42,720 nt of DNA, from assembly GCA_018992685.1 (NCBI GenBank), contig JACVGT010000005.1, positions 1-42,720 of the forward strand. Direction: 5' to 3'. The translations under genes were made by a program, and so were the position numbers. Source of the DNA: Theionarchaea archaeon. GTDB lineage: Archaea; Methanobacteriota_B; Thermococci; Methanofastidiosales; SZ-28-30. Position 1 is the first letter of the stretch; every line of letters begins with the position of its first letter. The notes beneath the pieces were generated by a model. That model did not search any database, was not told the origin of the DNA, and saw only the letters and a list, made by a program, of their open reading frames with translations. Shown here piece by piece: positions 1-42,720 of this stretch.

Positions 1-168
1 CGTCTTTTGCACAGCCATACACAGATCACGGAATGGTTGTTGGAGTGCAGGTCGGAGGAGACATACAATTCAGTTCAAGGTGGAATCCTTGCAGCCCTGG
101 TGACTGTGTTTCTCGTGGATCACCAAAAGTCCTCAGCTCGAGATAACTTTTTTAATCCATATTCTCAC

Positions 169-708
169 ATGAGGTTCATGATTCTATCATTAGAAGGTAG
201 GACTCCTCACATAGATGAAACAGCCTTCATAGCGAAAAATGCAACAGTGGTGGGAGATGTGATCGTTGGAGCTCATTCCAGTATTTGGCCGGGAGCCGTT
301 TTGCGGGGTGATCTCTCTTCCATCACCATTGGAAAATATAGCAGTATACAGGATAACTGCGTTATTCATGTCGAAGGAACATTCGATCCGGAGGATGCTG
401 GAGTTCCAACAGTTATCGGCAACTACTGTACCATAGGACACGGAGCAGTACTCCATGGGTGTCGCATTCAGGATAGAGCTTTGGTGGGCGCCATGGCAGT
501 CATCTTCAATAATGCGACGGTAGGAGAAGGTTCTATCATAGGAATGGGGTCCGTGATTCCTGATGACAAGGAAATTGCAGCCCGAAAGGTCGTCGTGGGA
601 ATTCCTGGCCGGGCGGTACGAGATGTCACAGAGGAAGAATGGAAGAGATCAAAAGCTCATGCGCTCCTGTACGCTGAGCTTGCTGAGAAGTACCAGCGCA
701 TTCTCTGA
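169..708 (+). CDS. Gamma-class carbonic anhydrase-like protein (left-handed beta-helix)
   Basis: A 179-residue protein built of hexapeptide repeats typical of the left-handed beta-helix of gamma carbonic anhydrases (Cam/CamH/YrdA family). The three expected metal-binding histidines are visible: His67 in CVIHVEG, and His91 and His96 in IGHGAVLHGC. The family forms trimers with metal sites between subunits; some members hydrate CO2 and others have no proven activity, so catalysis is inferred. A C-terminal helix (about 154-179) closes the coil. The frame is open to the window edge, but the ATG at 169 gives the usual family length and puts the N-terminus just before the first repeat; the ATG at 178 is an alternative. 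It stands alone, with about 340 bases before the next gene. Confidence 0.85.
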   Translation: MRFMILSLEGRTPHIDETAFIAKNATVVGDVIVGAHSSIWPGAVLRGDLSSITIGKYSSIQDNCVIHVEGTFDPEDAGVPTVIGNYCTIGHGAVLHGCRIQDRALVGAMAVIFNNATVGEGSIIGMGSVIPDDKEIAARKVVVGIPGRAVRDVTEEEWKRSKAHALLYAELAEKYQRIL

Positions 709-1048
709 TACCTCTGTTCCAGTCTGCTGAGCGACCTATCTACAGATGCTGCTGAAGGGAGAAGTCATTTCTTGAACTTCTTCTTTCCTTTATTATTCAG
801 AATGTCCGGAAACGATGGAATCTTGTGAGATTCGTGAAAACGATTATAAACCCTCCAACCTGATCACTTCCCTCGCAGAGAAATAAGAAGTGATCTTCCT
901 ATCATTGCAATATCGGCAAACGGTTTGGCGAGATCCGTCAAAAAAAAGATAGCGGATTTTGATAAGTTGTAGAATTTACGAATGGAGCGAAAGATTTATA
1001 TAGGAGTTCGCACATTTCACAATTATAAGTTCACTTGAGGTGAAACCT
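709..1048 (+). promoter_or_regulatory. Intergenic region with hairpin and SOR-like gene promoter
   Basis: No convincing gene is present. A perfect 9-bp inverted repeat, GATCACTTC (862-870) and GAAGTGATC (887-895), is separated by 16 bases. A TATA-like GATTATAAA lies just upstream (842-850), so a short structured RNA or an operator is possible. The promoter of the next gene is clear: TTTATATA at 995-1002, followed by a GAGGTGA ribosome binding site at 1037-1043. Confidence 0.6.
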
Positions 1049-1777
1049 ATGAAGAGAGCAATCATTTTAGTCATGGTAGGTCTTGCACTGTCGCTGATTC
1101 CAGTCTATGCTGGAGTTCCCATAGTGCAGATACAAGCACCCAGGCAGGTTACCGCAGGAGATGAGATCACACTGAAGATCATGATCACCCACGAAGCAAA
1201 TGACAGTGACCATCACATAAATTATGTGTGGCTTTACCAGAATGACAGGATAGTCAAGGAATGGGTATGGACAGTGAGCGATTTCATCACGGAAGATCAG
1301 TTTACGCTGGAATACACCACTGTCCTGAACGAAGACACAGTATTCATTGCTAAGGCTCATTGTACCCTGCACGGAGACAAGAAGATCACGTTCAAAATTG
1401 AAGCAGCGCCCTACGTCGAGATACCCAAGGCGATCGTTGTGGCTAATGACATCGACTTCAGCAGAGCAAGTTCTCTGGTGGGGTTCCTGGAGGACAACGG
1501 ATTCGAGGTTATCAGGGTCACAGCCTCGAATTTTGAAGAATATAAGTCGGAAGAGCTCATAATTATCCTGGGAGGTGCCGATGCTCTTGACGGAATCGGA
1601 GCGATTGTGAGATCTGTCCTTGACGAGAGAGAACAGGAACTAACACGGCTAGGAATACGTTACTTCACTGAAATTGATGTGTGGGCTCCCAATCAGAGAG
1701 TTTTCATCTTTTCCGGAAGGGACAGAGATGAAACCAGGGAAGCACATACACAGCACAGAGGCAAGATCTTAGAATAA
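1049..1777 (+). CDS. Exported superoxide-reductase-like domain fused to S-layer-type domain
   Basis: A 242-residue exported protein. Residues 1-21 form a signal peptide (MKRAIILVMVGLALSLIPVY). Residues 30-120 resemble the iron domain of superoxide reductase (desulfoferrodoxin/neelaredoxin): THEANDSDHHINYVWLY recalls the family's HPNTPEHHI segment (candidate ligands His48, His55/56), and HCTLHG supplies Cys105 and His108. The N-terminal His ligand of neelaredoxins is not seen, so the site may be reduced or altered. Residues 127-242 resemble the S-layer/cell-wall-binding domain of archaeal surface proteins (IIILGGADA and FSGRDRDETREA); the S-layer fragment at the right edge of the window carries the similar AGADRDATREA. 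It probably acts outside the membrane, in oxidative-stress defence or metal binding; activity is inferred. ATG 1049 is chosen for its GAGGTGA site 6 bases upstream. Confidence 0.7.
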   Translation: MKRAIILVMVGLALSLIPVYAGVPIVQIQAPRQVTAGDEITLKIMITHEANDSDHHINYVWLYQNDRIVKEWVWTVSDFITEDQFTLEYTTVLNEDTVFIAKAHCTLHGDKKITFKIEAAPYVEIPKAIVVANDIDFSRASSLVGFLEDNGFEVIRVTASNFEEYKSEELIIILGGADALDGIGAIVRSVLDEREQELTRLGIRYFTEIDVWAPNQRVFIFSGRDRDETREAHTQHRGKILE

Positions 1778-1778
1778 G

Positions 1779-1835
1779 TTTTCATTTTTTTCATTTTTTG
1801 ATATTTCTTTATTCTTCTCGTGTTCTTTTTTGCAG
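1779..1835 (+). terminator. T-rich terminator after SOR-like gene
   Basis: Several runs of five to seven T residues follow immediately after the stop codon, as expected of archaeal intrinsic termination. Confidence 0.6.
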
Positions 1836-1976
1836 ACTGGGGTCAAATAGAAATTCCAGTCAAAGAGTCTCTCAGTTATCAGGTACAGAAGCAGTACCTG
1901 GCACAGGACCCATGCTGGTTGTGATATTCCTAAAATGTGTACAGTACTTCCTTCTATTTAGAACAGCTGTTCAGTT

Positions 1977-2017
1977 GAAACCTTTATATAGAACCTATAT
2001 ATGTAGACTTGATATAT
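1977..2017 (+). promoter_or_regulatory. padR operon promoter and probable operator
   Basis: A TATA box (CTTTATATA, 1982-1990) sits about 30 bases before the ATG at 2018. The 15-mer GAAACCTTTATATAG (1977-1991) is repeated exactly at the promoter of the RND exporter (11197-11211). A TATGTAG element (2000-2006) lies over the likely transcription start and also occurs there. PadR proteins commonly bind ATGT/ACAT-type inverted repeats, so autoregulation is a reasonable inference. Confidence 0.55.
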
Positions 2018-2317
2018 ATGTTGTCATTCCACGAGAACCTCATATTGATGATGCTGGCCCCCCGAGAGATGTACGGGTATGAAATAATGAAAAGTCTGGG
2101 GGAACTCACCACAGGCATTTATGAGCCTAAATCAGGTACCTTGTACCCAGCATTGAAACGACTGGAAAAGAAAGGGTTCATCTCCAGTGAAATTAAGGAC
2201 GTAGAAGGCAACAGAATCAAATATTATAGGATCACGGAAAAAGGAAAAGGAAGGCTGGAGCGATTATGGACCATGATTTCCAGGATTGAGGATTTCAGAT
2301 CAAAGATAAAAGTTTAG
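2018..2317 (+). CDS. PadR-family transcriptional regulator
   Basis: A 99-residue winged-helix protein with the PadR N-terminal signature: MYGYEIMKSLGE, followed by GTLYPALKRLEKKGFISSE and the wing YYRITEKGKGRL. It has only a short C-terminal helix for dimerisation, like the small PadR/LmrR class that controls multidrug exporters and responds to lipophilic ligands. It is first in a tight operon: its stop lies 8 bases before the exported CARDB-like protein, followed by an FtsX permease and its ATPase, so it very likely regulates this exporter. ATG 2018 is chosen over the TTG at 2009 because it gives a nearly leaderless message from the TATA box at 1982. Confidence 0.9.
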   Translation: MLSFHENLILMMLAPREMYGYEIMKSLGELTTGIYEPKSGTLYPALKRLEKKGFISSEIKDVEGNRIKYYRITEKGKGRLERLWTMISRIEDFRSKIKV

Positions 2318-2325
2318 GTGCTAAC

Positions 2326-3618
2326 ATGAAGAAAGTTTTCGCACTTTGGGTGACCTTCGTCTTTCTGACAAGTTTCGTTTCTGCCGAATCACCCTTCAAG
2401 ATAATAGCCACGGTGCCTCCTTTTGTGAGACCTGGCGATGAGAATGTCACAATCCAAGTAACGGTAACGCTGGAGAGTGGGGAATATGATGATGTCGAGG
2501 TGGAGCTGATTCTGCCCAGATTCTTCTCTGCGTCCAAACAGGGCTCAGATACCTTTCACCTGGGTGATATGAGTACCACTGACATCTTGAAGCCCCCCAT
2601 TGGGGCTTGTGTGTTCCAGGTTGATGTTTCTCCTGATGCAGTGTATGGAGATTATGTCGTCCAAACCTATATCAGGACCAAGAGCGGCTCGTTTCTGGAT
2701 AGTTTCACCATTCATGTGGTGGGACAAACTCTCATTGAAATAACTCAGGTGGTTTCATCTGAGGAACCTGTGGAACCTGGCCACGATTTTCAGATAGACA
2801 TTACTGTGAAGAATGTGGGTTCCAACGCGGTAAAGTGGATAAAGGTCATACTGGTTCCCAATCCGGGAATTCAGGGGGACATGTCCGTTCAATCGGCAAG
2901 TCAGCTCTCTCAGATGACCACGTCACAGGAAACCACGGTGATCATCCCCATTTCTTCTGACCTGGAACGGGTATTCAAGGAGATATTGCCTGGAAGGAGT
3001 GTGACAGCCTCCTATGCTCTCTCGGTGGGAGCTGATGCAGAATCCAGAAATTATGCTATGACAGTCTCTCTGGTCTATCAGGATGAGACAGGGATGGTAA
3101 GTACAGAGACTCGCACCATTGGCATAAAAATCCAGGGAAAACCCCGCCTGGAACTCCAGGGAATCGAGGTGGATCCCCCAGTCCCGTACCAGGGAGAAGA
3201 AGCTGTCATTTCAATTACTCTGGAAAACAATGGGACTGGAGATGCCAGATCGGTCAGAGTTGACCTCAACTCCGTGCTCGGAAAATATACCAGCTTCATT
3301 GGCACGATGAAGAGGAATGAGAATAATGCCGCCGTCTTCAAGATATTGATTCCAGAGGACCAGGAGAAATTCCCTGAAAACATCATGAACAATCTACTGA
3401 ACAGAACCCAGACACATACCTACGATCTAACCATACAGGTGTACTACGAAGACGCAGACGGGAATCCAAAGGGATTTGCTGAAGGCTGGGACTTGATGAC
3501 ACGAGCAAAATACGAGAAGACCATTTTCTATGTCCTGGGAGGAGCAGTGCTTCTACTCATTATCGCGGTGTGGAGATTGCAGAGCAGACGGCAGCTGAAA
3601 GCGCTTGAAGAGGAGTAG
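2326..3618 (+). CDS. Exported CARDB-like subunit of ABC exporter, C-terminal membrane anchor
   Basis: A 430-residue protein with a signal peptide (residues 1-20, ending near FVSAES), a long extracellular part, and one C-terminal transmembrane helix (about 396-415, FYVLGGAVLLLIIAVW) followed by a basic tail. The outer part looks like repeated beta-sandwich CARDB/NEW3 or COG1361-type domains: recurring VTVTLESGEYDDVEVEL-like strands, VKNVGSNAVKWIKVIL and LENNGTGDARSVRVDL. In archaea and some bacteria such proteins lie beside MacB-type ABC exporters and probably act as an external accessory or substrate-binding part, replacing the periplasmic adaptor. It starts 8 bases after padR and is followed 29 bases later by the permease, so all four genes form one operon. 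Substrate unknown. Confidence 0.75.
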   Translation: MKKVFALWVTFVFLTSFVSAESPFKIIATVPPFVRPGDENVTIQVTVTLESGEYDDVEVELILPRFFSASKQGSDTFHLGDMSTTDILKPPIGACVFQVDVSPDAVYGDYVVQTYIRTKSGSFLDSFTIHVVGQTLIEITQVVSSEEPVEPGHDFQIDITVKNVGSNAVKWIKVILVPNPGIQGDMSVQSASQLSQMTTSQETTVIIPISSDLERVFKEILPGRSVTASYALSVGADAESRNYAMTVSLVYQDETGMVSTETRTIGIKIQGKPRLELQGIEVDPPVPYQGEEAVISITLENNGTGDARSVRVDLNSVLGKYTSFIGTMKRNENNAAVFKILIPEDQEKFPENIMNNLLNRTQTHTYDLTIQVYYEDADGNPKGFAEGWDLMTRAKYEKTIFYVLGGAVLLLIIAVWRLQSRRQLKALEEE

Positions 3619-3647
3619 ACCAGCAACAAAATCAAGAAAGGGATACT

Positions 3648-4769
3648 ATGGATATGCTGGAGATTGTGGTTAATAATGTCATGAGACGGAAAGCGCGAAC
3701 CATCTTGACACTGTTGGGGATTTCCCTCGGGGTGGCTGCAATTGTCACCCTGGTTTCACTGTCTGTGGGACTCAAATCCAACGCGATGGACATTATGGGA
3801 AAGGTGGCAGGAGACATTACTGTCATGGAAGAAGGTCAGATGTTCACCATGAGCAACCTTACTGAAGATGTTATGGGTCAGATTCAAAATATCAGCGGGG
3901 TTCAGATGGTGGCTCCCACTGTGATGCTTATGGACATGAGCAGAGGGTTCAATACTGTAGGAACAGATGCCAGGGGTGTGGACCCGGGCCTTGAAGAACG
4001 CTTTTCCTCCAGTTCCTGGGATATCATAGAGGGTCGTCCAATACGGAGTTCTGACTCATCCAATACCATGGCAGGCGTCGTTCTGGCAGATCAGCTTGAT
4101 CTCAGAGTGGGTGAGACGATAGAATACATGGGGGAGGAATTCAGAGTTGTGGGCATTATCTCCTTTGGGAATACCCTCCTGGATCAGGCGTATTACATCA
4201 ATATTGACACTGCACGGAGAATTGCGAACAGGCCTTCAGACTACATCAACATGATAAGAGTCAAAGTGTCAACCCCAGGAACAGAAGAAGAGGTTGCCAA
4301 GAGAATTAATTTGACTGTTCCGGGTGTGGAAGCCCGATCGTCAGAAGTAATGTCTGAACAGGTTGGGGATTTCTTGGATATTATTGGAAAAGTCACCTGG
4401 GCCATTTCTGCTCTGGCTGCCATTGTGGGCGGGGTGGGGATTGCCAACACAATGTTGATGTCTGTTATCGAGAGAACCAAAGAGATCGGACTGTTGAAAG
4501 CAGTGGGCTGGTCCAATGCCGATGTTATGAAAACGGTCCTTTTAGAAGGACTGATTCTTGGGTTCCTTGGCGGAATTATTGGAGTGGGGCTGGGATATGG
4601 GGCCCTAGTGGTGGTGAGGAATGAGGTTCCTGGATTTGCAGGTGAGATTACTGTCCTCCTGATTGCTGAAGCTATGATTTTTGCCATATCTCTGGGTGTC
4701 GTTGGCGGTCTCTACCCCGCTTACAGAGCAGCGAATCTGAATCCAGTGGTTGCACTCAAGACGGAGTGA
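3648..4769 (+). CDS. MacB/FtsX-type ABC transporter permease
   Basis: A 373-residue permease of the type VII ABC (MacB/LolCE/FtsX) superfamily. One N-terminal transmembrane helix (about 17-40) follows a short amphipathic segment (VVNNVMRRKARTILTLLGI, a hallmark of the family). A large extracellular domain (about 45-240) comes next, then three C-terminal helices (about 245-270, 298-325 and 337-362), with VGGVGIANTMLMSVIERTKE between the domain and the last helices. These systems transduce ATP hydrolysis into movement outside the membrane, often for drug, peptide or lipid efflux. The gene lies between the CARDB-like accessory protein and the ATPase, 4 bases before the latter. Confidence 0.92.
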   Translation: MDMLEIVVNNVMRRKARTILTLLGISLGVAAIVTLVSLSVGLKSNAMDIMGKVAGDITVMEEGQMFTMSNLTEDVMGQIQNISGVQMVAPTVMLMDMSRGFNTVGTDARGVDPGLEERFSSSSWDIIEGRPIRSSDSSNTMAGVVLADQLDLRVGETIEYMGEEFRVVGIISFGNTLLDQAYYINIDTARRIANRPSDYINMIRVKVSTPGTEEEVAKRINLTVPGVEARSSEVMSEQVGDFLDIIGKVTWAISALAAIVGGVGIANTMLMSVIERTKEIGLLKAVGWSNADVMKTVLLEGLILGFLGGIIGVGLGYGALVVVRNEVPGFAGEITVLLIAEAMIFAISLGVVGGLYPAYRAANLNPVVALKTE

Positions 4770-4773
4770 TTCC

Positions 4774-5439
4774 ATGATCGAGGCAATTAACCTGAAGAAA
4801 TACTATAAGATGGGGCCCGTTGTGGTGAAAGCCCTCAATGGGGTCAACATGAGAGTGGAGAATGGCGAATTCGTATCTATCATGGGGCCATCAGGGTCTG
4901 GGAAATCAACATTATTGAATTTGCTGGGAGCTCTGGATAAGCCTTCTTCAGGCACGGTCTTCTTTGATGGGATTGACCTATCACGTGTGGATGAAGCAGT
5001 ACTGTACAGGTTGAGGAGGAAGAAGGTCGGGTTTGTGTTTCAGTCCTTCAATTTGATCCCTACCCTGAGTGCGATTGAGAATGTTCTGATTCCATTAGTT
5101 CCCACAGGCACTCCAAAGATGAGGGGATACAGAAAAGCCAAGGAACTGCTTGAGACTGTGGGGCTGGAAAAGAGAATGCTGCACAAACCTTCAGAGATGT
5201 CAGGAGGAGAGCAACAACGGGTTGCTATGGCCAGAGCACTGGTTAATGATCCGTCCATAATTCTGGCTGATGAACCCACAGGGAATGTCGATTCGCGGAC
5301 GGGCAAAGAGATCATGAGCCTGCTCAGTGATTTGAACCAGCGTATGGGGACAACCTTGATTGTGGTGACACATGATCCTGAAATTGGGAAGGCAACTCAG
5401 AGGACCATCCAGTTGAAAGATGGGAAGATCGTGGATTGA
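4774..5439 (+). CDS. MacB/LolD-type ABC transporter ATPase
   Basis: A 221-residue ABC ATPase, partner of the preceding permease. Walker A GPSGSGKST is at 38-46, the Q-loop FVFQSFNL at 88-95, the signature MSGGEQQRVAMARAL at 142-156, Walker B IILADEPTGNVD at 162-173, and the H-loop VVTHD near 200. ADEPTGN is characteristic of the LolD/MacB group. The ATG at 4774 follows the permease stop by 4 bases. Its stop codon (5437-5439) directly abuts the stop of the convergent trm5 gene with no spacer. Confidence 0.95.
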   Translation: MIEAINLKKYYKMGPVVVKALNGVNMRVENGEFVSIMGPSGSGKSTLLNLLGALDKPSSGTVFFDGIDLSRVDEAVLYRLRRKKVGFVFQSFNLIPTLSAIENVLIPLVPTGTPKMRGYRKAKELLETVGLEKRMLHKPSEMSGGEQQRVAMARALVNDPSIILADEPTGNVDSRTGKEIMSLLSDLNQRMGTTLIVVTHDPEIGKATQRTIQLKDGKIVD

Positions 5440-6396
5440 CTAGGCTGTGGACAGATCAATTCGGTACATGTCCATATCTGGAGCATATGACTTTACTGTC
5501 GTCAGATTCATGATGTGTACATTCTGTCCTAAATTCTGGCTGAGCGAATGTATTCTCTGACATTCTTTTTCAATATCTGATGTAATACAGTAGTAATGGA
5601 TGATTCTTCCGTGAGAGAGGGCTTTTGGCAGGAATTCAAAAGCATTTTGGGGCAGATTCATGATGACTCGATCTGCACATTCAAGGTGGGTTATCTCTTC
5701 TCCAGCATCACCCAGAATAGGGATTATTCTGTTTGCCTTGTTTAAGACAATATTGTCTTTTAGAAGCTCGATGGCCCTGGCATTGATGTCAATTGCATAT
5801 ATTATTTTGGGTTGCGAATGCTTGGCAATCATGATAGAAAAAGGACCAACTCCGCAGAACATGTCAATGACCACCTCTCCTGGGCTGACCTTCTGGGCAA
5901 TTCTCCGCCTTTCTGTGGACAAGCGTGGATTGAAGTAGACGTGTTCAATATCCACCTTGAATAGAATTCCGTATTCCTTGTGGATTGTCACGGTTTTTTC
6001 TTCCCCCAGAAGATGTTCAAAGGTCCGCGTACGCAGAGGCCCTGAGATTCTGGAGGTCTTTCCCACAACGGTGTGAACTGAGCTGCGGCTCAACAAGATT
6101 GAAGCAATCTCCATCTTTTTGTCTTCCAGCTCTTCTGGTATGTCTACGACAGCAATGTCCCCGATAATGTCAAAGCTCTTCAACCCAAATCGACCGAGGG
6201 ATTCAGGAGCGGATGGACTCTCTTGAAAATCCATCTCCACCATGTCGTATCCAGGAACTTCTCTTTTCACTGGAAAGTATAAGAATCCCTCATCTCTCTC
6301 AATCTTGTAGCCTTTTACAAGGATGTTTTCTTCCACGAGGGACTTTCGAATTGATTCACCTTCACGCTTGGGCACTTTAAGTCCTCTCATTGGCAT
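5440..6396 (-). CDS. trm5: tRNA (guanine(37)-N1)-methyltransferase Trm5
   Basis: A 318-residue class I methyltransferase matching archaeal Trm5, which uses S-adenosylmethionine to make m1G37 next to the anticodon and so prevents +1 frameshifting. The D1 domain is at the N-terminus (MPMRGLKVPKREGESIRKSL onward). D2 (about 90-150) contains RISGPLRTRTFEHLLG. The D3 Rossmann domain has motif I VIDMFCGVGPFSIMIA, an acidic AIDIN, and NLPQNAFEFL, the Trm5 NLP motif used in catalysis. The TATA-like TTATTAAA at 6412-6419 supports a leaderless start at 6396 (MPMRGLK) or 6390 (MRGLK); more upstream codons in the frame would lie over the promoter. Transcribed alone, convergent with the ABC exporter operon. 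Confidence 0.93.
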   Translation of the reverse strand: MPMRGLKVPKREGESIRKSLVEENILVKGYKIERDEGFLYFPVKREVPGYDMVEMDFQESPSAPESLGRFGLKSFDIIGDIAVVDIPEELEDKKMEIASILLSRSSVHTVVGKTSRISGPLRTRTFEHLLGEEKTVTIHKEYGILFKVDIEHVYFNPRLSTERRRIAQKVSPGEVVIDMFCGVGPFSIMIAKHSQPKIIYAIDINARAIELLKDNIVLNKANRIIPILGDAGEEITHLECADRVIMNLPQNAFEFLPKALSHGRIIHYYCITSDIEKECQRIHSLSQNLGQNVHIMNLTTVKSYAPDMDMYRIDLSTA

Positions 6397-6729
6397 GCTG
6401 TAGCATCCGGGCTTTAATAAGGTTCCTCTCCTCGCCAAGTTCAAAGCCCCTTTTCTCAGGCTCTCCTTTCAGGCAAGAATCAGGCTCCCTTTTGATCACC
6501 TGCATCCCTTTGGAGAACAATCCACAGAGTGAGGGAGACCACGTCGCCGATGCCAACCTTCTCAGGGACTTCTTCTATTTGAGGGAAATGCGTCAACAAG
6601 AACTCAACGAATGGTGCTAGCTGTGTTGTTCCAAATAGTGTTGGCAGCTCATACCCACCTAACAAGACAGATCAGTGATTCTTTTTGCGTCATCATTAGA
6701 TTCTTATTTGGTGCTTTCCTCATGAGCTC
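6397..6729. other. Divergent intergenic region, no certain gene
   Basis: This holds the trm5 promoter at its left end and, at the right, a weak TATA-like stretch (about 6698-6706) for the next plus-strand gene. A short minus-strand open frame (6480-6665) has a TTG start and no recognisable motif. I could not support it as a gene. Confidence 0.4.
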
Positions 6730-7695
6730 ATGAAAGCCATACTCGTTCTTCTTGAAGGCACCATATGTGACACACGTCCCAGGCATCATCTTGGCATTGG
6801 AACACCTGAGTTCTACCAGCGTGAGGAGATGCTGAAAGATCCTGCAGTGCCTGGAAGTGTTCAGTGTTTACAGGAGCTCTCGCAGTCCTATGCCATGGTC
6901 TATTTAGGAGCAAGGCCGGCGTCCACCCTTCAGTATACCGAAGAATGGTTGAAGAACATGGGATTCCCGGAAGGACCTGTCTATCTAGGTGAAACTCATG
7001 AAGAAAGACGAATTCTGGTACGAGATTTGAAAGAGAAGTTCACGTTCATTGCTGGCATTGGTGATCGATGGGACGATAACGAGTACCACACAGAGATTGG
7101 ATGCCTGAGTATTATCCTGGAAGAATTTAGGGGAAACTGGGCAGCAGTTCCAGAACGCATTACCACCTATGAACGTAATGAGAGGATCAAGAACAATGAG
7201 ATTCACCTCAAGGGAAAAGTTGAAGGCCTTTCCAGGACACTTCCTCTTCTTCACTCCAAGTATGGGGATGAGATGTGGGAGACGTACTTTGACGGGATTT
7301 TTGAGATGTTTGAGAATTCTCGAGAAACACGAAGGAAAGAAGATCTGGAATCTCTGGCAGAAAACGGATTCAATCCCGCTGATTTAAGAGACGTTGCCAA
7401 ATGGTATGACAAGCTCAACAAAGACTGGAGAAGTAATCCCATTTATGGTCTGCAGGAACCAGAAATAGAAGCTACCGAGTCCCGCTGCACAATAAGAGTG
7501 AGCCGTTGCAGGCATGCTGAACTCTGGAAAGAGTGTGGGCACCCTGAGATTGGGTACCAGATCCACTGTCGTCCTGACAGGACATGGTTGGACCGCCCTG
7601 CATGGAATCCAAAGGTACGGTTTGAACAGCCAAAGACCTTGATGCAGGGTGATGATTCCTGTTTGTTCATTCTATATCTCCCAGAGGAGGAATAG
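6730..7695 (+). CDS. Degenerate HAD-like domain fused to ATC hydrolase-like domain
   Basis: A 321-residue two-domain protein. Residues 1-145 have the layout of a HAD phosphatase but lack its nucleophile: the usual DxDGT reads LVLLEGTICDTRP (residues 5-17). Motif II survives as VYLGARPAS (57-65) and motif IV as GIGDRWDDNEYH (109-120). Phosphatase activity is therefore unlikely. Residues about 160-321 resemble the L-2-amino-thiazoline-4-carboxylate hydrolase family: CRHAELWKECGHPEIGYQIHC and the conserved end KTLMQGDDSCLFILYLP. That family hydrolyses a cyclic cysteine precursor in bacteria, but many archaeal members have no known substrate. It stands alone. The ATG at 6730 is the first in frame after stop codons. 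Confidence 0.65.
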   Translation: MKAILVLLEGTICDTRPRHHLGIGTPEFYQREEMLKDPAVPGSVQCLQELSQSYAMVYLGARPASTLQYTEEWLKNMGFPEGPVYLGETHEERRILVRDLKEKFTFIAGIGDRWDDNEYHTEIGCLSIILEEFRGNWAAVPERITTYERNERIKNNEIHLKGKVEGLSRTLPLLHSKYGDEMWETYFDGIFEMFENSRETRRKEDLESLAENGFNPADLRDVAKWYDKLNKDWRSNPIYGLQEPEIEATESRCTIRVSRCRHAELWKECGHPEIGYQIHCRPDRTWLDRPAWNPKVRFEQPKTLMQGDDSCLFILYLPEEE

Positions 7696-7841
7696 GATAT
7701 CCTCGATGGAATTTCCAGGATTCTACCTGTACGGGAGTCACGCACTTGATACAGCTCTGAACGTGATCTGAAAGGGTTCTCTTACTTCCAGATGAGAATT
7801 CTATCTGAATACAGTCTGTGGTCTCGTGATGTGAGGTGTGT

Positions 7842-9395
7842 TCACTTTACGAATCGTCGTAGCACGTTCTTGAATAACTTCAGATTCACGCCGGACTTCC
7901 TCTCTATAGCCAGCAACACCTCTATATCCTCTCTGTCAAAACTTCGAGTCAGCAGCAACAGCCCAAGAAACCCTCCGAGGAACCCAATCCCAAATAGCAG
8001 CAGCAGACCAAAACTCATCTCCATCTGAGAACCGATGCCATACAAAACCACAAGCAGCAACCCACTAATCCCTAGAGGCTTCGCATATGACAGCGTGAAA
8101 GGGTGTATCCCGGACATCCTGTACAACTTTATAGAACCCATCACATTTGCCAAAATAACAGAACACAAGAATGCAAGAGCAGCACCTGCAGTCCCGAAGG
8201 GAGGAATCAGCACATAGTTCAGAATCACATTGGACCCAGCACCCATCAAACTCATCACCATCACAAATCTCGTATTCCCCATGACTGTTAGCGTCAGCCC
8301 ATTTAGTCCCGTTATCGTATGTGCCATGAAAGCACATGACAGGATCTGAAGTGGGAGAGCTGCCTCACCGTACGATACTCCAAAAAAGAACTGGAGTACA
8401 GTCACTGGAAACACAAAAAATATGGAAAACAGAGGAACAGCCAGTGAAAATCCCCATCTCGTCACGATCTGATACGTTCTTTTCATTTCCTTTGTTAGTC
8501 CCATCGAGAACAACTCAGACATAATAGGGACAAAAATCAACGTAGAAGAACTGAGAGCAAGAGGAATCAGCCTGGCCAGCGGCAATGCCGCATTGTACAC
8601 AGCAACTACATCAGATGTCTTAAAGGAGCCTAGCATGATGGTATCAGTCCACTGCATGACCATGTTCAGGACAGTAACAGAGAGTAAGGGGAGCGAGAAC
8701 CCCAGTAATTCCCTCTTGAATCCAGGAGGGCGTTCTCCAAGATCTTCGAAAAGAGAAGATCTCGCAAGATAGAGGACAATACCCAAACATGCCAGGACAG
8801 CTGCTGCCACATACGCATAGACAATGCCGAGGAGTCCTCCTTCCAGGACAACACTGACTGTCAGGAACAGAATGAACAGCCCCTGCCTGACACCTACTTC
8901 AAAGTAGATGTTCGGTTCTACTCGTCCGAATCCTCTGAATACTGCAGCCACCATTGTTATTATCACCATGAAAGGGAGGGAAACTGAGAACCATCTCAAG
9001 ACTGCAGAGAATTCAGGCATGTGAAACAGGTGAGAAGCGATACTATTTGAGAGAAAGAATACTACAATGAACCATACGACACTGGAGAGTATGACCATTT
9101 GAAAAGCAGAGCACATGATGCCTTTGATTTTCCTGTCTGTCTCACTGGTTGATTTGCCCCTGTAGTATGCAATAAACCGGGTAGATCCTTCCTGCAACCC
9201 CATCAGAGAAACGGTAATGAGAATGATCAAGAGGACCAGCCCAAGAGAGTACATCCCATACTCAGATTGAGTCGTATTCCTGATAACGACCAGTTTGGCA
9301 ACAAACCCCAAAGGCATACTGATTAGAGTACCAACGAGAACAATACTGCTGCCCTTCACGATTCTCTTGAGGGTTTGGTCCACTATTTCAGACAT
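7842..9395 (-). CDS. Polysaccharide/lipid-linked oligosaccharide flippase (Wzx-type, MOP superfamily)
   Basis: A 517-residue integral membrane protein with about 14 hydrophobic helices, matching the polysaccharide transporter branch of the MOP flippase superfamily (Wzx/RfbX/AglR-like). The N-terminus reads MSEIVDQTLKRIVKGSSIVL and is followed by the typical first helices with GTLISMPLGFVAKLVVIRN; TRFIAYYRG and GFSLPLLSVTVLNMVMQWTDTIMLG fit the family. It would flip lipid-linked sugars across the membrane for surface glycan or S-layer glycosylation. A TATA-like CATTTAAG (9422-9429) about 30 bases upstream supports ATG 9395. It lies 186 bases downstream of rmlB on the same strand. Confidence 0.9.
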   Translation of the reverse strand: MSEIVDQTLKRIVKGSSIVLVGTLISMPLGFVAKLVVIRNTTQSEYGMYSLGLVLLIILITVSLMGLQEGSTRFIAYYRGKSTSETDRKIKGIMCSAFQMVILSSVVWFIVVFFLSNSIASHLFHMPEFSAVLRWFSVSLPFMVIITMVAAVFRGFGRVEPNIYFEVGVRQGLFILFLTVSVVLEGGLLGIVYAYVAAAVLACLGIVLYLARSSLFEDLGERPPGFKRELLGFSLPLLSVTVLNMVMQWTDTIMLGSFKTSDVVAVYNAALPLARLIPLALSSSTLIFVPIMSELFSMGLTKEMKRTYQIVTRWGFSLAVPLFSIFFVFPVTVLQFFFGVSYGEAALPLQILSCAFMAHTITGLNGLTLTVMGNTRFVMVMSLMGAGSNVILNYVLIPPFGTAGAALAFLCSVILANVMGSIKLYRMSGIHPFTLSYAKPLGISGLLLVVLYGIGSQMEMSFGLLLLFGIGFLGGFLGLLLLTRSFDREDIEVLLAIERKSGVNLKLFKNVLRRFVK

Positions 9396-9581
9396 GATGG
9401 TATCACGAACCTGAAAGGACTTAAATGGTTTGTTGTACAGCACATTCAGGATACAGGATGTTGTAGGAAATGCCACCCTTCACGTCAGAACCGATTCTCC
9501 CATCTCACAATTCACAGAACTATCCTTCTTCCTTCTCTCCCCGCATGGGTTCTCATTGTGGTATCTTGTGCTCTGACTGAG

Positions 9582-10541
9582 TCAGTCAGAACCTGGCAAA
9601 AGTTTCCACCACCATTCATTATCTCTGTACCAGAAGATAGTCTCTTCAAGAGCTTCTTCAAAGTCGTGGTGTGGATTCCATCCCAGCGACCCCATCTTCT
9701 CAATGTTCAAAGCGTATCTAAAATCATGTCCCTTCCTGTCTTCCACGAAGTGTATCAAAGACGATGGTCTATCGAGAGTCTCTAAGATTTTGTACGTGAT
9801 TTCCAGATTGGTCTTTTCGTTTCCCCCACCAATGTTGTATACTTCACCCGGGGAACCCCTGTGAACGACCGTATCTATTCCGGTACAGTTATCAAGAACG
9901 TAAATCCAGTCTCTCACATTCTCCCCTGTACCATACAGTGTCAGTGGCTTCCCCTGCAATGCCCTTACTGTGAACTTGGGAATCAACTTCTCAGGATGCT
10001 GGTAAGGACCAAAATTATTGCTTGACCTGGTGATCAACACGGGCAGCCCATACGTTACGTAGTAAGAATGCGCCAGCAGATCTGCAGAAGCCTTGGAAGC
10101 AGAATAAGGAGAATTCGGCTTCAAAGGGTCATCTTCACGGAACTCACCCTCTCGAAGTGATCCGTACACTTCATCAGTAGAAATCTGGACAAGGGTGACA
10201 TCATGCTGCCGTGCAGCCTCCAGCAGTGTGAACGTGCCCACAACATCAGTATGAATAAAAGGTTCTGGACCAGTAATACTCCGGTCAACATGACTTTCTG
10301 CGGCAAAATTAATAATAATATCACAGGAAGGGACAAGTTCCTTTACGGTATCTTTCTTGCAGATATCTCCTCTTACAAAGGTATACCGGGGATTGTCCTC
10401 GATATCTCGCAGGTTATCCAGATTCCCTGCATACGTCAACTTATCCAGGTTCACAATATGGTATTCCGGGTATTTTCCCAGTATGTGCCTAATGAAATTG
10501 CTCCCGATGAATCCGCAGCCTCCAGTCACCAAAATGTCCAC
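9582..10541 (-). CDS. rmlB: dTDP-glucose 4,6-dehydratase
   Basis: A 319-residue extended short-chain dehydrogenase. It has the NAD-binding TGGCGFIGSNF (6-16), NLDKLTYAGN (31-40), catalytic Thr-Asp-Glu in STDEVYG (122-124) and the YSASK motif with Tyr146 and Lys150. These features, with RSSNNFGPYQHPEKLIP, identify dTDP-glucose 4,6-dehydratase, which makes dTDP-4-keto-6-deoxyglucose for rhamnose and other deoxysugars. The start is the GTG at 10541, placed right before the nucleotide-binding strand DILVTGG and 4 bases after the stop of the RmlC-like gene, so the two are co-transcribed. Neither rmlA nor rmlD is seen in the immediate cluster. Confidence 0.93.
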   Translation of the reverse strand: MDILVTGGCGFIGSNFIRHILGKYPEYHIVNLDKLTYAGNLDNLRDIEDNPRYTFVRGDICKKDTVKELVPSCDIIINFAAESHVDRSITGPEPFIHTDVVGTFTLLEAARQHDVTLVQISTDEVYGSLREGEFREDDPLKPNSPYSASKASADLLAHSYYVTYGLPVLITRSSNNFGPYQHPEKLIPKFTVRALQGKPLTLYGTGENVRDWIYVLDNCTGIDTVVHRGSPGEVYNIGGGNEKTNLEITYKILETLDRPSSLIHFVEDRKGHDFRYALNIEKMGSLGWNPHHDFEEALEETIFWYRDNEWWWKLLPGSD

Positions 10542-10545
10542 ATGA

Positions 10546-10986
10546 TCACCCGTGCTTCTTTCCCGGGGATAAGATCCAGTCGTACGGAATCTCTTCTGTA
10601 TCGGGCGGTAACCGGTACTCGTCCGGGTTCTCATAGTTATACGGCAATGTTGGCACACTCAAAAAATATGCAGGTTCATTGCCAAGAGCTTTAAATCCAT
10701 GGTACACGAAAGGGGGAACTTTTATCAACACAGGATTCCTATCGCCAACGAAAAGCTCCATTATCTCTTTGAATGTGGATGAATCCTCTCTGCCATCATA
10801 TAAAGCTACTTTCATCATTCCCTTTATGCAGGTAAAATTGTCTGTCTGTTTTTTGTGGCAGTGCCATGCTTTGACCACGCCGGGATAGGCGGCAGTCAGA
10901 TACACCTGCCCGAATTTCTCAAAAAGAGGATCATCACACCTCAAAATCTCCATAAGCCATCCTCTCTCATCTGGAATTACTCTCAA
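10546..10986 (-). CDS. dTDP-4-dehydrorhamnose 3,5-epimerase-like cupin
   Basis: A cupin-fold protein of about 146 residues, related to RmlC. Key segments are RVIPDERGWLMEILR, KAWHCHKKQTDNFTCIKG (with the catalytic-type His), KVALYDGRE and PPFVYHGFKALG. It belongs to the shorter archaeal RmlC-like branch next to rmlB, so it may epimerise the RmlB product or act on a related sugar nucleotide. The start is uncertain. TTG 10986 is the first standard start codon, but in-frame sequence upstream still reads like the family N-terminus (IHGVEIKDL), with no ATG, GTG or TTG in that stretch. A TATA-like ATATTTAAG lies near 11043-11051. Confidence 0.82.
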   Translation of the reverse strand: MRVIPDERGWLMEILRCDDPLFEKFGQVYLTAAYPGVVKAWHCHKKQTDNFTCIKGMMKVALYDGREDSSTFKEIMELFVGDRNPVLIKVPPFVYHGFKALGNEPAYFLSVPTLPYNYENPDEYRLPPDTEEIPYDWILSPGKKHG

Positions 10987-11196
10987 ATCCTTGATCTCAA
11001 CACCATGTATCGTGACATCACCAGAGCGAATTACCTGGTAATCCTTAAATATCTTGTGACCTCCACCTTCATCCTGTTACCTTCATCCTGTGACATCGCG
11101 AACTACACTGGTATCTCCTTATGGAAGAGGTCAAAGAGGTTCAGACAGTCGGCAACCTTCCTGGCTGAAAAGCAGTCAACCAAAGCCTGAATCACC

Positions 11197-11300
11197 GAAA
11201 CCTTTATATAGTTGCGAATGTGGAATCTCCACATATGTAGATGGTCTACTTATATAGACTCAAAGGCTACATAGATGGCCTACATAGTAGATGTGATATT
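11197..11300 (+). promoter_or_regulatory. RND exporter promoter with repeated operator elements
   Basis: Two TATA boxes are visible: TTTATATA at 11203-11210 and CTTATATAG at 11249-11257. Between and after them lie TATGTAG (11234-11240), GTAGA-TGG-TCTAC (11237-11249, a perfect 5-bp inverted repeat), and two CTACATA copies (11267-11273 and 11280-11286). The 15-mer GAAACCTTTATATAG and the TATGTAG element are shared with the padR promoter. I infer control of this exporter by the PadR protein at 2018 or a relative. The rest of the 314-base gap (10987-11196) holds a 14-base tandem repeat (about 11063-11090) and no gene. Confidence 0.5.
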
Positions 11301-13466
11301 ATGATTCTAGACAAGATAGCAGAAGGGTCTGAAAAAAGGCCCAAACTGGTACTGGCCGTAATAATTGTGCTGACCATAGCACTGGGAATGGGAATGCTCA
11401 GAATCGAAAAAGAAACTGATATCATGGCATTCCTGCCAGAAGAAAAGGAATCTGTGGAAGTGACCACGGAATATGTGGACGAATTTGGTGGGCACAATTA
11501 TGAGACAATCCTGGTCAAGGGTGCTGTTGTAACGCCTGAGGCAGTTCAGGAGATTACCGCCCTGGAAAACGAAATCAGGGAAATACCTGGATTTGCCCTC
11601 AGTGTTGAGTCGTATGTCGATTTCTTGAGGGCTCAGAATGTACCCGACACTATGATACCGGCAGCTGTCCAGGCTCCTGGAGCTAAAGAGGCTCTGAGCA
11701 GCCTGGTGACTCCAGACGGAACAGCCGCATTGATCCAGGTCCGGGTAAATCCAGACTTTGAAGGAGACATCCAGCCATATCTGGATATCCTCTCTCACGA
11801 ACGTACCCTCACAGTCACGTATACCGGCACTCTCACCCAGGCGCATGATATGCTGGGGACTATTGACAAGGACAATTTTATTTTGCTCCCACTGGCAGGG
11901 CTCCTGGTCATTCTGGTGCTCTTTCTCACCTACAGGAGGCTCTCGGATGTAGTCCTTCCCTTTGTTGTCATCGGCATCTCTGTGGTGTGGGTGCTGGGCA
12001 TCATGGGGTATGCAGGTATTGCATTCTCTAACATTTTCGTGGCTATTGCCCCTCTCATTTTCGGGGTGGCAGTGGCTTACTCAGTACACATGCTGACCAG
12101 GTACTATGAAGAGAGAAGAAACGGTCTTGCAGCTGGCAAAGCAGTAGTCACCAGCATACAAACGGTGGGAATGGCCATCCTGTTGACTGCAGTGACCACA
12201 GCCTTTGGATTTGGCTCTTTTGGCATATCAGAACTTCCTCCATTGAGGAATTTCGGGCTGATCCTTGTGATGGGAATTCTGTTCAATTTCCTACTGGTTG
12301 TGACGTTGATGCCCTCTTTGCTGGTGTTGAGAGACAGTAAGAAACAGCAAGAACCCGGAAGAGTATCCCGAGTCAACAATTTCTTGGACAGGATTTCTCT
12401 GGCTGCCTTGAAGAAGAGAAAGATCGTGCTGGCCGTGGCAGGCGTCAGTGCTCTGGCATGTCTGATGTTATTGCCGGGCATTTCAACATCCATCAGCTAT
12501 GAAGATATGCTGCCAGATGAATCGCCAACCATATCTGCACAGAAAGAAGTTACAGAGCTCTTTGGAGGAGGCGGGGAACCCATTATTGTGCTGGTGGAGG
12601 GAAACCTCATTGAGGAATACCAGACAGTGGCGCAGATGGAGAATGAGATCAGGTCTATTGACCTAGCAACAGAGCAGGGTACCTTAATGGTATCCCAGGT
12701 GATGAGCTTTGCAGATGTACTGTATCAGACCCAGGGTGATCTCCAATCAGCCCTCGCTAATGTACAAAGTGCAGCCCTGGTGAGCCAGACACTGGTCCTG
12801 AACCAAACCAGCCCCTCCTTCATGAAAAAGGGTGTAATCCTTGTATTAGTTCATGCACGAACGGATCAGGAAGCTCATGAAATCACTGAAGAAATCAGGG
12901 ACATCTGCGCAGGGTATCCTTCACTGAATGCAAGAGTGGGTGGAGGCCCAGCCTTGATGGCAGACATATTGCAGGGCATGCAGTCCACTCAAATCAGAAC
13001 TACAGCACTGGCCCTAATCCTCTCTCTGTTGGCAGTTTCCATCTTATTCAAGTCTGTCAAACTGGGCGCTTTCACCATGATCCCCGTGGGACTAACCATT
13101 GCCTGGGAATTCGGTGTCCTGACCATTGCAGGATGGAGCCTGGATTTATTCACCATCATGGTGTCTGCTCTGATAATTGGGATTGGCATTGACTTCTCGA
13201 TTCATGTAACACACCGATGCAGAGAGGAATTTCAAAAGAGCAGAAACGCAGATAAAGCGTTGGATGAAACCGTGTTGCACGTGGGTAAGGCTCTTACCTC
13301 AGCCACCGCCACTACTGCAGGTGCATTTCTAGTTCTGGCATTCTCTTCCATGCCCATCATCACGCGGTTCGGACTTCTTGTGGCTGCAGTTATATTCCTG
13401 TCCTTCCTGGCAGCCCTGTTTGTCCTTCCTTCAGTCTTGGTATTCTATTTCAGCAAGAGATCATAA
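11301..13466 (+). CDS. RND superfamily exporter (MMPL/HpnN-like)
   Basis: A 721-residue membrane exporter with two RND repeats. Each half has one helix (about 17-34; about 376-396), an extracellular loop domain, then a cluster of five helices (about 195-355; about 565-715). The conserved transport-helix segments are FGVAVAYSVHMLTRYYEE in the first half and IGIGIDFSIHVTHRCREE in the second. The first half has no acid in its GVAVAY motif, while the second keeps GIGIDFSIH. Archaeal COG1033-type proteins of this kind are predicted to use the proton motive force to export lipids or hydrophobic compounds. ATG 11301 is chosen because it begins a typical MILDKIAEGSEKRPKLVL and leaves the operator-like repeats untranslated. 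Confidence 0.9.
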   Translation: MILDKIAEGSEKRPKLVLAVIIVLTIALGMGMLRIEKETDIMAFLPEEKESVEVTTEYVDEFGGHNYETILVKGAVVTPEAVQEITALENEIREIPGFALSVESYVDFLRAQNVPDTMIPAAVQAPGAKEALSSLVTPDGTAALIQVRVNPDFEGDIQPYLDILSHERTLTVTYTGTLTQAHDMLGTIDKDNFILLPLAGLLVILVLFLTYRRLSDVVLPFVVIGISVVWVLGIMGYAGIAFSNIFVAIAPLIFGVAVAYSVHMLTRYYEERRNGLAAGKAVVTSIQTVGMAILLTAVTTAFGFGSFGISELPPLRNFGLILVMGILFNFLLVVTLMPSLLVLRDSKKQQEPGRVSRVNNFLDRISLAALKKRKIVLAVAGVSALACLMLLPGISTSISYEDMLPDESPTISAQKEVTELFGGGGEPIIVLVEGNLIEEYQTVAQMENEIRSIDLATEQGTLMVSQVMSFADVLYQTQGDLQSALANVQSAALVSQTLVLNQTSPSFMKKGVILVLVHARTDQEAHEITEEIRDICAGYPSLNARVGGGPALMADILQGMQSTQIRTTALALILSLLAVSILFKSVKLGAFTMIPVGLTIAWEFGVLTIAGWSLDLFTIMVSALIIGIGIDFSIHVTHRCREEFQKSRNADKALDETVLHVGKALTSATATTAGAFLVLAFSSMPIITRFGLLVAAVIFLSFLAALFVLPSVLVFYFSKRS

Positions 13467-13470
13467 GCTA

Positions 13471-13550
13471 GTCTTCTTCCTTTCTTATTCTTTCCTTTTT
13501 CTTTTTTTTCACCTTTTCTCCCTTTGTTTTTTTCTTCTTTTCTTTTTCTA
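13471..13550 (+). terminator. Pyrimidine-rich terminator after RND exporter
   Basis: An 80-base stretch made almost only of T and C, with eight- and seven-base T runs, directly follows the stop codon. Confidence 0.65.
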
Positions 13551-13644
13551 AATGGGAATCTTTCTTCTTGCAAGGGACGTACAGACAGCAGCTTCTGCAG
13601 CAGTTACGGAGAACCTCGAATAGTTCACCTCGCAGCGCACAGAG

Positions 13645-13653
13645 CTTATATAA
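13645..13653 (+). promoter_or_regulatory. TATA box of hydroxyacid dehydrogenase gene
   Basis: CTTATATAA is centred about 24 bases before the ATG at 13673, which predicts a leaderless transcript. Confidence 0.65.
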
Positions 13654-13672
13654 CCTTTCATAATACTATATC

Positions 13673-14617
13673 ATGACTACCATTTTGTTTACCCGGCACT
13701 ATGACATGCTCCACGACTACCACATAAAAAAGATTCATGCTGTTTCTGACGATATCACTGTTCTCATAGATGAAGACGTGGAAAAGGTGATACCTGATGT
13801 AGATATCTTGATTGCGGGAAAATTCGACAAAACACTTCTTGAAAAGGCAGGAAACCTTAAATGGATCCACGCACTGGCTGCTGGCGTGGATAGACTACTC
13901 TTTCCTGAATTCATCCAGTCAGACATTCTTCTGACCAATTCATCAGGCGTCCATTCCATCCCTATTTCGGAACACGTTTTGGGGATGATGCTCATGTTTT
14001 CTCGAGCCCTCGATCAGTCCCTCAGGAGTCAGATGCGTAGCCAGTGGGAGAGACCCCAGCCCACAGAACTCCACGGAAAGACAGTGGGCATAGTGGGATT
14101 TGGTTCTATCGGTGAACAGGTGGGTGCAGTCTGCAAGTGCATGGGAACCAGAGTCATTGCTCTCAAGAATACGACCAACTACGAGACAGAATTTGCAGAT
14201 CTCATTCTTCCGCCTGAGAGTCTGGGCACCTTACTATCACAGTCAGATTTTGTAGTTCTAACCCTCCCCTTGACTGAAAAAACGCGGCACCTGATTACCA
14301 GAGAACACCTTCGCCTCATGAAACCTACAGCGTACCTCATCAATGTCTCACGAGGGGAAATCGTTTCAGAGGCTGACCTCATTGACGCACTGACAGACCA
14401 TTGGATCAAAGGCGCAGGGTTAGATGTCTTTGAAGAAGAGCCCCTTTCTGAAAACAGTCCTCTGTGGAAGATGGATTCAGTGATCATCACTCCTCACTAT
14501 GCGGGCTCTACTCCCTCCTATTTTGACAGGGCAATTGACATCTTCTGTGAAAATCTACACAGGTTCCTGATTGGAGCGACTCTCATGAACGTCGTTGACA
14601 AAAAAAGAGGGTATTAG
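13673..14617 (+). CDS. D-isomer-specific 2-hydroxyacid dehydrogenase
   Basis: A 314-residue NAD(P)-dependent dehydrogenase of the D-2-hydroxyacid family. The Rossmann motif GFGSIG is at 142-147. The catalytic Arg227 lies in NVSRGEIV, Glu256 in DVFEEEPL and His275 in TPHYAGST. The residue following the second beta strand is not an obvious Asp (RVIALKNTT), which suggests NADP preference, as in many CtBP/GhrA-like enzymes. The N-terminal substrate-binding domain has LKWIHALAAGVDRLL. Substrate unknown (glyoxylate, hydroxypyruvate or a phosphoglycerate analogue). The gene is single, leaderless, and convergent with the nitroreductase gene with a 1-base gap between stops. Confidence 0.9.
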   Translation: MTTILFTRHYDMLHDYHIKKIHAVSDDITVLIDEDVEKVIPDVDILIAGKFDKTLLEKAGNLKWIHALAAGVDRLLFPEFIQSDILLTNSSGVHSIPISEHVLGMMLMFSRALDQSLRSQMRSQWERPQPTELHGKTVGIVGFGSIGEQVGAVCKCMGTRVIALKNTTNYETEFADLILPPESLGTLLSQSDFVVLTLPLTEKTRHLITREHLRLMKPTAYLINVSRGEIVSEADLIDALTDHWIKGAGLDVFEEEPLSENSPLWKMDSVIITPHYAGSTPSYFDRAIDIFCENLHRFLIGATLMNVVDKKRGY

Positions 14618-14618
14618 C

Positions 14619-15386
14619 CTATAGATTCATTCCCCGCTCCTTCAATATCCTTCCAACTACTCCATCAATCTCACTGAAGGCCAACCCATACTTCCGGGAA
14701 ACGTGCTCTCCCCACCCATAGGTATCGTAGGTTTCACTGTCATGTTCAACAGGGATCTTTGCCTGAAGCTTCAGGTAGTACCCTTCCCGAATGAGCCCTG
14801 CGTCCATGACGGTGAGAGCTTCTCCAACCTCTTCATCAGTCATGTCATGATACGTATTGTAGTTGAGTATGCATTCCAGGGGTATTCTGGGTCGAACTGG
14901 TGGGTCCTGATCAGGGTACCCAAGAACCATCCCCACGACAGGAATGACCCGCTGGGGCAGTTCGAATATCGTTGCAAGTTCCTCTACCCACAGGGCCCCG
15001 CCCAGAAAACAGGTACCAAGCCCCACAGACTCAGCAGCTGTCACCACATTTTGAGCCATGTATGCCATGTCCTGAACTCCTAAAATGAGTAACGCAATTT
15101 CCTCCATCCTGTTTTTTCTTCCCTTTGCGGCGATGAATTTCTCAAGTTTTCTGAAATCTACACAAAATAACATGAAGACTGGTGCCCTTCCTGCCATCTC
15201 GAAGTGTTCAGCGATTTCTCTCCTTTTTTCCTCATCAGTGCACACAATGACTGTGTACATTTGCCCTGTAAAGGGAGCCTGCTGGCCAGCCCTCACAAGG
15301 GTCTCAATAAGAGATTCAGGAACCTTCTCATCAGTGAACCTCCTGATGGATCTATGGTGCAAGAGAGTGTCAATGACGGTGTTCAT
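14619..15386 (-). CDS. Nitroreductase-family flavoprotein
   Basis: A 255-residue nitroreductase-fold protein. The FMN-binding start HHRSIRRFTDEKVPESLIETLVRAGQQAPFTG (residues 10 to 41) is typical. A central AQNVVTAAESVGLGTCFLGG (the GLGTC/IGG-type motif) and the closing VVGMVLGYPDQDPPVRPRIPLE follow. Members reduce nitro compounds, quinones or flavins with NAD(P)H, and some archaeal relatives act on F420-like cofactors; the substrate cannot be told from sequence. The C-terminal extension of about 70 residues (YDTYGWGEHVSRKYG) is found in the NfsA-like branch. ATG 15386 is chosen because the TATA-like TTTTTAAC (about 15407-15414) lies 25 bases upstream. Confidence 0.88.
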   Translation of the reverse strand: MNTVIDTLLHHRSIRRFTDEKVPESLIETLVRAGQQAPFTGQMYTVIVCTDEEKRREIAEHFEMAGRAPVFMLFCVDFRKLEKFIAAKGRKNRMEEIALLILGVQDMAYMAQNVVTAAESVGLGTCFLGGALWVEELATIFELPQRVIPVVGMVLGYPDQDPPVRPRIPLECILNYNTYHDMTDEEVGEALTVMDAGLIREGYYLKLQAKIPVEHDSETYDTYGWGEHVSRKYGLAFSEIDGVVGRILKERGMNL

Positions 15387-15451
15387 GCTGGTACTATTGA
15401 ACATGAGTTAAAAACATTCCCCACCCTCACTGAAAAGATCAGGAACCTCCC

Positions 15452-16084
15452 TTAACTGTACTGCTCTACACTGATCTCAGCTTCCTGTACGAGTCCATCT
15501 GAATTGTTATCATGCCACCTGACCATCAGCATATGATACCCTGAGTAGGTCTGCCAGGTCACAGGATCTCCAATCAGCATGCACCCTGCATACGTTCCCC
15601 ACCAGCCATACCCCCAAACCAGCATGACATTCCTCCCGTTGCTCTGGCCCAGGTGTACGATGCACGTGTCCTCTGCAGGGTGATTGCTCAGGTTCAAGAA
15701 GATGGAGTACCCATCTGCAAAAATCTCAAATGAGATACCTGGATTGTAATTATAGGTTATACCAAACACCGCGTCAAATTCAGTGGCTACCGGGTTGACT
15801 GCAGGACCCCCCACGATGATCAGGTTACCAGTGTCATGTTCCATCTGGGTCAAGATGAGATCAGTCCTTCCTTCTGGATTCTGAGTGACACCACTATATG
15901 CCAGCCCATAGGAGATCTTTGATGACCCCATGACATCGGTGCAGTAGGCCTGGTCTCCTGCCACCATGAAGGTATATGAAGAGAAAAGTGAAGAGATCTG
16001 GTTGAAGGTTGCTCCCTGAGATGTCACCATCTGGAGTGAACCAGTAATAAGAAGAATCAAAGCGAAGACCGCCTTCTTGTTCAT
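15452..16084 (-). CDS. Exported S-layer-domain protein
   Basis: A 210-residue exported protein with an N-terminal signal peptide (MNKKAVFALILLITGSLQMV) and a body resembling the C-terminal S-layer domain of archaeal surface proteins: GNLIIVGGPAVNPVATEFD, then NLSNHPAEDTCIVHLG and MLVWGYGWWGTYAGCMLIGDP. Near the C-terminus DNNSDGLVQEAEI looks like a calcium-binding EF-hand/dockerin loop. It is shorter than a main S-layer protein and is probably a minor surface or accessory component. ATG 16084 is 25 to 30 bases after a TATA-like TTTTAAATA (about 16108-16116), which supports a leaderless start. Confidence 0.75.
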   Translation of the reverse strand: MNKKAVFALILLITGSLQMVTSQGATFNQISSLFSSYTFMVAGDQAYCTDVMGSSKISYGLAYSGVTQNPEGRTDLILTQMEHDTGNLIIVGGPAVNPVATEFDAVFGITYNYNPGISFEIFADGYSIFLNLSNHPAEDTCIVHLGQSNGRNVMLVWGYGWWGTYAGCMLIGDPVTWQTYSGYHMLMVRWHDNNSDGLVQEAEISVEQYS

Positions 16085-16237
16085 ACTATTATTCTGCAAT
16101 ACCACTATTTAAAATTTCGCATGAAGTCACGCGGTGAGACGTCCCCGAATATCTGCAGCATTCCCAGGCACTTCTCAGAACGTAAGAGTGAGTACGTGTC
16201 TGATGTGATCATTCATCTCGACAGCACAGTACTGTCA

Positions 16238-17875
16238 TCATAACAGAATACTTCCTCCGAAAGGAGATAGTGTTGTTATGACCAACCCGAGCCATGCTGC
16301 CTGGAGAACTGCATTGGGAACTGCTGACCCAGTCAATTTCTCCATGAACACACTAAAGGACGTCAGGACCAGGAAAATCGGTACCATGAGAATCAGTACC
16401 ATGGCAAAGAAGTAGTTACCCAGTATCACACAGATGGTCATGATCACCGTGAAAAACCAGGAATAGATCAAGAGGAAATTCGAAAGTGCAGTGAAAGCGA
16501 GCTTGAAATGACGATTTTCAATTTTCACACGGCTGAGAACAGGAAGGGAACACTTCTGGATGAACAGCGAGTAGAACAGGAATACCCAGAACAAAATGAC
16601 AGTGTACAATCCCGCGTATGGGATTCTGGGATGAGAAGGAACCATTCCGAGAAACTGTGAACCAATCAGGAGACAGTATCCTACAAGAAACAGAAAGGTC
16701 ACTGCTCCAGAGAATATCCAGATGTTGAGCCCTCGGGACAGATTCTCCCTGATCGTATCGAGAAGAGAACGGTGTTGCCTTCTGTAGAGGACCCAGGAAT
16801 AGAAGAGTAAATTCACTCCCAACCCTCCTGTCAGCATGGTGAGCATTGCAGTAAAAGGAAGAGGAGTCAAGATCAGAGGTGCAAACAGAACAATGGTAGG
16901 AAAAAGGAATAGGGTAATAATGTAGTAGAACGCAATGAACCGGGGAAGCGACATGGGAAGAGACACAGCAGGAACAGGCTTCAGGTACAAACAGTGGGCG
17001 AGAATGTAACAGAATGATACCAGGAGCCCCAAAAACCCTGTGATTCCCAGAACCAGGTACAGGACTCTCTGGTGGAACAGGGAGGTGGGTTCATACGGAT
17101 CTCCAAATGCCTGGGAAATCCAGGACGTGGCAGTGAAAACGAAATCTGAATTCCAGGGAGTAGTCAGGTGATCTGCCATTTCCACAACGTCCAGACTTCG
17201 GGCTGTCCCATCACGCAGGTTACCATACACGTTCCCGAATTCAATATCCTCAGGAGGGATTCCTGTCAAAGCCGACATGGGCAGTCTTGCCTCTTCAGGT
17301 GAAAAGGCTTCATCATGCCTGGCAATTAGAATCAGTACATTTTTCGGAGTTTCAAGACTGCACAGAGTCTCATCAGGAGCAGTTCCAACTCCTACCCATG
17401 CTCTGACTGCAGGGGTTTCTACCGCATACTGGAAGGTAGGAAATCCGCCCATTGAGTATCCCAGGAGAGCGATTTTACTCATGTCTGCAGATGATCTGAC
17501 GGAAACATCACTGAGAACAGCTTCAAGGTCCCGGATGAGTCCTTCTCTGGTGAGTTCCCCTGTGCTCTGCCCGTGGCCCCTCCAATCCACGTTAGCCACA
17601 ATGTATCCCTGGGATGCCAGTTCTAAAGCAAAATTGGTCATCATCTCTTTATTAACCATGATGCCGTGCCCAATGAAGACCACAGGATACAGTCCTGAAC
17701 TGTCAGGCTTAGTTGGCCTCGGCTGATACAGTTGGTAGCAGATTGTGACACCATCTGATGTCTGGGTGGAGAAGGTGGAACATGAAGCCGGGGGAGTATG
17801 TAATCCAATAACACCTACGGTAAAGAACACGGTAGCTACAATTGCAATCGCCGCTCTCCTGGATTTCTGATCCAT
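16238..17875 (-). CDS. Alpha/beta hydrolase fused to multispanning membrane domain
   Basis: A 545-residue protein. A signal anchor (about 8-25) is followed by an alpha/beta hydrolase domain (about 35-290) with nucleophile Ser141 in GYSMGG, FIGHG as the oxyanion strand, ILIARHDEAFS as the acid loop and MADHLTTPWNSD as the probable His loop. The C-terminal half (about 300-545) has seven or eight hydrophobic helices. The hydrolase would therefore face outside and be tethered to a membrane domain of unknown role; substrates could be esters, lipids or peptides. The ATG at 17875 follows a G-rich site (GGGGGACTTAG). An earlier in-frame ATG would overlap the upstream lipoprotein-like gene. The two genes are probably co-transcribed. 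Confidence 0.75.
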   Translation of the reverse strand: MDQKSRRAAIAIVATVFFTVGVIGLHTPPASCSTFSTQTSDGVTICYQLYQPRPTKPDSSGLYPVVFIGHGIMVNKEMMTNFALELASQGYIVANVDWRGHGQSTGELTREGLIRDLEAVLSDVSVRSSADMSKIALLGYSMGGFPTFQYAVETPAVRAWVGVGTAPDETLCSLETPKNVLILIARHDEAFSPEEARLPMSALTGIPPEDIEFGNVYGNLRDGTARSLDVVEMADHLTTPWNSDFVFTATSWISQAFGDPYEPTSLFHQRVLYLVLGITGFLGLLVSFCYILAHCLYLKPVPAVSLPMSLPRFIAFYYIITLFLFPTIVLFAPLILTPLPFTAMLTMLTGGLGVNLLFYSWVLYRRQHRSLLDTIRENLSRGLNIWIFSGAVTFLFLVGYCLLIGSQFLGMVPSHPRIPYAGLYTVILFWVFLFYSLFIQKCSLPVLSRVKIENRHFKLAFTALSNFLLIYSWFFTVIMTICVILGNYFFAMVLILMVPIFLVLTSFSVFMEKLTGSAVPNAVLQAAWLGLVITTLSPFGGSILL

Positions 17876-17921
17876 TCTAAGTCCCCCGCAACAAAGCAAA
17901 AAGAGAAAGTGGAAAGTAAGT

Positions 17922-18380
17922 CTAGCCAGGGTAAAGATGGATCTGATAGAAGAATTTATCCTGTTCCGAATATGCATTTCCATCTTCTATTCGCACGGTG
18001 AAGTCAACTTCCCACGTCTCTTCCTGTCCGCTCCATTGTTTGACAATAACGGTAAAGATAACAGATTCCCTTTCGCCGGGCTTCAAATCTCTTATCTCAA
18101 AGTAATCTTCCTCCATTACGATGTCACCGGGAAGCAAGAAGTCTTTCAGAATGACCTTTTCAAGTGCAGAATCGCCACTGTTGGTCAGGAACAGAGTGTA
18201 CTGAATAGTAACATCATTTGTTGCGGCATCTTGTGAAGTAATTTCCAGTGCTGCTTCAACTTGCAAAGTGTCGGCAGGCATGGGTGGAATACCTGGCAGA
18301 GGTGAACCACCATCCTGGCCCACGCAGGCGCACATTGAGACCAGGATTGCAGCAAGTAATAACATCCTCCTTTCTTTCAT
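17922..18380 (-). CDS. Exported lipoprotein-like protein with CARDB/DUF11-like domain
   Basis: A 152-residue protein. The N-terminus MKERRMLLLAAILVSMCACVGQDGG looks like a secretion signal ending at a cysteine, as in archaeal lipoproteins, though the lipobox is not perfect. A proline-rich linker follows, then one beta-sandwich of the CARDB/DUF11 type (YTLFLTNSGDSALEKVILKDF and EIRDLKPGERESVIFTV). Such domains bind partners or carbohydrate outside the cell. It ends 46 bases before the membrane-anchored hydrolase, so they may work together. TATA box TTATAAAG (18404-18411) predicts a leaderless start at ATG 18380. Confidence 0.65.
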   Translation of the reverse strand: MKERRMLLLAAILVSMCACVGQDGGSPLPGIPPMPADTLQVEAALEITSQDAATNDVTIQYTLFLTNSGDSALEKVILKDFLLPGDIVMEEDYFEIRDLKPGERESVIFTVIVKQWSGQEETWEVDFTVRIEDGNAYSEQDKFFYQIHLYPG

Positions 18381-18628
18381 GGAGGTTGTTAGATCCACCG
18401 GTCTTATAAAGGTATCCATTGGAAAATGGCAAAGCATTCATAATAATATACTTCTTCTGAGCTTTGAAAGTCTATCCCTGCCACGCATGTACTCAACCTG
18501 GAAAATATATCCGGCAGTGAAGGGTATTTTCTCCTCCATAGGCACCCAATTTTACCCAAGGATAGTAACCCTAACCAGTGAGTATCTGACGACGTGCTCA
18601 GAAAAGCTTTCTATGGAAGGATTGCTTT

Positions 18629-19798
18629 CTAGTCTGCGACTTCAAATATCGCCTGTAACATTGAAGCTGAGATCGGATTGCGGAGAGGCAGCCCTATCAA
18701 TGTCTTGGAGAGATTCCTGGAGACTGGAATATCTGAAGCATGGCGCGGTGCATAGAATGATTTCGAAACAGGAAATCCAAACCTGGGAAGTGCAGGCTCA
18801 ATACCGAGACGTCTCATGCGGGCACATATTCTGTTGCGCGAGTCCTCGTCTTCTGTCTTCACAAAAAACCACGTGTACACAGCATGTATTTCCTTCTTTT
18901 CTGAAGGAACAGAAACCGCATCCAGCCTGCTGAGAATGTCCATGTATGTGAGAGCAATTTTCCTACGGACTTCAAAAAGGCGTCCTCTAATCTGTTGTAT
19001 CCCCAGGGCATACGAAAGAAGAGAAAGATCTCGAGTATCTTCAATCTCTATTCTGTAATCCATGTATTGGTGTTGTACCAAGTCTTCCTTGAGTGCACTT
19101 CCTATCAATCCATATAGCAGGGGATTCGCCAGCACAACTGCTCCCAGAGTTCTCACGAGACAAGGTGCAGAAGATCTTCCACCTCTACAGGAACTCTTTA
19201 ACCTCATCATGTCATGTGACGAGTGAACTACTATCCCGCCCCCTTTCCCCATAGAAATACTCTTTCCGTATCCGAAACTGAACATCCCGATGTCCCCGAA
19301 TGTGCCCACAGGGGTCCCCCGATATCTGGCACCAAATGCAGAAGCTGCATCTTCAACAAGGAACAAGTCATGGTCTTCACACAGGTCCTTCAGCCAGCCA
19401 ATTTCTGAAGGATATCCAAAAACATGGTCTGTCAGGATGGCTCGAGTCTCTGAAGTAATGCGCTTGGCCACACTTTCTGGATCCAGCGTATACGTTCTGC
19501 TCTCCACATCTGCAGGCACCGGGCGTATTCCACATTCTGCCAGCACCATGGGGATGATATTTGTGGTGAATGCGGGAATGATCACTTCACTCCCCTTATC
19601 TATAGCTAAGATCTTGAGGCCAAGGTATAACGCTCGCCTCCCTGTAGCCACTGTCATGTATGAATCAGTATTCAAGAATTCTTTTACCTCAGTCTCGAAG
19701 AGATCCCTAACATGCCCTCGTTCTTTTCCCACCAAAGAAAGAGCATGAATGAGCTCCAGAGCAGTGTGGGGGGGTGCATGAGCTGGCAACAACCTCAT
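18629..19798 (-). CDS. DegT/DnrJ/EryC1/StrS-family aminotransferase
   Basis: A 389-residue PLP-dependent sugar aminotransferase-like protein. VATGRRALYLGLKIL holds the phosphate-binding loop, VEDAASAFGARY carries Asp150 that pairs with the pyridine nitrogen, and MFSFGYGKSISMGKGGGIV contains the presumed Schiff-base Lys179. The family transfers amino groups to keto-sugars linked to nucleotides. A keto-sugar from the rmlB product would be a plausible substrate, but the genes are 8 kb apart. The C-terminal part (about 200-389) lacks some of the usual sugar-contact sequence, so the substrate is open. ATG 19798 has a GAGGTG site 5 to 9 bases upstream and a TATA box CTTATATAGG (about 19829-19838). 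Confidence 0.87.
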   Translation of the reverse strand: MRLLPAHAPPHTALELIHALSLVGKERGHVRDLFETEVKEFLNTDSYMTVATGRRALYLGLKILAIDKGSEVIIPAFTTNIIPMVLAECGIRPVPADVESRTYTLDPESVAKRITSETRAILTDHVFGYPSEIGWLKDLCEDHDLFLVEDAASAFGARYRGTPVGTFGDIGMFSFGYGKSISMGKGGGIVVHSSHDMMRLKSSCRGGRSSAPCLVRTLGAVVLANPLLYGLIGSALKEDLVQHQYMDYRIEIEDTRDLSLLSYALGIQQIRGRLFEVRRKIALTYMDILSRLDAVSVPSEKKEIHAVYTWFFVKTEDEDSRNRICARMRRLGIEPALPRFGFPVSKSFYAPRHASDIPVSRNLSKTLIGLPLRNPISASMLQAIFEVAD

Positions 19799-19931
19799 GA
19801 CAGCACCTCAGACCACGTTGTCGGGCATCCTATATAAGAGTTGCCATGTGGGCTCTGGGGGGAACTGTACTGATTCCTTTGGTAGTTCTCTCCAACGTGA
19901 ATCTTTTGCTCTGAACTTCCAGCTGTTCATG

Positions 19932-20684
19932 TCAGAGCATTTCCAGATATGGTATCATCAGCGCAGCATCCTGGCTGAGGTAGGTGACTATCGTGCGAAC
20001 TGTTCTGATCCCGCGAAGAGGAGTAACCTGCATTTTTCCTCTCAAAACCAATGAATGCACGGAGACTTTCCTGAGGAGCAGTGAAAGCAAATCACCACAG
20101 GCGATTTTAACATACAGGGGAGCAGGTCCTGTGTCCACAATCCCCTCGGGGAGCCTCACTCTCACGTTTTTCTGGTTCACCTGAAAGAGAACGGTACCGG
20201 TGACTGGAGCAGCCTTGGTGGAACAAGCCTTCTTGACAAAAAGAGAAAGCACCTCATCCACATTATACACCAGAATAAGGGTGGCAATAGCTCTGGACTC
20301 CAAGAACCCATGACCAGCCAGGTACTGTGAGAATTCACTGTGAGGAGGCGCTATCGTGTCCAGGAAGGCCGCGCCCTTCTCTTGTGCTATCTCCTCTGCT
20401 TTGGCCATGAGCACATCATATGAGTCTCTGGTTTGAGCCGCAATCTCGTAGATAGAAAGAGTTGGGACGGACGCCATGGATTTCACCCCTAAAATAATGT
20501 ATCCGGAAAGATGTCCTTCCTCCTCTATTACCAGCACATGTTCTTGTTCCACATTGAGTTTTTTCATGAAGTGAAAATAGGTATCTGGAGTCCTCACACA
20601 GGACAGAGAATGTCCCTCAAATGCTGCGTGAAACAAAGATGGAAATTCTCGTATATCTTCTGGGCGGGCTTGTCTGACGATCAT
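19932..20684 (-). CDS. GNAT-domain protein with SCP2-like C-terminal domain (copy 2)
   Basis: A 250-residue protein. Residues 1-140 fit a GNAT acetyltransferase (MIVRQARPEDIREFPSLFHAAF, GYIILGVKS, YLAGHGFLES), although the acetyl-CoA P-loop is not classic. Residues about 155-250 resemble the SCP2/sterol-carrier fold found at the end of Eis-like acetyltransferases (VYVKIACGD-type strand, LVLRGKMQVTPLRGI). It starts 1 base after the stop of its paralogue, so the two form an operon. The substrate may be a small amine or a protein; this is inferred from family architecture only. Confidence 0.7.
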   Translation of the reverse strand: MIVRQARPEDIREFPSLFHAAFEGHSLSCVRTPDTYFHFMKKLNVEQEHVLVIEEEGHLSGYIILGVKSMASVPTLSIYEIAAQTRDSYDVLMAKAEEIAQEKGAAFLDTIAPPHSEFSQYLAGHGFLESRAIATLILVYNVDEVLSLFVKKACSTKAAPVTGTVLFQVNQKNVRVRLPEGIVDTGPAPLYVKIACGDLLSLLLRKVSVHSLVLRGKMQVTPLRGIRTVRTIVTYLSQDAALMIPYLEML

Positions 20685-20685
20685 G

Positions 20686-21432
20686 TTACCACAGGAACCG
20701 TACCAGGTGCAGGATACGTATTACAGAGGAGATCCGTACGCGAAATGTAACCTGCCTCTTGAGAAGGGAATGGATCACATTCGTATGTGCATTGCTGGTG
20801 AGTGATGCCACGACGGCACCCAGGTTCCCTGCAACCTCAATATCTGAATCAGTGGTATCCTCTCCAAGAGAGAATTCTCCATTGGCTATCGTGATGGAGA
20901 AGGGTTCTTCAGATTCAGGACGTACTCTGATGACTAAGGAGATAGAATCAGGAACACCTGTCCTGTTCAGTTTTTCTACCGCAATAGCGATCATCTTTCT
21001 AACGTTCAGAATTTTCACATAGTTCCTCTGGTAAAAAAGGGGATGAAATCCCATCTTTCTGAGAAGTGAATAGGTAAACTCATTGGTTGATGCAAAGGTG
21101 ATCACAGGGTATTCAAGACGTTCTGCCAGCTCCTGAATATAGCACATCATTGCAGAATATCTTGCTGATAGATTCTCTTCCGGGTATATAGCTCCCCCGC
21201 CACCTGCAATGGTGGGGAGAGCTCCCCCGAGAATCTGCTTTGATTGTGTCTCAAAGAATATTGTTCCAGTCACCATTTCTTTCTCTTCCAGAACCACCGT
21301 GTAGTCACACGGATTCAGTCCAGAATCACCCAGTTTCCAGCCCACGTGAGTCATTGAAGAAAACCTATGTCCTTTTTGTAGAATGTGTCGGACTTCTCCC
21401 ATGTCTTCAGGTGTCGACACTCGGCACTTCAT
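20686..21432 (-). CDS. GNAT-domain protein with SCP2-like C-terminal domain (copy 1)
   Basis: A 248-residue paralogue of the following gene with the same architecture. The GNAT domain (MKCRVSTPEDMGEVRHIL, then TIAGGGGAIYPEENLSARYSAMM, a better acetyl-CoA loop than in copy 2) ends with LLRKMGFHPLFYQ. The C-terminal SCP2-like part (about 150-248) contains FSITIANGEFSLGEDTTDSDIEV and NVIHSLLKRQVTFRV. ATG 21432 has a GAGGTG ribosome binding site at 21441-21446. The promoter about 58 bases upstream is a palindrome, ACAGTTTAAAACTGT (21483-21497), which could bind a repressor. Confidence 0.72.
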   Translation of the reverse strand: MKCRVSTPEDMGEVRHILQKGHRFSSMTHVGWKLGDSGLNPCDYTVVLEEKEMVTGTIFFETQSKQILGGALPTIAGGGGAIYPEENLSARYSAMMCYIQELAERLEYPVITFASTNEFTYSLLRKMGFHPLFYQRNYVKILNVRKMIAIAVEKLNRTGVPDSISLVIRVRPESEEPFSITIANGEFSLGEDTTDSDIEVAGNLGAVVASLTSNAHTNVIHSLLKRQVTFRVRISSVIRILHLVRFLW

Positions 21433-21482
21433 CGTGGAATCACCTCTTTCATTTAAAGAATCTTATCTGAGACTACTACATA

Positions 21483-21497
21483 ACAGTTTAAAACTGT
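21483..21497 (-). promoter_or_regulatory. Palindromic promoter of GNAT-SCP2 operon
   Basis: ACAGTTTAAAACTGT is a 15-bp palindrome with perfect 7-bp arms, and its centre is a TATA-like TTTAAAA. A repressor bound here would directly block TBP. Transcription would start near 21465, leaving a short leader with the ribosome binding site. Confidence 0.45.
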
Positions 21498-21588
21498 ATC
21501 TATTGGTAGAGCAGCAAGTAGGCACCACAAATCAAGATACCCAGAAAGAGTGTCAGAGAAATGGCCATCCTTACCGTAACCAAAAAGC

Positions 21589-21624
21589 ATTTAAGGGTAG
21601 CACAAATTCACAATTCGTGATACT
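21589..21624 (+). promoter_or_regulatory. Promoter and 29-bp operator of fmdE-metal ABC operon
   Basis: The TATA-like CATTTAAG (21588-21595) is followed at once by an inverted repeat at 21596-21624: left half GGTAGCACAAAT, 5-base centre, right half ATTCGTGATACT (9 of 12 positions symmetrical). The repeat covers the expected transcription start and reaches the ATG at 21625. The left half, with three preceding bases, is identical to the site before the binding-protein gene at 24578. Confidence 0.65.
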
Positions 21625-22035
21625 ATGACGATGTCCACAGAGTCGTACCTGGACCAGGCAAAAGCCTTTCACGGGCACCTCGGCCCATACCTGGTACTGG
21701 GATTGAAAATGGGTCTTCTGGCCACCACACTCCTGGAAAAGTCCCATTTTGAGCTTCAGGCTGAAATCCATACCGGAAGAGTACCTCCCCGTTCGTGTAT
21801 CGTGGACGGTATCCAGCTTGCTACAGGCTGCACGATGGGAAAAGGGAATATCACCCTGGCTGAAGATGCAGAGGTGTATGGTGTCTTTTCCACAGATACA
21901 GCACATGTGAGACTGGATATGAAGGAAGAGGTTTTAACCAGTATTCATGATGTCCCCAGAGAAGAACTGGAACTCTTTGCCAGGACTTTATTTACCAGGA
22001 ACGATGAGGAGCTATTCGATGTTTCCCATGGTTGA
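21625..22035 (+). CDS. FmdE-family protein (short form)
   Basis: A 136-residue protein with the core of the FmdE (formylmethanofuran dehydrogenase subunit E) family: AKAFHGHLGPYLVLGLKMG, CIVDGIQLATGCTMGKGNI with the conserved Cys residues, then a beta-rich tail (VYGVFSTDTAHVRLDM). It lacks the C-terminal zinc ribbon of full-length FmdE. FmdE proteins co-occur with molybdenum/tungsten enzymes and are thought to help handle metal or cofactor; the true role is not settled. Here it leads an operon with a metal ABC transporter ATPase (overlapping 17 bases) and permease, pointing to metal homeostasis or metal insertion rather than methanogenesis. The start is leaderless at 21625 (or 21631). Confidence 0.82.
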   Translation: MTMSTESYLDQAKAFHGHLGPYLVLGLKMGLLATTLLEKSHFELQAEIHTGRVPPRSCIVDGIQLATGCTMGKGNITLAEDAEVYGVFSTDTAHVRLDMKEEVLTSIHDVPREELELFARTLFTRNDEELFDVSHG

Positions 22036-22711
22036 ACTGAAGGACGTGTCCACAGTATATGAGGGAGAGAAATTCCCTTCCATAAGAAATATTACCCTTA
22101 CAATACAGCAAGGCGAATTTGTCACGATTGTGGGTCCCAATGGCGCGGGAAAGACCACTCTCTTGGAGACAGTCAACGGGCTGCTCCCTTCTGATGGAAG
22201 TATTGCTGTGAATAACAAGAACCTGAAAACTGACGGTACATTGATTAGAAAAGGAATCGGCTATGTGCCCCAGGAGTTCGCCTGCGACTCGCTGACCCCT
22301 TTCATTGTGGAAGATGTCGTAATGATGGGTCGTTATGGAAAAATGGGATTACTGAGGTCTCCAACAAAGGAGGACTGGACTATTGTACAGGGGGTCATGT
22401 CTTTCCTTTCTGTTGACACGCTCAAACACACTCCCGTGGGGAAGCTCTCCGGAGGCCAACTCCAGAAGGTCATGATTGCCAGAGCTCTGGCCGTAGAACC
22501 TGAAGTTCTCCTTCTGGATGAACCCTTTAGCAACCTGGATATGAAATCTCGCTCTGAACTCACTGAAAAGCTCACTGCACTCAACAAGAAAGGACTGACC
22601 ATTCTCATGGTTATTCATGATAGGGCTTCCATTCCTTCTGCCTGTAAGCGGATTATCACCCTGGAGCAGGGGGAAATCGTCTCTGACAAGAAGTTCAAGG
22701 TGATACAGTGA
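22019..22711 (+). CDS. Metal ABC transporter ATPase (ZnuC-like)
   Basis: A 230-residue ABC ATPase of the metal-uptake group (ZnuC/MntB/TroB). Walker A GPNGAGKTT is at 39-47, the Q-loop GYVPQEF near 82-88, the signature LSGGQLQKVMIARAL and Walker B VLLLDEPFSNLD follow, and the H-loop is MVIHD. The start at 22019 has GAGGAG 8 bases upstream and overlaps the fmdE-like gene. The stop overlaps the start of the permease by 4 bases (GTGA). With the permease and the binding protein at 24578 it would form a complete importer for zinc, manganese or another divalent metal. Confidence 0.92.
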   Translation: MFPMVELKDVSTVYEGEKFPSIRNITLTIQQGEFVTIVGPNGAGKTTLLETVNGLLPSDGSIAVNNKNLKTDGTLIRKGIGYVPQEFACDSLTPFIVEDVVMMGRYGKMGLLRSPTKEDWTIVQGVMSFLSVDTLKHTPVGKLSGGQLQKVMIARALAVEPEVLLLDEPFSNLDMKSRSELTEKLTALNKKGLTILMVIHDRASIPSACKRIITLEQGEIVSDKKFKVIQ

Positions 22712-23508
22712 GTGACCTCTTAGTACTGGCAATTCTGGGAGCTGTCCTGACAGGAATTTCATGTTCGTTGGTGGGATCCTTTGTGGTGCGTATGAATCTG
22801 TCGTCATTAGGGTTTGCCATGTCTCATGCAGCATTTGCGGGAGCAGCCCTGGGTCTGGTGCTGTCGCTTGATCCTCTCGGGTTGGCCATCGTGTTCTCCA
22901 TCGGGGTGGCTGTCCTCTTGGGCCCACTGGCAGAAAAGGCAAACCTGCCGACCAACGTCATTCTGGGTGTCATCTTCTCCTTGATGATCTCTCTGGGGTT
23001 GATATTCATTAACCTGATCCCCCAGACTGCCATGAGTTCTGTCGCTCTCTCCATTCTGTGGGGAAGTATCCTGGGAATGACAGTAACCAGCGTTCTGAGG
23101 CTTCTCGTACTGTCTGTGGCAATAGTCCTGGTGTACTGGCTGTTTTTCAAAGAATTCCAGGCCATCATGTTTTCCAGGAAGCTGGCAGAAGCATCAGGAA
23201 TTAATACCAGACCATTTTACTACCTTATCTTATTCCTGACAGGAATTACCGTGGCCTTCTCATTAAAGCTGGTGGGAGGACTTCTGGTCTTTGCCCTGAT
23301 GGTTAACCCTGCCTCATCTGCCTATCAGTTTTTCTACGACATGAAAAAAATAACCATTGTTTCTCCGCTCATTGGGATTCTATGCTGTGTCTCAGGGATA
23401 ACGATCTCTTTTCTAGTTGATCTACCAGTTGGTTCCTCTATTGCAGTGGTTTCTTCAGCGATTTTTGCCGTCGCCGTAATTCTCTCACCCAAGAGGAAGC
23501 GAGGGTAG
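22708..23508 (+). CDS. Metal ABC transporter permease (ZnuB-like, ABC-3 family)
   Basis: A 266-residue membrane protein with about eight hydrophobic helices. It has the ABC-3 permease signatures: a start like LVLAILGAVLTGISCSLVGSFVVRMNLSS, then FAMSHAAFAGAALGLV (the conserved SHAAFAGAALG stretch), NVILGVIFSLMISLGLIFI and the closing VGGLLVFALMVNPASSAYQF. The GTG start at 22708 overlaps the ATPase stop. The gene ends 29 bases before the stop of the convergent oxidoreductase gene. Confidence 0.92.
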   Translation: MSDLLVLAILGAVLTGISCSLVGSFVVRMNLSSLGFAMSHAAFAGAALGLVLSLDPLGLAIVFSIGVAVLLGPLAEKANLPTNVILGVIFSLMISLGLIFINLIPQTAMSSVALSILWGSILGMTVTSVLRLLVLSVAIVLVYWLFFKEFQAIMFSRKLAEASGINTRPFYYLILFLTGITVAFSLKLVGGLLVFALMVNPASSAYQFFYDMKKITIVSPLIGILCCVSGITISFLVDLPVGSSIAVVSSAIFAVAVILSPKRKRG

Positions 23509-23537
23509 CAAGTTCACTCCACGGTTGTCATTCCGGG

Positions 23538-24353
23538 TTATCCAGGTGGTCCAGCACTGATTCTATCCAGCATCTCTTCCTTGCTTCCCCGCAGCCCAAA
23601 AATCCCTTCGAACCACCAAGTGGCGCCTGCCTTCTCATATTGTTGTAGAAGCTCAGTATCTTTCTCCCCGGGTCGTGAGACACCATCTATAGCCACATCA
23701 AATGACGTAGTATTCGTCCGATACGTATCAATGTACATGATTTCTTCTGCAAGCTTCTGGGGTGATCGTATGATTTCACATTTCTCATTGATAGTTCCTA
23801 TAATCCAGCCATCCCAGTGAGCAGCTCTGCGCAGAGCAGCGTTGCTTTCACCTCCAACCCAGATGGGGATCTGGGGTTGTATTGGTGTTGGCACGGCAGT
23901 GACATCTCTGAGGGTGTAGTAGGTGCCCTCATGTGTAACAGGAGTCCCGGACCACAAGTTAATGAGGAGTTCTAGCCCTTCGTCAAGCATGGCACCCCGG
24001 ACCCGTGGGTCACCTGGTCCACCAATTTGAGCAAACTCGTGATCGATTCCCAGCCCTGCGCCGAAAACAACTCTCCCTCTGCTGAGAATGTCCAGCGAAG
24101 TCAGCAACCGGGCCAGGACGGTAACATGATACCGGGGGAGGGGGGAGACTCCAGTTATGATCTTGAGCTCTTCAGTGGAAGCTGCTACAGCGGAAAGAAT
24201 CACCCAAGGATCTCCTACACCGTAGGGAAACAGAATATGATCCCACACCCAGATTCCTTCCCATCCAGCTTCCTCTGCAGTGTGTGCAAACTCAATCATG
24301 ACCTTGGGATCGCCAAACTGCCCGAAAGGGACGACCTCAATTCCGTATTGCAT
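23538..24353 (-). CDS. Luciferase-like (LLM class) F420-dependent oxidoreductase
   Basis: A 271-residue TIM-barrel protein of the bacterial luciferase-like superfamily. Evidence is YGIEVVPFGQFGDP, EAGWEGIWVWDHILFP, RYHVTVLARLLTSLDILSRGRVVFGAGLGI and PQIPIWVGGESNAALRRAAHWDGWI. In archaea most members use coenzyme F420 rather than FMN; the WVWDH segment fits the F420-type group. Substrate unknown. The TIM barrel is a little short at the C-terminus compared with Mer (about 330 residues). Weak promoter; single gene. Confidence 0.85.
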   Translation of the reverse strand: MQYGIEVVPFGQFGDPKVMIEFAHTAEEAGWEGIWVWDHILFPYGVGDPWVILSAVAASTEELKIITGVSPLPRYHVTVLARLLTSLDILSRGRVVFGAGLGIDHEFAQIGGPGDPRVRGAMLDEGLELLINLWSGTPVTHEGTYYTLRDVTAVPTPIQPQIPIWVGGESNAALRRAAHWDGWIIGTINEKCEIIRSPQKLAEEIMYIDTYRTNTTSFDVAIDGVSRPGEKDTELLQQYEKAGATWWFEGIFGLRGSKEEMLDRISAGPPG

Positions 24354-24520
24354 GGTCTATACTAGCAGCAGCCCTTATCAACCTTTTTCAGGGGTCCTTT
24401 GTTCACGTACTACGGTGCCAGGTTCATGGTCCTCTCTGCTCCTTCACTGGTTACAGACACGGAGCCCGGCCTGTTCGCAAAAAGCCAGGTGACCTGTTTC
24501 GAAGTAGTCCTAACCCATAA

Positions 24521-24566
24521 CTATATAAACGCTGAAGGGTAGCACAAATCAACGAATCGTGTTACC
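24521..24566 (+). promoter_or_regulatory. Promoter and 29-bp operator of metal-binding-protein gene
   Basis: The TATA box CTATATAAAC (24521-24530) precedes an inverted repeat at 24538-24566: GGTAGCACAAAT, 5-base centre CAACG, then AATCGTGTTACC (9 of 12 positions symmetrical). The left half is identical to that of the fmdE operon operator, and the distance from the TATA box is similar, so one regulator probably controls both. Confidence 0.65.
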
Positions 24567-24577
24567 AAGGTGGAACT

Positions 24578-25531
24578 ATGAAGAGAATACTTGTAGTGAT
24601 ACTGATCAGTGCTCTCGCAGGAGGGCATCTGACTGCTGCTGAAGGGAAGCCAACTGTGGTATGTACCACGACAGCCCTTCAGGCTCTCGCTGAAACGGTA
24701 GGTGGAGACAGGATAGATGTCATCTCTCTAGTCCAGCCGGGAGTGTGTCCTTCTCATTTTGATATCAGGCCCTCACATATCTCTGAGGTAGAGCAGGCCT
24801 CTTTGATCTTGTACCATGGAGTTGAGCCCTGGCTGGAGGGACTGGTAGAGGCCGCCGGCAGTGAATCCCTCCTGACACTTGAAGTGACAGGCCCATGGAA
24901 CACACCAGACATGGCTTCACAGAAGATAGAAATGATACGAGATGCTCTGGTACAGATCGATCCTGAGAATGCTTCAGACTATAATGAAAACGCACAGGAC
25001 GCCACAGATGAGTTGCAAGCCCTAGCTGATTCCATAGAGAAAGAGGCTGCATCTCTGAATTCAGACACTGTGGCTGTGCTGTGTATGGAATGGCAGCAAT
25101 TCATCGTGAAATGGATGGGGTTTTCCGTTGCAGGTACATATCCTCCTCCAGAGACCGTATCTGTGAAAGACATTGACCAGTTGATAGAAACGGGAGAAAC
25201 AGCAGATGTCGTACTTGTTATTGACAATTTGCAGAGTGGAACTGATATTGGATCTCGAATTGCAGCAGAAATTGGGGCATATCATGTTATTCTCACCAAT
25301 TTTCCCCGTGCTGTTCCCGAGACAGACACCATTGCCGACATGATCGAGTACAACGCACACCAACTGCTCACTGCTGTGCAACAGTATCAGCAAGAAAGAG
25401 AAACAATTTCTGCACTGGAAGACGAACTGGAAAAAGAGAAGTCTCAAGGGGATATTTACCAGATTTTGACATTTATATTGGCGGCTCTGTGCTGTATTGA
25501 AGGTCTGGTCCTCTATGTGAGAACTCGGTAG
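24578..25531 (+). CDS. Metal ABC transporter substrate-binding protein (ZnuA/TroA-like), membrane anchored
   Basis: A 317-residue exported protein. The signal peptide is about 1-20 (LAGGHLTAA), then a TroA/ZnuA-type domain: VVCTTTALQALAETVGG, LVQPGVCPSHFDIRPSHI with candidate ligands His60 and His67, and LILYHGVEPWLEGLV with His80. The third usual His position reads VLCMEWQQFI, so the metal site may be altered. The C-terminus has a coiled-coil-like stretch (about 268-290, QQERETISALEDELEKEK) and one transmembrane helix (about 295-313), a common archaeal anchoring solution. It is separate from its ATPase and permease (21.6-23.5 kb) but shares their operator. AAGGTGG supports ATG 24578. Confidence 0.85.
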   Translation: MKRILVVILISALAGGHLTAAEGKPTVVCTTTALQALAETVGGDRIDVISLVQPGVCPSHFDIRPSHISEVEQASLILYHGVEPWLEGLVEAAGSESLLTLEVTGPWNTPDMASQKIEMIRDALVQIDPENASDYNENAQDATDELQALADSIEKEAASLNSDTVAVLCMEWQQFIVKWMGFSVAGTYPPPETVSVKDIDQLIETGETADVVLVIDNLQSGTDIGSRIAAEIGAYHVILTNFPRAVPETDTIADMIEYNAHQLLTAVQQYQQERETISALEDELEKEKSQGDIYQILTFILAALCCIEGLVLYVRTR

Positions 25532-25741
25532 CGAGCCTCAGAATATTTCGTCTATCAATTGGATAATCTACTTTCTTTTTTTCATTCATAGAGAGAAAAG
25601 ATTGCAGTGATAGGTAGTCCTGATCATTTCCCGTAGTGCAAAGACTCTCCCCTCTTCCTCTCGAACCCTCATGAATGCAGAGTCCGTGCAGTGACTTATA
25701 CTGACAGAATACTTTCTTCAACGTATTTGTCTTGTTTTTTG

Positions 25742-25826
25742 TTTACATAAGAACATGTTACATATGTAAATAGCGCTATTTACTCGTGTAAATCCCCTTT
25801 CATTTGCAGACAGAAAGTTTTATATA
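25742..25826 (+). promoter_or_regulatory. Palindrome cluster and promoter of RAM-domain/FrhB-like operon
   Basis: TTTTATATA (25818-25826) is a strong TATA box. Upstream, 25742-25792 holds overlapping palindromes: TTACATATGTAA (25758-25769), GTAAATAGCGCTATTTAC (25766-25783, perfect 18 bp) and TTTAC-TCGT-GTAAA (25779-25792). The TTTAC/GTAAA half-site occurs at least four times. The rest of the 319-base gap (25532-25741) holds no gene that I can support. Confidence 0.55.
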
Positions 25827-25850
25827 CAATAAGACACTAGTAGAACCGAG

Positions 25851-26117
25851 GTGACCAGATTGAGTTTTGTGGCCAAGTGTTTTGAAGATGTACACGAGAT
25901 TCTCGGGATAAAAGTGGAACCGGGAACTGAACCTGCCGTTATCAAGGAACTGGAGACGTCTCCGCACGTTGCTGCAGTCTACAAGTCTCTCGGTGACTAT
26001 GACATCATTGCGCTGCTGAGTGTTGAGGATTCCAGGGAGTTGACTGAATTTGTTGTTGAGAGAGTGAGAAAACTGAAAGGAGTGGTCGATACGAAGACCA
26101 CGCTCATCAGAAAGTGA
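25851..26117 (+). CDS. Stand-alone Lrp/AsnC ligand-binding (RAM) domain protein
   Basis: An 88-residue protein consisting of a ligand-binding RAM (AsnC C-terminal) domain only: ILGIKVEPGTEPAVIKELETSPHVAAVYKSLGDYDIIALLSVEDSRELTEFVVERVRKL is the classic beta-alpha-beta-beta-alpha-beta order. No helix-turn-helix is present, so it cannot bind DNA alone; such proteins sense amino acids or regulate partners. The start is GTG 25851 (almost leaderless after the TATA box) or TTG 25860 with GAGGTGA upstream. It is first of three genes with a second RAM-like protein and a FrhB-like oxidoreductase. Confidence 0.82.
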   Translation: MTRLSFVAKCFEDVHEILGIKVEPGTEPAVIKELETSPHVAAVYKSLGDYDIIALLSVEDSRELTEFVVERVRKLKGVVDTKTTLIRK

Positions 26118-26126
26118 GGGAGAAAT

Positions 26127-26366
26127 GTGTCGGTTCTGGCTTTGGTTGAGATTCGGACAGAGAATGTAACATCTGTAAAGGAAAGTCTGACTGAAATGGA
26201 GTATGTTCTGGCTATTTATGAACTACTGAGTAGGTTCAATCTAGCTCTGATTGTGGAATTGGAAAATGAACAGGCACTTTTTGAGTTTATGACATTGAAA
26301 GTGCGAACAATTCCAGGAGTCAAAGAAACTAAAACCAACATTATACAGAATGGCATAGTGATCTGA
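26127..26366 (+). CDS. Second stand-alone Lrp/AsnC RAM-like domain protein
   Basis: A 79-residue protein with the same fold pattern: VLALVEIRTENVTSVKESLTEMEYVLAIYELLSRFNLALIVELENEQALFEFMTLKVRTIPGV. It is about as long as the preceding one but diverged in sequence, and no DNA-binding part is present. The start is GTG 26127 with GAGGGAG upstream; the ATG at 26125 is out of frame. It ends 1 base before the FrhB-like gene. The pair may form a heterodimer or mixed ring that senses an effector for the oxidoreductase; this is inference. Confidence 0.75.
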   Translation: MSVLALVEIRTENVTSVKESLTEMEYVLAIYELLSRFNLALIVELENEQALFEFMTLKVRTIPGVKETKTNIIQNGIVI

Positions 26367-26367
26367 C

Positions 26368-27420
26368 ATGGCGCAGGAAATGAAACTGGGATTCAGGCAT
26401 ATCGAAAAGAAACTGAAGGAAAGGATGGCTTTTAATTTCTCCCAGTTGAAAGAGGACATTATTGAGACAGGTGTGTGCACCCAATGTGGAGCATGCGCAG
26501 CCTTCTGTGACAAGATTGCTATTACAGATGGACAGCCTGTCCTGGAGGGTTCGTGTGAGCGGTGTGGAGTATGTTATGCTCAGTGCCCCAGGACGATTAT
26601 AACAGAAGAGGGGTTGGTGGGGAATTATATCGCTGCATATACCTGTAAGAGTAAGTACAGCACGATCAAAGGGCAGGATGGGGGCGTTGTCACCTCATTA
26701 CTGTGTTACTGCATGAAGGAGAATTTAATTGATGCTGCAGTGGTCACCCAGAAGAATGAAACGGAGCACTGGAAGCCGAATCCTACCTTTGTCACCAAGA
26801 TACCTGAAATCCGGAAGGCGTCAGGTTCCATTTATTGCCACAGTCTAACCATGCCGGCTCTGGTTGAAGCAGTGGAAGAAGGATATCATTCCATTGGGTT
26901 TGTGGGAACTCCCTGCAATATTGACGCAGTGTATAAGATGCAGAAGTCTCCATCCCGGCTGTTCAACTTAATGATAAAGGTCAATATTTTGCGATTTGGA
27001 TTGTTTTGCATGGACAGTTTTACCTACGAAGGGCTGAGACACTTCATTGAGAGTCGGGGTGTCAACCTGGAGAAGATAACCAAAATGGAAATCAAGGTTG
27101 GGTATCTGCATGTGTACTATGACAATTCCATGACAAAATTCAGGGTTCGTGAACTGGATGAATATCGTTCGTCATCGTGCTATTTCTGTACAGATCTGAC
27201 AGCTGAGAGTTCTGATCTGTCTTTTGGGGGAGTGGGATCACCTCCAGGTTATACAACAGTGATAACTCGATCAAATATTGGTGATGAGATTGTGAGGGAA
27301 GCGTGTGATGATGGATGGATTTCCATGGAAGAGATCGGGTTTGATGATTTTACCAAAGTGCTGAACCTTGCCAGGATAAAGAAGATACACATGTATACGG
27401 TGGCCCGCAGACGGGACTAG
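26368..27420 (+). CDS. FrhB/FdhB-like F420 or ferredoxin oxidoreductase (iron-sulfur flavoprotein)
   Basis: A 350-residue protein with two [4Fe-4S] motifs, CTQCGACAAFC (Cys37, 40, 43, 47) and CERCGVCYAQCP (Cys63, 66, 69, 73), followed by FrhB_FdhB N- and C-terminal domains: KGQDGGVVTSLLCYCMKENLIDAAVVT, GSIYCHSLTMPALVEAV, GTPCNIDAV and SCYFCTDLTAESSDLSFGGVG. This family (FrhB, FdhB, F420-dependent sulfite or glutamate reductase subunits) binds FAD and moves electrons between F420 and Fe-S clusters. The particular partner is unknown. Co-transcription with two RAM-domain proteins is unusual. The C-terminal Cys motif lies at about 268-275. Confidence 0.87.
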   Translation: MAQEMKLGFRHIEKKLKERMAFNFSQLKEDIIETGVCTQCGACAAFCDKIAITDGQPVLEGSCERCGVCYAQCPRTIITEEGLVGNYIAAYTCKSKYSTIKGQDGGVVTSLLCYCMKENLIDAAVVTQKNETEHWKPNPTFVTKIPEIRKASGSIYCHSLTMPALVEAVEEGYHSIGFVGTPCNIDAVYKMQKSPSRLFNLMIKVNILRFGLFCMDSFTYEGLRHFIESRGVNLEKITKMEIKVGYLHVYYDNSMTKFRVRELDEYRSSSCYFCTDLTAESSDLSFGGVGSPPGYTTVITRSNIGDEIVREACDDGWISMEEIGFDDFTKVLNLARIKKIHMYTVARRRD

Positions 27421-27467
27421 GCAGCGCACGATGAGGCAACTGAGCCAGCAGATGCTACCACCAGGAA

Positions 27468-28457
27468 TCAGCACACTCTGGGAACTGGGTCTGCCACAGG
27501 CTTTTCTAGAATTCGTCTCCCTCCTACGCGGGTCTTTAGCAGCACTTTATCCCCTTTCATGACTTCACCAATGAGTGAAGCGTTTCTCCCGTACTCATGT
27601 CGCTTCAATGTTTCCACCACCCCTTCTGCATCCTCGGGAGCACAGGCAATGACGACTTTCCCCTCACATGCAATCTCGAAATAGTTCAGTCCTAACATTT
27701 CCGAGGCTGCTCTCACCTCGTGTCGCACTGGGATTGCTTCTTCATTGACTTGTATTCCTACTTTCGACTTCTCACTGAATTCATTCAGTGTCTTGGCCAA
27801 TCCGCCCCTGGTGGGATCCTTCATGGCATGAATGTCATAGCAGAGAATTTCTGAAATCATGGTGTTCAGAGGTGCCACATCCGATTGCAGGGCTGTTTCA
27901 AAGCTAATCCCTTCCCTGTGTGACATAATAGCTATCCCGTGATCTCCTATGGTGCCTGAAACTATAATCCTGTCACCTACTGTAATGCCGGTATCAGTGA
28001 TGACGTTTTCTGTGATTCCAATCCCTGCAGTGGTGATGATCACTGAGTCTCCTGCAACTTTTGTGTCTCCGCAGATAATGGATACTCCGGCCTCTTCACA
28101 TACCTTATCCATGGAACGGAGGATTTCTTCTAGGTGAGACACGTCCATTCCTTCAGGAAGAACCATCGCATTTGATAGTGCCAGAGGGGTGGCCCCCATG
28201 ACAGCGAGATCATTGATAGTCCCGCAGACTGCCAGTTTTCCAATGTCTCCACCCGGGAAGAAAATGGGATCAACAGTATGTGCATCTGTTGTAAAAACAA
28301 GAGTGGTACTGTCAAGGGGGATGGTACCTGAGTCATCGAGTTCATCCAGGCCCAATCCTGTCCTGCATCTTCTGTGAAGCAGGTTCTTGAGGACAGTGGT
28401 GTGGAGGAACCTGTCCATTTCTTCCCCCCCTGCGCCGTGCTCTTTCTTGATAATCAT
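27468..28457 (-). CDS. hypE: Hydrogenase maturation protein HypE
   Basis: A 329-residue PurM-like enzyme. HGAGGEEM at the start (residues 7-14), LVFTTDAHTVDPIFFPGGDIGKLAVCGTINDLAVMGA, SIICGDTKV and MKDPTRGGLAKTLNEF are signature segments, and the chain ends PRVC, matching the essential C-terminal Cys. HypE dehydrates its thiocarboxamide to the thiocyanate that gives the CN ligands of [NiFe] hydrogenase. No hypF or hydrogenase gene is next to it here. The TATA-like TTTTTAAATA (about 28475-28484) predicts a leaderless start at 28457. Confidence 0.95.
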   Translation of the reverse strand: MIIKKEHGAGGEEMDRFLHTTVLKNLLHRRCRTGLGLDELDDSGTIPLDSTTLVFTTDAHTVDPIFFPGGDIGKLAVCGTINDLAVMGATPLALSNAMVLPEGMDVSHLEEILRSMDKVCEEAGVSIICGDTKVAGDSVIITTAGIGITENVITDTGITVGDRIIVSGTIGDHGIAIMSHREGISFETALQSDVAPLNTMISEILCYDIHAMKDPTRGGLAKTLNEFSEKSKVGIQVNEEAIPVRHEVRAASEMLGLNYFEIACEGKVVIACAPEDAEGVVETLKRHEYGRNASLIGEVMKGDKVLLKTRVGGRRILEKPVADPVPRVC

Positions 28458-28804
28458 GAGGGAGTCTTTTTCTGACTATTTAAAAAGGTTGAAGGTTGTT
28501 GTGGAACAGGCTCTGTAGGACTCGTTGTACGAGAAATGAACAATGTCTTGCGGGCTCTCTACTTGCTTTGTAGCTATTTTTCGACCCTTTTCTGTGATTT
28601 CTTTCGCAGTTTGTTGGGCTATTTCTGAGGTCGAAGACAGTATTTCTATTCATCAGGGAAGTGGGAGAAGAACGGACTCCAACCTCTAGGTAGCATGAAG
28701 ATCCCTTTTCGGATTACAAGGTCACATGACGCTTTGAACGTGTATTTCATGTTTGTTTATATCTTCAATGCAAAATCTTATAAGCTGAGGGGTGTAGATG
28801 CGTC
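28458..28804. other. Divergent intergenic region, no gene
   Basis: Between hypE and the DUF998 gene are two divergent promoters: the hypE TATA box near 28478 and CTTATAAG at 28777-28784 on the plus strand. The middle holds only a small CTCGT-TGT-ACGAG hairpin (about 28519-28531). I see no coding sequence. Confidence 0.5.
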
Positions 28805-29365
28805 ATGAAGTGTGATGCTAGAAAAGTGGCTGGCGCTCTTCTCTTTTTCGGTGGGCTAGAATCCATAGTGCTCATGGTTGTTGCAGAGGCATTGTATCCG
28901 GGGTATAGTGTTGCTGAGAACTATATTAGTGATCTGGGAGTGGGAAGTACTGCCTTGATATTTAACACGTCCATGATTGTGCTGGGTGCAGTTGTTTTGG
29001 TTGGTGCTTATTTTCTTCATAAAGCTTTCAAGTTCACTGTATTTACTGTCTTTCTGGTGATAACTGGTGTGGGCGCTGCAGGCGTAGGGTTGTTCCCAGA
29101 GAACATGGGTCTCTTACACGGGATTTCTGCCCTTCTTACCTTCCTGTTTGGAGGGCTATCAGCTGTTCTGTCATACAGGCTGCAGAAGCCTCCACTTTCG
29201 TATTTCTCTCTTGTGCTGGGTGTAATCACGTTGGTGGCTCTTGTTTTCTTCATGGCTGAGATCTTCATTGGATTGGGTCCCGGAGGAATGGAACGGATGG
29301 TTGCCTACCCCGCCTTGTTATGGGGAACTGGCTTTGGAGGATTTCTGATGGGTTCTGCCGAATAA
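28805..29365 (+). CDS. DUF998-family membrane protein
   Basis: A 186-residue integral membrane protein with six hydrophobic helices. It carries the DUF998 hallmark YPGYSVAENYISDLGVG (residues about 31-47) and GLFPENMGLLHGISALLTFLFGG further on. Function unknown; the family is widespread in archaea. The TATA box at 28777-28784 is about 25 bases before ATG 28805, predicting a leaderless message. It is followed by a T-rich terminator and then by the 5S rRNA promoter. Confidence 0.85.
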   Translation: MKCDARKVAGALLFFGGLESIVLMVVAEALYPGYSVAENYISDLGVGSTALIFNTSMIVLGAVVLVGAYFLHKAFKFTVFTVFLVITGVGAAGVGLFPENMGLLHGISALLTFLFGGLSAVLSYRLQKPPLSYFSLVLGVITLVALVFFMAEIFIGLGPGGMERMVAYPALLWGTGFGGFLMGSAE

Positions 29366-29368
29366 TGA

Positions 29369-29384
29369 TTTTTTTTCTTTTTTC
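29369..29384 (+). terminator. T-rich terminator after DUF998 gene
   Basis: A run of 15 T with one C lies 4 bases after the stop codon. Confidence 0.6.
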
Positions 29385-29517
29385 TGTACCTTTTTGAGTG
29401 GTGACGTGTTGGTTTGAGGTGTGGAGGGGAATCCTGGATATTTCGCCTCAATGTTGTTAGTTCCTGTGAAAAGAACGAGATCTGTACATTCTGCTTCTGA
29501 CGGCTGGAGTACGAAAC

Positions 29518-29526
29518 CTTTATAAG
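29518..29526 (+). promoter_or_regulatory. 5S rRNA promoter
   Basis: CTTTATAAG is centred about 28 bases upstream of the predicted 5S rRNA 5-prime end. Confidence 0.6.
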
Positions 29527-29549
29527 CTTGAGAGGAGGGTGAATGAATG

Positions 29550-29667
29550 GGTACGGCGGTCACAGCGGAAGGGCCACACCCGTTCTCATTCCGAACACGG
29601 AAGTTAAGCCTTCCAGCGATTCGGGCTGTACTGCCATAGGTGGGAACCCCGAGACGCTGCCGGCCCT
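29550..29667 (+). rRNA. 5S ribosomal RNA
   Basis: About 118 bases with the conserved 5S elements: GGTACGGCGGTCACAGCGG at the 5-prime end, GGCCACACCCG, CCGAACACGGAAGTTAAGCC, and a 3-prime end CGCTGCCGGCC that pairs with the start. The sequence is close to Thermococcus-type 5S RNA as I remember it. No 16S or 23S gene is nearby, so this 5S is orphaned from an rRNA operon, a common arrangement in archaea. It is transcribed together with, or just before, tRNA-Asp. Ends are accurate to a few bases. Confidence 0.93.
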
Positions 29668-29673
29668 TTTTTT

Positions 29674-29748
29674 GCCCGGGTGGTGTAGACCGGACTATCA
29701 TACGGGACTGTCACTCCCGTGACTCGGGTTCAAATCCCGGCCCGGGCG
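29674..29748 (+). tRNA. tRNA-Asp (anticodon GTC)
   Basis: A 75-base cloverleaf. The acceptor stem GCCCGGG pairs perfectly with CCCGGGC (29741-29747). The anticodon arm is CGGGA-CTGTCAC-TCCCG with anticodon GTC, and the T loop is GGTTCAAATCC. The discriminator base is G, as expected for tRNA-Asp, and the CCA end is not encoded (GCA follows). It lies 6 bases after the 5S rRNA, so the two may be one transcript. The accessory region begins right after it, but I found no repeated copy of its 3-prime end. Confidence 0.95.
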
Positions 29749-29949
29749 CATTCTCCGTGGCTTTGATGCTCTTCTCCCTTTTTATGGACTTTAATGTCAT
29801 GAAGCCTTTGCAGAAGGCTTTGATCGCTTGCAGAAAGCTTTACAATCCAAAAAATGTTATGATATATGGTATTCTCATATTTTTCTACGGAGAAATAGAG
29901 GATGAAATCCACCCTGATTTTTTGATTAAGAGAAATCATATTGTTTTGA

Positions 29950-30307
29950 CAAGATTAACTTGTTATATCCAGTGGTTGGTTGGTTATCAGCAGTGTCGTC
30001 CAGTCCCCGAACGTGTCGACCACATCAACTACCGAAGGAAAATGGCTCAGGGCAGGGAATGTCTTCGTTGGATCAGAGAAGCTACCAGATACGCGTACTC
30101 TCTGTAAATGGGAGTGGGTTTCATCCTCAAAGAGGGACCCAGAAGACAGCCCTGTTCCTGCATCTCGTGCAGATACTTGGAGACCGTGTTCCTAGAGTGT
30201 CGTGTGTTCCGAGCTATCTCATAGAGAGGTATCAGTGGGTCCTGGTACACCTGCTCATAAATGCGGTGGCACCGCTGCAGCCTATTCAGAAAGGATGTCT
30301 CACTCAT
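29950..30307 (-). pseudogene. Decayed helix-turn-helix protein (family A), frameshifted
   Basis: The first reading frame gives MSETSFLNRLQRCHRIYEQV and a helix-turn-helix-like segment (IPLYEIARNTRHSRNTVSKY) up to YREYAYLV. The sequence then continues in another frame as SFSDPTKTFPALSHFPSV, then DVVDTFGDWTTLLITNQPLDI, before a stop near 29950. The shift is at about 30080. A second copy of the same family is seen at 31360-32019 (YVYLVNSSNPLGLFREY aligns with YAYLV-x-FSDPTKTF). The protein family seems to be an archaeal regulator with an N-terminal helix-turn-helix; I do not recognise its name. Only the N-terminal portion remains here. Confidence 0.55.
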
Positions 30308-31359
30308 CAATTCCACCCATTAGAGCCAAATTTATCAGAGTCTCCCTCCATGCCTTCCAGGAAGAATAGGATCCTCCTGTCCACCACACATCCTCTGGTG
30401 AAGAGGTAAGATATTTGTTGATGAATGCTCCAATATTTCAGCAATTTTTCTGGTGTGAAGATTCCGCTCATTTTATGACTTTCTTGTGGATCTTTCTTTC
30501 CGTCGTGAGGACGGGGGTGAGAAACTGGGCACGGAGTGGTGAAGGGAGGTTCACAGCCCAGTTCCTCGAGGTAGTTCAAGCGGAAGCCTTTCCACCTGGA
30601 TCATGAGTTTGGTGGCGGTGATATCCTCTGTGTGAGCACCATACGAGGGATAGGAAGCGTGGTCTCAAAGGGAGCAATTCCGGGCTTCCATGAAGGATCG
30701 AACCCATTCTCTCAGTCCTTTCCGCTTCCACGTCACTGACTGTCATGATCACATGGTTGAGGCACTTGCTCTCCAGTTCATCGCGACAGTAGGTGCCAAT
30801 CAAGAGAAAAGTAGGTTATTTCGTTCACTGATAAGAAGCTCTCCTCATTAGGTCGTGCGATCTATCGCCAGTATCCAATACATTCCGTACACAATAGATT
30901 AATATACTTTAAGGCCGAAAAAATGTGACAGTACCCTATAAAAGGAAAGAAATCAAGAGGTGTGGGAGATCTGGGAAACAAGTCTAAGGAGGTAAAATCC
31001 ATGGAAATGGTAACTTGTTGCTGCTTTGGACCAGATCCCCACCTGTGACATCTAAATTCAGTGTTCTAGGAGCCAGAGCGATAACTATTCTCATACCAGT
31101 GTTTGCCGGCTCCCTCAAAGAGGAGAAAGATTCTCGAAATGAATCGCTCTTAGCTCGATTTCCTATACTTCACTATTTATTACACTAATATTTATGGTTT
31201 TCTATCAATTAAGTGCAAGAATCCCCATAAAAGAAGAGGAAAGAGATCTCATCCGGAAGGGCAACTTCTGGGGAGAACCCACGATGTTTTTTCTCCTAGT
31301 ACTCTTTCGTGAATTTATCCACCGTAAATCGAACATGAGAATTCTTGGAGTACTCCTGA
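30308..31359. other. Degenerate region without an intact gene
   Basis: About 1 kb with no gene that I can support. On the minus strand, 30576-30803 reads as broken coding sequence that makes sense only by switching frames (for example DELESKCLNHVIMTVSDVEA, then EWVRSFMEARN, then DITATKLMIQVERLPLELPR), so another pseudogene is likely. On the plus strand, a TATA box (CCTATAAAAGG, 30934-30944) and an AAGGAGGT site precede a 15-codon frame, MEMVTCCCFGPDPHL (31001-31048), possibly the stump of a deleted gene. Confidence 0.4.
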
Positions 31360-32019
31360 CTAGTCAAGTTCCTTCCTCCAGTAGTATTCTTTTCTTGTTT
31401 GATTCTCCTTTCTTACGATTCCCCTCTTGACCAAGGCTTCCACCAGAAAGGGGTGCTGGATACCAGGAATGTCTTCAAGACGAGTTGTTACCCTTTCTAT
31501 CGGCTTTTTGGGTGTCCTTTCGTGACAGATCAGAGAGGTTGATGCCCTTTGAAAACAACAGGTGGTGGGTAGTTCAGAGAAGAGATCAATGATGAAATCT
31601 TCGTAATCCATTTCAAAGATATGTTGGTAAGGATCACAGGCATTGATTGTCTCAGGAAAATAGGAGGTGGCAATGGTACAGTACATGGGGAGCCTTTCGA
31701 GGAACTCAATGCCATATCCACCCCTTATGTGATACTTCTTCTTTACGAGGGGCTCCAGGGGACATTTCCCCATGGATTGTACCATCAATGTCAAGGTTCA
31801 TATCTGAGACCACCCAAACATTGCAGAGTCTTTCCAGGATCTTATGGTAGAGTACGTGATTGTCCTTGATGTATTCTCTGAACAGTCCGAGAGGATTGGA
31901 AGAATTAACCAGGTACACGTAGGTCTTGAAACTAGAGAATGACTTCTTCCTGATCTGGGGTCCCGCGATATATCCGTTTTCGACTGCCTCTCTTAGCCTT
32001 TCTCCAACACTTCTGAAGT
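31360..32019 (-). pseudogene. Truncated, frameshifted copy of regulator family A
   Basis: Coding signal starts directly behind the methyltransferase stop: DFRSVGERLREAVENGYIAG, then the YVYLVNSSNPLGLFREY and LCNVWVVSDMNLDIDG segments that match the family A copy at 29950-30307. After about 31780 the sense continues in a second frame (YGIEFLERLPMYCTIATSYF, then DYEDFIIDLFSELPTTC) and ends ALVKRGIVRKE-YYWRKELD at 31360. Thus it has lost its N-terminal helix-turn-helix, carries a frameshift and probably an internal deletion. The cut lies inside the HTH segment and coincides with the edge of the restriction-modification cassette. Confidence 0.6.
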
Positions 32020-32958
32020 CTATGAGCCACTTCCAATAGCTGCATCTAAGCTTTCTTGAGTAGTTAGAGGCTTGTATTCTCCGCTGATGGCCCCCGCTCC
32101 AGGTTCATATCTGTATTGTTCGAAGACATCAAGGATAGTTCTGCTTATATTCCCCGATTCAAACTTTCCATGCTCCGAGAGTCTCCTGATTATTGGGGTG
32201 CAATCTCCGATTTCTGAGCCTATCCAATGTCTATGGTTTAGCTCGGCCTGGATATAGGTGGACCCGCCACCGCCAAAAGGATCCAAGACTATGTCGTGGT
32301 GAGAAGTCGACATTAGAATTGCTCTTTCTGGTATGATTGGCTTGAGTTCATTTGCCGATCTCTTCTTGAACTTCCTGTGTCTTACTGGAGAAGTGTCGTC
32401 CCAGAAATCAGTAAGATTCAGTCCTTTTGGATTTAGCTTGTCTCTGTGCCCTCCATAATCTCTTATTTCACCACCACAATGACGGCAGGTTGGTATTGGG
32501 GTCCTTAGTTTGTTGAAAGTCTTGGGTTCACCCTTTGTGTAGTACAAAAGACCGTAATGTGCAGGATACAGCTTCTTGCCTCTGGGAAACGTATTCTTCA
32601 TGCAAATGGCAATCCAGTGACGGAAGTCCAGGTACTGGTCCAAATAAGCACCGAATTGCACACACCACCTTGGAATATTATAAATGAACAAGCTTCCACC
32701 AAGTTTGAGAACTCTTATACACTCGTCCATCCAAGAGTATGCCCATTCCAGATACTCTTTGTCATTCATTGAATCATCAAATCTTTTCGTGTTGTAATTC
32801 TTCTTTAGATTGAAAGGTGGATCACAGAAAATCATGTCAATAGAAGAATTTCGAATAGTTGAAAGAAGATCCATACAGTCGCAGTTAAAAAGAACTCCCA
32901 GTCTCGAGACACATGCCGCACTCATGAAATCCTTCCCATTTGCACTCACTGAGATCAT
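32020..32958 (-). CDS. Type II DNA methyltransferase (beta class) of BamHI-like R-M system
   Basis: A 312-residue DNA amino-methyltransferase. Catalytic motif IV DPPFN is at 46-50 (with flanking DMIFC and LKKNYN), and the SAM-binding motif DPFGGGGST at 226-234 comes later, so the order IV before I is the beta class. A DPPF motif is more typical of N6-adenine enzymes than the SPPY of N4-cytosine enzymes such as M.BamHI. A probable zinc-binding CRHCGGE (158-164) lies in the target-recognition region, followed by NLTDFWDD. It should protect host DNA against the nuclease at 33449. A TATA-like TTTTAAAG (about 32980-32987) is 26 bases before ATG 32958. The stop is directly followed by a truncated pseudogene. 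Confidence 0.9.
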   Translation of the reverse strand: MISVSANGKDFMSAACVSRLGVLFNCDCMDLLSTIRNSSIDMIFCDPPFNLKKNYNTKRFDDSMNDKEYLEWAYSWMDECIRVLKLGGSLFIYNIPRWCVQFGAYLDQYLDFRHWIAICMKNTFPRGKKLYPAHYGLLYYTKGEPKTFNKLRTPIPTCRHCGGEIRDYGGHRDKLNPKGLNLTDFWDDTSPVRHRKFKKRSANELKPIIPERAILMSTSHHDIVLDPFGGGGSTYIQAELNHRHWIGSEIGDCTPIIRRLSEHGKFESGNISRTILDVFEQYRYEPGAGAISGEYKPLTTQESLDAAIGSGS

Positions 32959-33107
32959 GCATGTTCCTTGTCCCTGACCTTTAAAAGCTTGATGCTTTGT
33001 CTCTCTACCAACTCTCCAAGATTGTGAGCGAATAAGAACGGAGCCACTATTCATTTACTCTTGTAGAGGTAAAACAGTAAAGTTCCCAATATCAACCATA
33101 ATCTTTG

Positions 33108-33383
33108 TTATTCCCCTTGAATTCCTAATACAGCAGTGGAAATTTCCCTTCCTGTTTCTGTTAGGTCATATAGCCTACCTTTTCGAGCCTTTGGATTAAG
33201 ACACTCTACAAGATCTTGATCTCTTAGCCCTTTCAAGACATTGCTTACATGACCGATTCCAATCCCACAGATCTGGGACAATTGCTTTGGTGTCAAGGGG
33301 CTGTCTTTCAAGGCTAGAATGATCTTTCTTCGATAGATGCTTGCTAGCACATAGCCAATGCTTTTCCAGTCTTCTTCGTCCAT
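33108..33383 (-). CDS. Winged-helix regulator, probable controller of R-M system
   Basis: A 91-residue winged-helix protein of the ArsR/MarR type: SIGYVLASIYRRKIILALKDSPLTPKQLSQICGIGIGHVSNVLKGLRDQDLVECLNP, then the wing KGRLYDLTETGREI. It lies between the methyltransferase (149 bases downstream) and the divergent endonuclease gene and so probably takes the part that XRE-type C proteins play in other R-M systems. ATG 33383 follows an AT-rich TATA stretch at 33403-33412 and is leaderless. The 66 bases to the endonuclease start contain both promoters and a perfect palindrome. Confidence 0.82.
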   Translation of the reverse strand: MDEEDWKSIGYVLASIYRRKIILALKDSPLTPKQLSQICGIGIGHVSNVLKGLRDQDLVECLNPKARKGRLYDLTETGREISTAVLGIQGE

Positions 33384-33448
33384 TAGGCCACAATAGTAAT
33401 ATCATATTAAATATATAAACACACTTTACACTCTTGAAGAGTGTCTGA
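33384..33448. promoter_or_regulatory. Divergent R-M promoter with 17-bp palindromic operator
   Basis: An AT-rich block (33403-33420, TATATTTAATAT-like on one strand and TAAATATATAAAC on the other) can act as the TATA box for both genes. ACACTCTT-G-AAGAGTGT (33428-33444) is a perfect palindrome with 8-bp arms over the expected endonuclease transcription start (about 33440) and ends 4 bases before its ATG. Binding there would repress the nuclease and leave the regulator promoter open. Confidence 0.65.
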
Positions 33449-34111
33449 ATGGTAACTAACTTTTTATTTCTTTGTTTTTTTTCTATAGCTAGGGAGATTC
33501 TCTTGAAATATGTCAAGTTGAAAATACTGTTCTCATCAGACTCATTCATAGAATCAGAAGAATGGAAAATGATACATGGGCAACTGCAGAAAGCAATAGA
33601 ATCGGTCAAGTGGCCTCCTGGATCTGACAAATTTCTACTATATCCTGAATCTGGGAAGAAGAGAGGGATGGGGAATGGAGTCAGACCAATCAAGAGAGCT
33701 TTTATTAGAACACTAGGCAATTTTGGGTGGAATGTTGAAGAGAAGATTCAAATAACTAATAACAAGAGATGGGGAAAAGTCGACGTTTCAAGGAAATTGG
33801 ATAGCAAGTGGTTCGTGGTGGAATGGGAAACTGGTAATATCTCGTCTAGCCATCGGGCCCTTGAAAAAATGGCACTAGGAATGCTAACAAACGTATTTCT
33901 AGGAGGTATTCTTGTTGTGCCAACACGGGAAATGTACAATTATCTGACCGATAGAGTTGGCAACTTTGAAGAACTTGAACCTTATTTTCCCCTTTATATG
34001 AGTTTAAATTTCAAGGATGGTCTTTTTGGAATAATCGCGGTCGAACATGATGGATTAAGCGAAGATACCCCGAGAATACCAAAGGGAACAGATGGCAGAG
34101 CTCTGGTATGA
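33449..34111 (+). CDS. BamHI-like type II restriction endonuclease
   Basis: A 220-residue protein whose second half is strikingly like BamHI (213 residues). WETGNISSSHRALEKM (126-141) corresponds to BamHI FETGNISSAHRSMNKL, YNYLTDRVGNFEELEPYF (163-180) to YYLTDRVTNFEELEPYF, and IPKGTDG (210-216) to IPKGSDG. The active-site acids Asp94, Glu111 and Glu113 of BamHI match Asp112, Glu125 and Glu127 here (VDVSRK, VVEWETGN). Base-contact residues recalled for BamHI (Asn116, Ser118, Arg122, Asp154, Arg155, Asp196) all have equivalents, so cleavage at GGATCC is predicted. The N-terminus (1-35) is hydrophobic and may be partly untranslated; a later start is possible. It lies opposite the winged-helix gene and the methyltransferase. 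BamHI comparison is from memory, not a search. Confidence 0.88.
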   Translation: MVTNFLFLCFFSIAREILLKYVKLKILFSSDSFIESEEWKMIHGQLQKAIESVKWPPGSDKFLLYPESGKKRGMGNGVRPIKRAFIRTLGNFGWNVEEKIQITNNKRWGKVDVSRKLDSKWFVVEWETGNISSSHRALEKMALGMLTNVFLGGILVVPTREMYNYLTDRVGNFEELEPYFPLYMSLNFKDGLFGIIAVEHDGLSEDTPRIPKGTDGRALV

Positions 34112-34576
34112 ATCAGGATGTTTCACTACCAAATCAATTCTATTCCTGCTTAGAATCTCATATATTGTCAGTATATGGATACCGGAGGTTTATATGGACT
34201 AAATATAAAATAAATCTTGGAAATTATACCCTTCAGCGTTGGAGATACAGTCTACTATCGTGTATTTAAGTGTGCGAGTTTGCTGTGCAATGCAGCCAAT
34301 GACAGAGGGATAATGTTTTCACTGGGAAAGGTGGCACGAAAATGGAGATGAGAATGAAAACACTATTGGTCGCTTGTTTCTTCTATCTGATATGCTTCAT
34401 TCAATGAGTAATTGTGTTTTTATCTCAATAATAGCACTCTTGTTACCAATATTCTATAAACTGGTTTCTGACGGCATTCGAATCTCTTCCACATTAAGAT
34501 TCTATTTGTTGTTCTTACTCTACTAACGATATTCTCCAAAGTAGGGCAGAACTACTACAAGAAGCTGAATACCTAT
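34112..34576. other. AT-rich spacer with micro-ORF
   Basis: This holds several TATA-like stretches. One frame, 34342-34407, encodes MEMRMKTLLVACFFYLICFIQ, about 21 residues resembling a bare signal peptide, preceded by AAAGGTGG. It may be a real small peptide or the stump of a lost exported protein. The frame leading into the next gene is open from about 34472 without a start codon. Confidence 0.3.
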
Positions 34577-34765
34577 ATGTGCATAATGATGGCTAAGAAT
34601 ACTGAAAGACTAAGATCATTTATCAAAAAGACAATTATAGGCATGACTGAGGCATTTTCGGATACCGATGATGATAAGAAGTGCATTAAAATCCATGAGG
34701 ATGGTAAGTATGATGAAATTATCCATTCTACGAGCAATTTGCTTGATTACTCGGAAACGGTGTAG
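34577..34765 (+). CDS. Small hypothetical protein
   Basis: A 62-residue frame (MCIMMAKNTERLRSFIKKTI...) ending DGKYDEIIHSTSNLLDYSETV, 3 bases before the nucleotidyltransferase start, so it could be translationally coupled to it. The open frame extends upstream to about 34472 with a hydrophobic stretch (LFHIKILFVVLTLLTIFSKV) but without an ATG, GTG or TTG in that part. It may be the remainder of a longer membrane protein. No family recognised. Confidence 0.35.
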   Translation: MCIMMAKNTERLRSFIKKTIIGMTEAFSDTDDDKKCIKIHEDGKYDEIIHSTSNLLDYSETV

Positions 34766-34768
34766 AGA

Positions 34769-35476
34769 ATGAAAACTGCAATTGTTCTAATGGGGGGAAA
34801 AGGAGAAAGACTCAGGCCGATCACAGACAAAATACCTAAACCCTTGGTGGAGGTATGTGACAAGCCCATCTTATTTTGGGTACTAAAGTGGTTGGCTTTG
34901 AACAAGATTGAAAATTTGATAGCTGGAGTTTCATATAAGAAAGAGAAGTTAGAGAGATATCTAAATGAAGAATGTCTGCATGAAATGAATATCTGTATAA
35001 GCGAACACTTGGTAAGCGATGGAACAGCAACTGCTACTAGGAAAGCCATTGAAAACTGTGACGTGTTAGATGAAGATTTTCTTCTTGTTTATTGTGACAC
35101 AATTACCAATATTCCGTTGAATGACCTCTATTTGTTCCATCTAAGAGAAAAAAAGATCATGAATATGGTTATTCTCCCTCTGAGATGTAATTTTGGCATT
35201 GTGAAGGTAAAGAATAGAAGAGTTTCGTCATTTATTGAGAAACCAGTGATTAGCTCAGTTCTAACTAATGCAGGTATATATGTTTTCAACAAGAAAATCA
35301 TTCAGTTCTTAACAGATGGAAATCTTGAAAATTCCGTATTTCCTAATCTTGCAACCAAAGGAATGATTGCTGCATATAAGTACAACGGGTTCTGGAGAAC
35401 CATAAATACTCAGAAAGATAAACTGATCTTTGAATCTGAGTTCGAAAATAAAGATCTCGAAGACTTGCTGACCTGA
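34769..35476 (+). CDS. Sugar-phosphate nucleotidyltransferase-like protein
   Basis: A 235-residue NTP-transferase fold. The nucleotide-binding loop is MGGKGERLRPITDKIPKPLVEV (residues 8 to 29; the GGxGxRLxPxTxxxPKP pattern). VYCDTITNIPLNDL holds the metal-binding Asp, and the later segment VSSFIEKPV carries the EKP motif. It activates a sugar phosphate to an NDP-sugar for a surface glycan; the sugar is unknown. It lacks the C-terminal beta-helix of larger members. Base composition is AT-rich and unlike the rmlBC cluster, suggesting transfer with the neighbouring R-M genes. Confidence 0.88.
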   Translation: MKTAIVLMGGKGERLRPITDKIPKPLVEVCDKPILFWVLKWLALNKIENLIAGVSYKKEKLERYLNEECLHEMNICISEHLVSDGTATATRKAIENCDVLDEDFLLVYCDTITNIPLNDLYLFHLREKKIMNMVILPLRCNFGIVKVKNRRVSSFIEKPVISSVLTNAGIYVFNKKIIQFLTDGNLENSVFPNLATKGMIAAYKYNGFWRTINTQKDKLIFESEFENKDLEDLLT

Positions 35477-35836
35477 ATTGGCCGCTGACTTTATGGCAAG
35501 TATATTCTTATTCATCTCTTCCCCATGATAAGTCTCTAGTTTTGATTCGGGACATAATAGTGTCTGCACTTACCAAATTGATCCAGTACTGTGATGCGAT
35601 GGAAGATTATTATTCTTATGCAGCAGGTGGTGACACCGCTGGTGGCGGTATTTCTTATCTCCGACATGTCAAGAATCCGTGGGAATATGCAGCATAGGGT
35701 CTTGTTGCAGCAATATGCATTCTGGAAACTGCGAAGTATGACTCGTGGGGGAGACAATCTCACCAGTTTCCTCCTGGCTTGGCTGCAAAGATTTAAGATA
35801 CCAAGTACAACATAATCAACATAAGTAGGTGAAAAC
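35477..35836. other. Spacer with possible decayed reading frame
   Basis: On the plus strand a frame without interruptions from about 35540 to 35694 reads LIQYCDAMEDYYSYAAGGDT, then AGGGISYLRHVKNPWEYAA before a TAG. Past that stop the same frame gives GLVAAICILETAKYDSWG, which looks continuous, so one former gene may be broken by the TAG. No RBS or start is convincing. The right end has a TATA-like GATTTAAG (about 35788-35795) and an AGGTGA site for the next gene. Confidence 0.3.
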
Positions 35837-36466
35837 GTGGTCAATGAAAGAAAACCCAGTAAGAAGGGGAATCTCGTCATAACAATCTATGCAGTCTTCC
35901 TGCTCCTACTGTACTTATATGTTTTCCTAGAAGGCCCTTGCCTGACCTGTGTGGGGACACTTTTCTTTGTAGGCTTCCAAGTTCCATTGATGATAGCTGC
36001 TTTCTTGTTCGGCAGCAGAGAGAGGAGGGACAGATGCATTTTTTACATTCTGGTCATAGCCTTTACGTGCTTCATGATCAGAATCATAGACAACGGCTGC
36101 ATGATATTCGAGCGTAGCACCCTCTTTACTCATTTCTTTTCCCTCTTTTTCTTGGTGGTACTCTTGGCTTTCGTGATTTTATCTATTAAACACTGGAAAT
36201 ACATGCGCAGGGAGCCATTTGAGACATTCAGTAGTGAGGAGTACTTTAGAATTGGTCTTGACGCAATTCCATGGTCGAATATCAGAAAAATGTCGGTGAG
36301 AAAGAGCGAATTGGGAAATCCCTACGTTGTTGTCTATCTGAAGAATGACGAGCCCCCACGGAGCTTTGATATTGGATATTTTGGAGACAAGGAAACCTTT
36401 CTCAATCATCTCAAAGAAAAGGCAGCAAAAAAAGGATATGAGTATGTGGAAGAAGTCATGACTTGA
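35837..36466 (+). CDS. Membrane protein with PH-like C-terminal domain
   Basis: A 209-residue protein with four hydrophobic helices (about 13-32, 38-58, 66-86 and 93-115) and a cytoplasmic C-terminal domain (about 125-209). The tail IGLDAIPWSNIRKMSVRKSELGNPYVVVYLKN-like segment resembles the bacterial PH domains of small membrane proteins, followed by GYFGDKETFLNHLKEKA. Function unknown. Start GTG 35837 (AGGTGA 5 bases upstream); the ATG at 35844 is out of frame. It is probably co-oriented with the 36610 gene. Confidence 0.6.
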   Translation: MVNERKPSKKGNLVITIYAVFLLLLYLYVFLEGPCLTCVGTLFFVGFQVPLMIAAFLFGSRERRDRCIFYILVIAFTCFMIRIIDNGCMIFERSTLFTHFFSLFFLVVLLAFVILSIKHWKYMRREPFETFSSEEYFRIGLDAIPWSNIRKMSVRKSELGNPYVVVYLKNDEPPRSFDIGYFGDKETFLNHLKEKAAKKGYEYVEEVMT

Positions 36467-36609
36467 GCAGTTCCCCCGAAATCGAAGGATAGAGAGCAAT
36501 ATGAAATCACTCATCTGTCTTCTTGACGCAATAGAAGATTCGACTTAGCAAAACGAACAGGTGATATTATTCATCCAGGCAAACAAATCACTTAGGAGGT
36601 AAGAAAAAG

Positions 36610-36900
36610 ATGGAATCAGAGGAGGAGTTCAAAAGAAAAAAGAAGATCAGGACAGTGGTGGTAGGCACACTACTCCTAGTAGTCTATTCTGTGGTTTTCA
36701 ACGTTTATATCGGCTTCTTCATGAGTTGCGGAGGAATACTTGTTTTCGCAGTCCTAATCATCGTTCTCTTCGTGTTCTTCCATTTTCTCTTCGAAGATTT
36801 CAGAAAGTCTGATGGAAAATATGTCTACTATCCTTGTTTACTCTATGCCATTCTCATGCTAATTTGGATGGTGTATAATACCCTGTCTCGTTGCGGCTGA
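36610..36900 (+). CDS. Small membrane protein, unknown function
   Basis: A 96-residue protein with a charged N-terminus (MESEEEFKRKKKIR) and three hydrophobic helices (about 15-37, 39-62 and 73-91). A strong TTAGGAGGTAAG ribosome binding site supports ATG 36610. It has no recognised family. It resembles the helix part of the previous gene in general layout only. Confidence 0.6.
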   Translation: MESEEEFKRKKKIRTVVVGTLLLVVYSVVFNVYIGFFMSCGGILVFAVLIIVLFVFFHFLFEDFRKSDGKYVYYPCLLYAILMLIWMVYNTLSRCG

Positions 36901-37011
36901 GATAGGGTTTTTTCTTCGTTCATCTTCCTCTTTATCTCTGCCTTCTTGGCAATTCATGAGAACTTAGTTCAAACAAAGGGTACTTCAAAAACCTAAATGC
37001 CCACATAGATA

Positions 37012-37034
37012 CATTTATATAAGCGCCTACGCTT
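37012..37034 (+). promoter_or_regulatory. Promoter of alpha/beta hydrolase gene with short inverted repeat
   Basis: CATTTATATAAG (37012-37023) is a strong TATA box. AAGCG-CCTA-CGCTT (37021-37034), an inverted repeat with 5-bp arms, overlaps its end. The leader is about 60 bases and ends with AAAGGAGG at 37092-37099. Confidence 0.5.
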
Positions 37035-37104
37035 AGGAGAGGTAGTACTATAAGAAATGCTGGATGTGTTTTAATCCAGGGAGTTAGAAGAAAAGGAGGA
37101 TACG

Positions 37105-37974
37105 ATGATGAGTAAATCCTTTAATGATATCTACAAGAATGTTCCTTCAGACCAGAAAGATCGATTACAAACATTTCGCTCAACTCATCCATACACAACC
37201 TTTGATAAGGCGGACGTCACCTGGGAATATATTTCATGTGGAAAAGGAGAGGAAACCCTGGTACTCCTTCCCGGTGGTATTCGTTTCGCTGAAACATGGT
37301 TTCAACTTATTGAAATCTTTGAAAATGAATATACGATCATATCACCCACATACCCACCTTTACCCACGATGGCAGACATAACAGAAGGGATTTCTTACAT
37401 ACTTACCTCAGAATCCACGAAGAAGGTTCACCTCCTTGGAACATCATTTGGAGGATGGGTTGCTCAATGTTTTGTACACGATTATCCTGACAAAGTCCAA
37501 TCACTCATACTGTCACACACGTCAGGACCTTCAGGAATTTCTAAGAATCTCATCAAAATTGGGCAGGTTGTAACAGACTTATACCCCCTTCGGCTGCTAC
37601 GGATCACCTTCAAACAGAGATTAATGAACCTCTTATCAATGCCGGATTCAGACCGTCAGTTCTGGGAAGCTTTTCTAACAGAAGTATCTTTTCGCATGAC
37701 GAAAGACGATATTAAAGCTCAGCAGGCATGTACGGTTGACTTTGTGACAAATTATACAATCTCACAGGATGGTTCGGCCACGTGGCCTGGGCGAATTCTC
37801 ATCATAGAATCTGATGATGACCCCGCATTTAAGGAACCCGTGCGAGAGAACCTAAAAAACCTCTATCCACAAGCACAGGTTCACACATTTCACAAGACTG
37901 GACACACTTCTGGATATACGAACCCACAGGAATATGCAGTGGTTATTAGGAACTTTCTGAATGAATTAGGCTGA
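37105..37974 (+). CDS. Alpha/beta hydrolase
   Basis: A 289-residue cytoplasmic hydrolase. The nucleophile elbow is LLGTSFGGWVAQ (GxSxGG), the oxyanion strand LVLLPGGIRFAETWF, the acid in LIIESDDDPAF, and the catalytic His in KTGHTSGYTNP. The DYPDKVQSLILSHTSGP segment is typical of esterase/lactonase-type members. Substrate unknown. It has no signal peptide, unlike the membrane-linked hydrolase at 16238. ATG 37105 has AAAGGAGG 5 bases upstream; ATG 37108 is alternative. Confidence 0.85.
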   Translation: MMSKSFNDIYKNVPSDQKDRLQTFRSTHPYTTFDKADVTWEYISCGKGEETLVLLPGGIRFAETWFQLIEIFENEYTIISPTYPPLPTMADITEGISYILTSESTKKVHLLGTSFGGWVAQCFVHDYPDKVQSLILSHTSGPSGISKNLIKIGQVVTDLYPLRLLRITFKQRLMNLLSMPDSDRQFWEAFLTEVSFRMTKDDIKAQQACTVDFVTNYTISQDGSATWPGRILIIESDDDPAFKEPVRENLKNLYPQAQVHTFHKTGHTSGYTNPQEYAVVIRNFLNELG

Positions 37975-38218
37975 ACAGGTTATATGTGAACTTGTCAATC
38001 ATTCTTCCTTCCAGCATCTCTCTTGCCGAATTCATTTGTATGAGGAATAGTCATCAGGAGATACTCCTTTTAAGAGGATCTACAGCATCCTCAACTCAAC
38101 CATGCGAAAGACAGACCACGTCATTGAACCTTTGAATGAGTCCGTTTGATTTGTCATGTAACCTGCTGGGAGTTGTATATAGAGGGTACCGGCAAGATCA
38201 GAGGGGATAATCCCAAAC

Positions 38219-38266
38219 CTTTTTATATTATTTTCTCTAGATTCTCTTCAAAGTTAGAGGAGGTGA
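38219..38266 (+). promoter_or_regulatory. Promoter and RBS of C25 protease gene
   Basis: CTTTTTATATTA (38219-38230) is the TATA box. A strong AGAGGAGGTGA site (38256-38266) ends 4 bases before ATG 38271. Confidence 0.6.
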
Positions 38267-38270
38267 ATCC

Positions 38271-40268
38271 ATGAAGAAAAAGATGCTATGTATACTTATC
38301 TTGGCAGTGATGCTAGGGCTGACTTTTCCTACAATTTCTTCCGAAAATGACAGTCTTTCAATAGAATACCAGTTTACTTCAGTGATACGGGAAGGTCAGG
38401 TTGTGGTAGAGAATACCATTCTTGAAGAAATACCTGGAGAACCGCTAGTGCCCTACCGAGTTGCCAGAATTCTGCTTCCCCAGGGTACAGACGTGAAGGA
38501 TGTCACAGTCACCCAGGGTGAATCCATCATTCAGGAAGGATTTGAGATTCCATGGGGCCAACCCGCCTGTATCCTCAGTGGAAAACCTCAAAAAGTGGGA
38601 CGAAACGAAGCGACCTACAGCTCCAATGAATGGTACCACAAGACCCTGTACGATGTCATCACAGTACAATCTTTCAGAGGGTTTCAAATCTTGTATGTAC
38701 ACTTCTACCCCCTACAATATCGGCCACAATCTGGCACTGTAAAATTCTATACCACACTGACAGTGCATGTACACCTGCAAGAGAGTTCACAGAACCCATT
38801 GTACAGGGGGCTGGAAGATGACAAGAAAGATGCTGCGTGCATGGTAGACAATCCTCAAGTATTGGAGACGTATGAGAGTGTCGTGCCCCTCATAGACACG
38901 AAAGAATACATCATCATCACAAACAGTACAATGGCCCCTATATTCCAGCAATTAGCTAACCACAAAACAAATCACCTCAACAGCGCAGGCGTTTATGACG
39001 TCCAATGGATATACTCGACCTACACAGGGTATGACAATGCAGAGAAAGTAAGGAACTTCATCAAAGATATGTATCAAACCCACAGTACAAGGTGGTGTTT
39101 GCTAGGTGGGGATGTTTCTGTTGTTCCTTACAGAGGGTTCCTCTGCATATGTTCTCCGAAGGTGGATTACGATCTGGAAGCCGACATGTACTTTGGATGC
39201 CTAGATGGTACCTTTGATGCAGACGGTGATCATGTCTACGGTGAACCCTGTGACAATGTCGACTGGTTGGAAGAGGTCTTTGTCGGTCGAGCTCCAGTAG
39301 AATCCACAGCTGAAGCTCAGATGTTCGTCAACAAGACCATCGCGTATGAGCAAAGTGACAAACCAAAGGTGTGCCAGTTTCATCAAGCACGACTCGAACC
39401 AGACAACTACCCGGATTCGAGACAGGTAGCATATGACTGTGAGTACTGGACGCCTTGGTACTACACGAAGAGAAGACTCTTTGAAGAATACGGCAACGTA
39501 TCAAAAGACGACTGGAGAAATGCATGGGCTGGGAACCCACTGATAGTCCAGCACACCGGTCATGGACTCCCCACATTTTATCAGATCAACATGGTTGTTG
39601 GAGAGTCTGTAGCATGGACTACTGCAGATGTGCCCACCTTGAGTAATACGTTCAAACCAGTTCACATGTCAATGGCCTGTCTCAGTGGGGAGTTTTCCGT
39701 CAACGACTGTCTGGCTGAAGAATATGTCAAAGATGATTGTGGAGCTGTTGCGTGCATGATGAATTCTGGATATGGCTTTTATTCCTCAGTAGATGCATCT
39801 AAGTACAGTGGGGACTTCCTTGAGACTATGTTCAGGGGTCTATTCTCAGATCACAAACAGCACCTGGGTGAATTACTCAATCAGGCAAAAAGCTACTGGG
39901 TATCTGCTGCAGAGTCTAGTTCTGTGTACAGGTGGTGCTACTATGAGATTAACCTACTCGGTGACCCTGAGACACCTGCTATTTCAAGAAGCCTGGTGAT
40001 ATACCTCAGCGGTCCTCAGTATCCTCCCGAATATTCAAGCCCTACCTATACGGTTACTGTCGAAATGGGGAAAGGGAATTTCGATTACTACTGGTACATG
40101 AATGGAGGGCTGATCAAGTACACTCTCAATTCAAGCAACTGGACAGATTCATGTACTCTTGGAACGGTGTACAAGCAATTCACCATCAGTGTGTACGTGT
40201 ATGATAGGGGAACTGGCTCGAGCGCCACTGCATCCATGATAGTATACCCTGGAGGAACGCCGCCTTGA
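38271..40268 (+). CDS. Exported C25-family (gingipain-like) cysteine protease
   Basis: A 665-residue secreted protein. The signal peptide is 1-22 (LAVMLGLTFPTIS). The N-terminal part (about 25-200) resembles the Propeptide_C25 region (VPYRVARILLPQGTDVKDVTV). The catalytic domain (about 210-570) begins KEYIIITNSTMAP and contains LLGGDVSVVPYRGF, EEVFVGRAPV, the His motif VQHTGHG (His431) and the Cys motif MSMACLSGEF (Cys470), the order expected of the clan CD caspase-gingipain fold. A C-terminal Ig-like beta domain (about 585-665) closes the chain. The residue choice before cleavage is unknown. It likely degrades external protein or processes surface proteins. Confidence 0.88.
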   Translation: MKKKMLCILILAVMLGLTFPTISSENDSLSIEYQFTSVIREGQVVVENTILEEIPGEPLVPYRVARILLPQGTDVKDVTVTQGESIIQEGFEIPWGQPACILSGKPQKVGRNEATYSSNEWYHKTLYDVITVQSFRGFQILYVHFYPLQYRPQSGTVKFYTTLTVHVHLQESSQNPLYRGLEDDKKDAACMVDNPQVLETYESVVPLIDTKEYIIITNSTMAPIFQQLANHKTNHLNSAGVYDVQWIYSTYTGYDNAEKVRNFIKDMYQTHSTRWCLLGGDVSVVPYRGFLCICSPKVDYDLEADMYFGCLDGTFDADGDHVYGEPCDNVDWLEEVFVGRAPVESTAEAQMFVNKTIAYEQSDKPKVCQFHQARLEPDNYPDSRQVAYDCEYWTPWYYTKRRLFEEYGNVSKDDWRNAWAGNPLIVQHTGHGLPTFYQINMVVGESVAWTTADVPTLSNTFKPVHMSMACLSGEFSVNDCLAEEYVKDDCGAVACMMNSGYGFYSSVDASKYSGDFLETMFRGLFSDHKQHLGELLNQAKSYWVSAAESSSVYRWCYYEINLLGDPETPAISRSLVIYLSGPQYPPEYSSPTYTVTVEMGKGNFDYYWYMNGGLIKYTLNSSNWTDSCTLGTVYKQFTISVYVYDRGTGSSATASMIVYPGGTPP

Positions 40269-40288
40269 AACATTGAAGTTTTCTCATT

Positions 40289-40307
40289 TCTTTTTTTTTA
40301 CTTTTTA
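40289..40307 (+). terminator. T-rich terminator after C25 protease
   Basis: Nine and five T residues with one A and C between them, about 21 bases after the stop codon. Confidence 0.6.
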
Positions 40308-40519
40308 GTTCACTACATGGCTCATTATGCGGCTTGATTTTTCATCTATATTTTCATCGGATTTGATTCTGAGCTTCTCGATTGCAAAGAGAACACTAGC
40401 GCATATGACATTTTCGTACTTTCTATGGGAAAATGGTGGATGGAATTCGCTTTGATTTCCTAATTAAGAAGAATGATATTGACGCATATTACGCCTTTGA
40501 GGGGATAAATATATGCACG

Positions 40520-40820
40520 GGGTCCTCACCGTCCTATCTCTTCACAGGAAAACAAAGAGACGTCACAGGATTATACAATCTCAACCAACGACACTAAGAC
40601 CCTGAAACAGGAAGATTTATAACAAGAGATCCGTACGCGTGGCTACCTGGTGATCTGCGCCCTTGTGATCATTTGGGGAACCAAATAAGGCGGTTGATGA
40701 TTCCACAAAGATTCGATGGACATAGCTATGCAGAGAACAATTCACTTCGATGTTCAGATTCCACAGGCCTCTCTCACATCTGGAGTGCTGTTGTAATCAA
40801 TGCAACAACTCAGCCATGAA
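40520..40820 (+). pseudogene. RHS-repeat core remnant
   Basis: A stretch reads, in one frame, SPSYLFTGKQRDVTGLYNLN, then QRH, stop, DPETGRFITRDPYAWLPGD, and later IPQRFDGHSYAENNSLRCSD and STGLSH. These are the conserved RHS-associated core segments (YLFTGKxRDxTGLYNxxxRxYDPETGRFIxxDP and NxYSYxxNNPLRYxDPTG). One in-frame TAA replaces the Tyr of RYYDP. No start or upstream repeats are present, so only the end of an RHS gene survives, probably by deletion. RHS genes are often polymorphic toxins or surface proteins. Confidence 0.75.
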
Positions 40821-40868
40821 GGATCTTTACCGCAGTTGCACCAGTTATTGTGATTGAAGGTGAAACCC

Positions 40869-41234
40869 ATGAACATAGAAATGATTGATGTTGTGCAACA
40901 TGCAAATGCAGCTGCGATGCTGGGATTCTGTGTTCTCTACCGCTTTTTCAACCCTTGTGGCCATGGCTGGGAAATTGCACTTGCCATATGGGCTTTCAGT
41001 CTCTTGTTCCTCTATTGCACGAACCTTATAACCTCTCCAAAATTCAAGAAGGACGTGATAACAGAGGCTAGGAAAACTACAATTCCCGTTGCCTGGTTTT
41101 TCATATTATTTCGGTGGGGGGTATTATGCGAGGACAATTTCTTGAAAATGGCGGCTGGTATACTCTTTGTTTTCGCTGCGTTGTATCTACTCCTGTACAT
41201 CAGAAAGTGGAGTCGTGAATACAAATCCGAATGA
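40869..41234 (+). CDS. Small multispanning membrane protein
   Basis: A 121-residue protein (MNIEMIDVVQHANAAAMLG...) with about four hydrophobic helices (about 10-26, 36-55, 72-88 and 95-112) and a basic C-terminus (YIRKWSREYKSE). No family recognised. ATG 40869 has GAAGGTGA 6 bases upstream; a TTG at 40854 would precede that site. It follows the RHS remnant and may be unrelated to it. Confidence 0.6.
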   Translation: MNIEMIDVVQHANAAAMLGFCVLYRFFNPCGHGWEIALAIWAFSLLFLYCTNLITSPKFKKDVITEARKTTIPVAWFFILFRWGVLCEDNFLKMAAGILFVFAALYLLLYIRKWSREYKSE

Positions 41235-41339
41235 CATTGCAGCAGAGAATTGTCGAATAGGTGTCCGATTGCTTGACTGAGCTCCTGTGAACAGGGTCGA
41301 TGGCCGGTCTCATAGAATGGCAACAGTACGGTAAGAGGC

Positions 41340-42350
41340 TCAACCATGATTCTTTAATAGTTCCGGTGCCAGTAAGACGATATTGCCAACTACCGTTCCG
41401 CTTTCCAGAAGTTCATTGGCTTTTGCTGCTTCGAGGATGGGGAACCTCCTCAAGATGATGGGGCTTATCTTACCCTCTTCAAGCAACTCAAAGAGTGTTG
41501 CCCAGTCTTCCAGAAAGGGACGTTTTCTGAACCGAAAGGCACCTGTACCATATAACTTGACCGATTTTCCATTCGGCAGCACATTGAGCAGGAAAACCTG
41601 TCCCAGAAGACGCATCAAACGTGAGAAACTCAAGGGATTACCATATGCCACCCAGGTGCCTCCATGCTTTAGCAGTGAAAATCCACGGGCGAGGTAGGTT
41701 CCTCCCATACCATCAAACACCGCATCCAGGCCATCCGGCTCTGCTTCCTTAATGACCTTGACAAAGTCTTGAGTGTAGTAGTCAATGGGTATCGCGTCCA
41801 GATCAGTCAATACACCGTGTTTGCTTTTAGACGCCAGCCCATAAACTGTGAGATTGGCCAATCTAGCAAGCTGCAGGAAAGCTGTTCCGACGCCACCGCT
41901 GGCGCCAATGACAAGCACCTTGTCTCCAGCTCTAACCTGTGCCTTGCGATGGAGTATCTGGTAAGCCACAAGATAATTCAGGATGATCGTGGCAACGTCT
42001 GCAGGATCTAGAGTGGAAGGAACAGGAATTAAATGGTCTTCATCAAGAAGAATATATTCAGCATAGCCTCCGGACACAGTCAAGGCGGCAACTCGATCAC
42101 CCACAGCAGTTCGTGTAACGCGTTCTCCTACCGCATCCACGATACCCACAACGGCATACCCTGGCACAAACGGCGTCTTAGGAGCGAACGGAGTGTGACC
42201 ATAGCGAGCTGAAACATCGGGACCACACACGGGTGCTGCAAGGATTCTGACTCTCACTTTACCTGCTGAAGGTGCGTGCAGGTCGTTCTCGATGACGTGG
42301 AGAACTTCTGGACCTCCCCTTTCAGTTACGATGACACATTTGTATTTCAT
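41340..42350 (-). CDS. Zinc-independent MDR oxidoreductase (quinone-reductase type)
   Basis: A 336-residue medium-chain dehydrogenase/reductase. VTERGGPEVLHVIENDLHAP at the start and a zinc-free substrate pocket, AGDKVLVIGASGGVGTAFLQLARL as the NADPH-binding motif (GASGGVGTA) and DAVFDGMGGTYLARGFSLLKHGG point to the quinone oxidoreductase/enoyl reductase branch. It would use NADPH to reduce quinones or alkenals; the substrate is unknown. ATG 42350 is chosen because GAAGGGAA is upstream and the TATA-like TTTTTATGG (about 42395-42403) predicts a start of transcription near 42372. An earlier in-frame ATG overlaps this TATA box. Confidence 0.9.
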   Translation of the reverse strand: MKYKCVIVTERGGPEVLHVIENDLHAPSAGKVRVRILAAPVCGPDVSARYGHTPFAPKTPFVPGYAVVGIVDAVGERVTRTAVGDRVAALTVSGGYAEYILLDEDHLIPVPSTLDPADVATIILNYLVAYQILHRKAQVRAGDKVLVIGASGGVGTAFLQLARLANLTVYGLASKSKHGVLTDLDAIPIDYYTQDFVKVIKEAEPDGLDAVFDGMGGTYLARGFSLLKHGGTWVAYGNPLSFSRLMRLLGQVFLLNVLPNGKSVKLYGTGAFRFRKRPFLEDWATLFELLEEGKISPIILRRFPILEAAKANELLESGTVVGNIVLLAPELLKNHG

Positions 42351-42540
42351 GGGGTTCCCTTCTTTAGTGATTTCCTGACACACATTTTCTTCCATAAAAA
42401 GGTTCCTGCTTCAGGAAAGGCCTTCTTGGAATGCAGACACGATTCTGCTATCAGTCCTCTGTCAATGAAAGACGGATTAAACTGCACAGCAAAATCACAC
42501 ACATGTTCAATCCTCAAGTCCTAGGATCAGAAGTCCTGAG

Positions 42541-42580
42541 TAAAATGAAAAGAAAATTAACAAAAAAGAAAGAAAAATGG
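42541..42580 (-). terminator. Terminator after S-layer protein gene
   Basis: Read on the minus strand this is a T-rich tract (ATTTTTCTTTCTTTTTTG and more) immediately downstream of the S-layer gene stop. Confidence 0.55.
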
Positions 42581-42581
42581 T

Positions 42582-42720
42582 TTAAAGCTGGTCAATCAGG
42601 TCTTGAGCTGCTTCTCTGGTGGCGTCTCTGTCAGCACCTGCGATGATCAGGATGTCACAGTCACCGTATGGGTCGGTGATGTACTCCCATTCACCTGGTG
42701 AGGTGGTCCAGTCAACAGCG
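42582..42720 (-). CDS. S-layer protein, C-terminal fragment (partial)
   Basis: The right edge cuts a minus-strand gene; 45 C-terminal residues are visible, ending at the TAA at 42582-42584. They read AVDWTTSPGEWEYITDPYGD, then CDILIIAGADRDATREAAQD and LIDQL. DILIIAGADRDATREAAQDL is the closing segment of archaeal S-layer proteins. The main part of the gene lies beyond the window. The same motif is present in the exported SOR-like protein at 1049. Confidence 0.8.
   Translation of the reverse strand, partial: AVDWTTSPGEWEYITDPYGDCDILIIAGADRDATREAAQDLIDQL

What the first reader, a model, noticed from the sequence alone, without database searches (positions are those of the whole stretch)
32020..34111. 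Complete archaeal BamHI-like restriction-modification cassette
The endonuclease keeps the BamHI active-site acids (Asp112, Glu125, Glu127) and equivalents of the residues recalled as base contacts in BamHI (Asn, Ser, Arg in ETGNISSSHR; Asp-Arg in LTDRV; Asp in PKGTDG), which predicts GGATCC cleavage. Its methyltransferase has a DPPF motif instead of the SPPY of M.BamHI, so it may protect the site by adenine methylation, an unusual pairing for a BamHI isoschizomer. At least six GGATCC sites lie in the window (for example 3171, 13863, 22774, 27814, 30369 and 32279), so the host needs protection.
Basis: partly seen in the sequence, partly recalled or inferred. Interest (0 to 1): 0.78.

Follow-up and report, generated by a model that had tools for sequence, protein, structure and literature searches.

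The report
Archaeal BamHI-type restriction-modification system
An uncultured archaeon carries a complete, normal-looking BamHI-type restriction-modification system that was probably acquired from bacteria; its methylase is the usual kind for this enzyme family, and the one odd feature is a different sort of regulator gene where bacteria often keep the standard controller.

Summary
The cassette is real. The endonuclease belongs to Pfam BamHI (E 2e-54), is 50% identical to OkrAI and 36% to BamHI, and keeps every checked BamHI catalytic and base-contact residue in register, so GGATCC cleavage is a strong prediction. Its start is probably TTG 33503, not ATG 33449. The neighbour (32020-33054, minus) is a beta-class amino-methyltransferase with DPPF. 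The claim that DPPF is an unusual partner implying adenine methylation is not supported: of 93 BamHI/OkrAI-family loci, 83 carry this same DPPF family, including Geobacillus plasmids whose endonuclease is 72% identical to BamHI. Published methylomes of GGATCC systems report m4C, and BamHI ignores adenine methylation of GATC. I expect GGAT(m4C)C, though no measured enzyme with a verified DPPF sequence was available. GGATCC is not avoided in the genome. The system is rare in archaea (1 of 115 genomes of the phylum). The distinctive part is regulatory: 56 of 93 loci have an XRE C-protein gene directly upstream of the endonuclease, whereas here a winged-helix (ArsR/MarR-like) gene is co-directional with the methyltransferase, with a perfect 17-bp palindrome in the divergent promoter. 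New member of a known kind.

The parts
33503..34111 (+). BamHI/OkrAI-family endonuclease, 202 aa from TTG 33503 (the ORF from ATG 33449 is 220 aa and probably overlong)
   Evidence: PF02923 E 2.4e-54; OkrAI 50%, BamHI 36% identity; catalytic and contact residues in register; start supported by 78 rows
32020..33054 (-). beta-class DNA amino-methyltransferase with DPPF motif IV; the true start may be M33 (32958) or another internal ATG
   Evidence: PF01555 E 4e-34; PADLOC MTase_II E 8e-99; same family beside 83 of 93 BamHI-family endonucleases; alignment starts in relatives
33108..33383 (-). 91-aa winged-helix (ArsR/MarR-like) protein, upstream of and co-directional with the methyltransferase; candidate regulator
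   Evidence: HTH_5 E 5e-6; no homologue near any other BamHI-family endonuclease; relatives in related archaeal genomes, best 35% identity
33428..33444 (.). perfect palindrome ACACTCTTGAAGAGTGT, candidate operator
   Evidence: unique in the genome at 0-1 mismatch; 0.5% of shuffles of the interval, about 1% of equal-sized window tiles
33408..33419 (.). A/T-only stretch (TATTAAATATATAAA region) that could serve as TATA box for both divergent promoters
   Evidence: read directly from the sequence; inference only
32279..32284 (.). GGATCC site inside the methyltransferase gene, one of 7 in the window

Best explanation
This is a type IIP restriction-modification system of the BamHI/OkrAI family, acquired by an archaeon from bacteria. 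The endonuclease dimer cuts unmodified GGATCC with the BamHI catalytic set (residue register shown; activity inferred). The DPPF beta-class methyltransferase protects the same site, most likely as GGAT(m4C)C (inferred). The winged-helix protein encoded with the methyltransferase probably stands in for the bacterial C-protein: by binding the 17-bp palindrome between the divergent promoters it would hold back the endonuclease promoter while leaving the methyltransferase promoter open (inferred from position only).
For: Family and residue register. Universal pairing of this endonuclease family with this methyltransferase family or with SPPY methyltransferases. A 72%-identical BamHI homologue paired with a DPPF methyltransferase. 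m4C measured at GGATCC in other systems (PMC7380536; PMC6873887; PMC3646050). BamHI cuts irrespective of GATC methylation (PMC5809426). Rarity in archaea and bacterial relatives in the trees. C-protein upstream of the endonuclease in 56 of 93 loci but not here; winged-helix gene and palindrome in that place.
Against: DPPF and the nearest solved relative, MboIIA, are typical of adenine methyltransferases. No measured m4C enzyme could be shown here to carry DPPF. No activity or expression data. The regulator and operator link is positional only, and comparable palindromes occur in about 1% of window tiles. Many cyanobacterial relatives manage without any C-protein, so a regulator may not be needed.
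Confidence: 0.8

Rival explanations
1. One reading: the methyltransferase makes GG(m6A)TCC and this endonuclease, unlike BamHI, is blocked by that mark.
For: Motif IV DPPF and nearest solved relatives MboIIA and other adenine enzymes. 29 relatives carry both the DPPF and an SPPY methyltransferase, which could mean two different marks. One review table lists M.BamHI as m6A (PMC12114051).
Against: Endonuclease contacts identical to BamHI, and BamHI is not blocked by GATC methylation (PMC5809426). Measured GGATCC systems are m4C (PMC7380536, PMC6873887, PMC3646050). The DPPF family also guards a 72%-identical BamHI homologue.
Confidence: 0.17
2. The winged-helix gene is an unrelated host gene or a passenger, and the system is unregulated or regulated by other means.
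For: No homologue of it near any other BamHI-family locus. About 29 relatives, mainly cyanobacterial, have no C-protein. Frame-broken winged-helix-like fragments lie nearby at 29640-31918, so such genes may be common in this region.
Against: It sits between the two genes, 53 bases from the methyltransferase ORF and on its strand, with a genome-unique palindrome in the shared promoter.
Confidence: 0.5
3. The cassette is bacterial contamination or a mis-joined contig.
For: The genome is a 45-contig assembly, 91% complete, and the same-genus genome has no BamHI-family member.
Against: Flanking genes on the same contig include archaeal types (Trm5, F420 hydrogenase beta subunit), the left flank at 26300-28497 is 83% identical to the same-genus genome and parts of the right flank are 80-86% identical. 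The gene inside the cassette has an archaeal homologue.
Confidence: 0.04

Closest known systems
OkrAI (PDB 3odh), a BamHI isoschizomer
   Same: 50% identity over almost the whole protein, same length class (no extra C-terminal part), all catalytic and contact residues
   Different: bacterial; activity of the window protein not measured
BamHI (PDB 1bam) with M.BamHI and C.BamHI
   Same: family, active site, base contacts, divergent gene arrangement of homologues such as the Geobacillus plasmid systems
   Different: 36% identity; no XRE C-protein here; methylated base here unmeasured
BamHI-like system of Geobacillus plasmids pGeo12b and pSJEF4-2-1
   Same: BamHI-family endonuclease with divergent DPPF methyltransferase, 52.8% identical to the window's
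   Different: an XRE helix-turn-helix gene lies directly upstream of the endonuclease; plasmid-borne, beside an IS630-type transposase
MboIIA methyltransferase (PDB 1g60)
   Same: best solved relative of the methyltransferase, E 2e-21 over the catalytic core
   Different: annotated as adenine-specific, another recognition site, DPPY motif
ArsR/MarR-like winged-helix regulators of archaea
   Same: HTH_5 match E 5e-6; homologue of 35% identity in a same-order genome
   Different: that homologue does not lie in a recognised restriction-modification locus on the 3.2 kb held (L097)

Membership tests
BamHI/OkrAI type IIP endonucleases | match to PF02923 above the curated cut-off | tested here: met
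   183.8 bits against 22.8
BamHI/OkrAI type IIP endonucleases | catalytic set E77, D94, E111, E113 of BamHI | tested here: met
   all aligned and identical; nearly invariant in 93 rows
BamHI/OkrAI type IIP endonucleases | base-contact residues N116, S118, R122, D154, R155, D196 (contact roles recalled, positions tested) | tested here: met
   all identical and in register
BamHI/OkrAI type IIP endonucleases | cleavage of GGATCC | not testable with these tools
   needs purified protein
Type II restriction-modification system | cognate methyltransferase gene next to the endonuclease | tested here: met
   intact beta-class methyltransferase of the family found beside 83 of 93 relatives
Type II restriction-modification system | methylation of the same site blocks cleavage | not testable with these tools
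   needs modification calls or an assay
m4C amino-methyltransferases | SPPY motif IV (shared by most, not all by definition) | tested here: not met
   motif is DPPF; so assignment to m4C rests on function and homology arguments, not on this motif
m6A amino-methyltransferases | DPPY-type motif IV | tested here: inconclusive
   DPPF is compatible, but the motif alone does not fix the base; M.NruI and M.Sbo13I share DPPY and are assigned to different bases (PMC2890505)
C-protein-regulated restriction-modification systems | XRE-type C-protein gene directly upstream of the endonuclease | tested here: not met
   profile from 9 relatives finds none in the window, but finds one in 56 of 93 loci

The most novel reading that the evidence does not exclude
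After transfer into an archaeon, a BamHI-type system exchanged its bacterial C-protein for a host-type winged-helix regulator acting on a single 17-bp operator that lies between the TATA box and start site of the endonuclease promoter and upstream of the methyltransferase promoter: a one-operator switch suited to archaeal transcription.
Probability: 0.35. Interest if true: 0.5.

Novelty: new member of a known kind. Interest (0 to 1): 0.3.

Why it matters
It adds a rare archaeal member to the BamHI/OkrAI family and corrects the idea that DPPF is an odd partner: DPPF methyltransferases are the standard guardians of this endonuclease family, which makes the family a good test of whether motif IV predicts the methylated base. 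If the winged-helix regulator works, it would show how a bacterial system whose controller depends on bacterial promoters is rewired for archaeal transcription.

Tried and rejected
GGATCC avoidance as a sign of restriction pressure: rejected. 489 sites in 3.03 Mb against 469 in the 2.8 Mb same-genus genome without the endonuclease, and the window count equals the maximal-order Markov expectation; the dinucleotide-shuffle deficit (7 against 15.8) disappears at higher order. Finding the M.BamHI or M.OcrK2I sequence to settle DPPF against SPPY: not possible; no BamHI match in phages or viral contigs, only homologues in plasmids, no motif in papers, and the OkrAI paper is not held. Empty-site comparison with the same-genus genome: inconclusive, because its contig ends where synteny is lost. 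Archaeal 16S gene: not in the assembly, so archaeal identity rests on TFIIB and neighbours. Second SPPY methyltransferase as part of this system: present in 37 relatives, absent here. No structure prediction was run, since 50% identity to a solved structure already fixes the residue register.

Full report
Observation. The window holds an intact open reading frame on the plus strand (ATG 33449 to 34111) and one on the minus strand (32020-33054). The first is a BamHI-family endonuclease: PF02923, E 2.4e-54, 183.8 bits against a cut-off of 22.8. It matches the solved OkrAI and BamHI sequences at E 5e-55 and 1e-21, with 50% and 36% identity. The catalytic and base-contact residues of BamHI (their roles are recalled knowledge) all fall in register, and these columns are nearly invariant across 93 rows. 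The endonuclease start should probably be moved to TTG 33503: that version aligns from residue 1 in 78 rows, where the facing residue is M, V or L, and an AGGGAG stretch precedes it. The extra 18 residues of the longer version are a hydrophobic stretch.

Methyltransferase. The minus-strand protein is a beta-class amino-methyltransferase (PF01555; PADLOC MTase_II E 8e-99) with motif IV FCDPPFNL and motif I DPFGGGGST. A scan of bacterial and archaeal species genomes gave 80 loci (of 181 candidates) and viral contigs gave nine. None of the 80 record titles names an archaeon. With the window and plasmid loci, 93 loci have the endonuclease: 54 have only the DPPF methyltransferase, 29 have it together with an unrelated SPPY methyltransferase, 8 have only the SPPY one, one (L035) has another SPPY enzyme, and one (L090) lies near a contig end. 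DPPF is therefore the usual partner. Two Geobacillus plasmids pair it with an endonuclease 72% identical to BamHI itself.

Which base is methylated. Motif IV and the nearest solved relative (MboIIA) lean to adenine. Against that, M.OcrK2I modifies GGATCC as m4C (PMC7380536), Bacillus velezensis strains with the BamHI system show m4C calls at 98-99% of GGATCC sites (PMC6873887), and M.BamHI is listed as GGAT(N4mC)C (PMC3646050). A footnote in PMC6873887 argues for m5C and one review table lists m6A (PMC12114051); both disagree with the other sources. BamHI is reported to cut GGATCC irrespective of GATC methylation (PMC5809426), so an endonuclease with the same contacts would hardly be blocked by m6A. 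I put m4C at about 0.8. The missing link is the sequence of a measured enzyme, which I could not obtain.

Host and origin. The assembly is archaeal: two TFIIB genes, found among the control genomes only in archaea, and archaeal-type neighbours in the window (Trm5, F420 hydrogenase beta subunit). No other genome of the 115 searched for the phylum has the family. In the methyltransferase tree the window pairs with an Anaerolineales sequence (100/97) within a group of Chloroflexota and cyanobacteria (100/98). The endonuclease tree places it, without strong support, beside the same Anaerolineales sequence (the tool warns of long branches). Horizontal acquisition from bacteria is the simplest reading. 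GGATCC is not depleted.

Regulation. In 56 of 93 loci an XRE C-protein gene lies directly upstream of the endonuclease, including nearly all divergent arrangements inspected and the closest methyltransferase relative, L036. The window has none. Instead a 91-aa winged-helix protein (HTH_5 E 5e-6) is encoded on the methyltransferase strand; among 20 related genomes it has two relatives, the better 35% identical. Between it and the endonuclease lies a perfect palindrome, ACACTCTTGAAGAGTGT at 33428-33444, unique in the genome at 0-1 mismatch. Such a palindrome is seen in 0.5% of shuffles of the interval, and about 1% of equal-sized tiles of the window hold a comparable one. Relative to the A/T-only stretch around 33408-33419, and assuming the usual archaeal spacing of about 26 bases from TATA box to start site (recalled knowledge), the palindrome would cover the start region of the endonuclease transcript and lie upstream of the regulator-methyltransferase promoter, whose transcript would be nearly leaderless. 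A protein bound there should block the endonuclease and spare or help the methyltransferase. This is inference from position and is scored as such.

Verdict.

Noticed in passing
L002-L081, for example L005:4625-6007 (minus): 37 of 93 BamHI/OkrAI-family loci carry a second, unrelated methyltransferase of about 455 aa with DPMMGSGT and SPPYSFAI motifs; 29 have it beside the DPPF enzyme and 8 have it alone, so one endonuclease family swaps or doubles its guardian.
   Followed up: partly
L023 and L038:3566-4732: The DPPF methyltransferase is fused at its N-terminus to an XRE (C-protein-like) domain.
   Followed up: no
29640-31918: Several minus-strand ORF fragments in different frames, one with a weak winged-helix match (30047-30316, HTH_24 E 5e-4), look like decayed regulator genes next to the cassette.
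   Followed up: partly
L077:3974-4597: The endonuclease gene of the Herpetosiphon aurantiacus DSM 785 locus is split between two ORFs while its methyltransferase is intact.
   Followed up: no
L093 (Klebsiella michiganensis 5.5-kb plasmid): A DPPF methyltransferase of this family with no annotated or detected BamHI-type endonuclease on a small plasmid; possibly a solitary protective methylase.
   Followed up: no
38271-40268: 665-aa secreted protein that resembles C25-type (gingipain-like) peptidases by eye; related DNA recurs at many places in the same-genus genome, suggesting a multicopy family.
   Followed up: no

Follow-up and report, generated by a model that had tools for sequence, protein, structure and literature searches.

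The locus studied here lies in a stretch of 42,720 nucleotides from a Theionarchaea archaeon (contig JACVGT010000005.1 of assembly GCA_018992685.1), referred to below as the window. It contains genes for a DNA methyltransferase (M), a small regulator and a restriction endonuclease (R), the last of which is divergent from the other two (Table 1). The R protein belongs to the BamHI/OkrAI family. The PF02923 profile matches it at 2e-54 (score 183.8, cut-off 22.8), the OkrAI structure 3odh matches it at 5e-55 with about 50% identity, and it carries the active-site blocks E..ETGNISSSHR and YLTDRV.NF.ELEPYF, of which E..ETGNISS.HR is invariant in the family. The nuclease does not start at ATG 33449; relatives begin with MK(I/F/Y).. 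at the position of TTG 33503, behind GGGAG, and the protein read from there has the length of most relatives. M is matched by PF01555 (4e-34) and by the PADLOC model MTase_II (1e-98). Its open frame extends to 33054, although relatives have their N-termini at about its residue 33, and the first 32 codons are probably untranslated. The starts of both R and M thereby differ from those of the longest open frames.

Table 1. Coordinates of genes, predicted promoters and candidate sites of the cassette
Feature	Position	Strand	Description
M gene	32020..32958	-	PF01555 DNA methyltransferase, 312 aa; start ATG 32958
M promoter	32980..32993	-	BRE + TATA, hexamer 5' base 32986; leaderless, predicted start = ATG 32958
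O2	33057..33068	+	ACTCTTGTAGAG; near copy of O1 core, 11/12 bases, between regulator and M genes
Regulator gene	33108..33383	-	Reads 33383-33108; 91-aa single-domain winged-helix protein
O3	33195..33213	-	TCTTGTAGAGTGTCTTAAT; within regulator gene, 17/19 identical to 33432-33450
Regulator promoter	33410..33426	-	Weak BRE 33426-33420, TATA hexamer 5' base 33419; predicted start ~33390, score 3.5
O1	33428..33444		Perfect palindrome ACACTCTTGAAGAGTGT = ACACTCTT-G-AAGAGTGT; candidate operator common to divergent regulator and nuclease promoters
Nuclease promoter (favored)	33454..33469	+	BRE AACTAAC, TATA hexamer 33461; predicted start ~33490, score 4.3
Shine-Dalgarno-like GGGAG	33492..33496	+	Before TTG 33503; from sequence
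R gene	33503..34111	+	BamHI/OkrAI-family endonuclease, 202 aa; start TTG 33503

By analogy with BamHI and OkrAI, the specificity of R and M is inferred to be GGATCC. In a genome sample of 442,720 bases (20 x 20 kb sampling), GGATCC occurs 72 times against 95.7 expected (O/E 0.75), and in the window 7 times against 7.0 expected, with no avoidance; strong avoidance by the genome was rejected in favor of mild depletion.

The regulator is matched by the HTH_5/ArsR profile at 5e-6, above the cut-off, and more weakly by MarR-type profiles, which agrees with its earlier description as an ArsR/MarR-like winged-helix protein rather than an XRE protein. A profile search of the regulator gave no match to HTH_3, the helix-turn-helix of XRE C proteins, and an HMM of the C proteins of relatives had zero matches in the window. 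Nor does it qualify as an ArsR/SmtB metal sensor, since the curated metalloregulator model scores it at 27 bits, below the cut-off of 55. Single-sequence structure prediction reached a pLDDT of 48, too low for use. The regulator is a member of an archaeal family of winged-helix proteins of about 90 aa (alignment A2), with a full-length profile match of 106 bits (E 2e-30), well clear of the scores of other winged-helix proteins. In 396 archaeal genomes, searches with the single sequence and with a profile gave 46 members at 71-118 bits, frequently several per genome, and other winged-helix proteins form a thinner tail from about 65 bits down. No model in NCBIfam, Pfam or PADLOC names this family; the general Pfam model HTH_45 matches 28 of 39 of its sequences. 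The best match in genome G391 shares 54% identity with the regulator, and the nearest homolog looked at (L154, 54% identical) does not adjoin an R-M system. A search of viral contigs found no relative of the regulator. Elsewhere in the window, an 89-aa ORF at 30047-30316 (minus strand) weakly matches the family profile (2e-4); it lies in a low-coding region behind a tRNA-Asp gene (29674-29749), and a repeat of the tRNA 3' end, as expected of an integration site, was sought and not found.

A scan of the genomes of 84,980 species and of viral contigs identified 89 loci with relatives of R, all bacterial or viral, suggesting that the R-M cassette was likely acquired from bacteria. No PF02923 gene was found among 115 other genomes of the window's phylum, and none of the phage records searched carries R. 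In the R tree the window stands on a long branch of unsure placement, so no source clade is claimed. In 51 of the 89 loci, R is immediately preceded by an XRE C gene. The divergent order M<- R-> occurs in 23 other loci, and in all 23 the XRE C gene lies between M and R (L056 and L086 were counted by eye). The C-box GACTATAGTC (GACT..AGTC) precedes the XRE C gene in many relatives, about 20, and is absent from 32900-33560 of the window. The winged-helix family, in turn, was found in none of the 89 loci.

Several of these loci have features of their own. Viral contigs carry BamHI-type R genes (L083-L091), mostly with M and several with an XRE C gene. Some bacterial loci, such as L003, L004, L007 and L008, contain a second methyltransferase of about 455 aa (SPPY motif) between R and M. 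L006 (4474-4776) and L011 (6008-6205) have no XRE C gene and contain a small MerR/excisionase-like HTH ORF beside the second methyltransferase, perhaps another type of controller. Two BamHI-family nuclease genes stand in tandem in L025 (2056-3341), and an additional ETGN-type ORF lies between C and R in L086 (2987-3877).

The winged-helix gene might be a chance neighbor of an R-M system that lost its XRE C protein and is now controller-free, like many cyanobacterial relatives. Indeed, 34 of the 86 relatives in the R tree have no XRE gene adjoining R, and most members of the regulator family stand alone. About three quarters do not adjoin R-M genes, which implies that R-M control is not the sole job of the family. 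Against a chance association, however, a PF01555 methyltransferase lies within 1 kb of 9 of the 46 members (8 without the window), whereas 0.13 would be expected across the 30 genomes that contain members or near members, an approximate figure that assumes random placement and treats contigs as one genome length. In addition, the order R<-/->regulator-M recurs in another archaeal locus, L180, in which a ThaI endonuclease gene (PF15514, 1e-93) is divergent from regulator and M in the layout of the window, and in the window itself the regulator is flanked by M and R, and the shared promoter region contains an operator-like palindrome. A chance neighbor is thus quite improbable, and since the family is tied to R-M genes beyond chance, "controller" is the best reading of the regulator. 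The search for the gene trio in other archaea, proposed in the earlier note, recovered the arrangement in L180 but with a ThaI rather than a BamHI-type nuclease.

The other members with R-M neighbors are variously arranged. In L165, L168 and L175 the regulator is followed by M on one strand, as regulator-M operons. In L182, L183 and L187 it overlaps an ORF of about 205 aa without a family match, and the methyltransferase is divergent or convergent. The related ORFs of L182 (1895-2503) and L187 (3546-4169, minus strand) have no Pfam or NCBIfam match, that of L187 also none in the PDB; they are candidate new restriction endonucleases. Outside the nine, family members have a D12-type neighbor in L162 and a Dcm-type methyltransferase neighbor in L192. 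The latter locus (G037:C1:1432500-1441500) contains, in series, the Dcm-type methyltransferase, a 349-aa ORF of no assigned family, the family member and a HhH-GPD glycosylase, and is likely an R-M locus equipped with a dedicated mismatch repair enzyme.

Promoters were predicted by a BRE/TATA matrix trained on genes of this genome with the cassette left out. In the 442,720 bases, TATA hexamers are most frequent 27-30 bases ahead of start codons without a Shine-Dalgarno sequence; the maximum for SD-like motifs is at -12 to -9. The M promoter scores 7.3, within the top 0.07% of positions. The scores of the regulator and nuclease promoters are modest and these two assignments could be wrong; an alternative leaderless box for the regulator, TTTAAT, lies at 33411. 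On the plus strand, the hexamer at 33461 is the top promoter in 33395-33480.

The earlier note had assumed that the palindrome O1 covers the nuclease transcription start, so that a repressor bound there would by itself delay the nuclease. An AT-rich plus-strand box (hexamer 33404) would indeed place the start at about 33433, inside O1, but it scores 2.4 against 4.3 for the hexamer at 33461, which also gives a standard short SD leader to TTG 33503. This gap is moderate, and the model's choice is a preference and not a proof. In the model, 8 bases separate O1 from the TATA hexamer of the regulator and 16 from that of R, so O1 is probably upstream of both divergent core promoters and not over the nuclease start. 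That O1 lies outside the regulator promoter, as also claimed before, holds narrowly, its end being 2 bases from the predicted regulator BRE.

The repressor model also meets a difficulty of logic. A repressor encoded on the incoming DNA is absent at entry, and therefore the nuclease of a naive cell would be made early rather than late; pure repression caps the level and does not delay it. Proteins of the ArsR/MarR type are mostly repressors, which speaks for a repressor at this site. Even so, a repressor on the nuclease start that alone produces the delay is unlikely.

O1 itself is exactly the perfect 17-bp palindrome reported before, and occupies -61 to -45 relative to the regulator ATG. When the 119-bp region 33384-33502 is shuffled by dinucleotides, the chance of obtaining a perfect palindrome with arms of at least 8 and a gap of at most 1 is 0.7%, or 2.2% if gaps up to 6 are allowed. 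The whole window contains 4 palindromes of the stricter class against 1.55 expected; O1 is thus notable for its location, not for its existence. It is unique in the 3.03-Mb genome, with no second site at up to 1 mismatch, and sites with up to 3 mismatches are at background (30 against 29 in the control). The idea of a known regulon, with further copies of O1 across the genome, was dropped as no good copies were found.

Possible further sites are present within the cassette. The core TCTTG(A/T)AGAG (TCTTGWAGAG) occurs 10 times in the 442,720 genome bases, and 3 of these fall within 33059-33441: in O1, at 33059-33068 (O2) and at 33213-33204 (O3). O3 is the best match to the 19-mer 33432-33450 in the same 442,720 bases. 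It also codes for the conserved LVECLNP stretch of the regulator, and its likeness to O1 may be a coding coincidence. For this reason, and because the pattern was picked after the copies had been seen, O2 and O3 are only suggestive as sites related to the regulator.

Alternatively, O1 may be a chance sequence or an RNA hairpin, the regulator binding elsewhere, for example at weak repeats near its TATA box. A chance of 0.7-2% in the region leaves room for such an origin, and the relatives have direct repeats and no palindromes. On the other side stand the two additional copies of the core (TCTTGTAGAG) in the cassette, a motif rare in the genome. As for a hairpin, the full O1 is absent from the favored transcripts, and RNA of the region folds no better than shuffles (z 0.00), so this role was rejected. 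Taken as a whole, this alternative appears doubtful, and O1 is retained as the candidate operator.

The repeats of the relatives were analyzed in the 100 bases upstream of 42 family genes (41 relatives and the window). Direct repeats are enriched at a period of 11 (combined z 8.4) and of 22 (z 5.7), and other lags are near zero. A lag-11 z above 2 was found in 15 of 42 family regions and in 13 of 148 control regions, taken from upstream of other genes in these loci, where the effect is slight (Fisher p = 7e-5, an optimistic value since some family members are closely related). Lag 22 by itself does not differ significantly between family and control regions (p = 0.12). The repeats adjoin the TATA box, as in L171 (GGTAATAGATC GGTAATAGATC GTTTATAAAA), pointing to autoregulation of the family genes. 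Upstream of the window regulator no such 11-bp repeats are present, the best match at lag 11 being 10/18. A search for an operator motif in the nearest orthologs (L093 etc.) gave no palindrome. Measured from the regulator TATA box, O1 lies where related genes have their tandem repeats and, judged by this placement, fills their slot. The absence of 11-bp repeats in the window means that O1 may be another kind of site or the site of another protein. The earlier note had taken related cassettes without a palindrome at this place as evidence against its model; this is partly the case, as related archaeal cassettes carry direct repeats spaced by 11 or 22 bp.

Drawing on the gene content, the start codons, the position and uniqueness of O1, the family membership of the regulator, the link of this family to R-M genes and the tandem repeats of relatives, we consider it rather probable that the regulator is an archaeal winged-helix counterpart of C proteins, which controls itself and the nuclease through one common operator and leaves M independent. 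What we infer from these observations is that the regulator binds O1, that it acts as controller of the R-M system, and in which direction it works. The three genes make up a BamHI/OkrAI-like Type II R-M system, likely of bacterial origin, that lacks the bacterial XRE controller and has a small protein of an archaeal winged-helix family in its place. A regulator dimer would bind O1, which separates the divergent promoters and lies a short distance upstream of each core promoter, and set the levels of regulator and nuclease jointly, and M would be made first and independently from a stronger leaderless promoter within the cassette. Should the regulator activate R, a naive cell that receives the cassette would make M first and R afterwards, as is the case for C proteins; should it repress both genes, only the final level would be capped. 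The upstream position of O1 and the weak R promoter favor activation, and the ArsR/MarR kinship favors repression. We slightly prefer a C-like delay, in which the regulator activates the weak nuclease promoter and limits the expression of its own gene, over plain repression of both. Of the controller role proposed earlier, the R-M system, the winged-helix protein in the slot of the XRE C gene and the R-M link of its family have held up, and the exact circuit has not.

Among the closest known systems are the XRE/HTH_3 C proteins (C.BamHI, C.PvuII), with a gene for a small DNA-binding protein between M and R, an intergenic operator (a candidate here), M expressible independently, and regulator and nuclease levels probably coupled. 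In contrast, the window regulator is a winged-helix protein, the GACTATAGTC C-box is lacking, the promoters are archaeal, and the regulator gene runs with M and divergently from R, whereas C genes run with R. Compared with BamHI/OkrAI R-M systems, R and its blocks and the PF01555 type of M are the same, but the host is archaeal and the controller has been swapped. C.Kpn2I is an XRE C protein that binds within its own gene as an elongation roadblock (PMC6237814); O3 would be a similar internal site if it is not a coding coincidence, though the window regulator is not of the XRE type. BrxR, a winged-helix/WYL regulator of BREX systems (PMC9122589), is likewise dedicated to a phage-restriction locus, but it is a WYL-domain protein of BREX and not a single-domain protein of 90 aa in a Type II R-M system. 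R-M control is described, in the searched portions of two reviews, as acting through XRE C proteins, methyltransferase repressors, methylation and antisense RNA (PMC12707154, PMC3874152); the same portions of this open-licence literature make no mention of a winged-helix or archaeal R-M controller, which is weak evidence.

The chances are about even that archaea own an R-M controller family of this kind: winged-helix proteins of about 90 aa without a name in Pfam, NCBIfam or PADLOC, which stand beside unrelated R-M systems (BamHI- and ThaI-type, D12- and Dcm-linked), bind next to their own TATA box, mostly at 11-bp tandem repeats and here at a palindrome, and fill the role of XRE C proteins by convergent evolution. 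R-M gene control was elucidated in bacteria, with sigma-factor promoters and XRE proteins. If the present reading is true, this family would be a first candidate for the safe installation of a lethal nuclease by archaea, and the window would be a naturally occurring example of an R-M system that, on transfer, traded its bacterial controller for a local one. It would also provide a clear operator prediction for archaeal transcription systems.
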